Source: Yersinia alsatica (GTDB lineage Bacteria; Pseudomonadota; Gammaproteobacteria; Enterobacterales; Enterobacteriaceae). From it: a stretch of 64,000 nucleotides of DNA. The notes beneath the pieces are model-generated. The model worked only from the letters and a program-made list of their open reading frames with translations. It had not been told where the DNA came from and made no database searches. Within the stretch, counting starts at the first letter, position 1. The number at the start of each line of letters is the position of its first letter. Positions 1-64,000 of this stretch are shown piece after piece. The position numbers and the translations under genes are program-made. The DNA lies in contig NZ_CABHWW010000033.1 of the NCBI RefSeq assembly GCF_902170305.1, positions 248,001 through 312,000 on the forward strand. The letters run 5' to 3'.

Positions 1-637
<637 letters not shown>

Positions 638-651
638 TCCTAGCAAAATAT

Positions 652-709
652 CTTCGGCGGAATACAACCATTAACAGACTCTGATTCTGTTTTGCGAACC
701 CCGCCGAAG
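652..709. repeat. GC-rich inverted repeat between nadC and ppdD
   Basis: CTTCGGCGG (652-660) is perfectly complementary to CCGCCGAAG (701-709). The 40-base loop contains a smaller ACAGA/TCTGT hairpin. No T-run follows, so it is not a classical intrinsic terminator. It may end nadC transcription, protect the mRNA 3' end, or be a small mobile repeat. Confidence 0.5.
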
Positions 710-840
710 TTATCTGTCCCGCTATTGCAACGACCTAAATATTCGACAGTACGCTTCGCAAATCAATGTAATGCCCCTATTGCCATAAATTAAAAAGCGG
801 CACTCTTACCTCGTTTTCACACACACAAGGAAAGTGCTAT

Positions 841-1284
841 ATGGCTAATCAACAAGGTTTTACATTAATTGAATTGATGGTCGCAATTGCCATCATTGCT
901 GTTCTCAGCGGCATTGGCATCCCGTCCTATCAGCGTTATATCCAGAAAGCAGCACTCACCGATATGTTACAAACCATTGTTCCCTACAAAATGGCGGTAG
1001 AGCTTTGCGCTATGGAACATGCCAGCCTTGATAGCTGTAATGCAGGTAAGCATGGGATTCCAGCAGGGGAAAAGTCACGTTACGTTAGCACCACTGCCAT
1101 TAATAAGGGGGTGATTACATTGACGGGCCTGCACACTCTTACCGATTTGACGTTGGCGATGTCGCCGACATTCAATCAGAGTGGAAATGTCACCTGGACA
1201 AGAACATGTATAGCTAAAGATAGCAGCCTTACTGATAGCTGTAACAGCGTGTTCCGTTTCAATGATAAGGCCTCAATAGAATGA
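841..1284 (+). CDS. ppdD: Type IV major prepilin PpdD
   Basis: A 147-residue type IV pilin. The short basic leader MANQQG precedes FTLIELMVAIAIIAVLSGIG, with the prepilin peptidase site after Gly6, Phe7 as the mature first residue and the conserved Glu5 of the mature chain. The hydrophobic N-terminal helix is followed by a globular domain with four cysteines, probably forming a C-terminal disulfide loop. AAGGAAA about six bases upstream serves as ribosome binding site. Its stop overlaps the hofB start (ATGA), so subunit, assembly ATPase and inner-membrane platform are co-translated. Prepilin peptidase and secretin genes are not in the window and must be elsewhere for a working pilus. Expression conditions are unknown. 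Confidence 0.93.
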   Translation: MANQQGFTLIELMVAIAIIAVLSGIGIPSYQRYIQKAALTDMLQTIVPYKMAVELCAMEHASLDSCNAGKHGIPAGEKSRYVSTTAINKGVITLTGLHTLTDLTLAMSPTFNQSGNVTWTRTCIAKDSSLTDSCNSVFRFNDKASIE

Positions 1285-2801
1285 GTGAATTTATGGCATC
1301 CTCACCCCAAATAATTAGTGATGAATTACACACACTTTGTCGCCGTCATCGAACAATAGCTCTAACTCTTGATGGTCAGAATTTGTCTATCGCCTCATCA
1401 AGCCCCGTCGATGATGAACTATTAACGGCACTGCGCTTTACTTGTGGCCGCAAGATAAGAGTGGAATATTGGCCAGAAGCCAAAATTGAACAATCATTAA
1501 ATCTGGAGTTATTCGAAGACACTAAATCCAAAGAATCCCATCAGGATAGCGCTGTAAAAGGCAGGGAACCGCTTGGGGCTACATCATCAAACCTGTCACT
1601 ACAAAATTCTGATGAAATGCAGTTGGATAACGAAAGTGATATTCCTGTTATCCAATTTATAACCCAAACACTGAGGCTAGCCATTGCAAAGCGGGCATCA
1701 GATATCCATTTTGAACCTTATCAGCATCACTATCGCATCCGATTAAGAATTGATGGTGTACTGCATGAAGCTCCACCGCCCATAGCCGAATTAGCCAGTC
1801 GAATCAGTAGCTGCCTGAAGGTCATGGCTAAACTGAATATCGCTGAAAAGCGGCTATCACAGGATGGTCAACTCGCTCTGTTGTTAGACGGTATCCGCTA
1901 CTCCATGAGAATAGCAACTCTTCCGGTGCAGTATGGCGAGAAAGTCGTACTAAGAATTCTGAACACCCAGCAGAAACCTACGCTCGAAAAACTGGGGTTA
2001 ACTACAATCGCCCATCAACAGTTATCACGAGCATTATCCGCACCGCAGGGTTTAGTTCTGGTCACCGGGCCGACCGGCAGTGGTAAGACAGTGACCCTGT
2101 ATTGCAGTTTGGACCAACTTAATCAGCCACAAATCAATATCTGTAGTGCTGAAGATCCTATCGAAATCCAGGTTGATGGTATCAATCAGACTCAGACCAA
2201 CAATAAGATTGGGCTCGATTTCTCGAGTGTATTACGTGCAATGCTGCGACAGGATCCAGATGTCATTATGCTCGGTGAAATTCGGGATAATGAAACAGCT
2301 GAAATAGCCGTTAAAGCGGCACTTACCGGGCATTTGGTTCTTTCTACATTACATACCAATTCAACTGCCGAGACGCTAATACGTCTGACACAAATGGGAA
2401 TAGAGCGCCACTTAATTGCGTCCAGCTTGATATTAGTTATCGCCCAACGTTTGGTGCGCAAATTGTGCCTGCACTGCCGACAGGTATCACCCACACTTTT
2501 TCAGGCCCCTTCTGGTGTGCGAACAACGCCATTGCAGCATTATCTTGCTGTCGGCTGCGAGCATTGTTGTGCTGGCTATTATGGCCGAACAGGAATTTAC
2601 GAAATGTTAAATATAACCCCGTCAATTCAACAAGCTCTACTCAATAATGTCAGCCCGTCAGAGCTCACGCGAATGGCGCAAGATCAAGAACAAATAACAT
2701 TACTCTGCGCAGGCTTAGCATTGGTCGAAAGCGGCATGACGAGTCTCGCTGAAATTAATCGTGTAGTAGGGTTGTTAGCAGAACACGAGGTAATGCATTG
2801 A
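1281..2801 (+). CDS. hofB: Type IV pilus / type II secretion assembly ATPase HofB (GspE/PilB family)
   Basis: This 506-residue protein is the cytoplasmic hexameric motor that powers pilin polymerisation. The Walker A motif GPTGSGKT lies near residues 262-269, the Asp-box and Walker B region DPDVIMLGEIRD near 325, followed by the His box GHLVLSTLHTN. Near residues 395-430 there are two Cys pairs (CLHC and CEHC), the zinc-binding element of GspE/PilB ATPases. The N-terminal 110 residues are divergent, as in E. coli HofB, and may be a reduced N1 domain. The ATG overlaps the ppdD stop; the next ATG lies 12 bases downstream and cannot be excluded. Its stop overlaps the hofC TTG. Confidence 0.93.
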   Translation: MSEFMASSPQIISDELHTLCRRHRTIALTLDGQNLSIASSSPVDDELLTALRFTCGRKIRVEYWPEAKIEQSLNLELFEDTKSKESHQDSAVKGREPLGATSSNLSLQNSDEMQLDNESDIPVIQFITQTLRLAIAKRASDIHFEPYQHHYRIRLRIDGVLHEAPPPIAELASRISSCLKVMAKLNIAEKRLSQDGQLALLLDGIRYSMRIATLPVQYGEKVVLRILNTQQKPTLEKLGLTTIAHQQLSRALSAPQGLVLVTGPTGSGKTVTLYCSLDQLNQPQINICSAEDPIEIQVDGINQTQTNNKIGLDFSSVLRAMLRQDPDVIMLGEIRDNETAEIAVKAALTGHLVLSTLHTNSTAETLIRLTQMGIERHLIASSLILVIAQRLVRKLCLHCRQVSPTLFQAPSGVRTTPLQHYLAVGCEHCCAGYYGRTGIYEMLNITPSIQQALLNNVSPSELTRMAQDQEQITLLCAGLALVESGMTSLAEINRVVGLLAEHEVMH

Positions 2802-3997
2802 GTTATCAGCGATTATTTTACTGGAGGGCCATTAACACTGAAGGCCAGCTACAAACAGGTGCGCTATTGGCAACAGAGAGAAATATTGTCTATGAACATA
2901 TGCTTCGTCATGGATTGCAACCCTTAGGCGTTAAGGGTGGCAAACGGTTATCAATTGGCTACTGGCGAGGAGATCGGCTAGTCGCGGTTACTCGTCAATT
3001 AGCCACTTTGCTGCAAGCTGGGCTGCCTTTGGTCAATAGTTTGCAACTATTAGCCAAAGAAATGGATGCCCTCCCTTGGCAATGCTTATTGCAGGAGATA
3101 AGCCAGCGGGTGTCACAGGGGCAATCATTATCAGAAGTGATAGCTCGCTACCCTAATACGTTCCCTCAATTATATCCCCCAGTCATTGCCATGGGGGAAC
3201 TCACTGGGAATCTTGAACAATGCTGTATTCAGTTAGTACATCATCAGGAGCGCCAGCAAAAACTGCAAAAGAAAGTGGTTAAGGCACTCAAGTATCCGGT
3301 ATTTGTCTGTGTTATTGCACTGGCTGTTAGCATCCTCATGCTGGTCTTGGTGCTACCTGAGTTTGCACAAATATATCAATCATTCGATACGCCATTACCG
3401 GCACTGACCGCCGCACTGCTATTGATGTCGGCATTCATTACTGCTTATGGGCCATTTATAGCATTGTTAATGGTGTTACTTTGTAGTGGATATCTGTATA
3501 TACGAAAACATCAAGCTCGCTGGCGACAAGCGGAACAAAGGCTTTTATTACGTCTTCCTGTTGTTTCAGCACTCATTCGCGGTAGCTGCCTTAGCCAAGT
3601 GTTCCAAACACTGGCGATGACCCAACATGCGGGATTACCACTGACGGCGGGATTGGATGCGGCACTCGTATCCATCAATAACAGTAGCTATCAGCAAGCA
3701 CTGAGGCATATTCAAACACAAATTAACCAAGGCGTTCCTCTGCATATAGCCCTTGCCCAACAACGACTATTTCCTCCCTTATGCCAACAAATGGTTCGTG
3801 TTGGTGAGGAATCTGGTGCACTGGATGTACTACTAGAAAAACTGGCAAATTGGCATCAGCAGCAAACCCAAGATTTGGCTGATAATCTGACCCAAATGTT
3901 GGAGCCACTTTTAATGCTAATTATTGGCGGCATTGTTGGGATTTTAGTAATTGCGATGTATTTACCCATATTCCAATTAGGGGATGTTATCGGGTAG
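2798..3997 (+). CDS. hofC: Type IV pilus inner-membrane platform protein HofC (GspF/PilC family)
   Basis: A 399-residue inner-membrane protein expected to couple the HofB ATPase to pilin extraction and assembly. It has the duplicated GspF architecture: a first cytoplasmic domain with QLATLLQAGLPLVNSLQLL and GELTGNLEQCC, a membrane segment near residues 168-190, a second around 205-230, a repeated domain (LAMTQHAGLPLTAGLDAAL, GEESGALDVLLEKLA) and a C-terminal membrane helix ending MYLPIFQLGD. Translation most likely begins at a TTG overlapping the hofB stop (TTGA), with GAGG seven bases upstream; no nearer ATG fits family length. It is the last gene of the pilus operon. Confidence 0.92.
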   Translation: MSYQRLFYWRAINTEGQLQTGALLATERNIVYEHMLRHGLQPLGVKGGKRLSIGYWRGDRLVAVTRQLATLLQAGLPLVNSLQLLAKEMDALPWQCLLQEISQRVSQGQSLSEVIARYPNTFPQLYPPVIAMGELTGNLEQCCIQLVHHQERQQKLQKKVVKALKYPVFVCVIALAVSILMLVLVLPEFAQIYQSFDTPLPALTAALLLMSAFITAYGPFIALLMVLLCSGYLYIRKHQARWRQAEQRLLLRLPVVSALIRGSCLSQVFQTLAMTQHAGLPLTAGLDAALVSINNSSYQQALRHIQTQINQGVPLHIALAQQRLFPPLCQQMVRVGEESGALDVLLEKLANWHQQQTQDLADNLTQMLEPLLMLIIGGIVGILVIAMYLPIFQLGDVIG

Positions 3998-4056
3998 GCC
4001 AATAAAGGTATCAAAATAAGGGAGCTTGCGGCTAAGACTGCGTAAGGAGAGCCATA

Positions 4057-4087
4057 GAAAAAGGGCGCTGAGTGAATACGCCCTTTT
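4057..4087. terminator. Bidirectional intrinsic terminator between hofC and guaC
   Basis: The stem AAAGGGCG / CGCCCTTT, with an 11-base loop, has A residues before it and T residues after it, so it can terminate both the rightward pilus operon and leftward guaC transcription. Confidence 0.8.
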
Positions 4088-4122
4088 CATATCAATGCTT
4101 AAACATCATCGGAAATCAGATA

Positions 4123-5166
4123 TTAATTACTGCCAAATACCCGATTTTCTTGCTCTGCAACACGGATAAATGTTGTGCGTTTAGTCAGCTCTTTTAAATG
4201 CGAAGCCCCTACATAGGTACAAGCTGAACGCAAGCCGCCCATAATGTCGCGAACAGTGTTATCAACAGGACCACGTAATGGCAATTTAACCGTTTTGCCT
4301 TCTGCGGCGCGGTATTCAGCAACACCACCCACATGACGTTTCATCGCAGACTCAGAGCTCATACCGTAGAACAGCATAAACTTCTCGCCATTCTCTTCAA
4401 CCACACGCCCTTCACACTCGTCGTGCCCAGCTAGCATACCGCCCAGCATGACAAAGTCAGCACCGCCACCAAAAGCTTTTGCCACATCACCCGGCACTGA
4501 ACAGCCGCCATCACTGACAATCTGACCACCCAAGCCATGAGCGGCATCAGCACATTCGATTACTGCTGATAATTGTGGATAACCAACACCGGTTTTAACA
4601 CGAGTGGTACAGACCGAACCCGGGCCAATACCCACTTTAACAATGTCAGCGCCCGAAAGAATAAGTTCTTCTACCATCTCGCCAGTCACCACATTACCGG
4701 CACAAATGACTTTATCTGGGCAAGCTTCGCGTGCTTTTTGCAGGAAGGAGACAAAATGCTCAGAGTAGCCATTAGCGACATCGATGCAGATAAATTTCAA
4801 TGCCGGCGATAATGCCAAAATTTGCTTCATTTTGTCGAAATCGGCAGAGGAAGTCCCGGTTGAGACCATGACATGGCGCAATACAGACTCAGGAACTCGT
4901 TTAACAAACTCGCCCCATTGCTCAACACTGTAGTGTTTGTGAACTGCGGTAAGAACATCAAATGATGCCAGGACTTCTGCCATGCGGAAGGTGCCAACAG
5001 TATCCATATTAGCGGCGATGATAGGTACACCAGACCAATTCCAACCTGAATGTTTGAAGGTAAACTGACGTTCCAGTTCCACTTCAGAGCGACTTTTCAG
5101 TGTTGAACGCTTTGGACGGATTAACACATCTTTAAAGCCTAATTTCAAACCTTCTTCAATACGCAT
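4123..5166 (-). CDS. guaC: GMP reductase
   Basis: At 347 residues it matches enterobacterial GuaC, which reduces GMP to IMP with NADPH and releases ammonia, returning guanine nucleotides to the common purine pool. The IMPDH/GMPR barrel signature [15 protein letters not shown] includes the catalytic cysteine near residue 186. Other barrel motifs are [26 protein letters not shown], and [14 protein letters not shown]. The GMP reductase subgroup lacks the CBS pair of IMP dehydrogenase, as here. AGGAAA precedes the ATG. It stands alone on the minus strand, divergent from coaE across 294 bases that must hold both promoters; no clear consensus boxes or conserved ORF were identified there. Confidence 0.97.
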
Positions 5167-5460
5167 GGCTGATTATTTCCTGGTTAGTGGCGATAGATCG
5201 CAAAATGTGATCGGGCGTAAATCACGCCATCCCAGTGAAGCTATCATACGCATGAATAATTCTACGGCAAGACTGCGAATGCACCTTTATTTACGCTACA
5301 ATCCCACAAATTACCTGAAGAGTACCGACAGCTCATTTATCACCGTGTCCACTTCATATATTTTTCCACGTAGTTCAAACAGAATGCATACCTTGCTATG
5401 CCTTCGCACCTGCTTTCAGATACAATTCGGCCACTCATTAACAGTATGCAAGGCTAGGCA

Positions 5461-6081
5461 ATGACCTATATTGTGGCCCTCACCGGTGGCATTGGCAGCG
5501 GTAAAAGTACAGTAGCGGATGCATTCGCCAACCTCGGAGTGCCCCTTGTTGATGCTGATATTATTGCTCGTCAGGTTGTTGAACCGGGGATGCCAGCACT
5601 AGCGGCTATCACCTCTCACTTTGGTGAAACTATCCTGCAAGCGGATGGCACATTGAACCGAGCAGCATTGCGCGAAAAAATTTTCAGTGAGCCACAGGAA
5701 AAAGCATGGTTAAATTCATTGTTGCATCCATTGATTCAGCAGGAAACTCAGCGCCAACTCGCGGCTATTGATAAACCATACATACTTTGGGTTGTTCCTC
5801 TGCTGGTTGAAAATGGTTTACACCACCGTGCTAATCGTGTGTTAGTGGTAGATGTTGCACCTGATATACAACTCGCTCGTACCATAGCGAGAGATGGTAT
5901 TACCCGCCAACAGGCAGAACATATTTTAGCCTCACAGGTTTCGCGGCAGCAGCGGCTGGCCTGTGCTGATGACATTATTGACAATAGCGGCGATCCCTTA
6001 GTTATCGCCCCGCAAGTTGCGGCATTACACCAACAGTATTTAAAATTGGCAGCTGCGGCCCAACAGGATCTATATCGATGA
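5461..6081 (+). CDS. coaE: Dephospho-CoA kinase
   Basis: This 206-residue cytosolic kinase performs the last step of coenzyme A synthesis, ATP-dependent phosphorylation of the 3'-hydroxyl of dephospho-CoA. The P-loop GGIGSGKST occupies residues 9-17, followed by the [13 protein letters not shown] substrate region and a lid segment with paired arginines ([15 protein letters not shown]). Length and motif order are typical. Its stop overlaps the zapD start (ATGA), forming the coaE-zapD-yacG unit found in many gammaproteobacteria. Confidence 0.97.
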
Positions 6082-6830
6082 GTGACCTCACCTCAACAAT
6101 ACTTTTTGAACATCCGCTTAATGAAAAAATGCGTACCTGGCTGAGAATGGAGTTTTTACTACAACAATTAGAAAGCCAACGTTCGTTAGATAATATTGCC
6201 AGTGCATTGACGTTTTTCCGAACTGCATCTGATTTAATCGATGTTCTTGAGCGCGGTGAAGTTCGGACTGATTTGCTTAAGGAACTTGAACGTCAGCAGC
6301 AAAAGTTGCAGCAGTGGGCTGATATGCCCGGTGTCGATATTTCACGGGTGGATTCACTGCGCAGTCAGCTAAAAAACCGAGCCTCAGTATTAATGTCTGC
6401 GCCGCGTATCGGCCAGTCATTAAAAGAAGACCGTTTAATCAGTGTTGTTCGTCAGCGTCTAAGTATCCCCGGTGGCTGCTGTAGTTTTGACTTGCCCACT
6501 TTACATACCTGGTTGCACCAACCGCAAGACCAGCGCAATCAGCATATTGCTAAATTACTGGCAAGCCTGACGCCACTCAATCAATCACTGACCATCATTT
6601 TAGATTTAATTCGCCAATCAGGTCCGTTACGAGCACAAATCAGCTTAAATGGCTTCTTCCAAGACAATGCGGAAGGGGCCGATTTGCTCAGATTGCGTCT
6701 GCCGCTGGAGCCGCAACTGTATCCGCAGATTTCTGGTCATAAAACACGATATGCCATTCGCTTCTTACCACTTGATAGTGAAAATGGCACCGTGCCAGCT
6801 CGTTTATCGTTTGAATTGGCCTGCTGCTAA
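6078..6830 (+). CDS. zapD: Cell division protein ZapD
   Basis: A 250-residue cytosolic protein of the ZapD (formerly YacF, DUF1342) family, which cross-links FtsZ filaments and stabilises the Z-ring. Recognisable segments are the N-terminal [33 protein letters not shown], a long helical first half and a beta-rich C-terminal half ending [15 protein letters not shown]. It starts in overlap with coaE and is followed 25 bases later by yacG. Its target FtsZ is encoded about 6 kb away on the other strand. Identification rests on whole-length resemblance. Confidence 0.94.
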
Positions 6831-6855
6831 GTTGATAGATTTTAGGAGAAAAAAC

Positions 6856-7062
6856 ATGGAAACCGAAGAAATAGAGGTTAACTGCCCAACATGTGGAAAA
6901 GTAGTGATCTGGGGTGAACAAAGCCCTTATCGCCCTTTCTGTTGCAAGCGTTGCCAGCTTATTGACTTAGGTGAATGGGCAGATGAAGAGAAACGTATAC
7001 CTAGCCATGGTGAACAATCCGATAGTGATGAATGGACGGAAGAAGACCCTCTCAAGCACTGA
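6856..7062 (+). CDS. yacG: DNA gyrase inhibitor YacG, zinc-binding
   Basis: A 68-residue protein with a treble-clef-like zinc site formed by Cys10, Cys13, Cys29 and Cys33 (CPTCGK ... FCCKRC), then the [13 protein letters not shown] segment and an acidic tail. E. coli YacG binds GyrB and inhibits gyrase. The ATG at 6856 has GGAG nine bases upstream. Longer in-frame readings run back into zapD and have no family support. It is the final gene of the coaE-zapD-yacG group. Confidence 0.95.
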
Positions 7063-7093
7063 TCGTTTTAACCACTGGTTACTGTTTCGCAAG

Positions 7094-7118
7094 AATGGAG
7101 CAAGTCATCCGCTCCATT
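7094..7118. terminator. Possible terminator hairpin between yacG and mutT
   Basis: AATGGAGC (7094-7101) pairs perfectly with GCTCCATT (7111-7118), with a 9-base loop between convergent yacG and mutT. The T-tract is weak on both strands, so its function as a terminator is uncertain. Confidence 0.4.
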
Positions 7119-7156
7119 CGCCTCAGATCAAATACCAATCATATTAGTGGCCTGCA

Positions 7157-7543
7157 TTATGCAGTGAGTAATTCTATGATGGCGGTATTAGCAGGCGGGA
7201 ATTCTTGCGCCAACAACTCAGATTGTTTCACCCAGCGCATCGGTTGCCCTTCACGGCCAAAAGGTTCGCCATCCCAAGCGTCAACTATATAAAAATGTAG
7301 TGTCACGATACGGTCAGCATAAGCATGTTCAAGCACTTTAAATAAAGCGGCGTTTCGCACCACAATGCCCGTTTCCTCCAACAACTCGCGCTGCAAAGCT
7401 AGCTCTGGTGTCTCTCCCTGCTCAACCTTACCGCCGGGGAATTCCCAAAAGCCGGCCATATGAGAATCAACCGCGCGCTGAGTAATAAAAATCTCCCGCT
7501 GTGCGTTACGAATAATCCCCACTGCAATATGTAAGTGTTTCAA
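7157..7543 (-). CDS. mutT: 8-oxo-dGTP diphosphatase MutT
   Basis: MutT hydrolyses 8-oxo-dGTP to the monophosphate, clearing oxidised guanine from the nucleotide pool and preventing A:T to C:G transversions. Read from a TTG, the product is 128 residues beginning MKHLHIAVGIIR, matching MutT. The complete Nudix box runs from Gly38 to Ile60 (GKVEQGETPELALQRELLEE, then TGI). AGGAG lies eight bases before the TTG; an upstream ATG would add 29 residues with no family counterpart. It lies behind secA, separated by an intrinsic terminator, so transcription would come from read-through or an unlocated promoter. Confidence 0.94.
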   Translation of the reverse strand: MKHLHIAVGIIRNAQREIFITQRAVDSHMAGFWEFPGGKVEQGETPELALQRELLEETGIVVRNAALFKVLEHAYADRIVTLHFYIVDAWDGEPFGREGQPMRWVKQSELLAQEFPPANTAIIELLTA

Positions 7544-7627
7544 TTCTCTCGCTCCTGAAAGGGACATAAACGCTAGCCTAAGCCTTACCCTGATTGTTTT
7601 TCCTAAAATCGAACGGCAAAAAAGAGC

Positions 7628-7657
7628 CAAAATAAAGGGCGGTTTTTACGCCGCCCT
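7628..7657 (-). terminator. Intrinsic terminator of the secM-secA transcript
   Basis: Read on the minus strand, AGGGCGG and CCGCCCT form the stem, followed by a T-rich stretch (TTATTTT). It lies 30 bases beyond the secA stop and before mutT. Confidence 0.8.
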
Positions 7658-7687
7658 CATTAACAGTATCGATCCTAGCCTAAAATA

Positions 7688-10402
7688 TTACTGTAAACGG
7701 CCGTGGCACTGTTTGTATTTTTTGCCTGAACCACATGGGCATGGATCATTACGCCCCACTTTGCGCTCAAGGCTGGCAGCAACACTGACTTCTTCCTGCG
7801 ACATCAATGCACTGTTATCAGACTGATGGCTCAGTTGTTGCTGTTTAGCCAAACGCTCAGATTCTTCACGGCGCTGTACTTCCAGCGCTTCAACTTCTTC
7901 TGGCATCCGCACCTGTACTTTGCTCAGCACACTGATCACTTCATATTTCAGTGATTCCAGCATGGCAGCAAACATGGCGAAAGATTCACGCTTATATTCT
8001 TGCTTAGGATCTTTCTGTGCGTAGCCACGCAGATGGATACCCTGACGCAGGTAATCCATGGCAGCCAAATGCTCTTTCCACAAGGAATCAAGTGTTTGTA
8101 ACATCACGCCTTTCTCGAAGTTGCGCATCATGTCAATGCCAACCACTTCTTCTTTGCGGTGATACACTTCGATAGCCTGTTGCAGGATTCGCTCACGCAA
8201 TGTTTCTTCATGCAACTGTGGCTCATCTTCAAGCCATTGAGCGATCGGCATGTCCAGGTCGAAATCATTTTTCAGACGCTGTTCCAGACCTTCAACATCC
8301 CACATTTCCTCCAGAGACTGGGTTGGGATATAGCTGTCGATAACCGTTTTGAAAACGTCTTCACGGATGCTGTTGATGGTTTCGCTAACATCAGACACAT
8401 CCAACAGCTCATTACGCTGGCTGTATATCGCCCGGCGCTGGTCGTTTGCCACATCATCATATTCAAGCAATTGCTTACGGATATCGAAGTTACGGCTTTC
8501 AACTTTACGCTGCGCGTTGGCAATAGCTTTGGTGACCCATGGGTGCTCAATCGCTTCGCCCGGCTTCATACCCAATTTACGCATCATGCCAGACACACGG
8601 TCAGAGGCAAAAATACGCATCAAAGCATCTTCCATTGACAGGTAGAAACGTGAAGAACCGGCATCCCCCTGACGACCCGCACGACCACGTAACTGGTTAT
8701 CGATACGACGCGATTCATGGCGCTCAGTACCAATGATATGCAAACCACCCGATGCCAGTACCGCATCATGACGAATCTGCCATGCCGCTTTAATCGCCGC
8801 AATTTGGTCTTCAGTTGGGTCTTCCAGCAGGGCAATCTCACTCTGCCAACTGCCGCCTAACACGATGTCAGTACCACGACCCGCCATGTTGGTCGCGATA
8901 GTTACCGCTCCCGGCTGACCGGCTTGAGAAACGATTTCCGCTTCCATGGCGTGGAACTTGGCGTTCAGAACTTTATGTTCGATACCGGCTTTGGTTAACT
9001 CAGCAGACACCACTTCAGACTTCTCAATCGAGATAGTACCCACCAATACTGGTTGGCCGTTCGCTGTACGCTCACGGATATCTTCGATGATTGCGCCAAT
9101 TTTTTCCTGTTCAGTCATATAGACTAAATCAGCTAAATCCTTACGGATCATTGGGCGGTTGGTGGGTACAACGATGGTGTCCAGCTTATAAATAGAGCTG
9201 AATTCGAACGCTTCGGTATCCGCAGTACCGGTCATACCGGCCAGTTTTTCATAGAGACGGAAGTAGTTCTGGAAAGTGATAGAAGCCAGCGTCTGGTTTT
9301 CGTTCTGAATTTCTACGCCTTCTTTCGCTTCAACTGCCTGATGCAAGCCATCGGACCAACGACGACCTTGCATGGTACGGCCAGTGTGCTCATCAACGAT
9401 GATAACTTCACCATCTTTCACGATGTAATCAACATCACGGGTAAACAGAACGTGAGCACGCAGAGCCGCAGTAACATGGTGCATTAACATGATGTTACTT
9501 GGAGAATACAGCGACTCCCCTTCGTCCATGATGCCCGCTTCCACTAACATTTGTTCAATCAGAATCAGACCGCGTTCAGTCAGGTGAACCTGACGTGATT
9601 TTTCATCCACGGAGAAGTGCCCTTCCCCCTGGAAGCTGTCGGAGTCTTCTTTTTCCTGACGAATCAGTTTTGGAATCAGCTTGTTAACCCGAATATACAT
9701 CTCGGAGCTATCTTCAGCTGGGCCAGAGATAATCAGCGGAGTACGAGCTTCGTCGATCAAGATGGAGTCAACTTCATCCACCAATGCATAGTGCAGCGGA
9801 CGCTGTACGCGCTCTTCCGGACTGAACGCCATGTTGTCACGCAGATAGTCAAAACCGTATTCGTTGTTAGTGCCGTAGGTGATATCTGCAGCATAAGCAG
9901 CGCGCTTAGCTGGCGCCGTCATATTCGGCAAGTTGATACCAACACTCAGGCCCAAGAACTCAAATAGTGGACGGTTATTTTCGGCGTCACGTTGAGCCAA
10001 GTAGTCGTTGACGGTAACTACGTGAACACCACGGCCACTCAACGCATTCAGGTAAGCTGGCAGTGTTGCGGTCAGTGTTTTACCTTCACCAGTACGCATT
10101 TCTGCAATGCATCGCTCATTCAGTACCATACCGCCCAGCAGCTGCACGTCGAAGTGACGCATACCGAACACACGTTTACTGGCTTCGCGCACCACAGCAA
10201 AAGCCTCAGGAATCAGAGTTTCCAGCACTGCACCTTTTGCCAGGCGCTCGCGGAATTCATCAGTTTTGGCACGTAATTCAGCATCGGTCAGTTTTTCAAT
10301 TTCAGGTTCCATGCGGTTGATAAGATCAACCACTTTCTGCATACGGCGCAGGGTACGATCGTTACGGCTGCCAAAAACTTTGGTTAATAATTTGATTAGC
10401 AT
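7688..10402 (-). CDS. secA: Preprotein translocase ATPase SecA
   Basis: SecA (904 residues) is the ATP motor that pushes unfolded preproteins through SecYEG. Walker A MRTGEGKT lies near residues 102-109 and is followed by [11 protein letters not shown]. Other motifs are the DEAD-like [13 protein letters not shown], the second nucleotide-binding fold with GTDIVLGG and [10 protein letters not shown], the helical scaffold and the C-terminal linker. The tail ends with the zinc element [16 protein letters not shown], which binds SecB and phospholipid. All expected domains and full length are present. It follows secM by 77 bases; SecM stalling is expected to expose the secA ribosome binding site when export is limiting. 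Confidence 0.98.
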
Positions 10403-10479
10403 GATTCTTAATATCTCTTACAAGACCACCAAACCGGCGGCCAAAGGTTGTATAAAATTGGGGTAAACCAAGAGAATAG

Positions 10480-11013
10480 TTAGCTTAAAATGGCAGGCCC
10501 GGCTCGGATGCCTTGCACTTGTGCAAGCCAAAGTCCAGGTTTATGTAACGATAGGACTGGCCGTTCAACCTGCTCGGTATAGCGAATGATGGCGGGTGGC
10601 TTGAACTCATGAGTCAGGAGTGCATTCAGCGTATCCAGCAATGCAAGTTGCTGAATTTGTGATGGCTGCACCTGTTCGACTTCTGCAACTTCCTGCACTC
10701 TGGCATAAGCCGCTTGGGGAGCCAGTGCAAATGAAAGGTGACGAATAACCGTGCGCAGTGCATGCTGTTGCCAGTAGTCTACGCTGAATGAAGGGCGACG
10801 ATGCATATCATGCAGCAATGCCAAACTATTAAAGTTTGTCGCGCCGTAATTCTGACGGCTTTGGCTTGATGATGTATTGGGGATTGCAGCTTGATCAGGA
10901 ACGCCAGACAGATTTGATGGCACGCCAAGACTCGCCGCTACCATCCCCAATAGGAGATGCGGCCAGAAATAACGTCTGCCAAATTGTCGCCAACGATTTA
11001 GAATACCGATCAC
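10480..11013 (-). CDS. secM: Secretion monitor SecM with altered arrest sequence
   Basis: SecM is a regulatory nascent chain: when its export is slow its C-terminus stalls the ribosome and secA translation rises. From the GTG at 11013 the product is 177 residues, beginning [24 protein letters not shown], which resembles the E. coli N-terminus and its atypical signal peptide. The C-terminus carries GIRAGP at 168-173 and Trp162. Against the E. coli motif FxxxxWIxxxxGIRAGP, the Phe position is His157 and the Ile position is Leu163. A longer ATG start would add 26 residues overlapping the divergent gene's start. Conserved blocks such as [20 protein letters not shown] and [10 protein letters not shown] secure the family assignment. 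Confidence 0.93.
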
Positions 11014-11041
11014 GAGTTTAAAATCCGCCGGAGCCTTGTCA

Positions 11042-11566
11042 ATGCGTGAAAGCCGCCCACAATTATTAGATGTTCTGTTCGATGATGCCATTGCAGCAGA
11101 AAACGGACCGCTGCATAACGTACAACAACGCGCTACAGCACTGTTAAAACTTAACCGTGCAGTAAAAGGATTGCTCCCTTCACAGTTGCAGCCGTGGTGC
11201 CGTGTCGCTAACTATCGACAGAGTGTTTTAGTGCTAGAGACCGCGAACGCCAGCTGGTTAATGCGCTTACGTTATGAACAACCCGCGCTACTCTCTGCAC
11301 TACGAGCGCAAATTCTACCATCATTGTCTTCAATCGACATCAGGATTAATCCGTCGTTAATGGCCAAGGGCCATAACATTACGCAAGATATCGCAAAATC
11401 TACGCAAAATTCTGAGAAATCGCCGCCATTACGTCATTTAAGCTTAGAAAGTGCTAAGGAATTAAGAGGATTAGCGAGCCGTAGCCCTGAAAAACTGAGG
11501 ACGATATTGGAACGATTGGCTGCGTTGGCCGGAGAGAGTGCCAACGCAACCAAAAGTGATAAATAA
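11042..11566 (+). CDS. DUF721 / DciA-like protein
   Basis: A 174-residue basic cytosolic protein with a DUF721 (DciA-like) core: [20 protein letters not shown], then [20 protein letters not shown], then a predicted helix-rich low-complexity tail. DciA proteins load the replicative helicase DnaB in many bacteria. Enterobacteria generally use phage-derived DnaC, so the role here is uncertain. The ATG at 11042 has GGAG eight bases upstream; a TTG six bases earlier lacks proper spacing. The gene diverges from secM (28 bases between starts) and converges with lpxC, their stops being only two bases apart. Family assignment is from the sequence pattern; function is not assigned. Confidence 0.8.
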
Positions 11567-11568
11567 AC

Positions 11569-12522
<954 letters not shown>

Positions 12523-12589
12523 TCAAGCTTATAACAAGATCGGCGGGACAGTTTAGCACAAAGAGCGGAGATTCCAATTTTTTCGGAAA

Positions 12590-13741
12590 TTAGTCGGCTT
12601 GCTTACGCAAAAATGCCGGAATATCCAAATAATCGGGCTCTTTATTGGTTTGAGCAGTTGGATCATTGACCACTTTAGCCGCAGGTTTAACTTCCTGAGG
12701 TAAAGGAGACATACCATGCTGCTGGTAACGGTGGTCCATAACAGGCTGTGTTTGCTTGTTGGTAACCAGCGTAATTTCAGGGCGTTTGTCCATGCCGATG
12801 CCGGTCGCAACAACAGTTACGCGCAGTTCATCGTTCATTTCCGGGTCTAATGATGTACCGATAACTACGGTCGCATTGTCAGACGCAAATGCACGGATAG
12901 TATTACCCACAGTTTCGAATTCGTCCAAACGCAAGTCGAAACCAGCCGTGATGTTAACCAGAACGCCACGAGCACCAGACAGGTCGATATCTTCCAGCAA
13001 TGGACTGGAGATAGCCATTTCTGCTGCTTCTTCAGCACGATCTTCGCCGCAAGCAACACCAGAGCCCATCATGGCATAACCCATTTCGGACATCACAGTG
13101 CGCACGTCAGCGAAGTCGACGTTCATCAGGCCTGGGCGGGTAATCAGTTCGGCGATACCCTGAACAGCGCCTTTCAATACGTCGTTAGCTGCACCGAATG
13201 CATCCAGTAAGGAGATGCCACGACCCAGAACTTTTAGCAACTTATCGTTCGGAATAGTGATCAGTGAGTCCACATGCTTGGACAGTTCAGCAATACCCTG
13301 CTCAGCAAATGCCATGCGTTTCTTGCCTTCGAAATTGAAAGGCTTGGTAACCACAGCAACTGTCAGAATACCCAGTTCTTTTGCCACTTCAGCAACCACA
13401 GGAGCGGCACCAGTACCAGTACCACCGCCCATACCTGCGGCGATGAACACCATGTCTGCGCCTTCAAGGGCTGCACGCAGAGCTTCACGGTCTTCTTCAG
13501 CTGAAGTACGACCCACTTCTGGGTTTGCGCCAGCACCCAAACCTTTGGTAATACCGCTACCAATTTGGATAGTTTGGCCAACAGCCGTCTTACGTAGCGC
13601 CTGAGCGTCTGTATTAACGGCGAAGAATTCAACACCTTCGATGCGCTCGCGCACCATGTGTTCGACGGCATTACCACCGCCACCACCGACGCCGATGACT
13701 TTAATCACCGCGTCATTGGTTAGTTCCATAGGTTCAAACAT
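12590..13741 (-). CDS. ftsZ: Cell division GTPase FtsZ
   Basis: FtsZ (383 residues) is the tubulin homologue that polymerises into the Z-ring. The tubulin signature GGGTGTGA lies near residue 105, preceded by [14 protein letters not shown], with the T7 loop region [11 protein letters not shown]. After a Gln/Pro-rich linker, the terminal peptide [14 protein letters not shown] is the docking site for FtsA and ZipA. The ATG at 13741 gives the usual [12 protein letters not shown] start; the longer frame upstream is not conserved. It follows ftsA by 72 bases, the most open junction in the division half of the cluster, where extra ftsZ promoters occur in relatives. Confidence 0.98.
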
Positions 13742-13813
13742 AGTTTCTCTCCGTTTTGTGCCTGTCGCTTCGAGATCAAAAAATATGTTCAGCATGATCT
13801 CTTTGTTGAAACA

Positions 13814-15070
13814 TTAAAACTCTTTTCTCAGCCAGCTATTGATACGTTTAAACCAATTGCCCACTGAGGCACGTTTTTCTACTTCTGACTCACCACTGAG
13901 ATGAGATTCTTTACCATAGTGCAACAACCCAACAGCAGTGGAGTAATAAGGTTCCTGTGCATAATCCGTCAGCCCGGTGATATTGAGCGGTTGACCGATA
14001 CGTACCTGGGCATGAAATACCCGTTGAGCGCATTCAGCCAAACCATCAATTTGTGCCGCTCCGCCTGTCAGCACGATACCGGCTGCCAGATGATGCTTCA
14101 CGCCTTGCTGACGTAATTGCTCCTGCAATTGTAAAATCTCGTCATTAACCAAATTCAGCAACTCGGTGTAGCGTGGTTCTATAACCTCTGCGAGTGTCTG
14201 TCTTTGCAGACTACGTGGAGGGCGTCCGCCAACACTTGGCACTTCTACACTTTCGTCCTTGCTGACTATCGACCCGAGCGCACAGCCGTGTCGAACTTTA
14301 ATCGCTTCCGCATCTGTTGGCGGTGTCCCGAAGGCATAAGCTATGTCGCTGGTGACCACGTTCCCGGCGTAAGGGATAACTTTGGTATGGCGCAATGCCC
14401 CACCGGTATAAACCGCCATATCCATGGTGCCACCGCCGATGTCGACAACACAGACACCCAGCTCACGTTCATCTTCGGTCAATACTGCATAACTTGCGGC
14501 CAAACCGGCGAAAATCAGTTGGTCCACTTTCAGACCACAACGTTCCACCGCTTTAACAATATTCTTCGCCATATCGTTATGGCAGGTAATCAGATGTACC
14601 TTGGCCTGCATCCGCACGCCAGAAAGACCAACAGGATTTTTAATGCCTTCCTGATAATCAATGGCATATTCCTGCGGAATAACATGCAAGATACGATGCT
14701 CATCACGCACACGCACCGACTTCGCGGTATGCACTACGTTTTCTACATCTTCCTGAGTTACTTCCTCTTCCGAAATAGGAACCATCCCTATTTCATTCTG
14801 ACAACTGATATGTTTACCCGACAATGCCAGATAGACAGATGAAATTTGGCAATCTGCCATTAACTCAGCCTGATCGATAGCGCGCTGTACGCATTTCACT
14901 ACCGATTCAAGGTCGTTAACCCCACCCTTATCCATGCCACGGGATGGGCAACTGCCTACCCCAATAATATTGACCATGCCATCGGGCAGAACTTCCCCTA
15001 CCAATGCGGAGACCTTTGCCGTTCCGATCTCAAGACCTACTACCAGTTTTCTGTCCGTCGACTTGATCAT
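13814..15070 (-). CDS. ftsA: Cell division protein FtsA (actin-like membrane tether)
   Basis: FtsA (418 residues) is an actin-fold ATPase that anchors FtsZ to the membrane and recruits later divisome proteins. The N-terminal phosphate loop [16 protein letters not shown], the FtsA-specific 1C domain (about residues 85-165), [14 protein letters not shown] and [12 protein letters not shown] are seen in order. The last 15 residues ([16 protein letters not shown]) form the amphipathic membrane-targeting helix. Its start overlaps the ftsQ stop, indicating translational coupling. Confidence 0.97.
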
Positions 15071-15924
15071 TGTTGTTTTGCCTGTGCCTGATTCTGTTGC
15101 TGATTACTGTTCTGCTGGCCATTTATTGGTGGCTCACCACCCTGACTGCCGATAAATACCGGTGCCCAACCTATTGCAGCCCCTGTCTCATATCGCAAAT
15201 CAACATAACTGACCCGTTTATCTGGCTGCTGTTGCAACATCGGATATAACTTAATGAAACGTTGCAAACGCCCCATCCGGTCATCCCGTCCCAGCTCCAG
15301 CCGAACATCATTATCTAAGGCCAACTGCCAAGAATGTCTGGCACTCATCGCCACCATTTTTAGCTGATACTTATTGGCCGCTAACACCTTGTTCATTGCC
15401 CGGTAGCCTTCCAGAACATCCTGTTCGCTGCCTTCCGGGCCATACAGTAATGGCAATCTCTGCTTGCCGATTCGCTCAGACGGAACACTGAATGAACGCC
15501 CCTGCTCATCAACCATATGCAAATCATTCCAGCGGGCAAAGGGCACATACTCCACCAGATGGATTTTCAGCTCATCCGGCCACTGTTTACGCACACTGGC
15601 CTGCTGAATCCAAGGGAGCCTTTCAATCTGCTGCTGGATGATGTTGACATCCTGCGTCATAAAAGTACCCGGTGCGCCCAATGCCAGAATCGCCTGGCGA
15701 ATATCATCATTGGTGGTGTAATGCCGCTCACCCGTCACCACCAGTTTCGACAGTGGCAGTCGGCTGGCATCTTTCATCCACCCCACCACCACCCATCCAC
15801 CCCAGAGGATGGTTCCCAGCACCATCAGCAGGAAAATCAGCCCCGCTAATTGGCCTCCGTTACTGCGCCGGGCTGCGCTATTTTCCGCCGCACGTTCACG
15901 CGCATTCAGGGCAGCTTGCGACAT
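15067..15924 (-). CDS. ftsQ: Cell division protein FtsQ
   Basis: A 285-residue bitopic inner-membrane protein that links early and late divisome proteins through FtsB and FtsL. It has a short cytosolic N-terminus, one membrane helix (about residues 27-49, [18 protein letters not shown]), then a periplasmic POTRA domain beginning [20 protein letters not shown] and a beta domain. The C-terminal ~20 residues are a Gln/Asn-rich low-complexity tail. It lies one base from ddlB and overlaps ftsA. Confidence 0.96.
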
Positions 15925-15925
15925 A

Positions 15926-16846
15926 TCAGTCAGCCAACATCAGAATTCGGGCCACCAGTTGGGAGAAACTCAACCCTGACTCGCGTGCAGCCATCGGCAC
16001 TAGACTGTGGCTGGTCATACCCGGAGAAGTATTCACTTCAAGCAGATAGAAACGGCCATCGCTGTCTTGCATCACATCAACCCGCCCCCAGCCACTGCAA
16101 CCCAGCGCCTGATAGGCCTGTAATGCCAGTTCTGCCAACTGTTGTTCTAACTCGGCACTCAAACCACTTGGGCAGAAGTATTGAGTTTCGTCGGACAGAT
16201 ATTTCGCTTCATAATCATAAAACACGCCGGGAGCCTGAATCCGAATAGACGGCAAAACCTCGTCACCCAGAATTGCGACCGTGAATTCCGGCCCGCTCAA
16301 CCATTTCTCAATCAGCACATCACTGTCATGGCGAAAAGCTTCCACCAAGGCATCTTGTAGCTCACTGGCTTGATCAACCTTGCTCATCCCGACACTAGAG
16401 CCTTCGTGGCTTGGCTTAACGATTAATGGCAGGCCAAGCTTAGCGACACATGCCGACAATTCCTCTGACGAAAGTGTTTCAAACTGTTGATGATTTAGTG
16501 CGACATAAGGTGAAATTGGCAAACCTGAAGCTTGCCACACCAATTTTGTGCGCAATTTGTCCATCGTCAGCGCTGAAGCCATCACGCCGCTGCCGGTATA
16601 AGGCAGTTGCAGAAACTCCAACACACCTTGCAGCGTACCATCTTCACCACCGCGACCATGCAGAGCGATAAAGACTTTATCAAAACCCTGTTCTTTAAGC
16701 TGAGTGACTGGAAAGTCTTTGGTATCAACGCCATGTGCATCGATACCCGCTTCTATTAAGCCCGCTAAAACAGCCTGGCCTGAAAGCAATGACACTTCAC
16801 GTTCAGCAGAGGTACCACCCAGCAGTACCGCGACTTTCTCAGCCAT
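15926..16846 (-). CDS. ddlB: D-alanine--D-alanine ligase B
   Basis: The 306-residue ATP-grasp ligase makes D-Ala-D-Ala for the peptidoglycan stem peptide. Motifs include [18 protein letters not shown] at the N-terminus, [18 protein letters not shown] for nucleotide binding, [24 protein letters not shown] with metal ligands, and a C-terminal [10 protein letters not shown]. The ATG at 16846 gives [11 protein letters not shown], as in relatives; an upstream ATG would add 22 residues inside murC. It overlaps the murC 3' end by eight bases. Confidence 0.96.
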
Positions 16847-18314
16847 GATGTTCCTCGTCTTTTTTCTGTGGCTGCAATTTAAGCTCAGCCAATTTACGGG
16901 CAACTTTACCAATGTTGCCAGCGCCCTGAACCAGAATCAGGTCATCGCCATTCAGCACTTGCGCCAACACTTCAGGTACGGTCTCACTGTCTGAAACCAA
17001 AATCGGGTCCAACTTGCCACGATTACGGATGGTACGGCACAACGAGCGGCTATCTGCCCCTGGGATCGGCGGTTCACCGGCGGCATACACATCCAACATC
17101 AGCAAAACATCAACCTGCGATAATACATTGGCAAAATCGTCATACAGATCACGAGTACGGGTATAACGATGCGGCTGGAAAACCATCACGATACGTTTAT
17201 CCGGCCAGCCGGCACGCGCTGCTTTAACTGTGGCATCCACTTCTGTCGGATGATGACCATAGTCATCGACCAACATCACGCTGCCCTCCTTGCCATTGAC
17301 CGGTGCCAGCGGGAAGTTGCCAAGGAAATCAAAACGGCGGCCTGTCCCCTGGAATCCTGCCAACGCACGCAGGATGTCATCGTCTTCAATGCCTTCTTCG
17401 GTCGCCACTGCCACCGCTGCTGCTGCATTCAGTGCGTTATGACGGCCCGGCGCATTCAAGGTCACGGTCATCAACGGCTTATCCAAGCGCTTCAGTGTGA
17501 AGTGCCCCTGCGGGCCTTCCTGACGATAGCTGGCAATCTGCACATCAGCATCATCACTGAAGCCGTAAGTGGTGATATGGCGGCCCACACGCGGTAATAA
17601 CTCACGCACTACAGGGTCATCGATACACATCACGGCACGGCCATAAAACGGCAAGTTGTGCAGAAAATTAATAAATGTCTGTTTTAAATTCTCAAAGTCG
17701 CCCTGATAGGTATCCATATGGTCGGCTTCGATATTGGTGACAATCGCCACCATCGGCTGCAAATGTAAGAATGACGCATCACTCTCATCGGCTTCCGCAA
17801 TCAGGTAGCGGCTGGAACCCAAACGAGCATGAGTACCAGCGGCTTTCACCAATCCACCATTAACAAATGTTGGGTCCAGACCCGCTTCGGCATAAATACT
17901 GGAAACCATCGCCGTGGTGGTGGTTTTACCGTGGGTGCCAGCAACTGCAATCCCATGGCGATAACGCATTAATTCAGCCAGCATCTCGGCGCGGCGGATC
18001 ACCGGAATACGCGCCTCGCGAGCGGCAACAATTTCCGGGTTATCCGCAGAAATTGCTGTTGAAACCACTACCACACTGGCGTCCAGTACGTTTTCTGGAC
18101 GGTGGTGGAAATAAATCTGTGCGCCCAATGAAGTCAAATGCTGGGTTACCGGGTTGGGTGCCAAATCTGAACCACTAATCTGATAACCTTCGTTTGCCAA
18201 CACTTCAGCGATACCACCCATGCCAGCACCACCGATGCCAACAAAGTGAATGTGCCGGACGCGACGCATCTCGGGCACGATAGTACGTAGTTTCGCCAAT
18301 TGTTGTGTATTCAC
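16839..18314 (-). CDS. murC: UDP-N-acetylmuramate--L-alanine ligase
   Basis: MurC adds the first stem-peptide residue, L-Ala, to UDP-MurNAc. The 491-residue product starts at a GTG ([20 protein letters not shown]), identical in pattern to E. coli MurC; longer reading to 18419 adds non-conserved sequence. The N-terminal UDP-binding loop [17 protein letters not shown], the Mur ligase P-loop [37 protein letters not shown], and the C-terminal [14 protein letters not shown] are visible. The gene lies 70 bases after murG, one of the larger gaps in the cluster. Confidence 0.97.
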
Positions 18315-18384
18315 GTTTTTCTTCACTTTTTTATCTGTTGCATATTCACAGCCCGCATTAACTGCCAGCCATTCATTATCTATT

Positions 18385-19452
18385 TTACTTACAGGCAGCG
18401 ACCACTTCGGCGGCCACACGCTCAGTTGCGTCAGGAATGGCTACCTGCCTTGCCTGCTCAGCCATCGTCAATAAAGTGGGGCGATCCCACTGCGCGAGCA
18501 AGTGACTCACTGCTTGCGCGGTAAATTGTGGCTGCTCAATAATTTTGGCTGCTCCCGCCTTTTCTAGCGGCAATGCATTCCAATATTGCTGCCGGTCTTT
18601 ATGCTGGAAAGGCACAAAAATTGCCGGTAACCCGGCGGCAGCCACTTCACTGACCGTCAACGCACCGGAGCGGCAGACCACTACATCGGCCCAGGCATAA
18701 GCAGCAGCCATGTCATCGATAAATTCGACAACCTGATGTTTACCACCCTGCCCCACTTGCTGATAGGCTTCTAATACCTCAGGTAAAGCGCCTTTTCCCA
18801 CCTGATGCCAGACGGTAATCTGCTCACCCAATGTTGCCGCAACTTGCGGCAGAGTTTGGTTCAATACCCGCGCCCCTTGGCTACCACCGATAACAAGCAC
18901 CCGGATCGGCCCTTCGCGACCACTGAGGCGCTCAGCCGGTAATGGCAGTGCTAATACGTCGGTACGAACTGGGTTCCCGACCACCTCGGCATGAGGAAAT
19001 GCGCCAGGAAATGCCTGTAAAACTTTCTTCGCGATTTTGGCGAGCCAGCGGTTAGTCAACCCTGCAATACCGTTTTGCTCATGCAGAACCACCGGAATAC
19101 CGCACAGCCATGCCGCCAAACCACCGGGGCCGGAAACATAACCGCCCATCCCCAACACCACATCCGGCTGGTAATCACGCATGATTTTCTTCGCCTGACG
19201 CACGGCACGATAAATTCGCACCGGGGCACTCAACTGGGCCATCAGCCCCTTACCACGCAAACCAGAAATCTGAATGAAATCAATTTCAATGCCGTTTTTG
19301 GGTACCAATGACGCTTCCATTCTGTCTGCGGTGCCTAACCAACGCACCTGCCAGCCTTGCGCCATCAGATGATGTGCAACGGCCAATCCGGGGAAGACAT
19401 GCCCCCCAGTGCCACCCGCCATCACCATTAAACGCTTGGTCTTGCCACTCAT
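18385..19452 (-). CDS. murG: Lipid II synthase MurG (UDP-GlcNAc:lipid I GlcNAc transferase)
   Basis: MurG (355 residues) is a GT-B glycosyltransferase on the inner face of the membrane that adds GlcNAc to lipid I. The N-terminal [17 protein letters not shown] loop, [33 protein letters not shown], and the sugar-nucleotide site [23 protein letters not shown] are all present. The start overlaps the ftsW stop by four bases. Confidence 0.97.
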
Positions 19453-20651
19453 CGGGCACTCCTTACAAACGCCTGGGCTTTTGCCAGACGTGTTTCAAAA
19501 TCAATACGTAACAACAGCACTATTGCGGTTGACATAATAATCAGGCTCGAACCACCGTAACTTATCAGTGGCAATGTCAAACCTTTGGTTGGCAACATCC
19601 CGGCAGCAGCCCCAACGTTAACCAGCGCCTGAAAACTAAACCAGACGCCAATCGAACAGGCCAAAAAGCCAGAAAATCGCTGATCTATCTCTAATGCACG
19701 ACGCCCAATGGACATCGCACGAAAAGCGACGAAGAATACCATTAACAATGCGAGAACCACACCGAAATACCCGAGCTCCTCGCCTAAAATCGAGAAAATA
19801 AAGTCGGTATGTGCTTCCGGCAAATACTCTAATTTCTGCACCGAATTCCCTAGCCCCTGTCCCCAGAATTCACCGCGGCCAAATGCCATCAGTGATTGGG
19901 TGAGCTGGTAACCGCTGCCGAACGGATCAGCCCATGGATTCCAGAACGATGTCACTCGGCGCATACGATAAGGTTCAGCGACAATCAGCAAGCAGACGGC
20001 AAAGACACCGGAGCCGATGATAGCCAGAAACTGCCACATTTTTGCCCCTGCCAGGAACAACATCGCCAACGTAGTGATAAACAGCACCACCACGGTACCT
20101 AAGTCAGGTTGCGCCAGCAGTAATACTGCCAGAATAACCATCACGCCCATCGGTTTGCAGAAGCCCCAGAAGTTACTACGAACCTCTTCAACTTTGCGCA
20201 CCAGATAGCTGGCCAGATAACAAAACAGTGACAGCTTAGATAACTCCGCGGGCTGAATACGTAGCGGCCCCAGTGCAATCCAGCGAGATGCCCCGTTTAC
20301 TGAGCTACCCACCACTAATACAACCAACAGCATCACTATTGAAATCAATAGCATAATATTACTGTAGCGCTGCCAGACTGCCATCGGGATGCGCAGCGTG
20401 ACCAGTGACAAACCGAATGCCAACACCAGATACAGTGCATCACGCTTGGCAAACAGGAACGGGTCACTGGCCAGACGCTGACCAATCGGCATTGACGCCG
20501 AGGTCACCATCACGAAACCAATAATCGCCAAACCGAACGTCAGCCACAGCAAGGTTCTGTCGTAAAGCACCATGCTGGTGGTGTCGCTCTCCCGCGATCC
20601 CATCACAAAATGCTTTAGGGTATTAAACAGCCCCAGCCCCGGCATGCGCAT
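19449..20651 (-). CDS. ftsW: Septal peptidoglycan glycosyltransferase FtsW (SEDS family)
   Basis: A 400-residue polytopic SEDS protein that polymerises lipid II at the septum together with FtsI. The cytosolic N-terminus precedes about ten membrane helices; SEDS signatures include [59 protein letters not shown], and [20 protein letters not shown]. It abuts murD, with the murD stop and ftsW start sharing a base. Confidence 0.97.
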
Positions 20652-21967
20652 CAGCCCAACTCCTCAGCCAAACGAGCAAACTCATCACCGCGTTGCTCAA
20701 AACTGCGGAACTGGTCCAAACTGGCGCAAGCTGGTGAGAGTAAAACCATGTCTCCCGGTGCCAAATCTTTGGCCAGCAGCTGCATGGCTTGTTCCATTGT
20801 TTCGGTCAGTTGCGAGACTTCAGGACGTAACTCAGCCAGTTGCTCACCATCACGACCAAAGCAGTAAATCTTGATATGGTCGCCTTGCAAGAAACGGGTC
20901 AATCCGGAGAAGTCAGCGGATTTGCCGTCGCCACCCAGCAACAGATGCAGGGTGCCATCAACCTGTAACCCATCCAGTGCCGCTTCGGTGCTGCCCACGT
21001 TGGTGGCTTTGGAATCATTAATCCAACGCACGCCATTGTGCTCAAACACCAATTGAAAGCGGTGTGGCAGGCCAGTAAAGGTGGTCAATGCTTTCAAGCT
21101 TGATGAGCGCGGAATACCAACGGCATCAGCCAGCGCAAGGGCTGCCAACGCATTGGTGTAGTTATGACGCCCGGTCAATTTCATCTCCCGGGTATTCAGC
21201 ACTTTCTCACCGCGCACTCGCAACCAGATTTCACCCTGCTGTTTATTCAGATGATAATCACCGACATCCACACCAAAACTGATACAGCGGCTATCAGCAC
21301 CACGCACCGGCATGGTCAGCGCGTCATCGGCATTCACGACACAAACTTTAGCGTTTTCATAAACTCGCAGTTTGGCTGCACGATATTGCTGCAAACCGAA
21401 CGGATAACGGTCAGTGTGATCTTCCGTGACATTCAATATGGTGGCAGCGTTAGCACGTAAACTTGAGGTGGTTTCTAACTGGAAGCTGGACAGCTCCAGC
21501 ACCACCAGTTGGTTTTCTTGTTTCAACAGCGTGAGAGCCGGGACCCCAATGTTGCCGCCAACCCCCACCTGCCAGCCAGCGGCTTTTGCCATCTCGCCGA
21601 CCAAGGTGGTCACGGTACTTTTACCGTTAGAACCGGTAATGGCGACTACCGGTGCTTGATTCTCACGACAAAACAGCTCGATATCACCGACAATCTCGAC
21701 GCCAGCATCCGCCGCATCACTCAACGCCGGATGCGCCAGTGCAATACCGGGGCTGGCAACAATCAAATCAGCATCTAACAGCCATTGCTGGTTCAGGTCG
21801 CCCACATGGCGCTCAACACTTTCGGGGAGCTTATCCAGGCCCGGAGGATTGATACGGGTATCCATAACTCGCGGCGTCACACCGCGCGCCATAAAGAAAT
21901 CAACGCAGGAAAGGCCGGTTAGCCCCAGCCCGATAATGACGACTTTTTTACCCTGATAATCAACCAT
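20651..21967 (-). CDS. murD: UDP-N-acetylmuramoyl-L-alanine--D-glutamate ligase
   Basis: MurD (438 residues) adds D-glutamate to UDP-MurNAc-L-Ala. [21 protein letters not shown] forms the UDP-binding fold, [17 protein letters not shown] the ATP loop, and [21 protein letters not shown] and [15 protein letters not shown] complete the Mur ligase pattern. It follows mraY by two bases in the tightly packed dcw operon. Confidence 0.97.
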
Positions 21968-21969
21968 AA

Positions 21970-23052
21970 TTACCGCACCTTCAGCGTCGCCAGGCCAATC
22001 AGCACCAGCATCAGCGAAATAATCCAGAAGCGCACAATCACCCGTGGTTCTGGCCAGCCTTTAAGTTCGTAATGATGGTGAATTGGAGCCATGCGGAAAA
22101 TTCGCTGCCCACGTAACTTAAAGGAACCGACTTGCAAGATTACCGACAGCGTTTCAACGACGAATACCCCACCCATAATCACTAATAAGAACTCTTGGCG
22201 CAGTAATACCGCGATGGTCCCCAGCGCACCGCCCAATGCCAGCGAGCCGACATCGCCCATAAATACTTGAGCTGGGTAGGTGTTAAACCACAAGAAACCT
22301 AAACCGGCCCCGACAATCGCGGTGCAGACAATCACCAACTCACCGGCGTGACGTAGGTAAGGAATATGCAGATATGCAGCGAAATTCACGTTACCGGTCG
22401 CCCAAGCCACCAATGCAAAGCCACCAGCTACGAAAACCGTCGGCATGATTGCCAGCCCATCCAGCCCGTCAGTCAAGTTGACCGCGTTACTGGTTCCCAC
22501 AATCACGAAGTAAGCCAGCAGGATATAGAGCAGACCCAGTTGCGGCATGATGTCTTTAAAGAATGGCACCACCAGCTCAGTTGCCGGGGTGTCTTTACCG
22601 ATGCTGTACATGGCGAAGGCTGCTGCCAGTGCAATCACTGACTGCCAGAAATACTTCCAGCGAGCAATCAGACCTTTGGTGTCTTTACGCACCACTTTGC
22701 GGTAGTCATCGATAAAACCGACAATCCCATAACCGACAAGAATGAACAGTACACACCAGACATAAGGATTAGAGGGATAAGCCCACATCAGAACCGAAAT
22801 AGTGATGGAGAACAGAATCATCAGGCCGCCCATGGTTGGCGTGCCGCGTTTGCTGAAGTGTGATTCTGGCCCATCATTACGTACAACCTGGCCAATCTGT
22901 AATTTCTGTAAGTAAGAAATCAGGTACGGCCCCATCCACAATGAAATCACTAATGCCGTCAACAGACTAACAATGGCGCGGAACGTCAAATAAGAAAAGA
23001 CGTTAAAGCCTGAGTAAAATTTTACTAAGTATTCAGCCAACCAAACTAACAT
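21970..23052 (-). CDS. mraY: Phospho-N-acetylmuramoyl-pentapeptide transferase
   Basis: MraY (360 residues) transfers phospho-MurNAc-pentapeptide to undecaprenyl phosphate, making lipid I. About ten membrane helices are predicted. Active-site motifs are [16 protein letters not shown] near the second loop, [32 protein letters not shown] and [14 protein letters not shown] with the histidine triad. It overlaps murF by seven bases. Confidence 0.97.
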
Positions 23053-24422
23053 GATGCCTTCTCCTGTAACGCACGCACGACATTTTCCATGGCGGCGCTA
23101 CGTGAACCTTTAATTAAAACCGTGATAACCGGATGTTCGAGCAGCAATTCACTCACACGGGCGGCTATTGCGCTCTTATCCTGAAAATGTTCGCCACATC
23201 CGCTCGCGTCACTCAGAGCCTGGCTCAACGTGCCAACACTCAGCACTTTATCGACACCAGCCTGTTTCGCCGCTTCGCCCACCTGACGATGGCAATCGAT
23301 GGCGGTATCGCCCAGTTCAGCCATATCGCCGACCACCATCACCCGGTAGCCCGGCATTTCAGCCAGCACTTGGGCGGCGGCAGTCATCGAACCCACATTG
23401 GCGTTGTAGCTGTCATCCAGCAGCAACTGGCCTGCGGCGAGTTGAATGGGGAATAAGCGGCCCGGTACGGCCTGTAGCTGAGTCAGCCCTTGACGGACGG
23501 CGGCTAAATCAGCCCCAACCGACATGGCTAATGCCGCTGCGGCTAACGCATTGGCAATGTTATGTCGCCCCGGCAGAGGCAATTCAATATCCACAGTGCC
23601 GAAAGGGGAATGCAGAGTGAAATACGTCGTTTGTGGCGTAATACGCACGTCACTGGCATAGAAATCGATATCTTCTGCAGCATGAGGTGAAAAACGCCAG
23701 ACCCGCTTGTTATGCAGTGTTTCCTGCCAATGCGGCCAATCGTGGCTATCAGCATTGATAATTGCGGTGCCGTTAGCTGGCAATCCGGCAAAAATCTCGC
23801 CTTTGGCTTGCGCGACACCGGCCAAGGAGCCAAACCCTTCCAGATGTGCGGCAGACAAATTGTTTACCAAGGCACTTTCTGGGCGGCTTAAATCTGTGGT
23901 GTAGGCAATTTCACCCACATGATTGGCACCCAACTCAATGACTGCAAAGTCATGCTCTGGCGTCAGGCGCAGCAGAGTTAGCGGCACGCCGATGTCATTA
24001 TTGAAGTTACCAGCGGTATACAGCACCTTGCCACATTGGCGCAAAATCGCTGCAACCATTTCTTTTACTGAGGTTTTACCTGATGAGCCGGTTAGTGCGA
24101 CCACGCGAGCGGGCACTTGCTGGCGTACCCAGGCAGCAAACTGCCCCAGCGCCAGACGAGTGTCTTTAACCACTAATTGTGGTGCCCCCACCAGTAAGCG
24201 TTTACTTACCAGCAAAGCTCCGGCCCCGGCGGCAACAGCATCTTCTGCAAAGTCATGACCATCAAAACGCTCGCCTTTCAGCGCGACAAACAAACACCCC
24301 GCAGTGACCTGACGGGTATCAATGGTCACTTCGGTGATATCGACATTATCGCGCGCTTTATCGCCCATAATGTATTCAGCGTTTAACAGCGTGGACAAGA
24401 AATGCAGGGAGACCTTAATCAT
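23046..24422 (-). CDS. murF: UDP-N-acetylmuramoyl-tripeptide--D-alanyl-D-alanine ligase
   Basis: MurF (458 residues) adds the D-Ala-D-Ala dipeptide made by DdlB, completing the pentapeptide. The N-terminal domain recognises the UDP-muramoyl tripeptide; the ATP loop is [19 protein letters not shown], followed by [25 protein letters not shown] and [16 protein letters not shown] terminal [15 protein letters not shown] matches the family. It overlaps murE by four bases. Confidence 0.97.
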
Positions 24423-25906
24423 GCCATCACCCCCAACAAGCGGGCGACGGTGACACGGTCGGAGTAATCCAGACGGCGGTTACCCACTAATTGATAATCT
24501 TCATGTCCTTTACCCGCGATCACCACAACATCGTCTTCTTTGGCTTGCATAATGGCGCTGGTTACGGCTTCGGCACGGCCATGAATGGCCTGCGCATGCC
24601 CGGCATCCAACAAGCCGCTGAGAATATCAGCCACAATCGCCTGTGGTTCTTCGCTGCGCGGGTTATCGTCGGTGACAACGACATGGTCAGCCAGTTGTTC
24701 CGCGATACCGCCCATAAGTGGGCGCTTACCTTTGTCTCGATCGCCACCGCAACCGAATACGCACCACAGCTGGCCTTTACAATGTAACCGAGCCGCCGCC
24801 AAGGCTTTTTCCAACGCATCTGGGGTGTGGGCATAATCCACCACCACCGTCGGTTTGCCCGGCGCGTTAAACACTTCCATCCGACCACACACCGGCAGCA
24901 ATTGAGGTGCAGCAGCTAACAGCTGTGCCAGCGGGTAACCGAGTGAAAGCAATGTTGACAGTGCCACCAACAGATTACTGACGTTGAATGCCCCCATCAG
25001 GCGGCTTTCTAACTGACCTTGGCCCCAGCTTGAATCAAAGGAGATGCTGGCACCGTTGTCGTGATAGTCAACATGGGTGGCAGATAACCACGGGCCGTTC
25101 CAGCCAGCGGGAATGTTGTTTTCCATACTGACGGCAACGGCTTGCGGCAACTGGCTCAACCAGCGGCGGCCCACTTCGTCATCAGCATTAATAATTTTGT
25201 GTTCGGATTGATGGGTAGAGAACAGTAGCCATTTCGCAGCTTCGTAACTCGCCATATTACCGTGGTAATCCAGATGGTCGCGGCTCAAGTTAGTGAACAC
25301 TGCGGCAGCAAACGGCAATGCAGCAACACGGTTTTGAATCAAACCGTGGGAAGAAACTTCCATCGCCGCGAAAGTGGCACCTTGGCCCACCAGATTTCGC
25401 AATAAATGCTGGATATCCACGGCTGAGCCAGTGGTATTTTCTGTCGGAATAACTTGCCCTAACAAACCATTACCCACAGTACCCATCACCGCACTGGTTT
25501 CGCCCAGCACCTGAGCCCACTGCGCCAACAGTTGGGTAGTGGTGGTTTTGCCGTTAGTTCCGGTCACGCCAACTAAACGTAATGCGGCACCCGGCTGATG
25601 GTAAAACTGCCCCGCCAGCTTAGATAAGTGCTGATTCAAATTACGCAGATAAATAACAGGAACACCATGCATCTCGACCATGCTGGCATCAGGTGCTACA
25701 CCGTCAGCTTCAGCAACCACCGCCGCTACACCTTGTGCGATGGCTTGCGGAATATAACGACGCCCATCCGTCTGGTGGCCAACAACAGCGACAAACAAAT
25801 CCCCGGCAGCGGCAACACGGCTGTCTAATGTCATTTCCCGTAGCGCACGCTCCGGGACGTCTAGCCCCCAAGGAGCGAGTAAGTCGCGCAAGTTACGATC
25901 TGCCAC
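24419..25906 (-). CDS. murE: UDP-MurNAc-L-Ala-D-Glu--meso-diaminopimelate ligase
   Basis: MurE (495 residues) adds the third residue of the stem peptide. [19 protein letters not shown] is the ATP loop and DNPRSEEP is the motif that selects meso-diaminopimelate rather than lysine, as expected for a Gram-negative wall. [15 protein letters not shown] and the C-terminal [11 protein letters not shown] are also present. It overlaps the ftsI 3' end by 14 bases. Confidence 0.97.
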
Positions 25907-27656
25907 CTGAACCCTCTTTTGTATTAATCACTAATTCGCTTTTATCACCAGTGGGTAATGCATCTGGCTCAATGTTCATGGTGCGCAATACGCCGCCCAT
26001 GATGGCACCGAACACCGGTGCAGAAACCGCACCACCGTAATATTTCCCTGCCTGCGGGTCATTGATGACCACAACCAGAGCAAATCTAGGGTTACTCGCG
26101 GGCGCTACGCCGGCGGTGTAAGCGAGGTATCGGTCCATGTATTTACCATCTGGCCCGACTTTTTTGGCGGTACCGGTTTTGATGGCAATCCGGTAGCCTT
26201 TAATGGCAGCTTTGGTGCCCCCGCCGCCAGGTAATGCCACGCTTTCCATCATGTGAACCACGGTGCGTACCAGCGGTTCAGGGAAGACGCGTTCACCGGC
26301 CACTGGCGGGTCAACTTTGGTTATCGACAGCGGGCGATAAATCCCCATGCTGCCGATGGTTGCATAGACTCGCGCTAGTTGTAACGGCGTTACCATTAGC
26401 CCGTAGCCGAAAGAGAAGGTGGCCCTCTCTATGTCAGACCACCGTTGTTTTTTAGGATATAAGCCACTGCTTTCTCCGACCAACCCCAAATTGGTCGCTT
26501 TCCCAAACCCAAACCTTGAGTAAGTATCTACCAAGGCTGAGGATGGCATCGCTAACGCCAGCTTAGAAACACCGACGTTACTCGACTTCTGCAAGATCCC
26601 GGTCACGGATAGCTCTGCGTAACGGGCCACGTCTTTAATTTGGTGACCGTTAACAAAGTACGGCAAGGTATTCAGCACGCTGTTTTCTTTCACTACGCCA
26701 TGCTGCAATGCCGTCATCACTACCATTGGCTTAACTGTCGAGCCGGGTTCAAAAATATCGGTTATCGCCCGGTTACGCATTGCATCTTTCGGCGTACCGG
26801 TTAAGTTATTCGGGTTGTAAGACGGGCTGTTCGCCATCGCCAGCACTTCGCCGGTATTAACATCGACCAGCACCGCAGTACCCGACTCAGCCTTGTTGAA
26901 GGCCACGGCATTGTTCAGCTCGCGATATACCAGCGCCTGTAAGCGCTCATCGACGCTCAACACCAGATTGTGCGCCGCCTGACTGTCTACCGAGGAGATA
27001 TCCTCAATGACGCGGCCATAGCGGTCTTTACGTACCGTACGCTCGCCAGGTTGGCCGGTGAGCCAGCGATCAAAGCTTTTCTCAACGCCTTCAATACCTT
27101 GGCTATCAATGTTGGTCACACCGATGATGTGCGCCATCACCTGACCTGCCGGATAGTAACGGCGGGATTCCTGACGCAAATAGATACCGGGTAATTTCAG
27201 CTTGTGGATGTAGTCGCCAATCGCGGGGTTAACCTGACGAGCCAGATAAACAAAGCGCCCTTTTGGATTGGCATTAATGCGAGTGGCTAATTGATCAAGT
27301 GGGATTTCCAGAGCATCAGACAGGGCTTTCCAGCGAGTATCGAGCGTAATTCCACCGCGTTCGGTTAACTCTTTCGGGTCGGCCCAGACCGCGTTAACCG
27401 GAACACTGACAGCCAAAGGTCGGCCGGAGCGGTCACTTATCATGCCACGAGCCGTTGGCACTTCCTGTACCCGCAGTGAGCGCATATCGCCCTCACGCAC
27501 CAGTCTATCGGGGTTAATTACTTGCAGATAGGCGGTACGCAGCATCAACCCGACCAATGCCAGCAAAATACAGCCGCACAGCAACGCAAAACGCCAGCTG
27601 ATAAAGCTGGCTTGTTCTTCCTGGCGCTTTAACTTCCCGGGGCGCGCTGCTTTCAT
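25893..27656 (-). CDS. ftsI: Septal peptidoglycan transpeptidase FtsI (PBP3)
   Basis: A 587-residue bitopic class B penicillin-binding protein that cross-links septal peptidoglycan with FtsW. A cytosolic basic N-terminus precedes one membrane helix (about residues 22-41). The periplasmic pedestal domain is followed by the transpeptidase domain with catalytic Ser306 in STVKPM, SSN in [10 protein letters not shown], and [22 protein letters not shown] is in the pedestal. It is the usual target of aztreonam-type beta-lactams. It follows ftsL by 60 bases. Confidence 0.97.
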
Positions 27657-27716
27657 GCGTTACCTTGGCTACTACGAGTCATGGTGGCGACAAATTCCTT
27701 TATTTATTAGAAAAAC

Positions 27717-28037
27717 CTATTGTTGAACCACAATATTTTCTTGTGACGGATCAACATGTTGCATTTTCAGCTTGTCGGTTGCGATACTTTCGACACGGCT
27801 GTGGTCACCCAAGGCGTTTTCTTCCAGAATCAAGTTGCGCCATTCAATATCCAGCGCATCTCGCTCCAGCACTAACTGCTCACGCTCTGCGGTCAGCAAA
27901 CGCGTCCGGTGGGCGGTGGTCACAACAAAAATGGCAGACACCAACACCGCAGTCAGTAAAATCAATGGGATCTTCGCGTTACGGAGCAAATCCCCGCCGA
28001 TGACCCCAACCAGACCGTGGCGTTCGTTGCCTATCAC
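27717..28037 (-). CDS. ftsL: Cell division protein FtsL
   Basis: A 106-residue bitopic protein that forms the FtsQLB complex and relays activation to FtsWI. A short cytosolic segment precedes one membrane helix (about residues 23-42), then a periplasmic coiled coil ([20 protein letters not shown]) and the conserved tail [19 protein letters not shown]. The N-terminus is about 15 residues shorter than in E. coli. Its start overlaps the rsmH stop by four bases. Confidence 0.95.
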
Positions 28038-28996
28038 GCTTTAATCCTCTCGGCAAAACGTAATACTGAGCTACGCGCTCGTGGGTTTTCAGCAACTTCG
28101 GCATCCGGCGGCATCATCTTGCCGACAGATTTCAAGCTGCGCCCGCCCATGTTACGTAACTGTGCTTCCGTCAATGGCAGCCCTGCTGGAACCTGTGGCC
28201 CCCGGCTGTGATGACGAATAAAGTTTTTCACAATGCGGTCTTCAAGAGAGTGGAAGCTGATGACAGACAAACGGCCTTCAGGTGCCAGAACCTCAAGTGC
28301 ACCATCAAGTGCGCGCTCTATCTCTTCTAATTCACTGTTGATATAGATGCGGATAGCCTGGAAGCTTCGCGTTGCCGGATGCTTATGCTTTTCACGGAAT
28401 GGGCTGGCATTGGCGATCAAATCAGCCAATTCTTTGGTGCGCGTCATCGGCTGCGTGAGGTTACGCTCAACAATGGCCTTAGCTAGACGCTTGGCAAAAC
28501 GCTCTTCACCAAAGGTTTTCAGCACCCACGCGATATCATCGGCGCTGGCTTTCATTAGCCAGTCGGCAGCAGATAATCCACGAGTAGGGTCCATCCGCAT
28601 ATCCAATGGCCCGTCGCGCATGAAAGAAAAACCGCGCTCGGGATCATCCAATTGAGGAGATGAAACACCCAGATCCAGCAGCACACCATCGATGCGACCA
28701 ACTAAATCCAACTCCCGCACATAATGCGCCAAATCAGAAAAGGGGCCGTGTACGATAGAGAAACGTGGATCTGTAATAGATTTTGCAGCTTCAATAGCTT
28801 GTGGATCACGATCAATTGCTATCAGGCGCCCTTCTGGCCCAAGTTGGGACAAAATCAGACGCGAGTGGCCACCACGGCCAAAAGTTCCGTCAATATAGAT
28901 GCCGTTATCACGGATGTTCAGGCCGTTAACCGCCTCATCCAGTAATACGCTTGTGTGTTTGTAGTTGTTCTCAACCACGTTTTTGTTATCTACCAT
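28034..28996 (-). CDS. rsmH: 16S rRNA (cytosine(1402)-N(4))-methyltransferase RsmH
   Basis: RsmH (formerly MraW, 320 residues) makes the N4-methyl group of m4Cm1402 in the 16S rRNA decoding centre. The SAM-binding region includes [15 protein letters not shown] and [14 protein letters not shown], followed by [21 protein letters not shown] and the C-terminal [17 protein letters not shown]. It is the second gene of the dcw cluster, two bases after mraZ. Confidence 0.97.
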
Positions 28997-28998
28997 GC

Positions 28999-29457
28999 TT
29001 ATAGCGATAAGTCCTGTAGCCGCTCAGATAAAGGTTCCTGAGTGGACTGTTCTGCGTCAATGTCATCCTTGACTTGTTGATACCAGGTCTGTTCATCCCA
29101 CAGTTCAAACTTATTGAACTGCCCAACCAGCATCACTTCTTTATTCAGCCCGGCGTGTTGACGCAATGTCCCTGCAATCAGTAAGCGCCCGGCACCATCC
29201 ATCTGACATTCACTGGCATGCCCTAACAGCAAACGCTGAACTCGACGTTCAGCTGGGTTCATGCTCGACAGCTTGGATAGTTTTTGTTCAATGATTTCCC
29301 ATTCAGGGAGTGGATAAAGCAACAGGCATGGTTGGTGAAGGTCTATGGTACAGACCATCTGGCCTTGCGATTCCTCGTTCAGCAAATCCCGATAACGGGT
29401 AGGTACGGCAAGCCGCCCTTTGCTGTCGAGGTTAACCATCGTTGCCCCACGAAACAT
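28999..29457 (-). CDS. mraZ: Transcriptional regulator MraZ
   Basis: MraZ (152 residues) is an AbrB-fold DNA-binding protein with two SpoVT/AbrB-like repeats: [23 protein letters not shown] at the start and [18 protein letters not shown] in the second half, each with the DxxGR signature. In E. coli it forms a ring oligomer and represses its own dcw operon by binding TGGGN repeats. Matching boxes lie immediately upstream here, supporting autoregulation. It is the first gene of the cluster. Confidence 0.97.
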
Positions 29458-29477
29458 GACTGAGTTACCCCTTCATG

Positions 29478-29510
29478 ACCCAATTCGCCACTTTACCCCA
29501 CAAATCCCCA
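29478..29510 (-). promoter_or_regulatory. MraZ operator (TGGGN boxes)
   Basis: Read on the minus strand, TGGGG, TGGGG and TGGCG recur with five-base spacers (29506-29510, 29496-29500, 29486-29490), followed by TGGGT at 29478-29482. This matches the TGGGN repeat array bound by MraZ in E. coli, and the boxes lie between the promoter and the mraZ start. Confidence 0.85.
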
Positions 29511-29518
29511 CATTAAAG

Positions 29519-29548
29519 AGTTTACGGATGGTATGAAAACCTTGTCAA
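29519..29548 (-). promoter_or_regulatory. Putative sigma-70 promoter of the dcw cluster
   Basis: On the minus strand TTGACA (29548-29543) and TAAACT (29524-29519) are separated by 18 bases. Transcription would begin near 29512, just before the MraZ boxes. The layout agrees with the E. coli mra promoter. Confidence 0.8.
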
Positions 29549-30382
29549 GCCAGAGCGGATGCGCTTTGACAATATTTATGGGCCGTTTTTGAGATATATC
29601 TCGTATAAGGGGCTATTTTCGTGGTTGAAATAGAAATTAACGTCATGATAAACGGGCTATTTTTCCGCCAGTAATTCCAGCTACTTAAATAAATAATAAA
29701 TTGTCAATTAATTGACCCATTATTTCCTTCTGCAAGGAATGTCTCATTTTTAGTATGAAAATCGTACGGTTCAAAATTAGACGCCTTGGGCACAAAACCC
29801 GTGGCAACTGGCGTTTCCTAGGGAAAAGCAGAGGATAACGACCACAAAAACCACGGCAACACAATAATACCCTTGGGAACAATGAGTGTTACTGGTGGGG
29901 CATTTTACTTCAATTATCCAGTTGGGATTAATCTATTTTGAAATAAATTATTGATGCATATTTCCGAGCATCACTGAAATATGAATATCTTCAGACAGAT
30001 AAATCTTAAATTAGGAAAATACTTCAAATTAGTATTTTTCTTACCTGTTATTTTAAATTTGGCTTAAGTGGAGAGGCGCTTCTGAGTGAGAATACAAGAA
30101 AACATAACTCTATGTTTTTAAATAAAAAACACTTGAATGACCATTTAAAAAACCACGAAAAGCTCAATTCCTCGCAGTACAAAGTATAAAAATCAGGCAA
30201 ATGTTAAAAATAAAAATTTTAAGCTGGTTATATTACAAACAATAGCACTGTAGACTACACAAAAAGCAAAATCACAACACAATCACCTGCAAGTTAAATG
30301 ATGAGCAATACATAAACCCTACCATTAATTTCACTGGTAGGCGGTTTAACAGATTTTTCCCCCAAGTAGGGAGTTAATGACA
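29549..30382. other. AT-rich gene-free region between mraZ and alaE
   Basis: About 830 bases with no ORF that resembles a gene; a 65-codon minus-strand frame (29685-29882) has no recognisable features. The region includes a perfect palindrome GAGATATATCTC at 29591-29602 and a 7-bp hairpin CCTACCA/TGGTAGG at 30318-30341 in the probable alaE leader. From about 29900 it is strongly AT-rich with A and T tracts. Confidence 0.6.
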
Positions 30383-30823
30383 ATGTTTTCAACTGGGTCC
30401 CGTCTGCGTAGTGCCGCAGCCGATACTTTTGCGCTCGTGGTGTATTGTTTTGTCATCGGCATGCTAATTGAAATAGTGATCTCTGGAATGACATTCCAAC
30501 AGTCGCTCTCTTCTCGGCTGGTCTCAATTCCAGTCAACATCCTGATTGCCTGGCCTTACGGTGTGTATCGGGATGCATTCATCCGTGTTGCCCAGCGCCA
30601 TGCGGGTGAGCATTTTTGGGCGAAGAATCTGGCCGACTTACTGGCTTATGTCACTTTTCAGTCGCCAGTCTATGCCATGATTTTATGGTCTGTCGGGGCT
30701 GACATAGAACAAATAACCACCGCAGTCGCCAGCAATGCCTTGGTTTCAATGGCAATGGGCGTGGCTTATGGTTACTTTTTGGAATATTGCCGCAGACTGT
30801 TCCGTGTTGCAGGCTATGTCTGA
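30383..30823 (+). CDS. alaE: L-alanine exporter AlaE
   Basis: A 146-residue inner-membrane protein with about four hydrophobic helices, matching AlaE (formerly YgaW), which exports L-alanine in exchange for protons. Shared segments include the N-terminal [51 protein letters not shown] and the terminal [12 protein letters not shown]. Of two ATGs six bases apart, the second is nine bases after AGGGAG and begins MFS as in E. coli, so it is preferred. In E. coli alaE is elsewhere, so its place between the dcw cluster and cra is a Yersinia-type arrangement. Confidence 0.92.
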
Positions 30824-30873
30824 TAAACCCGCCATCTTTGTATGAGGGAACGAAAATTTAGCCAGACCAAAAC

Positions 30874-30900
30874 AATCAGGGCGCACTAAGCGCCCTGATT
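30874..30900. terminator. Bidirectional intrinsic terminator between alaE and cra
   Basis: An 11-bp perfect stem, AATCAGGGCGC and GCGCCCTGATT, with loop ACTAA, lies between the convergent alaE and cra genes. Short T- or A-rich flanks allow function on either strand. Confidence 0.85.
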
Positions 30901-30923
30901 CATTATGAACCACGTTTTACTGT

Positions 30924-31928
30924 CTATTTACGGCTTAAGCTACCGCGGCGGAACAGATTACGCCGAATTCGAGTTAGCCCCGGTTTCGGCTTATGCGGCT
31001 CATCCAGGCTAGCTAATACCAGCTCCAGCACACGTTCGGCGACATCCCGGTGACGTTGCGCTACAGCCAGCACTGGGCACTCAAGGAAATCCAACAGTTC
31101 GTTATCACCAAAAGTGGCAATCGCCAGATTACTCGGCAGACGCCCATTCTGTTTTAAAGTGACATCCATAACGCCCTGTAAGAGCTGGAATGAAGTGGTA
31201 AACAATGCCTGCGGCATTGGATGAGTCTTCAACCATTCGGCGAACAGTGCACCGGCAGCTTCGCGCTCATAGCTATTGGCATACAGATAATCCACTTTAC
31301 GTGGATCATCTTTCCACGCTTCACGGAACCCCATCTCTCGCAAGAAGCTAACTGACAGTTCGGGCAATGCCCCCAGATACAATACGGACTCCGCAGGGAA
31401 AGAACGTAGCTCTTGTGCCAACATCAGGGCATCTTCTTGATCCGCCCCGACGACGCTAATGAAATGCTCCCGATCAAGCGCACGATCCAAGGCAATGATT
31501 GGTAACGGATCATTGGCCCAGCGCTGGTAGAAAGGGTGCTCTGGCGGCAAGGCCGTAGAAACAATAATGGCGTCGACCTGGCGCTGCAACAAGTGCTCAA
31601 TACAGCGCATTTCATTATCTGGCTGATCTTCGGAACAGGCGATCAGCAGCTGGTAGCCACGCTGGCGAGCCTGACGCTCCAGATAATTAGCAATGCGGGT
31701 GTAGCTGGTATTTTCCAGATCGGGGATCACCAAACCGATCGAGCGAGTTCTACCCGCGCGCAGTCCTGCCGCAACAGCATTTGGGTGATAGTTATGTTCC
31801 CTGACAACCGCCATAACTTTGTCGACTGTTTTATCGCTGACCCGGTACTGTTTCGCTTTGCCATTAATGACATAACTGGCCGTGGTGCGCGAAACGCCCG
31901 CAAGACGCGCGATTTCATCCAGTTTCAC
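30924..31928 (-). CDS. cra: Catabolite repressor-activator Cra (FruR)
   Basis: Cra (334 residues) is a LacI-family regulator that represses glycolytic and activates gluconeogenic genes, and is released from DNA by fructose phosphates. The N-terminal helix-turn-helix [20 protein letters not shown], followed by the hinge helix ([16 protein letters not shown]), leads into the periplasmic-binding-protein-like effector domain. Length and sequence match E. coli Cra. The E. coli order ilvIH-cra-mraZ is kept, except that alaE is inserted and an ERIC element lies between cra and ilvH. Confidence 0.96.
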
Positions 31929-31980
31929 ATTATCCCCTTATAAACCTGAAAAAATGATGTTGTAGGCTAGAGCAACTGAC

Positions 31981-32106
31981 ATACCGAATAAACTTCATGG
32001 CACAAACTGGCGGCAAACGAGAAACCCCCGATGAACTTACTTAAGTAAGTCATTCAGGTGACCGCGAGCAACCAACCCATCAGCAACTTGAAAAATGTCG
32101 GTATAG
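31981..32106. repeat. ERIC element between ilvH and cra
   Basis: A 126-base imperfect palindrome with ends ATACCGA and TCGGTAT and the central ERIC core GAACTTACTTAAGTAAGTCA. Both length and core agree with enterobacterial repetitive intergenic consensus elements. It lies about 50 bases upstream of cra. Confidence 0.85.
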
Positions 32107-32200
32107 ACATAGTTTAACCATGGATATGATCTAACAGCAGAACTCACTATTGAGCAACCGCTTTAACCGCCATATAACGCTATACAGGTTAAAAAATAAG

Positions 32201-32229
32201 AAAAAAAAAGCTCAGCATGCCTGCTGAGC
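32201..32229 (-). terminator. Intrinsic terminator of ilvIH
   Basis: On the minus strand GCTCAGCA and TGCTGAGC form an 8-bp perfect stem with loop GGCA, followed by nine T residues. It lies about 40 bases after the ilvH stop. Confidence 0.92.
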
Positions 32230-32266
32230 CTAATAATTGGAGATTAGTCAGTATTAATCACCGCGA

Positions 32267-32761
32267 TTAACGCATGATTTTGTCACCACGAGAGACACCG
32301 ACAATACCGGAGCGCGCAACCTCGACAATTTCGGCGACTTCCCGCACGGCATTTAAGAATGCATCCAGTTTGTCACTGGTACCGGCAAGTTGGACGGTAT
32401 AAAGCGTGGCGGTAACATCGACAATCTGCCCACGGAAGATCTCGGCGCAGCGCTTCACTTCTTCACGCCCGTAACCACTGGCTTGCAATTTCACCAGCAT
32501 GATTTCGCGCTCAACATGTGAGCCGGAAACCAACTCGCTGACACGTAAGACATCCACCAGCTTATGCAGCTGTTTTTCAATCTGTTCCAGAACTTTGGCG
32601 TCACCCACGGTTTGAATAGTCATGCGAGACAGCGTTGGATCGTCGGTCGGGGCAACCGTCAAACTTTCAATGTTATAACCGCGCTGAGAAAACAGGCCCA
32701 CCACTCTTGATAAGGCACCTGATTCGTTTTCCAGCAGAACTGATAAAATCCGGCGGCGCAT
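32267..32761 (-). CDS. ilvH: Acetolactate synthase III regulatory subunit
   Basis: IlvH (164 residues) binds IlvI and confers valine feedback inhibition on acetohydroxyacid synthase III, the first common step of valine, leucine and isoleucine synthesis. The N-terminal ACT domain ([19 protein letters not shown], then [13 protein letters not shown]) holds the valine site. The C-terminal half ([20 protein letters not shown]) is the catalytic-subunit activation domain. It begins two bases after ilvI. Confidence 0.97.
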
Positions 32762-32763
32762 AA

Positions 32764-34491
32764 TTATGTCCTCTCCGTTTTACTAAGCCACATTTCGTCC
32801 ATGCCACCACCGCGAATCTGCATCGGGTAAACATGCTCGGTTTCATCGACAGTCACATCTACAAATACCAGACGATTAGTCTCGGATAATTGCGTCAGTG
32901 CCTCGGCGAGTTTGCTTTCCAGCTCATCCGGCGTGCGAATCGAAACACCAATATGACCATAGGCTTCTGCCAATTTGACGAAATCAGGTAGAGAATCCAT
33001 GTAAGACTGTGAATGTCGGCCAGAATAGATCATATCCTGCCACTGCTTCACCATACCGAGATAACGGTTATTCAGGTTCAGAACCAATACCGGCAGGTTA
33101 TATTGCAGAGCGGTAGATAATTCCTGGATATTCATCTGGATGCTGCCATCCCCAGTGACACAAACCACAGTTTCATCTGGGAGAGCCAATTTCACGCCCA
33201 AAGCAGCCGGTAAACCAAAGCCCATAGTGCCAAGGCCGCCTGAATTGATCCAACGGCGCGGTTTATCAAATGGATAATAGAGTGCCGCGAACATTTGGTG
33301 TTGGCCAACATCCGAGGTGACGTAGGCATCACCTTTGGTCAGGCGGTGCAGTGTTTCAATCACCGCTTGTGGTTTGATTTTGCCACTGTCTTTGCCATAG
33401 CTCAGGCAATCACGGGCGCGCCACAGTTCAATGGATTGCCACCAGTCGCGCAAGCTATCAAAATCTTGTACGCAATCAATTTGCGACAGCAGATCCAGCA
33501 TCTGCGTCAATACTTGTTTGGCATCGCCAACAATCGGGATATCCGCAGTGACGGTTTTGGAGATTGACGTTGGGTCGATATCAATGTGCAACACGGTCGC
33601 ATCTGGGCAATATTTCGCCAGATTATTGGTGGTGCGATCATCGAAACGCACTCCAACAGCGAAAATAAGATCCGTATTATGCATGGCCATATTGGCTTCA
33701 AACGTCCCATGCATGCCCAACATGCCCACACTTTGGCGATGTGTTCCGGGGAAAGCACCCAATCCCATCAGAGAACTGGTAACGGGTAAATTCAGCTTCT
33801 CAGCCAGTATCAGTAACTCTTCATGACAGGCCGAGTTAATCGCCCCACCACCGACATACATAATGGGCCTTTTGGCGGCCAGAATGGTTTGCAATGCGCG
33901 TTTGATCTGCCCGCGATGGCCTTGCACCGTCGGATTATAAGAGCGCAAGCTAACCTGCTCAGGATAGGCATAAGGCATTTTTACTGCAGGGCCAACAATA
34001 TCTTTTGGCAGGTCGATAACCACCGGGCCCGGACGCCCCGTAGAGGCCAGATAGAAAGCTTTTTTCAATACGGTTGGAATATCTTCGGTACGTTTGACCA
34101 GAAAACTGTGTTTGACGACCGGGCGGGAGATCCCCACCATGTCACACTCCTGGAAAGCATCGTAACCAATCAGTGAGCTCGGCACCTGGCCAGAAAGCAC
34201 CACCATCGGCACTGAATCCATATAGGCCGTGGCAATACCGGTAATCGCATTGGTTGCACCGGGGCCAGATGTCACCAGCACCACGCCAACTTCACCAGTA
34301 GCTCGCGCATAACCATCGGCCATGTGAACCGCACCTTGTTCGTGGCGCACCAGCACGTGATCGATGCCTCCGACCGTGTGCAGGGCATCGTAGATATCAA
34401 GTACGGCCCCGCCGGGATAACCGAATACATGCTTAACGCCCTGATCGATTAACGATCGGACAACCATCTCGGCTCCTGACAACATCTCCAT
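32764..34491 (-). CDS. ilvI: Acetolactate synthase III catalytic subunit
   Basis: IlvI (575 residues) is the thiamine-diphosphate and FAD-dependent catalytic subunit condensing pyruvate with pyruvate or 2-oxobutyrate. The catalytic Glu sits in [20 protein letters not shown], the FAD domain in the middle, and the ThDP-Mg site in [20 protein letters not shown] ... [13 protein letters not shown]. The ATG at 34491 ([14 protein letters not shown]) has GGAGG eight bases upstream and matches E. coli; longer frames to 34566 do not. In relatives Lrp activates ilvIH and leucine modulates it. Confidence 0.97.
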
Positions 34492-34942
34492 GGGTTTTGC
34501 CTCCAGACTTAGTTTGCTCATTGGATCTCGGGAAGTCATTTCCACGCGATCCTGTAGGAGAGGCACAACGCCCCATATTCCTATGCTGTGTTTGTTATAG
34601 TTCGAATGTTTATTAACGTAACTAACTTAGTAACATAACGTCAGACTTTCTGGCAGGCAAACAGCAATTCTCTGCACTAAAGGCAATCTTGCACCACACC
34701 CACTGAATTTACCCGCATCACAAAAACAAAACACTGCCTAGAATGGCATAACCTTGTTCTTCACTCCGCGACAGTCACTAATTATAGAACTAAATCAGGC
34801 TGAGAATTTTTACACATTGGTTACAGCAAAACGGCAAGAACTACACAGAAAGAGGTAAAAACAAGGAGGGATTGCTCAGAAAGGCAGCGACGGTGTATAT
34901 CATCAGATCGATACACGCCGTCGCCGTTAAAATGTGAATAGA
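34492..34942. other. ilvI upstream region and 3' flank of acyl-CoA ligase
   Basis: This 451-base gap holds the presumed Lrp-regulated ilvIH promoter region; no single -10/-35 pair stands out by eye. Near the ligase 3' end, GCGACGGTGTAT (34887-34898) and ATACACGCCGTCGC (34910-34923) form a strong hairpin without a T-run, which may end the ligase transcript. No ORF of interest is seen. Confidence 0.5.
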
Positions 34943-36742
34943 TTAGTCGCGGTACATAGAGTCAATTTCATTCTGATAACGCTGGAGAATGATTTTACGG
35001 CGTAATTTCATGGTTGGCGTTAGTTCACCCGTTTCCATGGTGAATGCCTGCGGCAAGAGGGTAAAACGCTTTACTTGCTCGAATTTCGCCAACTCTTTTT
35101 GCATATCTTTTAGCCGCTGCTCGAACAAACCGACAATATGGCTATGGCGCAATAGCTCTAATCTGTCGTGATATTTTAGATTTATCGAGCGGGCGTACTC
35201 TTCCAGTGATTCAAAACACGGCACAATCAGCGCCGAAACGAACTTGCGAGTATCTGCAATAATAGCGACCTGCTCAATAAAACGATCCTGACCCAGAGTG
35301 CCTTCAATCATTTGCGGCGCAATGTATTTCCCACCGGAGGTTTTCATCAGATCTTTCAGTCGTTCGGTGATGAACAAATTCCCCTGGACATCCAATGCGC
35401 CCGCGTCACCGGTTTTGAGCCAACCATCTTCGGTAAAGGATTCCGCTGTCTCTTGCGGCTTATTAAAATAACCGCGCATGACAATCGGACCACGTACCTG
35501 AATTTCGTTTTCAGCTCCCAAACGCACCTCAATCCCGGGTAATGGTTTACCAATAGAACCAAAGCGGAAGTCTTTTTCTTCCCAGCAAGAGACGGTGGCA
35601 CAGGTTTCGGTCATGCCATAGCCGTACTTAATATTGATACCAATAGCCTGGAAAAACAGAATGATATTGTCATCTAATCGTGCGCCAGCAGCCGGTAAAA
35701 AGCGCACCTTGCCACCCAAGACTCCGCGTAACTTGCTCAATACCAGACGGTCGGCCAACTTATACATCTGCGCGGAAAGCAGCGACAGAGTTTGCCCATT
35801 TTGTAGGCTTTGGAACTTGCGCTCGCCACAGTCAACGGCCCAGCGGAATAACAAGCGACGATGCCATTTTGCCAACGCCACTTTGTCATTGATGGCACTG
35901 AAAACTTTTTCGTAGAAGCGGGGAACCGCACACATGACTGTCGGTTTTACTGCCTGCATCGCTGCGCGCACCCAATCGGTGTTGCTGATATACACATTTT
36001 GCGCGCCGGTATGCATCACATAGAAACTCCAGGCCCGTTCAAACACATGAGATAGCGGCAGGAAGCTCAGAGAAACATCTTCTGCTGTCAGGGTTAAGCG
36101 CTGGTCATGTAAATAGAGCTGGGCCGCCATATTACGGTAATCCAGCATCACGCCTTTCGGTTCACCCGTGGTTCCAGAGGTATAAATCAGCGTGAATAAA
36201 TCATTTAAATCGCAGCTTTCAATGCGGGCGGTTAAGAGATGCTGCTGTACGGCATCAGGCTGTTGCTCGAAATCAGCCAAATGCTGAGCATATTCACAGC
36301 CACGAAGATCTACTGTGGGATCTAAGACAATAATCTGCGTCAGTTGCGGGCACAGCGGCTTTAGTGTGATGGCAACATCGAATTGAGTTTGCCCACCGAC
36401 AAATAAAATACGGACATCGGCATCATTAACCACGTAAGCGGCCTGAGCTGCGGTATTGGTGGCATACAACGGCACGCTCACGCCACGCAATTGTAAAATG
36501 GCTAAGTCAGCCAATGACCAAGCCATACTGTTATTAGCAAAAATCCCAATACGTTCTTGGATTGCCACGCCCAAAGACAGCAACGCTGCTGAAATCCGCG
36601 TGATATGTGTGTCAATTTGCCGCCAACTCAGCTGCTTCTCGCCTTCTGGTGACCATTCACGGAAAGCAATATTGTCGGTTCTCTGCTCTATTTGTTGGCG
36701 CAAACGGCGCACAAGGTGGTGTTGTTCTAAAGTGTGGATCAT
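34943..36742 (-). CDS. Long-chain acyl-CoA ligase (AMP-forming, FAA1/COG1022 type)
   Basis: This 599-residue adenylate-forming enzyme probably activates long-chain fatty acids to acyl-CoA. The AMP-binding P-loop LIYTSGTTGEPKGVML lies near residues 183-198, followed by the KYGYGMTETCATVS motif, DGWLKTGDAGALD and FITERLKDLMKTSGGKYIAP. The C-terminal domain shows ACIDIC-to-basic linker and TPTMKLRRKII with the terminal lysine. It resembles the long-chain ligase group rather than classical FadD. The start is uncertain: an in-frame ATG 28 codons upstream is possible, but MIHTLEQHHLVRRLRQQ fits family length better. In E. coli leuO and ilvI are direct neighbours, so it is an insertion by comparison. 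Confidence 0.85.
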   Translation of the reverse strand: MIHTLEQHHLVRRLRQQIEQRTDNIAFREWSPEGEKQLSWRQIDTHITRISAALLSLGVAIQERIGIFANNSMAWSLADLAILQLRGVSVPLYATNTAAQAAYVVNDADVRILFVGGQTQFDVAITLKPLCPQLTQIIVLDPTVDLRGCEYAQHLADFEQQPDAVQQHLLTARIESCDLNDLFTLIYTSGTTGEPKGVMLDYRNMAAQLYLHDQRLTLTAEDVSLSFLPLSHVFERAWSFYVMHTGAQNVYISNTDWVRAAMQAVKPTVMCAVPRFYEKVFSAINDKVALAKWHRRLLFRWAVDCGERKFQSLQNGQTLSLLSAQMYKLADRLVLSKLRGVLGGKVRFLPAAGARLDDNIILFFQAIGINIKYGYGMTETCATVSCWEEKDFRFGSIGKPLPGIEVRLGAENEIQVRGPIVMRGYFNKPQETAESFTEDGWLKTGDAGALDVQGNLFITERLKDLMKTSGGKYIAPQMIEGTLGQDRFIEQVAIIADTRKFVSALIVPCFESLEEYARSINLKYHDRLELLRHSHIVGLFEQRLKDMQKELAKFEQVKRFTLLPQAFTMETGELTPTMKLRRKIILQRYQNEIDSMYRD

Positions 36743-37150
36743 AAAATCGCCGCTCGCTATATACCGTTCATCTTCCAAGCCCCAGGTGATTGGCAGTGTA
36801 CTCAGTGACTCAGCCCTTCCCTGCATCTTGAAATCTATCGGGTATAGATGATTTATTGAGTGAACAGCTACTTTTGCCTATTAGCATTCAGCTTACATGT
36901 GTTCACTTTTTTTCGCGCAGTCTACCCACTCTATAGGTTATGGCAAATAAAATTCAGCGTAGAAGTGTGAGCTGAAATCGATTTTGATTAAAAACACAGC
37001 AGTTAGGGCAATGAGGCGGGTGTTAAAGCAGATAATTGTTTCTGCTGAATGGGATGAAAGCCCATTAGTAAATACAATATTAAATTCGGAGTCAGTTCTT
37101 GCCTGCTACTGATCAAAATACGATTTCAGCAGCAGGACTTTACAAAAAAA
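36743..37150. other. Non-coding region between leuO and the acyl-CoA ligase
   Basis: About 400 bases without a supported gene. Just before the ligase it includes the alternative longer N-terminal frame (36743-36826). The rest holds the ligase promoter and the 3' end of leuO. Nothing else stands out. Confidence 0.4.
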
Positions 37151-38107
37151 TTAAGACAAAGTACTAAGTTGGCTAAGTTGCTCTTTCATCCACTGATGTC
37201 CCTTATCTCTGTCAGTAGATTCGTGCCAAGTGAGATAGCATGGGCGACATGTCTCCTCCCAAGGTAATGGGATAATTTTTATATTAAGGGTCTCACTGTA
37301 TGTTTGAGCGAGCCAGCGAGGAGCAATTGCGACAAAGCAAGTCTGAGAGACAATATTTAGTATGCTATTCATATCCGTACTTTCGTAAGCAATAGTTTGA
37401 GCATTTATGGCTGATGCATAATAAAACTCACTAAAAGAACCTACTTTATCTAATGATACTACCGCATGTAATTCAGCAAGAAGTTGCTCTTGAGTAATTG
37501 CATTATCAATACGCGGGTGATCTTTAGCAACAACCAGAACTGACTCATCATTCGACAGCGATATATCATGAAAGTCTGGGCGTTCGAACTTGGTATAACC
37601 TATAACAAATTCGGTTTCTTGATAACGTAATTGATGCTCAATATTCTCATTAAGATAAGATCGGATAATGAGCTGAACATGAGGTGCTAATTGTTTAACA
37701 CGCTGTATAATTTGTGCGGTCAACCTGATGTCTAATGGACTGCAAATAGATAAATTAAATATTCGCGCACTGTTTTTAGCTTCAAAACCCGCGCCTGGTA
37801 ACTCATTTTGTACTAATTGCAGAGCTTGTCGAACTGGGCCAAAAAGCTGACGCGCTCTGGCTGTAGGCTGAATACCTCGGCCATAGCGGACAAACAGTTC
37901 ATCATTAAACATCACTTTTAGGCGGGCAACCGCGTTACTGACGGCAGGTTGAGACATGCCAAGTGACTGTGCTGCGCGTGTCACATTATGCATTTGCATC
38001 ACAGCATCGAAAACAGTTAATAAATTGAGGTCGACACTGCGTAAATGAACATCATTGCCTTCCTTTTTTGTGACTTGATTGTCGGTTACTAAGTTGTGTT
38101 CAAACAT
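37151..38107 (-). CDS. leuO: LysR-type regulator LeuO
   Basis: LeuO (318 residues) is a LysR-family regulator that antagonises H-NS silencing at many loci in enteric bacteria. The N-terminal winged helix includes [40 protein letters not shown] and [20 protein letters not shown], nearly identical to E. coli LeuO; the effector domain is more divergent and ends [12 protein letters not shown]. The ATG at 38107 lies six bases after GGAG; a GTG four codons earlier is less likely. It diverges from leuLABCD across a long AT-rich region. By analogy it is normally silenced by H-NS. Confidence 0.93.
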
Positions 38108-38970
38108 GCTTAACTCCACTAAGCTTTATGCAGATGGCGTGATTAATAAAAAACCTCACAGATACTTATCGTGACTTCAAAATATCTTTGAATACTTATT
38201 ATTAATGATGCCAATATTCTCTTTAGTACCTCGGCGAGGTAAAATCGAGTCTCATCCTTGTATAAGTGTGAAATATAAACCACACTTAATGCATTTGGTG
38301 ATTCAGTAGATATCCATAGATAAAAATATAAACAAGAAACATATGCAAAATACTTTTGCATGATGAATATAACCAATCTACATTATCAATGCCAAGACGA
38401 TACATCATAAGCATCAATAATAGAACTCACGATATGATCACATCACAAGATGAGAAGATTAACAACTATGACATTAATGAATAATAAATTCTTCATTTAA
38501 AACTTATCAACCCTTAATTACATTTAAAAGAACATAAATAAAATCAAATATCTCAGTTTATTTAATTATAATTCACAGCTAAAACTGTAAAGTATAAAAA
38601 TAAATAATGAGATTGGCTGCTAAGGAAAAATAATTAATATATAAATATATTGTATGTATAAATTAAAATAAATATCCTGTTATTCATCTGTCTAACTATT
38701 AATCTATAAAAGCTATTATTGCTCGCTCTTCTATAAGGCAGAGGTTGGCCTTCTAACAGAGTCATCGACAGGAAGTAAACAGTTGACTGGTTCATAAAAT
38801 CGGGGAAAAGCACAATAATCCATATTCCGAGCATTATACCAAACAAAGCAAAATCCACCGCTTGATTTTTTAGACTAAAAAACCTAAAAAATTAATTTTT
38901 AAGTTTTTTGTGCCGTTATAAGGAATCAAGTATCTGCGTAACCAGTTGAACACGCCATTTTAAACAAATG
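38108..38970. other. AT-rich leuO-leu intergenic region
   Basis: Over 860 bases, strongly AT-rich with A/T tracts, and no convincing gene; two minus-strand frames of 77 and 74 codons are low-complexity and have no conserved features. In E. coli the corresponding leuO-leuABCD region is shorter and contains H-NS-bound AT tracts that control leuO. A similar silencing role is inferred. The segment 38600-38700 is particularly AT-rich. Confidence 0.55.
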
Positions 38971-38999
38971 TTGACATACCCATAGAATTCACGTATCAA
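38971..38999 (+). promoter_or_regulatory. leuLABCD promoter
   Basis: TTGACA (38971-38976) and TATCAA (38994-38999) are separated by 17 bases. This is a near-consensus sigma-70 promoter about 45 bases before the leuL start. Confidence 0.82.
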
Positions 39000-39042
39000 T
39001 TTAGGCAACGCAATAATTTAACTGATGAGAAACTGAAAAATT

Positions 39043-39126
39043 ATGTTCTATTCAACCCGTCTACTAAGCCTACTACTTAACGCATCTCTCTTGCGCGGTA
39101 TGTTGGTGGACGGAAATCAGAACTGA
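39043..39126 (+). CDS. leuL: leu operon leader peptide
   Basis: A 27-residue leader, [20 protein letters not shown] followed by LVDGNQN. It has eight leucines, including a run read by CTA-CTA-AGC-CTA-CTA-CTT; the four CTA codons are rare leucine codons, as in the E. coli leader, whose NAS-LRG segment is shared. Ribosome stalling here when charged leucyl-tRNA is scarce would favour an antiterminator over the terminator downstream, switching on leuABCD. Confidence 0.93.
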
Positions 39127-39148
39127 TTCAGCCATCAAGATTAACAAG

Positions 39149-39175
39149 CCCGCGCAAATGCGCGGGTTTTTTTTT
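39149..39175 (+). terminator. leu attenuator (leucine-controlled terminator)
   Basis: CCCGCGC (39149-39155) and GCGCGGG (39160-39166) form the stem, with loop AAAT and a run of nine T residues. It is 23 bases after leuL and 40 bases before leuA, the expected position of a transcription attenuator. Confidence 0.93.
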
Positions 39176-39215
39176 ACCCGCAAAGCGCAAATGTAAACAC
39201 GACAAGGAATATCCA

Positions 39216-43304
<4,089 letters not shown>

Positions 43305-43318
43305 CTGGAGACACCACC

Positions 43319-43921
43319 ATGGCAAAATTTATTCAACACGTTGGTTTGGTCGCTCCGTTGGATGCGGCGAATGTCGATACTGACGCGATTATCCCAAAAC
43401 AGTTTTTGCAGAAAGTCACCCGCACTGGCTTTGGTCAGCACCTGTTTAATGACTGGCGCTTTCTCGACGATGCCGGCAAAGTGCCAAACCCTGAATTTGT
43501 GCTGAATCAACCTCGCTATCAGGGCGCGACCATTTTGTTAGCACGCGAGAACTTCGGCTGTGGTTCATCCCGCGAGCATGCGCCTTGGGCTTTGACCGAT
43601 TTTGGTTTTAAAGTGGTTATTGCGCCAAGCTTTGCCGATATTTTTTATGGCAACTCGTTTAATAACCAGTTATTACCGGTAACATTAAACGAAGCGGATA
43701 TTGATACTTTATTCCAGTTGGTTAAAGAGAATGAAGGCATCGAGTTTATTGTCGATTTGGAAAAACAAACCGTTAATGCCGGTGGCAAAAGTTATTCTTT
43801 CGAAATCGATAGCTTCCGTCGCCATTGCATGATTAACGGTTTAGACAGTATTGGCTTGACGTTACAACACGAAAGTAATATTTCAGCCTACGAAAAACAA
43901 CAACCCGAGTTTCTACGTTAA
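43319..43921 (+). CDS. leuD: 3-isopropylmalate dehydratase small subunit
   Basis: LeuD (200 residues) is the swivel-domain partner of Leu[40 protein letters not shown] and the loop after [18 protein letters not shown] are the family motifs. TGGAGACACCACC provides the ribosome binding site in the 14-base gap after leuC. It is the last gene of leuLABCD. Confidence 0.98.
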
Positions 43922-43968
43922 TTATTTTTAAGGTTGGCGATATTACGCTAACCCATTATGTGAGTATA

Positions 43969-44001
43969 TTGTTGGTGTCAGAGCTCATCCTGACCCAACA
44001 A
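43969..44001 (+). terminator. Probable leu operon terminator
   Basis: TTGTTGG (43969-43975) pairs with CCAACAA (43995-44001), with an inner TCAG/CTGA extension. The following T-run is poor, so termination strength is uncertain. The remaining bases up to tnaC (43922-44240, 319 bases) hold this hairpin and the tna promoter; no other gene is seen. Confidence 0.55.
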
Positions 44002-44165
44002 TTAAAACCCACCTAGAATATTAATCAAATATATATCCCATTATCTTTATTCCATCACTTAAAAAACAAAATCCCAGCACAATCAATCTGTTATATAACA
44101 GAGCGGTAAGCCATTAGTTTACATACATATTAATCATTCTAATATAGTTAATATTGATTGTAATT

Positions 44166-44207
44166 TGTGCTGACGGTCACTTTTTATTTCTTAAACAACG
44201 CTATGCT
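44166..44207 (+). promoter_or_regulatory. CRP site and promoter of the tna operon (candidate)
   Basis: TGTGC-TGACGG-TCACT (44166-44181) resembles the CRP consensus TGTGA-N6-TCACA with one mismatch in each half. A TATGCT -10 element lies at 44202-44207. The site centre would fall near -41, the class II position. Catabolite control of tryptophanase is known in relatives. Confidence 0.6.
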
Positions 44208-44240
44208 GTCAACTCACCATCCACACCTAGAGGGCGCCTT

Positions 44241-44339
44241 ATGACACGCATTGCCTTGCGTTATGAAGCACGCATCTCCGGCGATAGCCGAGCCTGGTTT
44301 AATATAGATTACCGCCTCGCCAACGATTTCCCACGCTAG
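44241..44339 (+). CDS. tnaC: Tryptophanase operon leader peptide TnaC
   Basis: A 32-residue leader, upstream of tnaA, contains the TnaC motif WFNID: Trp19 to Asp23, then Pro31 at position +12 from the Trp, the same spacing as Trp12-Pro24 in E. coli. One extra Arg follows the proline before TAG. In E. coli high tryptophan stalls the ribosome at the terminal proline, blocking Rho access and letting transcription enter tnaA. AGAGGG lies six bases before the ATG. The 152 bases to tnaA would contain the rut/pause region. A longer frame starting at 44154 is not preferred. Confidence 0.88.
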   Translation: MTRIALRYEARISGDSRAWFNIDYRLANDFPR

Positions 44340-44491
44340 TTTCCTGCTGCTTATTCAGCTTCGGCTGAAACACTCATCTGTTTTATTTTTATTGCCATCA
44401 TGGGCAATACGAACTGTTATTTCTTATTTTAACGGTTCTTATTATCCACGGCATAACTATACCCAAAAAATAATATTTGGAGTAATAAGCC

Positions 44492-45892
44492 ATGAAACGC
44501 ATTCCTGAACCCTTCCGTATTAAAATGGTAGAAAATATTCGGATGACCAGCCGGGAGGATCGCGAGAAAGCATTAATTGAGGCAGGTTATAACCCATTCT
44601 TACTGCCTAGCGAAGATGTCTATATTGATTTACTGACTGACTCAGGTACCGGTGCCATGAGTGACCGTCAGTGGGCCGGATTAATGATGGGCGATGAGGC
44701 TTACGCCGGTTCGCGTAACTATTATCACCTGTGCGACCAAGTCAAAAAACTGATTGGCTACCCATTTACTATCCCGACCCACCAAGGCCGTGGTGCTGAG
44801 CAGATCCTGTTCCCTTGCCTGATTGCGAAAAAACAAAAAGCAGGTGGTGGTAAGAAGCCGGTATTTATTTCCAACTTCCACTTTGATACCACTGCCGCCC
44901 ACGTCGAGATGAATGGCGCAAAAGCCATTAACGTAGTCACGCCAAAAGCCTTTGATACCGTCTCTTATTATGACTGGAAAGGGGATTTCGACTTAGATCA
45001 GCTGAAGGCCACCATTGCTGAGCATGGTGCCGAAAACGTGGTGTCTATTATTACCACCGTCACCTGTAATAGCTCCGGCGGTCAGCCGATTTCAATGAGT
45101 AATATGCGCGAAGTGTATCGTATCGCTCAGCAGCATAATATTCCGGTGGTCATTGACTCAGCCCGCTTCTGCGAAAACGCCTGGTTTATTAAGCAACGTG
45201 AAGCGGGTTATGGCGATAAGTCGATCAAAGAGATCATTCTGGAGATGTACCAGTATGGCGACATGCTGACCATGTCAGCCAAAAAAGACCCGATGGTTAA
45301 CATTGGCGGTTTGTGTTGTTTCCGTACCGATGAAGACCTGTTTAACGACGTTCGCATCCGTTGTGTCCCCATGGAAGGTTTTGTAACTTATGGTGGTCTG
45401 GCTGGTCGCGATATGGAAGCGCTGGCAATCGGGCTGGAAGAAGGGATGAATGAAGACTTCCTGACTTATCGTATCGGCCAAGTAGAGTATCTGGGTGAAC
45501 GTCTGCGTGCAGGGGGCATTCCTATTCAATACCCTACCGGCGGCCACGCGGTGTTTGTTGATGCCAAACTTTTGCTGCCGCATATTCCAGCGGAGCAGTT
45601 CCCGGCACAAGCGCTTAACAATGCGCTATATCTGGAAGCAGGTATCCGCAGTGTTGAAATCGGTTCATTGCTATTAGGTCGAGATCCAGAAACCGGCAAA
45701 CAAAAACCATCACCATTGGAACTGCTGCGCCTGACCATCCCGCGCCGGGTCTACACCAATGACCACATGGACTATATCGCCGATGCCCTGATTTCACTTA
45801 AATCACGGGCCGAGGAAATCAAAGGCCTCACCTTCACCTACGAACCTCCGGTTCTGCGCCACTTTGTTGCCCGATTAAAACCAATCGAATAA
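44492..45892 (+). CDS. tnaA: Tryptophanase
   Basis: TnaA (466 residues) is a PLP enzyme that cleaves L-tryptophan to indole, pyruvate and ammonia. The PLP-binding lysine lies in [12 protein letters not shown] (Lys265, corresponding to E. coli Lys270). [21 protein letters not shown] contains the cofactor-ring aspartate, and [15 protein letters not shown] is also conserved. Full length and open frame suggest an active enzyme and thus indole production. TTTGGAGTAA gives the ribosome binding site. The tnaCAB operon sits between leuD and setA, which are neighbours in E. coli. Confidence 0.97.
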
Positions 45893-45918
45893 ACGGCAAC
45901 CGCGACTCTAAGAGCACG

Positions 45919-45941
45919 CCCCCTGCCGCACCGGCAGGGGG
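45919..45941. repeat. GC-rich hairpin between tnaA and tnaB
   Basis: A perfect 10-bp stem, CCCCCTGCCG / CGGCAGGGGG, with loop CAC, lies in the 108-base tnaA-tnaB gap and lacks a T-run. It probably shields or uncouples the tnaA transcript 3' end, lowering tnaB expression rather than ending transcription. Confidence 0.6.
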
Positions 45942-46000
45942 AATACCGCTACCAAATCGCTACCTCTATAAGTGGTAAAACCACACGAGGACACCCTACT

Positions 46001-47263
46001 ATGGCCCAAACTACACTAGAAGATCAGGTCACAGCCGCAAAAATTAAAAATCCTTCTCTGCTCGGTGGTGCAATGATTATTGCCGGCACTATCGTCGGCG
46101 CAGGGATGTTTTCATTACCCGTTGTCATGTCAGGGATCTGGTTTTATTGGTCTATTGCTGTTCTGGTTTTTACCTGGTTTTGTATGCTTCATTCAGGATT
46201 AATGATCCTCGAAGCCAACCTCAACTATCACACCGGGGCCAGTTTCGACACCATCACCAAAGATTTACTGGGTAACGGCTGGAATATCGTCAATGGCCTG
46301 ACTGTCGCCTTTGTGCTCTATATTCTGACTTACGCCTATATCTCTGCCAGCGGCTCGGTGATTCAACATACCCTGCGCGGAATGGGGATAGACTTCCCGG
46401 CTCGGCTCGGCGGTCTGTTCTTTGCATTATTCGTCGCTTTTATTGTTTGGCTCAGTACCACCGCAGTAAGCCGAATGACCACCATCGTGCTGGGCGCCAA
46501 AATCCTCACCTTCTTTATGACCTTTGGTGGGCTGTTGGGGCACGTCGAGCCGGTGAAGTTGTTCAATCTGAGCGAAGCCAATCCCAGCTACCTGCCGTAC
46601 CTGCTGATGACTCTGCCATTTTGTCTGGCCTCATTTGGTTATCACGGTAACGTCCCTAGCCTGATGAAGTATTACGGCAAGAATCCCCGCCGTATCCGCA
46701 ACTGTCTACTGATTGGTACTCTGCTCGCCCTGACGCTCTATATCATCTGGTTGGTCGGCACGATGGGGAATATTCCGCGACCACAATTTCGCGAAATAGC
46801 CAGTCAGGGCGGGAATATTGATGTGCTGGTGAGTGCCTTGGGCGGGATCTTACAAAGCTCGTCGATGGATCTGCTGCTGACGGTATTCTCAAACTTCGCC
46901 GTCGCCAGTTCATTCTTGGGCGTGACATTGGGATTATTTGATTATCTTGCTGATTTATTTAAATTTGACGACAGCCGCTTAGGCCGTGGGAAAACAGCCG
47001 TCATTACATTCTTGCCGCCGATATTGGGTGGGCTGATATATCCAGATGGTTTTATTTACGCCATCGGCTATGCCGGGCTGGCTGCCACGGTGTGGGCCGC
47101 CATTGTACCAGCACTGTTGGCCCGAGCTTCCCGTAAGCGCTTTGGTAGCCCACTGTATCGCGTATGGGGCGGCACTCCATTGATTGTATTGATTTTACTG
47201 TTTGGGGCGATTAATGCCATCGCCCATATTCTGTCCAGCTTAAACCTGCTGCCGACCTATTAA
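46001..47263 (+). CDS. tnaB: Low-affinity tryptophan permease TnaB
   Basis: A 420-residue inner-membrane protein of the aromatic amino acid permease family (TnaB/Mtr/TyrP). It has about 11 helices, beginning after a cytosolic segment with [20 protein letters not shown], the family signature. It imports tryptophan for TnaA. ACGAGG lies eleven bases before the ATG. It follows tnaA by 108 bases and converges with setA. Confidence 0.93.
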
Positions 47264-47275
47264 AGTCCGATAACC

Positions 47276-47293
47276 AGCGCCCCGCGGGGCGCT
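47276..47293. terminator. Perfect palindrome between tnaB and setA
   Basis: AGCGCCCCGCGGGGCGCT is an 18-base perfect palindrome just after tnaB and reaching the setA stop codon. It can form a hairpin on both strands and probably ends both convergent transcripts, though T-runs are weak. Confidence 0.65.
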
Positions 47294-48473
47294 AAGCTTC
47301 TCTTACCCGCGCACAAATGATGAGAGAGAGAATTGCCAGAATCATTGCCATCACATAGACCGAATTGTGCCCCCAAGTCTCCGTCAATACCCCTTGTAGC
47401 ACCCCAGCCAAAATCACCCCGGTAGAGATGCTATTGGTAAACAGAGTAGTAGCGGCACCCGCTCGGCCTGGCATTAAATCCTGAAAATAGAGCATACCAA
47501 TACCGGCGACGATGCCGATAAAGATGGCATTAAAAATCTGTAATAGCATTAATGCAGATTTGAATTTAAACAGCACTAATCCGGTATAAAACAGCACGCC
47601 AGCCAGTACCGCGAATAGCATAATTTTGCGCTTACCAAAACGCCGAACCGAATAGCCCGCCAGTAGCATAATAGGGATTTCCAACCCTGCGGCGGTTCCC
47701 ATCAATAATCCCGCCAACCGCTCAGGCAGCCCCAAACTTGCCGTAATATAGAGCGGCATATCAATGATATACATGGTATTGCATGTCCACATCAACATTG
47801 AGGCAATGAAGAGTAGCAAGACGTCTTTATCAGCAAATAAGCTGCCCTGAGCGACAGCTGGCGCATCCATCACCGGTTCCGCGCGCTGCACTGAGGGCAA
47901 AATAAACCACACCACCAAGGCACTGAGCACAAAAATACCGGCGGCGATGCAGAACATCAGGGTAAAGCCATAATTCAGCGCCAACATAAATGACAGCGGT
48001 GGGCCAATAACCCAAGCCAATGATAGCTGAGCACGCATAATCGAGCTGAACATCACCACTTCGCGGGCCGAGTTATCGGCATATTCACGCGCCAAGGCAA
48101 AAATCTGCGGCATTGCGGTGTTAGCCACTGAGGCGAGCAGCACACCCGCGGTGATTAATGTCAGGTAATCACGATTAAAAGCAAATAGCAGGCAGTTCCC
48201 CACCGCCATCAGATAGCAGACCAAAATCAGTTTGCGGCGATCACCCCGCAAATCTGAACGTTTTGCCAACACAAAACTGACGGTAATCCCGGCGATAGCA
48301 TTGACAGTGTAAAACAGCCCTACCCACAGCGGGCGGACTTTCACTTCAGTGCTGAGAAATAGACTTAGCGTTGGCGCTTGTAAAGCCCCAGCAATACCGG
48401 AAAGAAAGGCCACCACAAAAAACGCGAGAAAAACCGGGTTAATACGACGGGAAAAGGTTAATGCAGATTTCAT
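47292..48473 (-). CDS. setA: Sugar efflux transporter SetA (MFS)
   Basis: A 393-residue major facilitator with about 12 helices, closest in pattern to SetA/SetB sugar exporters (INPVFLAFFVVAFLSGIAGA, then LQAPTLSLFLSTEVKVRPLWVG). It exports glucosides or sugars and in E. coli lies next to sgrS-sgrR, where it assists recovery from sugar-phosphate stress. The ATG at 48473 has GGAG six bases upstream; a TTG four codons earlier is rejected. Here SgrS-like RNA and two ERIC elements lie upstream, so setA may still be expressed with or after the sRNA. Confidence 0.9.
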   Translation of the reverse strand: MKSALTFSRRINPVFLAFFVVAFLSGIAGALQAPTLSLFLSTEVKVRPLWVGLFYTVNAIAGITVSFVLAKRSDLRGDRRKLILVCYLMAVGNCLLFAFNRDYLTLITAGVLLASVANTAMPQIFALAREYADNSAREVVMFSSIMRAQLSLAWVIGPPLSFMLALNYGFTLMFCIAAGIFVLSALVVWFILPSVQRAEPVMDAPAVAQGSLFADKDVLLLFIASMLMWTCNTMYIIDMPLYITASLGLPERLAGLLMGTAAGLEIPIMLLAGYSVRRFGKRKIMLFAVLAGVLFYTGLVLFKFKSALMLLQIFNAIFIGIVAGIGMLYFQDLMPGRAGAATTLFTNSISTGVILAGVLQGVLTETWGHNSVYVMAMILAILSLIICARVREA

Positions 48474-48524
48474 TCCAGGCTCCAACGCCAGAAACAGCTA
48501 TGACTGGCCATGCTACAGAAGTAC

Positions 48525-48651
48525 GTATACCCGTCATTTTTCGAGTCGCAGGGTTGTTGGCTGCCATCGTTCACCCAAGTCATTGAGTTATCTCAACTCC
48601 TTGAGTTCATTCAGTTGCCGCCTACCTGCAACTCGAAATATATTGGGTACA
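48525..48651. repeat. ERIC element upstream of setA
   Basis: About 127 bases with ends GTATACCC and GGGTAC and internal ERIC segments GTTGTTGGCTGCCATCGTTC and TTGCCGCCTACCTGCAACTC. The centre (AGTCATTGAGTTATCTCAAC, then TCCTTGAG) is altered. It lies about 50 bases before the setA start and would fold as a long hairpin in a setA leader. Confidence 0.82.
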
Positions 48652-48732
48652 TAAATTTATAAAAAGCCGAAAAGATTTCATATTAAAATAATTTCAGCCA
48701 CTAACCGCCCTGTGGCGTTAAGTTCACAGAGT

Positions 48733-48859
<127 letters not shown>

Positions 48860-48862
48860 TAG

Positions 48863-48925
48863 AAAAAAAGCCAGCGGAATATACTATCCCACTGGCTGGT
48901 GAAACACACCATTACTCAGAAATTT
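48863..48925 (-). ncRNA. sgrS: SgrS-like small RNA, 3' seed and terminator module
   Basis: On the minus strand CTGAGTAATGGTGT (48919-48906) matches 13 of 14 bases of the ptsG-pairing region of E. coli SgrS (CTGAGTATTGGTGT). It is followed, as in SgrS, by a small GGTG/CACC hairpin and an AGCCAG ... CTGGCT terminator with seven T residues. In E. coli SgrS lies between sgrR and setA, induced by SgrR during glucose-phosphate stress, and represses ptsG mRNA with Hfq. The 5' end is not defined: only 67 bases separate this module from the pflF-like stop, so the RNA may start within that gene or be processed from its mRNA. No SgrT-like reading frame was recognised. Confidence 0.8.
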
Positions 48926-48992
48926 TAATACAGGTTTTCTCTCTACTACCGCAAGACTCACAACACTTAACTACATCAACTCAAACAGAAAA

Positions 48993-51425
48993 TTACAGGG
49001 TATGTTCGGTTCGGGCGATAATATCGTCCTGCGCATCTGGCGATAGCGCGGTGAAGAAAGCCGAATAACCGGCGACCCTAACGACTAAGTCACGGTAACG
49101 ATCTGGATGCTGCTTAGCATCAAGTAGGGTCTCGCGCGATACAATGTTGTACTGCACGTGCCAGCCCAGATACTCTTCAAAGAAGGTGCGCAACATCATC
49201 ATCAGTTTTTCACGATCCCGCGGGTTATCCAGTGTCGATGGATTCAGCTTCTGATTGAGCAGCACGCCCCCCAGAATAGAGGCCGTCGGTAACTTCGACA
49301 GTGAGTTAAACACCGCCGTTGGCCCTAAATGGTCAGTGCCAGAAGCGGGACTTGCGCCCTCCGCCAATGGGCTGTGCGCTTTGCGGCCATCCGGTGTTGC
49401 CATGGTTGCCGCCCCAAAGGGAACGTTGGCAGAGATTGATGATGTCCCTGCGTAATAGGTGCCGCCGATAGGTCCACGACCAAATCGGGTATTGTGATAT
49501 TGCTTCAATTCATCAATATAAGTCTGGTAAGCACGCACTAACAGTTGGTCAACATCATCAACATCATTGCCATATTTAGGTGCTGAATTAATTAGATGTT
49601 GGCGCAGTTGCTCGCCATTCAGACCGGCAAAATCATTGGCTAATGCGGTAGCCAGCTGCTGCTGACCAATCAGTTGTTGCTCAAAGACCAACTTGCGCAC
49701 CGCCGCCAAACTGTTCCCCAAGTTAGCAATCCCAACTTGCAAACCAGAAACCCAGTCATAGCGCGCGCCCCCCTGTTTGATACTTTTGCCGCGCTCAATG
49801 CAGTCATCCACCAGCGCGGAACAGACGATATCGTGGGCGTTTTCTTCCAATACGGTATCTACTACACACTCGATTTCGATGGATTTGCGGGTGTAATAAC
49901 GAATCTGTTCATCCCATTGCGCCATCACTTGAGAGAAATCAGCGAAGTTCCCCTTCGACAGTCCCTGCTCCTGTGGCAAGAATACCTGCCCGGAGGTGGC
50001 ATCACGGCCTTGCTCCAAGGCCGCCAACATCACTCTGGCAAAGTTAATGAAACTCATGCCCGTACAGCGATAACCCCATTTGCCGCCGACAGCGGTTTCA
50101 ATGCAACCAATTGCCGCATAATCGTAAGCATCTTGTGGCTCGACACCCAACTTGATGAATTCAGGAATAACAATTTCGTCATTGTTAAAGGCTGGCATAC
50201 CAAAGCCACAGCGAATCACTTGTACACAAGCATCAAGGAAGTCATCGCTGATACCCGCATGGTAGCGAACACTGAGGTTAGGCTGAGTTGATCTTAAGCG
50301 CCCGCAGGATTCCAGCACGGCATAAGAGAGCGGGTTGACAGCGTCGATGGCCTTGCCCTGCACCAGTTTTTGCCCACCAATAGTGACGTTTTGATAAAGC
50401 GGGCTACCCGCCGAAGCTTTGGAGTGCGAGCCAGAGCGGATTTTGTTCACTTCTAGCAGTTTCAGCCAGCAGCTATGCAGCATCTCAATCGCTTTCTCGC
50501 GACTCAGGGTGTTTTCCAGCTCAACATCGCGGCGATACCACGGATACAAATACTGATCCAGACGGCCAAATGAAACTGAATGGCCATTGGATTCAATTTG
50601 CAAAATTAGCTGAATGAAATAGCACAGTTGCAAAGCTTGCCAGAAAGTCTGTGGTGGCTGATGCGCAATTAAATCGCAGTTCGCGGCGATAGTTTGCAAC
50701 TCAATCCGCCGCCATTCGCGGGTTTCTTCTGCGGCCATTTGCCGGGCAACTGCTGCATAGCGCTCAATATGTTCGCTCAGTGCCGCCAACGAAATATCAA
50801 TCGCTTTCAGGAATTGTTCTTTATGCAGATCACTCCAGTCTGTCAGTTGCAGACGGGAGCGGCGACGGGTCACTTTAGCGCGTAAGCCATCCAACCCTTT
50901 TTCCAGCAATAACGGGAAGTTAACCGCTAAATGCGCATCACCGGAGGTCATATTGCCTTCCGCTTTGATGATACCGGTTGCCAGCAGCGCTTTTTGTTCA
51001 TCGGTGAACATGCCATAGCAGCGATCTTGCACGGTTTGACCGCGCCACCACGGGCACAGCTGGTGCAATACTGCTTTATCTTGCTCGCTGACCGAGAACC
51101 CTGCGCCGGGGCGATCGGCTAATTCGTCAATCTCATTTTCTATCCAACTGACGGTATACTCAGGGAAAATCGGCGCGGCGCGTAATTGACTAGCCTGATT
51201 ACCAATAATCAGCTCATCATTCTTAATCCATACCGTGCGTTGCTGTAAGTGATGAGCTAGCGCCAGCGCGCGCCGGACGGGTAAGGGTTTATCCAGATGC
51301 TGTTGATAAGCTTCGGTATAATGCTGCGCTCGCTCAGTACAAACTGGCGGTTTCACAATATGAATGAGTGCGTTTTTATGCTGTTTTGTCCGTTCGCTTA
51401 AGGTTACCAAATCGAGAGTGGTCAT
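48993..51425 (-). CDS. pflF: Glycyl-radical enzyme of the YbiW/PflF type
   Basis: An 810-residue protein, the same length as E. coli YbiW (PflF) and alike throughout (start MTTLDLVTLSERTKQHKNAL, end SPDAQDDIIARTEHTL). The glycyl-radical loop RVAGYSAFF places the radical at Gly786, and the putative thiyl cysteine is Cys441 in GCIETAVGGKWG. Despite the pfl name its substrate is unproven; the PFL Cys-Cys pair is absent. It would work only anaerobically after activation by the neighbouring radical SAM enzyme, four bases upstream. In E. coli the pair is not next to sgrR, so location here is an insertion relative to it. Confidence 0.93.
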   Translation of the reverse strand: MTTLDLVTLSERTKQHKNALIHIVKPPVCTERAQHYTEAYQQHLDKPLPVRRALALAHHLQQRTVWIKNDELIIGNQASQLRAAPIFPEYTVSWIENEIDELADRPGAGFSVSEQDKAVLHQLCPWWRGQTVQDRCYGMFTDEQKALLATGIIKAEGNMTSGDAHLAVNFPLLLEKGLDGLRAKVTRRRSRLQLTDWSDLHKEQFLKAIDISLAALSEHIERYAAVARQMAAEETREWRRIELQTIAANCDLIAHQPPQTFWQALQLCYFIQLILQIESNGHSVSFGRLDQYLYPWYRRDVELENTLSREKAIEMLHSCWLKLLEVNKIRSGSHSKASAGSPLYQNVTIGGQKLVQGKAIDAVNPLSYAVLESCGRLRSTQPNLSVRYHAGISDDFLDACVQVIRCGFGMPAFNNDEIVIPEFIKLGVEPQDAYDYAAIGCIETAVGGKWGYRCTGMSFINFARVMLAALEQGRDATSGQVFLPQEQGLSKGNFADFSQVMAQWDEQIRYYTRKSIEIECVVDTVLEENAHDIVCSALVDDCIERGKSIKQGGARYDWVSGLQVGIANLGNSLAAVRKLVFEQQLIGQQQLATALANDFAGLNGEQLRQHLINSAPKYGNDVDDVDQLLVRAYQTYIDELKQYHNTRFGRGPIGGTYYAGTSSISANVPFGAATMATPDGRKAHSPLAEGASPASGTDHLGPTAVFNSLSKLPTASILGGVLLNQKLNPSTLDNPRDREKLMMMLRTFFEEYLGWHVQYNIVSRETLLDAKQHPDRYRDLVVRVAGYSAFFTALSPDAQDDIIARTEHTL

Positions 51426-51429
51426 TGCG

Positions 51430-52329
51430 TCATCCTCTTAAAATTGCGGTAAGGCCCTTGTCACGGGCATAACTTTCCGCGAAGGCCAGCAGATCAGGAG
51501 AGTCTAAAGGGGTACTGGCTGCCAGATAGGCTTCACCCAGCAGTGAATATTTATTGATGCCCAGAGTGTGATAAGGCAAAAAATGAATCTCTTTCACACC
51601 AATTTCATCGGCGGCAAAATCAACAATCCCTTGCACCGAGTGGTTATCAGCATTGAAATCTGGGATTAGCGGCACCCGTACCGTGATATTGGTGCCTGCG
51701 GCAGCTAACTTGCGAAAGTTATCCATGACGCGTTTGGCTGAACCGCCGGTCCACTGCTGAAAACGGCGCTCATCGGTATGTTTTAAGTCCGCCAGCATCA
51801 AATCAAGCCAAGGTAATGAGGGGGCGATATAGCGCCACGGCGTATGCAGGCAAGACTCAACCGCAGTATGGATGCCAAGCTGATGGCAACGCTGCAATAA
51901 TTCAGCGGCTACTGCGGGTTGCATAAAAGGTTCGCCGCCGGACAACGTCACGCCGCCGCCACTACGCCGATAAAATGGCAAGTCGCGCAGTAATGTATCC
52001 ATGGTGGCATCAATATCAATCGGGCTGCCGCACTGCATCAAAGCTCCGCTAGGGCAGCTAACCGCCAGCGCCTGAATATCATCTTCGGCTAATAATTGGC
52101 GATGAATAACAATTTGATCATCAACACGCTGAATAGCTTGCGGGCAAGCTTGATGGCATAAATCACAACCGGATAAGCAAAGGCGGGGATCAAATAGCAC
52201 CTCAGGTTGGCGTGAGCGGCTCTCTGGGTTTTGGCACCAGCGACAGCTTAACGAACAGCCTTTTAGGAAAACCACACTACGAATACCGGGGCCGTCATGA
52301 GTGGAATAACGCTGTAAATTAAAAATCAT
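51430..52329 (-). CDS. pflE: Glycyl-radical enzyme activase (radical SAM, YbiY/PflE type)
   Basis: A 299-residue radical SAM activase expected to install the glycyl radical in the adjacent enzyme. The CxxxCxxC cluster site is Cys25-Cys29-Cys32 ([15 protein letters not shown]), followed by a ferredoxin-like insert rich in Cys ([14 protein letters not shown]) and [15 protein letters not shown]. The chosen ATG at 52329 gives [18 protein letters not shown], as in YbiY, and follows GGGAGG by six bases; a start at 52392 or 52386 would add 19-21 unconserved residues. It diverges from sgrR across about 125 bases. Confidence 0.93.
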
Positions 52330-52454
52330 CTTACCCCTCCCATTAGCTGTGACTGCGCTGGCATCGCGGTGACTATTCGCTTTCATTGGCAACCAGTATC
52401 TGCGTAATATAGGGAAAGAAAAATTGATGAAATTTGCTGCGGAGTTCCTCTTTT

Positions 52455-54116
52455 ATGTCTGCCTCGCGCTTGCAACAACAGTTTATTCGCCTCTGGCAAC
52501 GTTTTAATGGCCAACACACAGAAACTACCTTGCAAGAACTGGCCGAAGTGCTTTGTTGCTCGCGCCGCCATGTCCGCTCCCTGCTAGGCAGCATGCAACA
52601 AGAGGGCTGGTTGAGCTGGCAAGCGGAAGCTGGCCGAGGTAAGCGCTCACAACTAACTTTCCTCTATTCCGGGTTGGCACTGCAACAGCAGCGGGCCGAA
52701 GAGTTACTGGAACAAGACCATATTGACCAATTAGTACAGCTGGTTGGGGATAAAAAAGCGGTGCGCCAAATGCTGCTATCCCAGCTAGGGCGCAGCTTTC
52801 GGCAAGGTAAACATATTCTGCGGGTGCTCTATTATCGTCCGTTACAAAACCTATTACCCGGTACCGCACTGCGCCGCTCAGAAACCCATATGGTGCGGCA
52901 GATTTTTAATGGCCTCACCCGGATAAATGAGGAAAATGGGGAACTGGAGCCGGACTTATCTCATCACTGGCAGGCCATTAGCCCTTTGCATTGGCGCTTT
53001 TATTTGCGCCCCGCGATTCATTTTCACCATGGCCGTGAACTGGACATGAATGATGTGATAACCAGTCTGACGCGATTAATTCCGCAGCCCCTGTTTTCGC
53101 ATATTACGGCGGTGCGCTCACCAACGCCCTATGTGCTTGATGTGCATCTCAGTACTCCAGATTATTGGTTGCCGTGGTTGCTAGGCAGTGCGCACGCCAT
53201 GATCTTGCCGCAAGAGTGGGAAAATCAGCCGGATTTTCGTCGGCATCCGATTGGGACTGGCCCTTATTCCGTGATTCGGAATCACCATAGCCAATTGAAA
53301 ATTCAGGCTTTCGATAACTATTTTGGCTTTCGGGCACTAATTGACGAGGTCAATATCTGGGTGCTGCCCGATCTGTCTGACGAGCTGATTTACACCGGTG
53401 TCCAGTTGCAGGCTGATGACACCAGTAAAAATGAGCTGGAAAGCCGGTTGGAAGAAGGCTGCTATTTTTTGTTATTTGACCAGCGATCGCCCCAGACCTG
53501 TCATCCAGAGATCCGTCGCTGGCTATGTGAATTGATCACCCCAGTGGCCCTACTCAGCTTTGCCGATCCCTTTTATCAACGTTACTGGTCACCCGCTTAT
53601 GGCATGTTACCGCGCTGGCATCACAACCGGCTCACGGCACTGGAGCCGAAACCCGCCGGGCTAACTGAACTGACACTGACTTTTTACAGTGATCATTCTG
53701 AATTTGATGCCATCAGCCAGACATTAACCCAGTTGCTGGCGGCCCATGGTGTCACCTTAAAAATACAGGTACTGGATTACACTCAGTGGTATCAGGGTGA
53801 TGCACAGAGTGATATCTGGCTTGGCAGCGCAAACTTCTATCTGCCGCTGGAGTTTTCCCTGTTTGCTACCCTGTATGAACTGCCGCTGCTACAATATTGT
53901 TTGGATGAAGAGCTGCATCAAGATGTTGAATTATGGCGAAATAATACATTGCCAATGGCCGATTGGAGTCAAAAATTGGTCAGCCAAAATCAATTCCACC
54001 CGCTGTTCCATCACTGGCTAGAATTATATGGGCAGCACAGTATGCGCGGGGTGCGCATGAATACTCTCGGCTGGTTTGATTTCAAATCGGCTTGGTTTAC
54101 GCCTCCCGAGGGATAA
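52455..54116 (+). CDS. sgrR: Sugar-phosphate stress regulator SgrR
   Basis: SgrR (553 residues) activates sgrS transcription when sugar phosphates accumulate. The N-terminal winged-helix DNA-binding domain ([34 protein letters not shown]) is followed by a solute-binding-like domain resembling SBP_bac_5 proteins ([20 protein letters not shown] ... [13 protein letters not shown]). The ending [15 protein letters not shown] is conserved in E. coli. The ATG at 52455 follows GGAG by ten bases and gives the E. coli start SARLQQQ; a start at 52434 would add seven residues. The proposed sgrS lies about 3.5 kb away, not adjacent as in E. coli. Confidence 0.95.
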
Positions 54117-54158
54117 AGCCACTTTCACCCGTCCAGATTAATCTCTACAATAGCGCCG

Positions 54159-54409
54159 TCTCAACGGGGTGCAAGAATATCGCTAGCCAGGTTTAACCTA
54201 GTGTCGCAAGTGTTAAAAACATAGCGAGCCGGGTTCAAACAGTGGCGGACAGCACACAGAAACCGGAGCGTACACATGACCTTGTAAATCATGACTACGT
54301 GAAGATTTCGAGTACTGCCCAACACTGTATCAACCGCGGCGCAGCACGTTTTTGCTGAGAGCAAACCCGTCGAACCTGATCCGGTTAACACCGGCGGAGG
54401 GATTTGAGA
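54159..54409 (+). promoter_or_regulatory. TPP riboswitch (THI element) with enlarged P3 arm
   Basis: The P1 strands TCTCAA (54159-54164) and TTGAGA (54404-54409) enclose GGGGTGC (54166-54172) and the conserved 3' half: CTGAGA (54355-54360), ACCCGT, CCTGATCCGGTTAACACCGG and GGAGGGA. GCAAGAA (54171-54177) can pair with TTTTTGC (54349-54355) to close P3, but the intervening P3 arm is about 170 bases instead of the usual few, because it contains a dispersed repeat. The core nucleotides look intact, so thiamine pyrophosphate binding may be kept. It precedes thiB by about 80 bases and would repress the thiamine importer when TPP is plentiful. Confidence 0.9.
54240..54327. repeat. Dispersed palindromic repeat inside the TPP riboswitch (copy A)
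   Basis: CAGTGGCGGACAGC and the inverted ACTGCCCAACACTG (10 of 14 positions) bound the segment. Its interior (CAGAAACCG-AGCGTACA, then TACGTGA-GATTTCGAG) recurs near 58.8 kb. Copy A has about 20 extra bases in its centre, with CATGAC repeated. Confidence 0.75.
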
Positions 54410-54492
54410 AAGATAACACCGCGCCCCCACGGATACGGCTGTTAGCTACCGCCTCAGATACCTTTGCCACCTTTATTCTTAAGGAGTGCAAA

Positions 54493-55482
54493 GTGTTTAA
54501 ACGCATTATTCCCTGCTTGTTCTTGCTGTCCGCGGCCGCTGTTGCTGCTGATAAACCAACCCTGACGGTCTACACCTATGACTCCTTCGCTGCCGACTGG
54601 GGGCCAGGGCCGGCAATTAAAAAAGCCTTTGAAGCCGAGTGCGATTGCCAACTTAAATTTGTGGCGTTAGAAGATGGCGTATCACTGCTAAACCGCCTGC
54701 GAATGGAAGGGAAAAACAGTCAGGCCGATGTGATTTTAGGCTTAGATAACAATCTGGTACAGGCCGCAGAGCAAACCGGTCTATTCGCTCCAAGTCAGGT
54801 GGACACCAGCCACCTCACCTTGCCGGAAAAGTGGCAGAATAAAACTTTCGTCCCTTATGATTATGGCTATTTTGCCTTTGTGTATAACAAAGACAAATTG
54901 AAGAACCCGCCAAAAAGCTTACAAGAATTGGTCGACAGCAAAGAGCCGTGGAAAATAATTTATCAAGACCCGCGCACCAGTACTCCCGGCCTTGGCTTAA
55001 TGCTGTGGATGCAAAAAGTGTATGGCGATAAAGCCCCACAAGCATGGCAACAATTGGCCAAGAAAACCGTCACCGTCACCAAAGGCTGGAGTGAGGCTTA
55101 CGGTCTGTTCCTGAAAGGTGAAGGGGACTTGGTGCTGAGCTACACCACCTCTCCGGCTTACCATCTGATCGAAGAGAAGAAAAGCAACTATGCCGCCGCT
55201 GATTTTAGTGAAGGTCACTATCTGCAAGTTGAAGTCGCCGGTCAGGTTGCCTCCAGCAAACAGCCAGAACTGGCGCAGCGCTTTATGCAATTTATTGTCA
55301 CGCCTGCCTTCCAAGACCATATTCCAACCGGCAACTGGATGTATCCGGTGATCAAAATGACGCTACCGGCCGGATTTGACACACTCACAGTGCCACAAAA
55401 AGCATTGCAATTTGATGCTAAAGAAGTGGCTGATCATCGCGCAAAATGGATTCAGGCATGGCAATCCGCCGTCAGCCGCTAA
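54493..55482 (+). CDS. thiB: Thiamine-binding periplasmic protein ThiB (TbpA)
   Basis: ThiB (329 residues) captures thiamine and its phosphates for the ThiBPQ ABC importer. A signal peptide of about 20 residues (FKRIIPCLFLLSAAAVAADK) is followed by LTVYTYDSFAADWGPGP, LKFVALEDGVSLLNRLRMEG and DPRTSTPGLGLMLWMQKVYG, strongly like E. coli ThiB. The start is a GTG six bases after AAGGAG; a frame opening at 54352 runs through the riboswitch and is rejected. The 3' end overlaps thiP by 25 bases. Confidence 0.95.
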   Translation: MFKRIIPCLFLLSAAAVAADKPTLTVYTYDSFAADWGPGPAIKKAFEAECDCQLKFVALEDGVSLLNRLRMEGKNSQADVILGLDNNLVQAAEQTGLFAPSQVDTSHLTLPEKWQNKTFVPYDYGYFAFVYNKDKLKNPPKSLQELVDSKEPWKIIYQDPRTSTPGLGLMLWMQKVYGDKAPQAWQQLAKKTVTVTKGWSEAYGLFLKGEGDLVLSYTTSPAYHLIEEKKSNYAAADFSEGHYLQVEVAGQVASSKQPELAQRFMQFIVTPAFQDHIPTGNWMYPVIKMTLPAGFDTLTVPQKALQFDAKEVADHRAKWIQAWQSAVSR

Positions 55483-57065
55483 TCCCCACATGGTTGTGGC
55501 CGGGGCTATTGGCTGCCGGACTGATAGTCGGTGTCGCGCTGCTGGCGTTCACCGCTATCTGGCGCCATGCCCCGGCAGCAGACTGGCACAGTATCTGGCA
55601 GGATAGCTATCTGTGGCATGTGATCCGCTTTACCTTCTGGCAGGCGTTTCTCTCTGCATTGCTGTCGGTAACGCCGGCGATTTTTCTCGCCCGCGCCTTA
55701 TATCGCCGCCGTTTTCTCGGCCGCCAATTGATGCTGCGATTATGCGCGATGACCTTGGTGCTCCCGGTGTTAGTCGCCATCTTTGGCATCCTGACGGTTT
55801 ATGGCCGCCAAGGCTGGCTAGCGGGGTTATTTGGCTGGCTGGGAGTGGATTATCGCTTCTCACCTTATGGCTTACAGGGGATTTTGCTGGCACATATTTT
55901 CTTTAATATGCCACTGGCGACGCGCCTGTTATTGCAGTCATTGGAAAGCATTGCGGTGGAACAGCGCCAATTGGCCGCACAGTTGGGTATGAACGGCTGG
56001 CAGCATTTTCGCTTGGTCGAGTGGCCCTATCTTCGTCGCCAAATTCTGCCCACTGGCGCGCTGATTTTCATGCTCTGTTTTGCCAGTTTTGCCACCGTGC
56101 TATCTCTGGGGGGCGGGCCGCAAGCCACCACCATCGAGTTAGCTATTTATCAGGCGCTTAGCTATGACTATGATCTCGGTCGTGCCGCATTACTGGCACT
56201 GATCCAACTGGGCTGTTGCCTTGGATTGGTGGTGCTAAGCCAACGGCTCAGCTCAGTGCTGGCGGTGGGAAATACTCACGGGCAAATTTGGCGCAACCCG
56301 CAAGATAGCGCGTGGTCGCGCATCAGCGACACCCTGTTAATTGGGGCCGCATTATTATTGATGGTGCCGCCATTGCTGGCGGTTGTGATTGATGGCAGCA
56401 ATAAAACTATACTGACGGTGTTGCAGCAACCCGCACTGTGGCAAGCTTTCTTCACCTCTCTGGTCATCGCCATTGGGGCCGGATTATTGTGTGTCATCTT
56501 GACCATGATGCTGCTGTGGAGTAGCCGGGAGCTAAAGCTGCGCCAACGTGCTGCTTACGGGCAAGCATTGGAAGTCAGTGGCATGGTGATTCTGGCGATG
56601 CCGGGTATTGTGTTGGCAACGGGCTTTTTCTTATTACTCAACGATACTTTTGGCTTGCCGCAATCCCCCTATGCGCTGGTGATTTTGACCAATGCACTGA
56701 TGGCGGTACCCTATGCCTTGAAAGTGTTGGATAACCCAATGCGTGACTTGGCCGAGCGCTACACACCGCTGTGCTTGTCACTGGACATTCGTGGCTGGCA
56801 CCGTTTACGCCATATTGAGTTAACTGCGCTGAAACGCCCGCTGGCTCAGGCGCTGGCTTTTGCCAGTGTTCTCTCCATCGGGGATTTTGGCGTCGTGGCG
56901 CTGTTTGGTAATGAACACTTCCGCACCTTGCCATTCTATCTTTATCAGCAGATAGGTTCTTATCGCAGTAACGATGGCGCAGTCACTGCCTTGCTGTTGC
57001 TGTTGCTCTGTTTCCTGCTGTTTACTCTTATTGAACGACTGCCGAGCCGCCATGCTAAAGCTTGA
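55458..57065 (+). CDS. thiP: Thiamine ABC transporter permease ThiP
   Basis: A 535-residue polytopic permease with two fused permease halves (about 12 helices). Each half has an EAA-type ATPase contact loop: [22 protein letters not shown] in the first and [17 protein letters not shown] with [17 protein letters not shown] in the second. The start at 55458 yields [16 protein letters not shown], as in E. coli; an ATG four codons upstream is less likely. Both ends overlap neighbours, implying coupled translation. Confidence 0.96.
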
Positions 57066-57756
57066 GAAAATTACCTACCTGTACGACCACTTGCCAATGC
57101 GTTTTGATTTGCGCGTTCAACCCGGCGAGCGAGTGGCGATCCTCGGCCCCAGTGGCGCAGGCAAAAGTACCCTGCTGAGTTTGATTGCCGGTTTTTTGCT
57201 GCCGGTCAGTGGCCGAATGCTGCTGAACAATCAAGACCACACTCACACTGCGCCCGCCCAAAGGCCGGTATCTATGCTGTTTCAGGAAAATAATCTGTTC
57301 TCGCATTTAACTGTCGAACAAAATATTGGGCTGGGTTTACATCCGGGGCTGAAACTCAATCATGAGCAAAAGTTATTGTTACGCCAAATTGCTCAACAAG
57401 TGGGATTGGAAGAGTGCCTCGAGCGACTACCGGCTCAGCTCTCCGGTGGTCAACGCCAACGAGCAGCACTGGCGCGTTGCCTGGTGCGCAGCCAGCCTAT
57501 TTTGCTGCTGGATGAGCCGTTTTCCGCGCTGGATCCGGCTCTGCGCAATGAAATGCTGCAATTAGTTGACCAAGTTTGCACTCAGCGCCAGCTGACGTTA
57601 TTGATGGTGTCGCATAATCTGGATGATGCCGCCCGTATCGCCGAGCGCACCTTATTGGTGGTCGACGGCCGCATTTACTACGACGGCGCAACACAGGCGC
57701 TGGTGAGCGGCAGTGCCCCAGAAGCCAGCGTGCTGGGGATTGCCACACATCATTAG
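57052..57756 (+). CDS. thiQ: Thiamine ABC transporter ATPase ThiQ
   Basis: ThiQ (234 residues) energises thiamine import. Walker [10 protein letters not shown] lies at residues 32-40, the signature LSGGQRQR and Walker [13 protein letters not shown] follow, and the switch histidine is in [11 protein letters not shown]. The ATG at 57052 gives [16 protein letters not shown] and overlaps thiP by 14 bases; an upstream start at 56974 would be entirely within thiP. It ends the thiBPQ operon. Confidence 0.96.
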
Positions 57757-57765
57757 TTGTTGAAT

Positions 57766-57810
57766 AGTGAGCGCAGCTAACACCCCTGCGGCGTCAAAGA
57801 CGAAGGATAT
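57766..57810. repeat. ERIC-like end fragment after thiQ
   Basis: GCGCAGCTAACACCCCTGCGGCGTCAAAGACGAAGGATAT resembles the right end of the ERIC copies near 48.8 kb (GCCGCTAACAACGCTGTGGC, then GTTAAGGACGCAGAG). Only this end is present, ten bases after the thiQ stop and up to the yabI stop. Confidence 0.45.
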
Positions 57811-58578
57811 TTATCCGGCCAGAACCTTCCACAACAGATGCCGATACACCGGCATAATTGGCTGCATATGTAGCCACACAAAGCTGGCGATAGCGGCGGC
57901 GATAGCCAAGAGAGTCACCCAACGCAAACGGGGCAGAGGCAGCCATTTGCTCAGGCGGTCCGGGCTACGTTTACCAAACCGCCACCAGCGCCATGACAGC
58001 CACAATGCCAGCCAAATCAGCACCACAACCACGAATAATAGCCACTTAAACATATAGCTGTTGGCACTGGGCGGGATATCAATTGCCACCCCAGCCAGTA
58101 TGCCGGGGAAGAAATAGATTGGCGGCCATGTCAGGCAACCAATGATATTCGGTAGCGCGAATTTTACTGGCGGCAGGTTGAGCATCCCCGCCACCATCGG
58201 GACAATAGGCCGCGCCGGGCCAATAAAGCGCCCCAAAAGTACCGTTGCCATGCTGTGGTTGTGCAGCGCATGCTCGGTTTTATTCAGCATAGATTTATGT
58301 TTTTTCAGGAAAGACCAGCGGTGCAGCGGCTCTTTGAAGCGACGACCAATGAAATAAGAGATCCAATCCCCCATCAAACAGCCGACAGTCGCGGCGGCCC
58401 AAGCCGAGTAAAAGCCCACTTCCCCACTGCCAATCAGCGCGCCCACGCTGGTCATCATCACCGTGCCGGGCAATAACATGCCCACCAGCGCTAAAGATTC
58501 AAGAAAAGTGACTAACATGACGACAAATAGCGTGAAAGCCAGAGATTGTGTCAGTAAATGTAATAAATAGGCTTCCAT
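57811..58578 (-). CDS. yabI: DedA-family inner-membrane protein YabI
   Basis: A 255-residue DedA/SNARE-associated family protein with about five to six hydrophobic segments. Family features are the N-terminal TFLESLALVGMLLPGTVMM, CLMGDWISYFIGRR, LLGRFIGPARPIVPMVAGML and the C-terminal long helices. DedA proteins are linked to undecaprenyl-phosphate and phospholipid movement and to membrane energetics; a specific role for YabI is not proven. It is on the minus strand and converges with thiBPQ, matching the E. coli order thiBPQ-yabI. Confidence 0.9.
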   Translation of the reverse strand: MEAYLLHLLTQSLAFTLFVVMLVTFLESLALVGMLLPGTVMMTSVGALIGSGEVGFYSAWAAATVGCLMGDWISYFIGRRFKEPLHRWSFLKKHKSMLNKTEHALHNHSMATVLLGRFIGPARPIVPMVAGMLNLPPVKFALPNIIGCLTWPPIYFFPGILAGVAIDIPPSANSYMFKWLLFVVVVLIWLALWLSWRWWRFGKRSPDRLSKWLPLPRLRWVTLLAIAAAIASFVWLHMQPIMPVYRHLLWKVLAG

Positions 58579-58931
58579 AAATTTGTCCGTTAGTTAACAA
58601 CTTGGTGGATTGTCTAGCCCACCGACAAATGAGTCAATCATCAATTAACCCCCGCCATCTGTGAAGTACAAGGATGTTAGCTGCGACCCCAATGACTTTA
58701 GCTAAAAAGCAGTTAATGGGAAAAACCATTAAAATAGACAATTACTGTATAAATAACCATAATAAAGATCTGAAATCTTCAGGCGTTATTGTTGCAGTCA
58801 GTTTGGATGCGGACAGCGCGCAGAAACCGTAGCGTACATAAGTACGTGAGGATTTCGAGCACTGCCCAAGTTCAAAATGACAAATAAAATAGCCTGTACC
58901 TAGTCTAATCGTTTTTTATTAAGGTCGTTTT
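58579..58931. other. yabI-polB divergent intergenic region
   Basis: This 353-base gap contains both promoters, a possible ERIC-like end at 58677-58699 (AGCTGCGACCCCAATGACTTT, the inverse of an end near 48.74 kb) and copy B of the dispersed repeat. No ORF of interest is seen. Confidence 0.5.
58809..58869. repeat. Dispersed palindromic repeat (copy B)
   Basis: GCGGACAGCGCGCAGAAACC ... AGCGTACATAAGTACGTGAG ... TTTCGAGCACTGCCCAA matches copy A at 54245-54322 with few changes and without the central insertion. The centre is the palindrome CGTACATAAGTACG. It lies about 60 bases before the polB start. Confidence 0.78.
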
Positions 58932-61304
58932 GTGGGTCAAACCCGTCAGGGCTTCCTGCTAACTCGCCACTGGCGCGACACGCAGGCTGGCACCGAAGTT
59001 GAATTCTGGTTAGCAACCGATGAGGGGCCACAGCAAGTGAGGTTACCCCCTCAGCCCTCAGTGGCTTTTATCCCGGCCGAACAACGCCAACGGGCCGAAA
59101 CCGTGCTGCGTAATGAACGCCGCTGGCAATTGCGCCCTCTTGAGCTAACCGACTTCCACCAACGCCCGGTTCTGGGGCTATATTGTAGCCAACATCGCCA
59201 ATTAATCCGCCTGGAAAAGCTGCTCAGAGAAAGCGGCGTGAATGTCTATGAAGGTGATATTCGCCCGCCAGAACGTTTCCTGATGGAACGCTTTATTACC
59301 GCACCGGTATGGTTTAGTGGCGAAGAAAATGGTCATGGCCCGCTGCTTAATACCCAAATGAAACCTGCCGAGGAGTATCGCCCAGCCCTCAAACTGCTGT
59401 CGCTGGATATCGAAACCAGCGAGCATGGCGAACTTTATTGCATTGGTTTAGAAGGCTGTGGTCAGCGTCAGGTTTACATGCTCGGCCCGCCAAATGGCAG
59501 TTCGGCGGATGAAGCCGCACTGGACTTCAAACTGGAATATGTCGCCAGCCGCCCGCAACTATTAGAGAAATTGAATCAGTGGCTGGCAGAGCATGATCCT
59601 GATGCCATTATCGGCTGGAATCTGGTGCAGTTTGATTTACGCGTATTACAAAAACATGCTGATCGCTATCAGATCCCACTGCGCTTTGGTCGCGGCGGTA
59701 ATCTGCTGGAGTGGCGTGAACATGGTTTTAAACAGGGGCACTTTTTTGCCTCCGCTGCGGGTCGGCTGATTATTGATGGCATTGAAGCACTCAAATCTGC
59801 CACCTGGAATTTCCCCTCATTTAGTCTGGAATCTGTCTCGCAGACCTTGCTGGGTGAAGGCAAAGCCAGCGATAGCCCCTACCAGCGGATGGACGAAATC
59901 AACCAGCGCTTCGCCCATGATAAACCGGCGCTGGCCCGCTATAACCTGAAAGATTGTGAACTGGTAACGCGGATTTTTGCCAAAACCGAGCTACTCAGCT
60001 TCTTGCTCGAGCGCTCAACAGTCACCGGGCTGGCGGCTGATCGCAGTGGCGGTTCCGTTGCCGCATTTACCCATCTTTATCTGCCACGGATGCACCGTAT
60101 CGGCTATGTGGCACCTAATTTAGGCGAATTACCGGAAGAGCACAGCCCCGGCGGCTTTGTGATGGACTCCCAACCCGGTTTATATGACTCGGTGCTGGTG
60201 CTGGATTACAAAAGCCTCTATCCATCAATTATTCGCACCTTTTTGATTGATCCGGTCGGTTTAGTGGGGGGCATGTCCCAGCCGGATGAAAAGCATTCGG
60301 TACCCGGTTTTCGCGGCGCTTGGTTCTCACGCGACAAACATTGCTTACCTGCCATCGTCAACCAAATCTGGCAGGGGCGAGAAGCGGCTAAACGCCAGCA
60401 AAATAAGCCATTATCACAAGCATTAAAAATCATCATGAATGCCTTCTATGGCGTCTTGGGCTCCAGTGGCTGCCGATTTTTTGATCCCCGGCTGGCCTCA
60501 TCAATTACCTTGCGCGGCCACGATATTATGCGCCAAACCCGTGAATTGATTGAAGCGCAGGGCTATCAGGTGATTTATGGCGATACCGACTCAACCTTTG
60601 TCTGGCTGAAAAGTGCCCATAGCGAGGAGCAAGCATCCCGCATTGGCAAAGCGCTGGTACAGCATGTCAATCAATGGTGGCAGGCGCATATTCGGCAAAC
60701 CTATGATTTACCCTGTGCGCTGGAACTGGAGTTTGAAACCCATTATCGACGCTTTCTGATGCCCACCATTCGCGGGGCGGAGCAAGGCAGTAAAAAACGC
60801 TATGCCGGGCTGATTTCAACCCCAACTGGCGACCAGATGATATACAAAGGGCTGGAGACCGTTCGCACCGACTGGACGCCGCTGGCCCAGCAATTCCAGC
60901 GCGAGCTGTATTTGCGTATTTTCCAGCAGCAGCCTTATCAAGATTATGTGCGAGATTACGTGGCTCGCACCTTGAATGGTGAGTTAGATGAGCAGCTTAT
61001 TTACCGCAAACGCCTGCGCCGACGGCTGGATGACTATCAGCGTAATGTCCCGCCACATGCCAGAGCCGCGCGTCTGGCAGATGAATACAACCGCAAGCTC
61101 GGCCGCCCGCTGCAATACCAGAATGGCGGCTGGATAAGCTATGTCATGACCACGGCTGGCCCCGAACCATTAGAAATCCGACAATCCCCTATTGATTACG
61201 ATCACTACCTAACTCGCCAGTTACAACCGGTGGCAGACGCTATACTTCCCTTTATGCACGATGACTTTACAACACTGATAACCGGTCAGATGGGGTTATT
61301 TTAA
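58932..61304 (+). CDS. polB: DNA polymerase II
   Basis: PolB (790 residues) is a family B polymerase with proofreading, used in replication restart and translesion synthesis and in E. coli part of the SOS response. The exonuclease motif I is [19 protein letters not shown], polymerase motif [16 protein letters not shown], motif [16 protein letters not shown], and motif [12 protein letters not shown]. The start is a GTG preceded by AAGG; no clear LexA box was identified by eye. The E. coli order polB-rapA is preserved. Confidence 0.97.
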
Positions 61305-61579
61305 TCGTAATTGGGCTGTTTTAGGGGTGACGAAGCGCTCGCCTTCCATTACCATAGCGCCCTTGCCAAAATTCGCATCAATCACATTTACATAACCGAC
61401 CCGAATTCTGTCTGCGAGTGCTTTTTCAGACAGACTCGTTAGCCACGCAGCTTGCGTGGACGGTAAACTATTGCCAGTAACTTGATTATTAATCTCTATA
61501 AGTGATTATTTACCAAAACATTATCTACAAAAGATTTTCTACCAATAACTGTCCAACAAAAAAATCGAGCCGATAATTT

Positions 61580-64000
61580 ATGCCTTTTACACTTGGTCAA
61601 CGCTGGATCAGCGACACAGAAAGCGAACTTGGATTGGGTACTGTCGTTGCCATTGACGTACGCATGGTCACCTTACTGTTTCCCGCAACCGGTGAAAACC
61701 GCCTTTACGCCAGAAATGACTCGCCAATCACCCGAGTAATGTTCAATCCGGGCGATACCATCACCAACCACGAAGGCTGGCAGCTGAAAGTGGAAGAAGT
61801 GACTCAAGAAAATGGGTTGATTACCTATATTGGGACCCGTTTAGATACTGAGGAAACCGGCGTTTCAATGCGTGAAGTTTTGCTCGATAGCAAACTGACT
61901 TTTAGCAAACCACAGGATCGGTTATTTGCCGGCCAGATCGATCGTATGGATCGTTTTGCCCTGCGTTTTCGTGCCCGTAAGTATCAGAGCGAGCAATTCC
62001 GCCTGCCATGGAGCGGGCTGCGCGGTATCCGTGCCAGCTTAATCCCACACCAATTGCATATCGCTTATGAAGTGGGCCAGCGCCATGCGCCACGTGTATT
62101 GCTGGCCGATGAAGTGGGCTTGGGTAAAACCATCGAAGCCGGGATGATAATCCACCAGCAACTGCTGGCTGGCCGCGCCGAGCGCGTACTGATTGTGGTA
62201 CCGGAAAGCCTGCAACATCAGTGGCTGGTCGAGATGCTGCGCCGCTTTAACCTGCGTTTCTCGCTGTTTGATGACAGCCGTTATTCCGAAGCGCTGCTGG
62301 ATAGCACCAATCCGTTTGAAACCGAACAAATGGTGATTTGCTCACTGGATTTCGTGCGCCGTAATAAGCAGCGCTTAGAACAGTTGGCTGATGCAGCTTG
62401 GGATCTGTTGGTGGTGGATGAAGCGCACCATCTGGCCTGGAGCGAAGAGGCACCAAGCCGCGAATACCAAGTTATTGAACAGTTGGCTGAACATATTCCC
62501 GGTGTCTTACTGTTGACGGCAACCCCAGAGCAATTAGGGCAACAGAGCCACTTTGCCCGCTTGCGTTTGCTGGACCCAGATCGCTTCCACGATTACGAAG
62601 AGTTCGTCAATGAACAGCAGAAATATCGCCCAATTGCTGATGCCGTAACACTGCTGCTGGGTGGTGAACGTTTAGCGGATGATAAGCTGAACCTGCTGGG
62701 TGAACTTATTAATGAGCAGGATATTGAGCCGCTGCTGAAAGCCGCGAATAGCCAAAGTGACGATAGCGAAGCGGCGCGCCAAGAGCTAGTGACCATGCTA
62801 ATGGACAGACACGGTACCAGCCGTATCTTGTTCCGCAACACCCGTAATGGCGTGAAGGGTTTCCCGCATCGCGTCTTGCACCAGATAAAGTTGCCATTGC
62901 CGACGCAGTATCAAACAGCGATTAAAGTGTCCGGGATTATGGGCGCGAAGAAGACGCTGGAAGCGCGTGCCAAAGATATGCTTTATCCTGAGCAAATCTA
63001 CCAAGAATTTGAGGGTGAAAACGCTACTTGGTGGAACTTCGACCCTCGCGTTGAGTGGCTGCTTAACTATCTGGTTGCTAATCGCGGTGAGAAAGTACTG
63101 GTTATCTGTGCGCAAGCCGCCACTGCTTTACAGCTTGAGCAAGTGCTACGTGAGCGCGAAGCTATCCGTGCGGCAGTGTTCCATGAAGGTTTGTCGCTGA
63201 TTGAACGTGACCGCGCTGCTGCCTATTTTGCCTCTGAAGAAGATGGCGCACAGGTGTTGCTGTGTTCAGAAATCGGCTCTGAAGGGCGCAATTTCCAGTT
63301 TGCTTGCCAATTGGTGATGTTCGATTTGCCATTTAACCCGGACTTGCTGGAACAGCGTATTGGCCGTCTGGACCGAATCGGTCAGAACCGCGAAATTCAG
63401 ATCATGGTGCCATATCTGGAAAATACCGCGCAGGCCATATTGGTGCGTTGGTACCACGAAGGTTTGGATGCTTTCGAGCACACCTGCCCGACGGGCCGCA
63501 CCATTTATGATAGTGGCTATCAAGAGCTAATTGGTTATCTGGCGACCCCGAATGAACAGGAAGGCTTGGATGAATTTATCCACACCTGCCGTCAGCAGCA
63601 TGAAGGGCTGAAACTTCAATTGGAACAGGGTCGTGACCGCCTGCTGGAAATGCATTCCAATGGTGGCGAACATGGGCAAGAGTTGGCACAAATCATTGCT
63701 GACCAAGACAATGACGTTAACTTGGTCAGTTTTGCGCTCAATCTGTTCGATATTGTGGGTATCAATCAAGAAGATCGCAGCGACAATTTGATTGTGCTGA
63801 CGCCTTCTGACCATATGCTGGTACCGGACTTCCCGGGCTTACCACAGGATGGCTGCACAGTGACATTCGATCGCGAACAAGCTTTATCGCGAGAAGATGC
63901 TCAGTTTGTCAGTTGGGAGCACCCCATCATCCGCAATGGTTTGGATCTGATCTTGTCCGGTGATACTGGCAGCTGCGCTGTTTCTCTGTTGAAAAACAAA
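61580..64000 (+). CDS. rapA: RNA polymerase-associated ATPase RapA (3'-truncated)
   Basis: The first 807 of roughly 970 residues are present; the frame stays open to the window end. RapA (HepA) is a Swi2/Snf2 ATPase bound to RNA polymerase that recycles it after transcription. The N-terminal Tudor-like domains ([20 protein letters not shown]) precede the ATPase: Walker [14 protein letters not shown] near residues 175-187, DEAH in [10 protein letters not shown], and the second helicase lobe with [12 protein letters not shown] and [11 protein letters not shown]. The ATG follows AATTT and has no strong Shine-Dalgarno sequence, but it matches the family N-terminus. The 275-base gap after polB holds a small hairpin CCACGCA/TGCGTGG at 61443-61459 and nothing else notable. 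Confidence 0.96.

What the first reader, a model, noticed from the sequence alone, without database searches (positions are those of the whole stretch)
54159..54409. TPP riboswitch with a ~170-base insertion in its P3 arm
Both halves of a THI element are clear, with matching P1 strands TCTCAA/TTGAGA and the closing P3 pair GCAAGAA/TTTTTGC. Between them, where a short stem is usual, lie about 170 bases that include a dispersed repeat with inverted ends plus a separate hairpin (TCGCTA 54180-54185 with TAGCGA 54222-54227). Core bases appear intact, suggesting the switch tolerates a mobile element as an arm extension. P3 is known to be variable in length, so function may survive, but the composition of the insert is unusual.
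Basis: partly seen in the sequence, partly recalled or inferred. Interest (0 to 1): 0.75.

Follow-up and report, generated by a model that had tools for sequence, protein, structure and literature searches.

The report
Vitamin B1 riboswitch with repeat-built arm
The RNA switch that is expected to sense vitamin B1 in front of a thiamine-uptake operon carries, as one of its arms, an old palindromic DNA repeat that relatives keep, multiply or lose, which shows how an RNA sensor can absorb a repeat element and why standard annotation often misses such switches.

Summary
The thiBPQ leader (54159-54409) is a TPP riboswitch with a 181-nt P3 arm; its 5' half is the one used in short-arm relatives. Of 25 Yersinia genomes 14 have a P3 of 165-202 nt and 11 of 9-36 nt. 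Most of the arm (54216-54351) is one copy of a palindromic repeat with 3-34 matches per Yersinia genome, 22 here. It does not look recent: the same element, in one orientation, sits in the thiB P3 arm of 19 of 80 named loci from seven genera, with up to four tandem copies (524-nt P3). Full-length thiB copies form one clade against sampled dispersed copies (100/99, 100/100); the core alone rejects that (AU p 0.016), which suggests exchange with dispersed copies. Stem pairs covary (58 double-changed cells, 13.9 when shuffled). Rfam's TPP model passes its cut-off in 3 of 19 loci with the element and in 19 of 19 chosen loci without it. Reading: an ancient repeat became a peripheral riboswitch arm. 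Ligand response is untested, and the predicted fold of this leader does not form the base of P3.

The parts
54146..54151 (+). -10-like box TACAAT of the thiB leader
   Evidence: within 20 nt upstream of CTCAACGGGGTGC in 25 of 25 occurrences in the Yersinia loci; promoter-like scan hit 54124-54151, a consensus match only
54159..54172 (+). 5' half of the TPP aptamer: P1 strand TCTCA and ACGGGGTGC
   Evidence: same place and sequence in short-arm relatives
54173..54353 (+). P3 arm, 181 nt (9-36 nt in 11 of 25 Yersinia genomes)
54173..54215 (+). 5' spacer of the arm
   Evidence: in 14 other thiB loci the spacer is 0.36 identical between genera, 0.37 when shuffled
54216..54351 (+). palindromic repeat element
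   Evidence: model R1, 122.9 bits (this copy is in the training set); 22 matches in the genome
54245..54322 (+). core of the element, the part shared with dispersed copies
   Evidence: up to 94% identity to dispersed copies in other Yersinia genomes
54342..54357 (+). alternative hairpin CAGCA/TGCTG, pairing the element's 3' end with the aptamer's GCTGAGA
   Evidence: in the minimum-energy fold; not shown to form in vivo
54354..54409 (+). 3' half of the TPP aptamer: GCTGAGA, P2 strand, P4, P5, P1 strand
   Evidence: Rfam RF00059 hit 54325-54419, 61.5 bits; fold
54460..54496 (+). hairpin holding the Shine-Dalgarno-like AAGGAG (54481-54486): likely expression platform
   Evidence: folds (-11.2 kcal/mol for 54460-54500)
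54493..55482 (+). thiB, thiamine ABC transporter substrate-binding protein (GTG start)
   Evidence: TIGR01276 thiB 550.2 bits, cut-off 317.15
58780..58899 (+). second copy of the repeat family in the window, upstream of the DNA polymerase II gene
   Evidence: R1 73 bits, E 1.7e-18, not in the training set; gene:

Best explanation
This is a TPP riboswitch of the thiBPQ operon, probably translational, whose P3 arm was enlarged, before Yersinia, Hafnia, Rahnella and Erwinia parted, by one copy of a palindromic dispersed repeat. Because the element is a hairpin in itself, it extends P3 instead of cutting the aptamer. The arm has been kept as a stem by compensatory changes, is present in tandem in some lineages and absent in many others, at least once with a footprint of deletion between short direct repeats. 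TPP binding at the intact core is expected to stabilise P1 and let the Shine-Dalgarno hairpin form, so thiBPQ goes down; the arm is peripheral. Shown here by sequence: the aptamer halves, the element, the full-length clade, the covariation, presence and absence. Inferred: the age and the single gain (transfer between genera is not excluded), TPP binding, the mode of control, and that the arm leaves it working.
For: 14 of 25 against 11 of 25 Yersinia genomes with long and short P3 at one site, core unchanged. P3 base kept by compensating changes. Element in 19 of 80 named loci with seven genus names, best hit always on the + strand; exact pattern of element end plus aptamer in 17 of 392 family genomes, 6 of 154 genus codes. 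In 7 genomes, matches over 103 or more of the 121 query positions lie only at thiB, other matches cover the core (BLAST, E 1e-4). Full-length thiB rows are one clade: 21 against 45, 100/99; 21 against 30, independently aligned, 100/100. Covariation: 96.8% of cells paired, 58 double-changed cells against 13.9 shuffled, 0 of 500. Between genera: element 0.70, spacer 0.36, fourfold sites of thiB 0.47. Four tandem copies in Izhakiella L114, two in Erwinia rhapontici L083. Footprint in Rahnella inusitata L101 against R. perminowiae L107 with the 7-nt direct repeat AGCAAGT at the junction. An Enterobacter thiBPQ riboswitch was found translational (PMC12632268, passages).
Against: In the window's leader the P3 base has probability 0.01 and the fold pairs GCTG with the element's end. 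Y. similis has 1 contiguous P3 pair and probability 0 for P2, P3 and P5; in five Rahnella long-arm loci and H. psychrotolerans P5 is 0.22-0.28, and P2 is 0.18 in two of them; over all 27 long-arm leaders P5 averages 0.74 against 0.98 in 64 short ones. P1 is low in both Yersinia classes (0.16 and 0.11). The core alone rejects one thiB clade (p-AU 0.016), Hafnia's core grouping with a dispersed copy of a Hafnia-like genome. R1 aligns many dispersed copies end to end as well, at 92 bits or less, against 87.7-140.3 for thiB copies. Without one G-U column, G-U and A-C cells are equal (11 and 12), so the covariation does not tell RNA from DNA pairing. Within genera (24 pairs) the element (0.75) is less conserved than the stretch after the aptamer (0.84). 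Presence is patchy: 13 changes on the thiB tree, 7 forced by starred branches.
Confidence: 0.7

Rival explanations
1. Recent insertion of a mobile palindromic repeat into the P3 loop in this lineage, simply tolerated.
For: The core is up to 94% identical to dispersed copies; the family is in 25 of 25 Yersinia genomes; a copy between glnA and glnL in E. coli is present in some strains and absent in others (991 of 5375 matching genomes cover at least 80% of a filled site; empty site).
Against: Arms shared with thiB copies of other genera and not with the sampled dispersed copies, one full-length clade, one orientation in 19 of 19 loci.
Confidence: 0.06
2. Several independent insertions of related elements into the same P3 arm, with a target or orientation preference.
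For: Patchy distribution; core-only tree rejects one clade; ERIC, an unrelated element, sits between GCTGAGA and ACCCG in three Serratia loci, so thiB leaders do receive insertions.
Against: Full-length copies are one clade; no close dispersed relative of the window's arms among 45 sampled (best 0.51); the main groups of the element tree are broadly those of the thiB tree.
Confidence: 0.14
3. The arm is a selected second regulatory domain: for example a processing or protein-binding stem, or an anti-aptamer whose CAGCA end captures the GCTG of the aptamer core. (Not exclusive of the best explanation.)
For: Conservation between genera above the spacer, covariation, the alternative hairpin in the fold.
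Against: Absent from many relatives; the palindrome is a property of the whole repeat family; no G-U asymmetry in thiB copies without one column; possible conversion of the core by dispersed copies would also keep it alike.
Confidence: 0.2
4. The long arm has broken the switch and thiBPQ is unregulated in these species.
For: P3 base probability 0.01 in the window's leader, core helices at 0 in Y. similis, weak P5 in several Rahnella.
Against: Conserved halves and P3 base pairing persist over many species; in long-arm Yersinia P2 is 0.90 or more in 13 of 14 and P5 0.99 or more in 11 of 14.
Confidence: 0.1

Closest known systems
TPP riboswitch (Rfam RF00059), thiBPQ leaders of Enterobacterales
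   Same: Conserved halves, P1, P2, P4, P5, place upstream of thiB, hairpin over the Shine-Dalgarno
   Different: P3 of 181 nt (133-168 nt with one copy in other genera, 284 and 524 nt with tandem copies) made largely of a repeat element; the Rfam model at its cut-off misses 16 of 19 such loci
Extended P3 stems of TPP riboswitches (K. pneumoniae thiC, 24 nt; K. aerogenes, several Serratia; plants), PMC12632268, passages
   Same: Enlarged P3 arm; there P3 nucleotides alter ligand discrimination
   Different: No repeat element and no extension of this size in the passages seen
Rfam RF02228 sX9
   Same: The minus strand of the element's 5' half scores as sX9 in Hafnia alvei (48.0 bits) and Y. aleksiciae (44.6), cut-off 44
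   Different: The window's copy reaches only 35.2 bits; here it is part of a palindromic repeat, not a known sRNA gene
ERIC (RU-1), YPAL (RU-2), RU-3 repeats (units printed in PMC2759123)
   Same: Short palindromic intergenic repeats of enterobacteria
   Different: No match of the window's arm to the three published units
BOX element between two T-box riboswitches upstream of the pneumococcal trp operon, PMC3049150, passages
   Same: Repeat element built into a riboswitch leader that still appears to work
   Different: There the repeat lies between two switches; here inside an aptamer arm

Membership tests
TPP riboswitch (RF00059) | Covariance score over the gathering cut-off | tested here: met
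   61.5 bits against 54.3, but with a 5' half taken from inside the arm
TPP riboswitch (RF00059) | Both conserved halves (GGGGTGC; GCTGAGA ... GAACCTGAT ...) joined by P1 and P2 | tested here: met
TPP riboswitch (RF00059) | P3 closed on the C of GGGGTGC and the G of GCTGAGA | tested here: inconclusive
   7 contiguous pairs possible, probability 0.01 in this leader
TPP riboswitch (RF00059) | Upstream of a thiamine gene with an expression platform | tested here: met
   thiB; Shine-Dalgarno hairpin in the fold
TPP riboswitch (RF00059) | Binds TPP and changes expression | not testable with these tools
   needs probing or a reporter
sX9 (RF02228) | Score over the gathering cut-off of 44 | tested here: not met
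   window copy 35.2 bits; 2 of the 19 loci pass
ERIC / YPAL / RU-3 | Sequence similarity to the published unit | tested here: not met
   no match for 54173-54353 at E 1
MITE-like palindromic repeat | Multi-copy, imperfect inverted ends | tested here: met
   22 matches in the genome; stems
MITE-like palindromic repeat | Target-site duplication | tested here: inconclusive
   none clear at the E. coli glnA-glnL filled and empty alleles
MITE-like palindromic repeat | Mobilised by a cognate transposase | not tested
   no search made

The most novel reading that the evidence does not exclude
A composite riboswitch in which a domesticated repeat is a second regulatory input: the CAGCA end of the element can pair with the GCTG of the aptamer core (54342-54357) and so compete with TPP binding, while the core of the arm is kept in step with dispersed copies by gene conversion, so that anything acting on the repeat family also acts on thiamine uptake.
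Probability: 0.12. Interest if true: 0.85.

Novelty: new variant of a known kind. Interest (0 to 1): 0.6.

Why it matters
If right, a palindromic repeat of the selfish-looking kind has been an aptamer arm across several genera, with tandem expansion and loss preserved as natural experiments. That is a concrete route by which peripheral riboswitch domains arise. It also means that the standard model misses these thiB riboswitches, or gives them a wrong 5' half, in species that carry the arm (3 of 19 found), so censuses may undercount them.

Tried and rejected
Recent insertion: set aside on the arms and the full-length clade. YPAL, ERIC and RU-3: no match of the arm. A reading that dispersed copies insert into loops of host hairpins: outer flanks of 50 copies pair better with their own partner (-14.75 kcal/mol) than with shuffled ones (-12.66, lowest of 60 shuffles -14.0), but in E. 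coli the flanking inverted repeat is part of what differs between filled and empty alleles, so I do not claim it. Strand asymmetry as proof of RNA selection: absent in thiB copies once one column is left out (11 against 12), though dispersed copies have 66 G-U against 5 A-C cells, all columns in. Degenerate remnants in Erwinia persicina L116 and E. piriflorinigrans L117 reach only E 0.53 and 0.19 and are not counted. MITEEc1 as a name for the E. coli copies is a recalled lead; one search gave a listing only and no sequence to test.

Literature: searches listed no paper that I recognised, from titles and starts of abstracts, as reporting a repeat element inside an aptamer arm. I opened passages of nine papers (PMC2759123, PMC2229807, PMC2267715, PMC10969869, PMC3049150, PMC9029176, PMC6337395, PMC12632268, PMC3110155) and read none in full; most subscription papers are not held.

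Biases to know: R1 was built from 23 thiB copies, so high scores of those are by construction; 17 of the 19 positive loci come from genomes with a training row (not L098 and L106). Genome counts are lower bounds (capped candidates, E limits) and include the thiB copy. The 45 dispersed rows are a sample, fetched because they resemble thiB queries. A2 was aligned to R1, hence the second, independently aligned tree of the 51 rows of at least 115 nt (15 shorter rows dropped). Thirteen reverse-strand hits on thiB copies were dropped from the 79 rows of A2. One leader over 420 nt (L114) was left out, whose P1 is four pairs of a slice cut close to the aptamer. One search used 14 of the 19 positive loci. 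The 19 loci are my choice out of 61 without an R1 hit at E 1e-20; the three Serratia loci with ERIC are not among them, and one of these, L061, scores 53.5, just under the cut-off. The thiB protein tree is a quick one.

Full report
What is there. Between sgrR and thiB (NCBIfam) the + strand carries a TACAAT box at 54146, CTCAACGGGGTGC from 54160, GCTGAGA from 54354, the rest of a TPP aptamer to 54409, a hairpin holding AAGGAG, and the GTG start of thiB at 54493. The P3 arm between the halves is 54173-54353, 181 nt. Rfam finds a TPP riboswitch at 54325-54419 (61.5 bits, cut-off 54.3), but takes its 5' half from inside the arm.

The two halves belong together. In 25 Yersinia genomes the same 5' half stands at the same place; 14 have 190-227 nt from the start of GGGGTGC to GAACCTGAT, 11 have 34-61 nt. 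The base of P3 changes on both sides together, for example CAAGAA/TTTTTG, CGGAAAAA/TTTTTTCG, CTAAC/GTTAG. Over 92 aptamers contiguous pairs average 4.47, against 2.19 (highest 2.88) in 2000 re-pairings; for the 14 long-arm Yersinia 7.29 against 5.42 (highest 7.21); for the 11 short-arm Yersinia 4.55 against 3.25 (highest 5.09, so some shuffles reach it).

What the arm is made of. The arm is a 43-nt spacer, a palindromic element (54216-54351) and two last bases. A 120-position model, R1, built from 23 thiB copies has 3 to 34 matches in each of 25 Yersinia genomes, 22 in this one, the thiB copy included, and a second match in the window at 58780-58899, 73 bits, upstream of the DNA polymerase II gene. 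Dispersed copies share a core of about 60-78 bp and differ in their arms. Relatives of the repeat are in 5375 of 5426 complete E. coli genomes, median 5 places. At glnA-glnL 991 of 5375 matching genomes cover at least 80% of a site that carries it; one strain read shows an empty site and two a third allele. The arm matches none of ERIC, YPAL or RU-3 as published.

Old rather than new. R1 finds the element in the thiB P3 arm of 19 of 80 named loci: seven Yersinia, Serratia oryzae, Hafnia alvei, H. psychrotolerans, Ewingella americana, six Rahnella, Erwinia rhapontici and Izhakiella australiensis, best hit on the + strand each time, E 4.1e-22 or lower; 17 of the 19 come from genomes that supplied training rows. 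An exact pattern of element end plus aptamer is in 17 of 392 genomes of the family, 6 of 154 genus codes. In seven genomes BLAST matches over 103 or more of 121 query positions lie only at thiB, although R1 aligns many dispersed copies end to end at 92 bits or less. In trees of the element the 21 thiB rows are one side of a branch against 45 dispersed rows (100/99) and against 30 with independent alignment (100/100). The core alone does not support this: four changes, and one clade is rejected (p-AU 0.016), with Hafnia alvei's thiB core next to a dispersed copy of a Hafnia-like genome. I read this as locus-inherited arms with a core that exchanges with dispersed copies; 63 columns with paired sites could also mislead, and repeated insertion is not excluded.

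Maintained as a stem. On the 23 thiB copies 96.8% of cells pair, 12 of 26 pairs have changes on both sides, 58 cells against 13.9 shuffled, 0 of 500 shuffles as high; structures slid by 1-3 columns have 23-48% paired. The count of further pair types is less clear (26 against 22.5; 30 of 500 shuffles reach it). Between genera (67 pairs of 14 loci) the element is 0.70 identical (shuffled 0.51), the spacer 0.36 (0.37), the stretch after the aptamer 0.49 (0.47), fourfold sites of thiB 0.47; within genera (24 pairs) 0.75, 0.58, 0.84 and 0.55.

Expansion and loss. Izhakiella has four tandem copies and a 524-nt P3, Erwinia rhapontici two and 284 nt. Rahnella inusitata keeps the left end of the element joined to its last bases at a 7-nt direct repeat, AGCAAGT, compared with R. 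perminowiae; R. bruchi has a footprint of the same length with a substitution at the junction. On the thiB tree of 80 loci the character needs 13 changes, 7 forced by starred branches; within Yersinia 6, 2 forced. In three Serratia loci ERIC (78-79% over the full unit) sits between GCTGAGA and ACCCG.

Consequence for annotation. At the gathering score the TPP model reports 3 of 19 loci with the element, each match starting inside the arm, and 19 of 19 chosen loci without it. A Serratia locus with ERIC, not in that choice, scores 53.5, just below the cut-off.

How it most likely works. The conserved halves are intact, so TPP should close the aptamer and lower translation through the Shine-Dalgarno hairpin; an Enterobacter thiBPQ switch is translational (PMC12632268, passages). 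The arm is a hairpin on a hairpin and so need not disturb the core. Against this, the fold of the window's leader prefers a hairpin of the element's CAGCA end with TGCTG of the core, P3 base probability 0.01; the other 13 long-arm Yersinia have 0.20-1.00 except Y. similis at 0, the 11 short-arm ones 0.11-1.00. Long-arm leaders have a lower mean P5 than short ones (0.74 of 27 against 0.98 of 64), mainly through Rahnella. Energy models without ligand and tertiary contacts cannot decide this.

What is known. Extended P3 stems are on record for K. pneumoniae, K. aerogenes, several Serratia and plants (passages), and a BOX repeat between two T-boxes in pneumococcus (passages). I saw no report of a repeat element inside an aptamer arm in the listings of searches.

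Noticed in passing
window 58780-58899: A second copy of the repeat lies upstream of the DNA polymerase II gene (58932-61304), after CTGTATAAATAACCAT, which resembles a LexA box (recalled motif); copies L038, L128 and L140 from other Yersinia follow a similar sequence.
   Followed up: partly
L001 1382-1494 (own genome, C30): An ERIC element (77% over 113 nt) stands directly upstream of another TPP riboswitch of the same genome (L001 1501-1627).
   Followed up: partly
L061, L062, L072 leaders: ERIC between GCTGAGA and ACCCG of the thiB TPP aptamer in three Serratia loci, where the Rfam model has a stem.
   Followed up: partly
L066 2257-2332 (-), L048 2233-2306 (-): Rfam's sX9 'sRNA' family matches the minus strand of the repeat; sX9 is listed among the most prevalent bacterial sRNAs (PMC9029176, passages), which may partly reflect a dispersed repeat.
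   Followed up: partly
L164, L205, L206, L207 (E. coli glnA-glnL): A copy of the repeat present, absent, or replaced by a third sequence between glnA and glnL in E. coli strains.
   Followed up: partly
L183: Two dispersed copies with identical aligned sequence, same strand, 15 bases apart, in Yersinia ruckeri (G021).
   Followed up: no
L085: No TPP aptamer was read upstream of thiB in Candidatus Fukatsuia symbiotica (motif search only).
   Followed up: no
window 39027-39173: Leucine operon leader (RF00512, 115.2 bits).
   Followed up: no
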